The notes under the pieces: generated by a model
Seen by the model: the letters and a program-made list of their open reading frames with translations, nothing else
Database searches by the model: none
What the model was told of the DNA's origin: nothing
In this document: positions 1 through 7,044 of the stretch, in pieces
Numbering within the stretch: the stretch's first letter is position 1
Layout of the letters: each line of letters starts with the position of its first letter
NCBI GenBank assembly: GCA_017860765.1
Contig: JAGDMY010000241.1
Span: 1-7,044 of the forward strand
Reading direction: 5' to 3'
Origin: Chloroflexota bacterium
GTDB taxonomy: Bacteria > Chloroflexota > Dehalococcoidia > Dehalococcoidales > UBA3254
Length of the DNA: 7,044 nucleotides
Position numbers and translations under genes: made by a program

Positions 1-2
1 CA

Positions 3-140
3 GGGGTAAACCTCAACTTCTAAACCTGCGGTCCTTTTCCCGGGACATGATAAATTATCTTCCAGCAGTAAAGACCGCCCGCCTCGGTCAACTTCTCCGC
101 CGGTAGCAGACCAATTAGGGCTTGCGTATTCAAACTCCAA
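3..140 (-). other. Possible divergent reading frame running off the left edge (doubtful)
   Basis: On the minus strand a frame is stop-free from just after a TGA at 158-156 to the window edge. A TTG at 140-138 is its first plausible start. The predicted peptide begins LEFEYASPNWSATGG and has an ordinary amino-acid mix. I recognise no family, there is no ATG, and no convincing ribosome binding site lies directly upstream. A stop-free run of about 50 codons can occur by chance, so this may be nothing. If real, it would be a gene divergent from recA whose upstream region it shares. Confidence 0.2.
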
Positions 141-172
141 GTGGTATGCTTTAGCTCAAGTAAACGTTTTAA

Positions 173-218
173 ATAACCCCTTTTCGGTATCTCAAACTTG
201 AGGGAGCACAGGGGTTAT
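173..218. promoter_or_regulatory. Nested dyads over the recA promoter, candidate operator
   Basis: The outer inverted repeat is ATAACCCC (173-180) and GGGGTTAT (211-218), perfect over 8 bp with 30 nt between the arms. Inside it is CTCAA-AC-TTGAG (191-202). The two dyads have centres only about 1 nt apart. The inner palindrome overlaps the -35 element, and the right outer arm lies just before the -10. This is a natural place for a repressor or regulator of recA. I found no GAAC-N4-GTTC or CTGT-N8-ACAG LexA box in 1-281. The regulatory role is inference; only the symmetry is directly visible. Confidence 0.4.
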
Positions 219-226
219 GTTATGAT
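198..226 (+). promoter_or_regulatory. Sigma70-like promoter of recA
   Basis: TTGAGG (198-203) is followed by a 17-nt spacer and TATGAT (221-226). That is 4/6 and 5/6 matches to the consensus hexamers at ideal spacing. Transcription would start near 232-234, giving a leader of about 50 nt before the recA ATG at 282. A purine-rich GGGAG (250-254) lies too far upstream (27 nt) to be a good ribosome binding site and can pair with ACTCC at 266-270. Confidence 0.6.
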
Positions 227-281
227 ACTTGTGGGATATTACATGTATCGGGAGTTAAATTAGGTACTCCGAGACCGCAAT

Positions 282-1337
282 ATGGTAGCAGAAAAAACCA
301 ATATTAACGAAAAGACAAGTACAGAAAAAGAAAGAGCGCTGGAACTGGCGATAACGCAAATAGAAAAACGTTTTGGTAAAGGTTCCGTTATGAAGCTGGG
401 AGAAAACACCGCCACGCCGATTGATGTTATTCCCAGCGGTTCGATTTCACTGGATATCGCTTTAGGGGTCGGGGGTATACCCAAAGGGAGAATTACGGAA
501 ATATTTGGCCCTGAGGCATCGGGGAAGACCACCCTGGCCCAGCACATCATTGCCGAAGCCCAGAAGCGGGGAGAGGTAGCGGCTTATATTGATGTAGAGC
601 ACGCTTTAGACCGCTCCTATGCGGCTGGCTGCGGCGTTAAGACGGAAGACCTTTATATCTCTCAGCCTGACACTGGAGAACAAGCGCTGGAAATTACTGA
701 AGCCCTGGTACGAAGTGGGGCAGTGGATGTTATTGTGATTGATAGTGTTGCCGCCCTGGTCCCTCAAGCAGAAATTGAGGGCGAAATGGGAGATGCTCAT
801 GTCGGCTTGCAAGCTCGCCTGATGTCGCAAGCCTTAAGAAAACTGGCAGCTGCTATCTCCAAATCCAACACCGCGGTCATCTTCATCAACCAGCTACGGG
901 AAAAGGTAGGTATCGTTTTTGGCAATCCCGAAGTGACACCGGGTGGTAGAGCTTTGAAATTCTATAGCTCGGTAAGGATCGATCTCAGACGCGTCGAGAC
1001 TATCATGCAGGGCAATGAAGCGGTGGGCAATCGCGTGAAAGCCAAAATAGTTAAAAACAAGGTTGCTCCGCCATTTAGAAGTGCCGAATTCGATATCATG
1101 TTTTCCCATGGCATAAGCAAAGAAGGGGACCTCATAGACCTGGGGGTCCAATCAGGGCTAATTAGCAAGTCCGGTGCTTTCTTCTCCTACGGTGATGTTC
1201 GGCTGGGCCAAGGCAGAGAGAATGCTAAAAATTATCTGAGCCAGCACCCTGATCTCGCCGGGGAGATAGAGCAGAAGATACGTGCCTCAGCCGCTGCTGT
1301 TTCTTCTCCTTCAACGGCTGGTGAAAGCCCTGATTAG
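282..1337 (+). CDS. recA: Recombinase RecA
   Basis: This is the DNA-dependent ATPase that forms filaments on single-stranded DNA, catalyses strand exchange and, in SOS-competent bacteria, stimulates LexA cleavage. The 351 residues match the usual family length. Visible motifs are Walker A GPEASGKT (76-83), the catalytic-Glu motif YIDVEHALD (Glu106), Walker B VIVIDS (150-155), and the L2 region [20 protein letters not shown] followed by GGRALKFY (201-228). The N-terminal helix and the C-terminal domain up to about residue 335 look complete. The tail is rich in Ala and Ser and not strongly acidic. The ATG at 282 gives the expected N-terminus, although its ribosome binding site is weak. The gene has its own promoter upstream and a terminator just downstream, which separates it partly from recX. 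I see no disruption. Confidence 0.98.
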
Positions 1338-1381
1338 TCTAGCCTTAATTTAAAGGTATAAAAGAATAAAGGATCCCAAAG

Positions 1382-1416
1382 AGGCTGAGGCCTGGTATCT
1401 CAGCCTTTTATATTTT
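1382..1416 (+). terminator. Factor-independent terminator between recA and recX
   Basis: AGGCTGAG (1382-1389) and CTCAGCCT (1399-1406) form a perfect 8-bp stem with a 9-nt loop, followed by a T-rich tract TTTATATTTT. The stem can extend by a G-U and A-U pairs using the AAAG before it. It lies 45 nt after the recA stop and ends 14 nt before the recX ATG, so recX would depend on read-through or its own promoter. Confidence 0.75.
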
Positions 1417-1420
1417 ATAT

Positions 1421-2110
1421 ATGCAGAAATTGAAAAGAAAAATTACCGCAATCCGAGCCGGCCGGAACACCCGTGTCCCGCGCTCCAATATTTTCCTGGA
1501 TGGTAAGTTTTCCTTCAGCCTGGACAATGAGGTCCTGGTTAAAGAATCCTTAAAAATAGGGCAGGAGCTGTCCTCAGCCCAAATCAGGCAGCTTACCGAG
1601 GCCAATACTGTCCAGCGCTGCCACGATGCGGCCCTGCGGTTCCTCAGCTTTCGACCCCGCAGCAGAGCTGAAACCAGACTGCGCCTGCATCAGCGCGGCT
1701 ATCCAGACGCTGTCATCGAAGGCGTAATTTCACAATTGGAGCGCAGCGGGCTCCTGGATGATAAGGCCTTTGCCGAGTTCTGGAAAGAAAACCGGAACAC
1801 TTTTCGGCCGCGTGGCCAGCGCATGCTCAAGCTGGAGCTGCGCCGTAAGGGAGTGCAATCCACTATCATTGAAGAGGTCACGGAAAACGTCGATGAACCT
1901 GAAAATGCCCTTAAGGCGGCAGTCGCCAGGGCCAGGACCATACCGGCCGGAGACTACCAGGTTTTTCGCCAGCGTCTGGGCAATTACCTTCAGAGGAGGG
2001 GTTTTAGTTACCGGGTGATAAATACTGCTGTCAAAAAAGCCTGGCAGGAAAGGACTGGAAATTCCAGCCCGGAATCTGCTCTGGGCGAAGATGTCAGTGT
2101 GGTCGAATAA
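1421..2110 (+). CDS. recX: Regulatory protein RecX
   Basis: RecX binds RecA filaments and modulates, usually inhibits, strand exchange and ATPase activity. The 229 residues lie within the family's variable range. The N-terminal segment KITAIRAGRNTRVPRSNIFL and the LDGKFSFSLDNEVL stretch are typical of the longer Gram-positive and Chloroflexi type. The core three-helix repeats follow: LRFLSFRPRSRAETRLRLHQ, then GLLDDKAFAEFWKENR and FRPRGQRMLKLELRRKGV. A final repeat ends in YLQRRGFSYRVINTAVKKAW. The start at 1421 is chosen because homology-like sequence begins at once. No Shine-Dalgarno sequence precedes it; the ATG sits directly after the recA terminator's T-rich tail, so initiation may be weak or leaderless. 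Position next to recA is the classical arrangement and supports the call. Confidence 0.93.
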   Translation: MQKLKRKITAIRAGRNTRVPRSNIFLDGKFSFSLDNEVLVKESLKIGQELSSAQIRQLTEANTVQRCHDAALRFLSFRPRSRAETRLRLHQRGYPDAVIEGVISQLERSGLLDDKAFAEFWKENRNTFRPRGQRMLKLELRRKGVQSTIIEEVTENVDEPENALKAAVARARTIPAGDYQVFRQRLGNYLQRRGFSYRVINTAVKKAWQERTGNSSPESALGEDVSVVE

Positions 2111-2144
2111 AGGATATTTGTCCCCGGTATTAATATATCGCAAA

Positions 2145-2151
2145 GGGGGAG
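2145..2151 (+). promoter_or_regulatory. Strong ribosome binding site deciding the TTG start of rny
   Basis: GGGGGAG lies 9 nt before the TTG at 2161. No ATG or GTG nearby fits as well, and the TTG places the transmembrane helix of RNase Y exactly at the N-terminus, as the family requires. Confidence 0.7.
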
Positions 2152-2160
2152 CAAGTTAAA

Positions 2161-3432
2161 TTGAACATCAGCACATTATTTTTAGGGCTGGGTATTCTGG
2201 GTGCCTTTATCATCGGGATCGTGCTGGGCGGCTTCTTGATCTGGATCTTAAGGGGCGCGGTGATGGGCAGAAGACGCCGCATCGCAGAGAGAAAAGCTGC
2301 CAGGATAGAGGCGGAAGGACGCAACGTAGCCAAGGGTATCATAGATGAGGCCAAAAAAGAGGCGGAAAAGGTCAAAACGTCGGCAGATGCAGAATATCGC
2401 CAGAGACGTTCTGAACTTCAACGCCAGGAGAACCGTTTAACTCAGAAAATAGATTCATTGGACCATAAGCTGGAAAATCTGGAAAATCGCGACCGGAACC
2501 TTAATAACCGGGAAAAAGAAATCGAAACTCTGCGAACTAATATCGTAGAAATCCGTGATAAAGAGCTGAAAAAACTGGAGGAAGTCTCCAATATGACCAG
2601 CGCCGACGCCAAGAAGATGCTGCTGGAAAACATGGAGGCGGAAATGAAGCAAGAAACGGCCCGCCGCATCCGTGATTGGGAAGTTACCCTCCAGCAGCAG
2701 GCCAACGAGAAGGCCCAGGAGATTCTGTCCCAGGCTATTCAGCGCTCAGCCTCCGAGATCGTCTCGGAGACCACGGTGTCCGTGGTACCAATTCCTAATG
2801 ATGAGATGAAAGGAAGATTGATAGGGCGGGAAGGACGGAATATCCGGGCCCTGGAGCAGGCTACCGGTGTAGACCTGATAATTGATGACACTCCGGAGGC
2901 GGTAACACTATCCAGCTTCGACCCTGTGAGGCGTGAAATTGCCCGCCTGTCCTTAACCCGCCTGATTCTCAACGGGCGTATTCATCCGGCCCGTATTGAA
3001 GAAGTTGTGAATAAAGCTAAAGAAGAAGTCGAAGCTACTATTTACAGCGCCGGAGAGCAATCTGCCATAGGGGTGGGCGTACAGGGGTTGCGTCCGGAAC
3101 TTATCAAGGTCTTGGGCCGGTTAAAATACCGCACCAGTTACGGTCAAAACGTTTTGAACCATAGCATTGAGACTGCTTTCCTATCAGGTATGATTGCCGG
3201 CGAACTGGGGGCCAACGTGACTCTGGCCCGCAAAGCCGGCTTGCTGCACGACATCGGCAAGGCCATAGATCGGGAGGTAGAAGGCAGCCATGCCGCTATC
3301 GGGGCTGAACTGGTTCAGCGCTGGGATAAGTCGCCGGAGATAGCCCAGGCTATCGGGGAGCACCATAATGAAGCCCCCGGCGCGAATCTCTGGAGAGCTA
3401 TATCAAGCGCCTGGAAACCCTCGAAAATATAG
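2161..3432 (+). CDS. rny: Ribonuclease Y, frameshifted and truncated in the HD domain
   Basis: RNase Y is the membrane-anchored endoribonuclease that initiates mRNA decay in many bacteria. Order of parts: membrane helix (about 5-30), basic stop-transfer stretch (37-40), long charged coiled coil (about 41-200), KH domain with GREG at 222-225, then an HD domain with His334, the HD pair 363-364 in LLHDIGKA, and His401-His402. After HHNE (401-404) family sequence stops, and a frame-shifted tail ends at residue 423, against about 515-520 in the family. The normal C-terminus continues in another frame (3378-3641). By family spacing about 67 nt are missing, including the AADAIS-type segment with the distal metal-binding Asp. 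The protein as written should lack nuclease activity. The cause may be a real mutation or an assembly/sequencing error; upstream sequence is pristine, so decay is recent at most. Confidence 0.93.
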
Positions 3433-3641
3433 CTAACAGCTTCAAAGGTGTCGAGAAGTCCTTTGCTATCCAGGCCGGACGCGAAATTCGTATTCTGGTC
3501 AAACCGGAGGAAATTAATGACCTGGATTCCATCCGTTTGGCCAGGGACATAGTCAATAAAATTGAGGAAGGCATGGAATACCCGGGGCAGATTAAAGTCA
3601 CGGTGATCCGGGAGACCCGCGCTGTAGATTTCGCAAAATAA
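3372..3641 (+). pseudogene. rny: C-terminal remnant of RNase Y, out of frame with its N-terminal part
   Basis: This frame opens after a TGA at 3369-3371 and reads [19 protein letters not shown] from 3378. It goes on through [40 protein letters not shown] and [16 protein letters not shown], to a TAA at 3639-3641. This is the usual RNase Y C-terminal domain, with no further damage. It has no start codon or ribosome binding site of its own. Joining it to the upstream part with a family-length gap would give about 515 residues, matching a complete RNase Y. A simple -1 slip at the C-run near 3374-3378 would join the frames but would still leave out the missing HD segment. Confidence 0.88.
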
Positions 3642-3648
3642 CCTGAGC

Positions 3649-3750
3649 TTCTCCCTTTGGCAAAGGGAGACGGGAGAGGGATTTTCCAATTGGTCTTGTA
3701 GTCGAAGAAGGTAAATCCCCCTTAATCCCCCTTTAGCGAAAGGGGGAAAT
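3649..3750. repeat. Two-hairpin dispersed-repeat element between rny and ymdB
   Basis: Two perfect stems are present: CTCCCTTT-GGC-AAAGGGAG (3651-3669) and CCCCCTTT-AGCG-AAAGGGGG (3727-3746). Between them are GGGAGAGGGATTTTC and AAATCCCCCTTAATCC. Sequences of this form (read from the other strand as PPFAKGGLRGI or NPSPV...QRE in spurious ORFs) are known as widespread intergenic repeats in many bacterial genomes. Family membership is recognised from memory, not searched. The element fills most of the 138-nt gap and could act as a transcript-end structure or RNA stabiliser. Confidence 0.65.
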
Positions 3751-3779
3751 GAACATATTGAAAGGCTAGAAACTAAAAC

Positions 3780-4505
3780 ATGCAAATCCTGGCGATCGGC
3801 GATGTAATAGGAAAACCGGGCAGAGAGACCGTCCATAGGGTACTGCCCGGTCTGCGTCAGCAATATAACCTGGACCTGGTTATTGCCAATGCGGAGAATG
3901 CTGCCGGAGGCCTGGGCCTCACACTGAGCACTGCCAAAGAGCTCCTGGATATCGGGGTCGATATTTTGACCTCGGGCAACCATGTCTGGGACCAGAAGGA
4001 AATCATCCCTTATTTGGACGGAAACCTGCCCATACTGCGGCCCTTGAATTATCCCCCCGGAGTGCCCGGGCGGGGTTGCATCGTGCGGGAGAATATCGCT
4101 GTCATTAACCTCATCGGCCGGACCTTCATCGGCAACTTTGACTGTCCTTTCCGGGCGATGGATACCCTGTTGGCCGGCTTCAGGAATAAATACTCCATTA
4201 TTATCGTGGACTTCCATGCCGAAGCAACCTCGGAGAAGGTAGCCATGGGGCATTATCTTGACGGGCGAGTCAGCGCAGTCGTCGGCACACACACCCACGT
4301 CGGTACTATTGATGCCAAAATATTTCCTCGAGGTACTGCCCACATCACGGATATCGGAATGGCGGGGCCTGCGGATTCGATTATTGGCGATGATGCACAG
4401 AGCGTGCTGCAGCGGTTCCTGACTGTCATGCCCCACCGGCTGGCCGTGGGCAGCGGGAAAAAGATGATTCCCACCGGCTGGCCGTGGGCAGCGGGAAAAA
4501 GATGA
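3780..4505 (+). CDS. ymdB: YmdB-type calcineurin-like metallophosphoesterase (TIGR00282), C-terminus frameshifted
   Basis: This family contains Bacillus subtilis YmdB, a two-metal phosphodiesterase acting on cyclic nucleotides and linked to biofilm and mRNA control; it is unrelated to E. coli YmdB. Metal-ligand motifs are all present: GDV (Asp8), AEN (Glu39-Asn40), GNHVWD (Asn67-His68), DFHAEATSEK (His146) and GTHTHVGT (His171, His173). Family sequence runs to residue 230 (GSGKKMI). A 38-bp tandem duplication then forces 11 foreign residues and a stop, giving 241 residues. Removing one copy restores FNSVLIAVDDKSGKALSIER and the native end at 4592-4594, 258 residues in all. The active-site part is intact but the last 28 residues, which should form final strands of the fold, are lost. 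The ribosome binding site is weak. The position directly after rny is the same as in Bacillus. Confidence 0.92.
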   Translation: MQILAIGDVIGKPGRETVHRVLPGLRQQYNLDLVIANAENAAGGLGLTLSTAKELLDIGVDILTSGNHVWDQKEIIPYLDGNLPILRPLNYPPGVPGRGCIVRENIAVINLIGRTFIGNFDCPFRAMDTLLAGFRNKYSIIIVDFHAEATSEKVAMGHYLDGRVSAVVGTHTHVGTIDAKIFPRGTAHITDIGMAGPADSIIGDDAQSVLQRFLTVMPHRLAVGSGKKMIPTGWPWAAGKR

Positions 4506-4507
4506 TT
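4432..4507 (+). repeat. Perfect 38-bp tandem duplication inside ymdB
   Basis: Copy 1 is 4432-4469 and copy 2 is 4470-4507, identical at all 38 positions and directly abutting. Each begins CCCACCGGCTGGCCG and ends AAAAAGATGATT. As 38 is not a multiple of three, the second copy shifts the frame and brings in a TGA at 4503-4505. There is no visible microhomology between the outer ends of the unit. Confidence 0.97.
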
Positions 4508-4594
4508 TTTAATTCCGTCCTGATCGCCGTCGACGACAAGTCCGGGAAAGCCTTAAGCATTGAACGCGTTGACCGGGAAGTAGACCTGCAGTGA
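4470..4594 (+). pseudogene. ymdB: Native C-terminal end of ymdB, now out of frame
   Basis: From the second repeat copy the family frame reads HRLAVGSGKKMI and then FNSVLIAVDDKSGKALSIER, ending VDREVDLQ at a TGA (4592-4594). That stop overlaps the GTG of the PHP gene by 4 nt. The sequence has no stop or further damage, which is expected if the duplication is new, artefactual, or bypassed by recoding. Confidence 0.85.
4493..4499 (+). other. Possible -1 slippery heptamer G GGA AAA in ymdB
   Basis: In the frame read from the ymdB ATG, codons are GGA (4494-4496) and AAA (4497-4499), preceded by G4493. This gives an X XXY YYZ heptamer two codons before the premature TGA. A -1 shift here continues AAG ATG ATT TTT in the native frame and would produce a 271-residue protein with 13 extra residues. 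Phase and sequence are seen directly; actual slippage is speculation, and no clear stimulatory structure is visible downstream. Confidence 0.3.
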
Positions 4595-5424
4595 GCCAGG
4601 TTGATTTGCATATCCACACTACGGCCTCCGACGGTAAATTTTCTCCGCTTGAAATAGTCTGCAAGGCCCGGGAAGCCGGTCTGACCTATATCTCCATTTG
4701 CGACCACGATTCCATAGAGGGAGTAAGACCTGCCCGGGAAGCAGCCTCACATTACCCTGGCCTCACAGTCATCAGCGGGGTTGAGATTAATACGGATATA
4801 GCCGCGGGCGAACTGCATATTCTGGGTTATTTATTCGACCTATCCAGCGATGAGTTAAAAACTACCCTTGAGGGGCTGCGCAACTCCCGGATAGAGCGGG
4901 CCAAAAAGATGATTCGCAAGCTGCGTAAACTGGGTATTGACATTGATTTCGAACGCGTTCAGGAGCTGGCCGGTACCGGTTCTATTGGCAGGCCTCACAT
5001 CGCCCAGGCGATGCTGGAAAAAGGCTACATAAACTCCTTCAAAGATGCCTTTCTAAGGTATATCAGCCGTGGTTGCCCGGCTTATGTCGAGAGGGATAAG
5101 ATAACACCGGCAGAAGCCACCCGCCTGATCCTGAGAGCTAATGGATTACCTGTGATGGCCCATCCCCTCACCTTCGAAAACCCGGAAAATCTGATCTGCG
5201 AATGTAAGGCTGCCGGCCTTGTAGGCCTGGAAGTTTACTACAATTCCTATACCCCGGAGCAAATCCGCGACTTGCTCAGGATAGCCAGTAAATATGGGCT
5301 GATTTCCACGGGTGGCAGTGATTTTCATGGTCTGGATAGCAACAATGAGCTTCCTCTGGGGGCCGTGGACGTTCCTCTGGAAGCTGCCGTAAATCTCATA
5401 GCCCTGGCCCACCATGAAGGTTAA
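4591..5424 (+). CDS. PHP-domain phosphoesterase, TrpH/YciV (RNase AM)-like
   Basis: PHP proteins are metal-dependent phosphoesterases. The closest type by layout is E. coli TrpH/YciV, which hydrolyses 3',5'-nucleoside bisphosphates and trims RNA 5' ends. The 277 residues are near the usual 280-295. Metal-binding motifs in order: DLHIHT (His7, His9), CDHDSI (Asp38-His39-Asp40), GVEI (Glu65), GELHILGY (His76), GRPHIA (His136), VMAHP (His191) and GGSDFHG (Asp244, His246). The insert of about residues 84-180 between motifs is also TrpH-like. The GTG start overlaps the native ymdB stop by 4 nt (GTGA), typical of translational coupling. The upstream ribosome binding site is poor, so coupling probably mattered. 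The exact substrate cannot be read from the sequence; histidinol-phosphatase-type PHP proteins are a less likely alternative. Confidence 0.9.
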   Translation: MSQVDLHIHTTASDGKFSPLEIVCKAREAGLTYISICDHDSIEGVRPAREAASHYPGLTVISGVEINTDIAAGELHILGYLFDLSSDELKTTLEGLRNSRIERAKKMIRKLRKLGIDIDFERVQELAGTGSIGRPHIAQAMLEKGYINSFKDAFLRYISRGCPAYVERDKITPAEATRLILRANGLPVMAHPLTFENPENLICECKAAGLVGLEVYYNSYTPEQIRDLLRIASKYGLISTGGSDFHGLDSNNELPLGAVDVPLEAAVNLIALAHHEG

Positions 5425-5477
5425 AATGAGCATGCCCAATTTTATTCTCCTTCACTCCCATTTAGAAGAGAGTACAG

Positions 5478-6170
5478 ATGCTGGTTGAATTCGGCCTGTT
5501 CCTGGCGGCCTCTTATCTGATAGGCTCAATACCCCTGGCCTATATCATCGCCAGATGGCGCTACGGGTTAGACATCCGCAAATACGGCAGTGGCCAGGTG
5601 GGAGCCAGCAACCTCTACCGCAGCGTGTCAAAAAAGGCAGGCATCCTGGTAGGGCTTTACGATGCCGGGAAAGGCGCCCTGCTGGTCTGGATCGCCCATT
5701 TGCTGGGAATGGAACTCTATATGGAAGTGGCCGTGGGCATTGCCGTCGTTGTGGGGCACAACTGGCCGATTTTCCTCCGTTTCAATGCGGGCCGGGGTCT
5801 GGCTACCACGGCCGGCGTGGCCTTTTACCTTTTCCCCTGGGGCATCTGGGCCTTTGTAGCCGGGGCCGTGTTCACCTTGCTGCTGGGAGCTTCGCCTTTG
5901 CCTGTCCTGGTAGGGCTGGCAGCCATCCCGCTGGCCAGCTGGCTCTTCCAACAGCCACTGGAGCTTACCCTCGGGCTATCGGCCCTCTTTTTGATTCTGG
6001 TTGTGCGGCGCGTCACTGCCCCGAAGACTGACCGCAGCAGCCTGGTCAGCACCCGAGGATTGCTGATAAATCGCTTCCTTTTCGATCGCGATATCAGGGA
6101 CGGCAAGGCCTGGATTACGTTCAAACCGCCGGCGGCTGACAAAACTAACACCCGGAGGGGAAATGAATAG
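5478..6170 (+). CDS. plsY: PlsY-type glycerol-3-phosphate acyltransferase, variant motif
   Basis: PlsY is the membrane enzyme that moves an acyl group from acyl phosphate to glycerol 3-phosphate, making lysophosphatidic acid for phospholipids. Five or more hydrophobic segments are visible across residues 5-185. Signature parts: SYLIGSIP (12-19), GSGQVGASN (37-45), DAGKG (62-66) and GHNWPIFLRFNAGRGLAT (93-110). The usual last motif has KGGKG, so NAGRG here is a variant, with Lys to Arg a mild change. The protein has 230 residues, longer than the common 190-215, with a basic C-terminal extension from about 185. A purine-rich AGAAGAGAG precedes the ATG. It follows the PHP gene by 53 nt and overlaps the next gene. 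It may be a PlsY paralogue rather than the principal enzyme; whether another copy exists cannot be seen here. Confidence 0.88.
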   Translation: MLVEFGLFLAASYLIGSIPLAYIIARWRYGLDIRKYGSGQVGASNLYRSVSKKAGILVGLYDAGKGALLVWIAHLLGMELYMEVAVGIAVVVGHNWPIFLRFNAGRGLATTAGVAFYLFPWGIWAFVAGAVFTLLLGASPLPVLVGLAAIPLASWLFQQPLELTLGLSALFLILVVRRVTAPKTDRSSLVSTRGLLINRFLFDRDIRDGKAWITFKPPAADKTNTRRGNE

Positions 6171-6648
6171 TATGCCCCGCTGCAAGCGCCATCCCGGTTC
6201 TGAGACCGGCCTCAGCTGCGGTAAATGTGGAGATCCCATCTGCCCGAAATGTCTGGTCCAGACTCCTGTGGGTGCTCGCTGCCCGGCCTGCGCCCGGGTT
6301 TCCAGGGTGCCGACCTATCAAATCTCCCGGGTATATTATCTGAGAGCCATAGGGGCTGGATTGGGACTATCTATCGCCTGCGGTCTGTTGTGGGGATTCA
6401 TCCAGACTTTCCTGTTTTCTTCCTTCTTTAATTTTCTGATCGCTGCAGCGGCGGGTTACGGCATCGGCGAAGGAATTAGCCTTTCCGTCAATCGCAAAAG
6501 CGGCCTCGGGCTTTGCATTATCGGCGGCGTGGCAGTAGCCTTGAGCTATCTGATCGGCATTTTTACTATGGGGCGAGGGCATTTCGCTCCTTTTGATATT
6601 CTCGCCATTGGAATAGGTATTTTTGTGGCGGTGACCCGTTTACGCTAA
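6163..6648 (+). CDS. B-box-type zinc-finger membrane protein of unknown function
   Basis: I do not recognise a named gene. The 161 residues start with a zinc-binding module: Cys7, His10, Cys19, Cys22, Cys27, Cys30, Cys40 and Cys43, in a C-x2-H...C-x2-C-x4-C-x2-C...C-x2-C pattern with PICPKCLVQTPVGARCPAC. This resembles the bacterial B-box zinc finger often fused to membrane domains such as rhomboids. About four hydrophobic helices follow (roughly 59-85, 87-105, 116-133, 144-158); none carries a rhomboid GxSG motif. The ATG at 6163 is 4 nt after GGAGG and overlaps the plsY end; ATG 6172 is an alternative, 13 nt away from it, and keeps the whole zinc module. The overlap suggests co-translation with plsY. 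The role is unknown. Confidence 0.85.
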   Translation: MNSMPRCKRHPGSETGLSCGKCGDPICPKCLVQTPVGARCPACARVSRVPTYQISRVYYLRAIGAGLGLSIACGLLWGFIQTFLFSSFFNFLIAAAAGYGIGEGISLSVNRKSGLGLCIIGGVAVALSYLIGIFTMGRGHFAPFDILAIGIGIFVAVTRLR

Positions 6649-6651
6649 AAT
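6623..6651 (+). promoter_or_regulatory. Candidate promoter before the thiolase gene
   Basis: TTGTGG (6623-6628), a 17-nt spacer and TAAAAT (6646-6651) give 3/6 and 5/6 consensus matches across the end of the zinc-finger gene. The change of function from membrane protein to acyl-CoA enzyme and the 80-nt gap agree with a new unit here. The -35 is weak. Confidence 0.3.
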
Positions 6652-6690
6652 ATACTGGTCGCCGCGGGGCGAGCCCTGGAGGTGGCAGCT

Positions 6691-6747
6691 ATGTCCGGGG
6701 ATTTAAATTTAAGACAAGGGAGAGACCGATGCGCAAAGTCGCGGTAG
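6691..6747 (+). CDS. Possible 18-residue leader peptide overlapping the thiolase start
   Basis: GGAGG (6678-6682) stands 8 nt before an ATG at 6691, a better ribosome binding site than most in the window. The frame reads MSGDLNLRQGRDRCAKSR and stops at 6745-6747, so it overlaps the first six codons of the thiolase in another frame. It could serve translational coupling or be a chance arrangement. The peptide has no recognisable features such as codon runs typical of attenuators. Confidence 0.3.
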   Translation: MSGDLNLRQGRDRCAKSR

Positions 6748-7044
6748 TCGGCGTCGGTCAGACCAAATTCAGCGGTGCTCAAAGGCTTGAGCTCTTTTCA
6801 GAAGCAGCCCTGGAAGCCCTCGCTGGCGCCGGCCTGAGAACAGGAGATATTCAGGCTTTGCATGTCGGGAACGTCCTCAGCGACTTCGAAGAAGGGCAGC
6901 AGCTAGCCCACCCCTTCATCGCTGAGAATCTGGGCTTGAAGAATATTCCCACCAACACTTTCGATGGAGCTTGTGCTTCTTCCTCCGTCGCCATCCGCGA
7001 CGCCTTCATCTGGATTGCCTCCGGAATGTATGACGTCATACTGG
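6729..7044 (+). CDS. Thiolase-family acetyl-CoA acetyltransferase, archaeal type (5' part only)
   Basis: Thiolases join or cleave acyl-CoA thioesters through an active-site cysteine. The first 105 residues are present, out of about 390 in the family, and the gene leaves the window at its right edge. MRKVAVVGVGQTKF is the typical N-terminus, and the nucleophile is Cys82 in FDGACASSSVAIRDA. The HVGNVLSDFEEGQQLAHPFI stretch and the lack of features of classical biosynthetic thiolases favour the archaeal/SCP2-like group, whose partner is often a DUF35 zinc-ribbon OB-fold protein just downstream, outside this window. GGGAG (6718-6722) stands 6 nt before the ATG. The substrate cannot be told: acetoacetyl-CoA for isoprenoid synthesis or fatty-acid degradation are both possible. 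Confidence 0.88.
   Translation, partial: MRKVAVVGVGQTKFSGAQRLELFSEAALEALAGAGLRTGDIQALHVGNVLSDFEEGQQLAHPFIAENLGLKNIPTNTFDGACASSSVAIRDAFIWIASGMYDVIL

Follow-up and report, generated by a model that had tools for sequence, protein, structure and literature searches.

Two out-of-frame indels in the adjacent rny and ymdB genes of a Dehalococcoidia-like bacterium, and their probable origin in assembly

Gene content of the window and structure of the broken rny gene

The window, that is, the whole stretch of 7,044 bases analyzed here, carries the following genes.

282-1337, + strand: recA
1421-2110, + strand: recX
2161-3641, + strand: rny, broken (1481 nt, start codon to natural stop)
3780-4594, + strand: ymdB, broken
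4591-5424, + strand: PHP-domain phosphoesterase
5478-6170, + strand: PlsY-type acyltransferase
6163-6648, + strand: protein of 161 residues whose B-box zinc-finger match scores just at the cut-off
6729-7044, + strand: thiolase, start only

The nearest genome found was that of an uncultured Dehalococcoidia bacterium (L001), whose best segment, 82% identical, lies in RNase Y, and the named protein relative P0042 comes from a Dehalococcoidales bacterium. The source organism is a Dehalococcoidia-like member of the Chloroflexota. About 280 nt lie upstream of recA (1-281), with no plus-strand open reading frame of at least 50 codons and no Rfam (gathering threshold) or tRNA/tmRNA match. The gap between rny and ymdB (3642-3779) spans 138 nt, whereas it measures 23 nt in L001 and 20 nt in L090, the closest relatives; it holds two near-palindromes of the form CCCTTT...AAAGGG, a pattern absent from the 132 related loci surveyed below.

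The broken rny gene was divided into the following parts.

2161..3377, + strand: N-terminal region, KH domain and most of the HD domain, in frame 1
3374..3378, + strand: deletion junction, exact base ambiguous within a C run, 67 nt gone
3379..3432, + strand: aberrant frame-1 tail, 17 codons to a premature stop (ORF 2161-3432)
3378..3641, + strand: last 87 codons with the natural stop, read in a different frame from the N-terminal part

The HH codons lie at 3361-3366, and the RRESLE motif starts at 3378, 11 nt further on and in another frame. In an intact and near-identical RNase Y on record (P0001), 26 residues, or 78 nt, separate the second His of HHNE (H402) from R429, and 67 nt are therefore missing from the window; the start-to-stop lengths of 1548 nt in P0001 and 1481 nt in the window agree with this. 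A sequence-only reading of the DNA had estimated a loss of about 67 nt from a normal spacing of about 26 residues, with a shift of frame after the break, and alignment with the rny of relatives bore this out, the loss being exactly 67 nt against P0001. The residues lost are T407-A428 in P0001 numbering (22 residues), and the 17 tail residues that follow the junction are unrelated. Before the break, the encoded protein differs from P0001 only at the start codon and by K287R (403 of 405 residues identical); after it, the match is complete (87 of 87). When compared with the more distant L001, the 87 post-break codons show 38 synonymous and 6 non-synonymous differences, indicating that they had been under selection.

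Profile searches reflected the same structure. The frame-1 part matched NCBIfam TIGR03319 over residues 16-410 (E=4.6e-150), and the truncated ORF scored 500.5 bits (cut-off 454.35) over profile positions 4-409 of 514 only, while positions 430-514 matched 3384-3638 in another frame (E=2.3e-42). Thus, no single frame of the window gives a full-profile match above the curated cut-off. Pfam RNase_Y_N (PF12072) and KH_1 (PF00013) were both found above cut-off, and the Pfam HD match covers profile positions 1-92 of 116. No solved structure related to P0001 was found by sequence at E up to 0.001.

The endonuclease activity on RNA by which RNase Y is defined here follows PMC10303841 on the B. subtilis RNase Y, and the H...HD...D metal motif of the HD domain follows a figure legend of PMC8177086. 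The frame-1 part still encodes H334, H363, D364 and H401-H402, but D419, the Asp of AADAIS, lies in the missing stretch. This Asp is invariant among the relatives listed (120 of 120), as are His363 and Asp364, and His334 is present in 119; its position and conservation suggest that it is the distal metal ligand of RNase Y. The one exception at residue 334, the first His of the motif, is a Gln in P0002 (91% identical). Since Asp419 falls inside the missing 67 nt, frameshifting would still yield a product with an incomplete metal site, and the sequence-only reading was correct both in placing a conserved Asp in the lost stretch and in regarding frameshift rescue as insufficient. It is therefore very improbable that frameshifting, RNA editing or a variant HD enzyme makes the short form work. 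The sole point in its favor is the conservation of the coding sequence flanking the break, and set against this are the 22 residues still missing from a shifted frame, the absence of the short form from all relatives listed, and a neighboring lesion in ymdB that it leaves unexplained.

A tandem duplication in ymdB

The adjacent ymdB gene carries an indel of its own, within 1.1 kb of the rny deletion and likewise out of frame.

3780..4505, + strand: ymdB, TIGR00282 family metallophosphoesterase, frame ended early (Pfam YmdB, E=4.5e-93)
4432..4507, + strand: perfect tandem duplication of 2 x 38 bp (4432-4469, 4470-4507), detected by TRF and a repeat finder
4508..4594, + strand: remaining C-terminal end, out of frame with the start; its translation matches the C-terminus of P0121

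The 38-bp duplication shifts the ymdB frame, so that the ORF ends at 4505. Its score against TIGR00282 is 251.9 bits, slightly below the cut-off of 254.15. P0121, the nearest ymdB relative found, is intact and 96% identical. Neither the aberrant tail motif nor two copies of a narrower motif occurred in any of the 120 ymdB relatives listed. A broader motif was present in exactly one copy in 91 of the 120, and the other 29 are covered by the tail-motif and narrower-motif tests together with their length range of 254-264. No further indel was seen in the other genes of the window (7,044 bases).

Intact and interrupted copies among relatives

The distribution of rny was surveyed in 156 genomes from the order of the nearest relative, with P0001 as query. 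Some match was obtained in 151 of them, weak HD-domain matches included. By hand count, rny was near full-length and uninterrupted in 126 genomes (a match beginning no later than residue 77 and reaching at least residue 503) and only partial in 16; the remaining 14 gave weak matches or none and thus had no recognizable rny, which may reflect incompleteness. All 16 partial copies were inspected, and 15 stop at a contig end and one, in G041, at a run of N. Accordingly, wherever rny is cut short among the 142 genomes with a match, the cut lies at a contig end or a run of N. The same short form, which the sequence-only reading had named as something that would speak against it if shared by close relatives with a functional alternative, was found in none of them.

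Three candidates for a second break were examined and rejected. In G041 (L119, C1:941000-945500), rny ends at residue 362 within a 1.03-Mb contig, but it does so at an N block, which lies right before the HD motif and is an assembly gap that imitates a truncation. In G086 the break near residue 68 falls at an 'NN' join and is followed by the contig end; here (L124, C74, near locus base 2375) the 'NN' is flanked on either side by the same 8 bases and the rny frame is broken, and this repeat is an unmerged overlap at the join. The TAG in a second rny fragment of G060 lies three codons from the contig end.

The second set consisted of 132 related loci with 1,032,633 bases, several of which are duplicates of one place. 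An rny match was present in 125 loci that measure 2,500 bases or more; in 115 of these the gene reaches its C-terminus in one frame, and the exceptions lie at the locus end or at an N block. Of the 92 loci in which ymdB was matched, 90 carry the gene in full and 2 have it at the locus end. Perfect tandem duplications with a period of 25-100 numbered zero in the 132 loci (1,032,633 bases), against one in the 7,044-base window. The rny junction was found in none of the 132 loci, nor in viral contigs. A protein search whose query was the 40-residue stretch surrounding the aberrant tail gave 35 matches among 36 candidates, and the tail itself was in none of the 242 proteins returned, in a collection clustered at 90% where the P0001 cluster (6 members) could conceal truncated copies.

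Second partial rny fragments were observed at contig ends in some relatives, e.g., G042, G060 and G126, and may reflect strain mixture. They are what could be cited for regarding the window as a second copy in decay, the genome having an intact rny at another place. We consider this extremely improbable, as the window's rny adjoins recA, recX and ymdB just as in the relatives inspected (L001; L119; rny-ymdB neighbors) and has not decayed by substitution.

Origin of the two indels and comparison with known systems

From the directly observed indels, their effects on the frames and the intact relatives (a near-identical rny and a 96% identical ymdB), we infer that the rny deletion and the ymdB duplication are most probably two local assembly or consensus errors that are not in the cell. 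The organism most likely carries an ordinary full-length RNase Y and YmdB. Several lines of evidence favor a mistake of this kind: the intact, near-identical P0001 is on record, there is no substitution decay on either side of the rny break, and two clean out-of-frame indels lie within 1.1 kb of otherwise intact housekeeping genes, the second being the duplication at 4432-4507, which is the clearest pointer to an assembly fault. A near-identical relative without the lesion is known for rny, and the closest one found for ymdB is 96% identical. Points against an assembly error are that no closer ymdB relative than this was found, that the window's other genes show no further indel, that truncated copies could be concealed in the P0001 cluster, and that 14 of 156 genomes have no recognizable rny, probably through incompleteness. 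The sequence-only reading had named an assembly error as the alternative to loss of RNase Y by the organism, and it is this alternative that the evidence favors; the proposed loss is not supported, given an intact P0001, two undecayed gene halves and a second clean frame-breaking indel, in ymdB, of which that reading made no mention.

The ymdB duplication would be explained if two contigs overlapping by 38 bases at their ends had been joined without merging the overlap. For an assembler with k=39, 38 equals k-1. The rny deletion may stem from two ends falsely joined at a short overlap rich in C. By codon constraint, microhomology at the rny junction would be at most about 3 nt, and there is none in the bases flanking the 38-bp unit; so little microhomology makes slippage between repeats less likely and is in keeping with faulty joining. 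Slippage was also considered by reading the matching places in the DNA of L001 by eye, where there was no long direct repeat.

The main alternative is a genuine and very recent rny deletion, with a separate ymdB duplication, in the strain or in part of the population, where RNase J and other nucleases would carry mRNA decay. Indeed, no RNase Y whose HD domain is complete can be read from the sequence as written, and the 14 of 156 genomes without a recognizable rny could point the same way, although they may merely be incomplete. RNase J (TIGR00649) exceeded the cut-off in 131 of the 156 genomes (145 when any match at E≤0.001 is counted). RNase E/G did so in only one, G086 (40 with any match), and the clade therefore probably depends on RNase Y; the combination of RNase E/G and a broken rny in G086 may be a coincidence or a mixed assembly. 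With RNase E/G rare and RNase J common in the order, the enzyme most obviously left to act would be RNase J if the loss were real. Such a loss need not be as drastic as the sequence-only reading implied: a review (PMC3997798) describes RNase Y as not essential in S. pyogenes, S. aureus and B. subtilis, the last growing considerably slower without it. Dispensability in some Firmicutes thus speaks for a real mutation. However, it would require that two neighboring conserved genes each lost their frame independently, without other decay, and a deletion and a duplication of this type in neighboring genes would be a coincidence under any biological reading. With the survey showing rny cut short solely at contig ends or N runs, and with the scant microhomology at both sites, we regard a real mutation as unlikely. 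More unlikely still is its specific form, in which a natural Dehalococcoidia-like strain has just lost RNase Y activity and an intact YmdB in a clade nearly always without RNase E/G, relying on RNase J for bulk mRNA decay.

A literature search for RNase Y in Chloroflexi found no paper. If the loss were true, the strain would be a natural experiment on surviving the loss of RNase Y in a bacterium without RNase E/G. As biology, however, the loss is probably not real, and as an artefact the locus is a warning that two clean indels in adjacent conserved genes of one contig can mimic the loss of a core nuclease.

Compared with known proteins, the window's rny has the same domain order as Ribonuclease Y (TIGR03319; PF12072, KH and HD), but differs in lacking 67 nt in the HD domain, in its broken frame and in the conserved distal Asp that is not encoded. 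The window's ymdB shares with the YmdB/TIGR00282 metallophosphoesterases its place after rny and a YmdB domain over residues 4-228, but is frame-shifted by the 38-bp duplication before the last ~30 residues. Among the matches listed in a search of the literature on assembly errors, no title named such an artefact. Published long-read errors resemble the window in being clean indels in otherwise intact conserved genes, although those errors come from long reads and the window may not. The join in G086 (L124) is of the class of error inferred for the window, as bases repeated at an unmerged overlap break the rny frame; its repeat comprises 8 bases, is marked by NN and lies in rny, whereas that of the window comprises 38 bases, contains no N and lies in ymdB.
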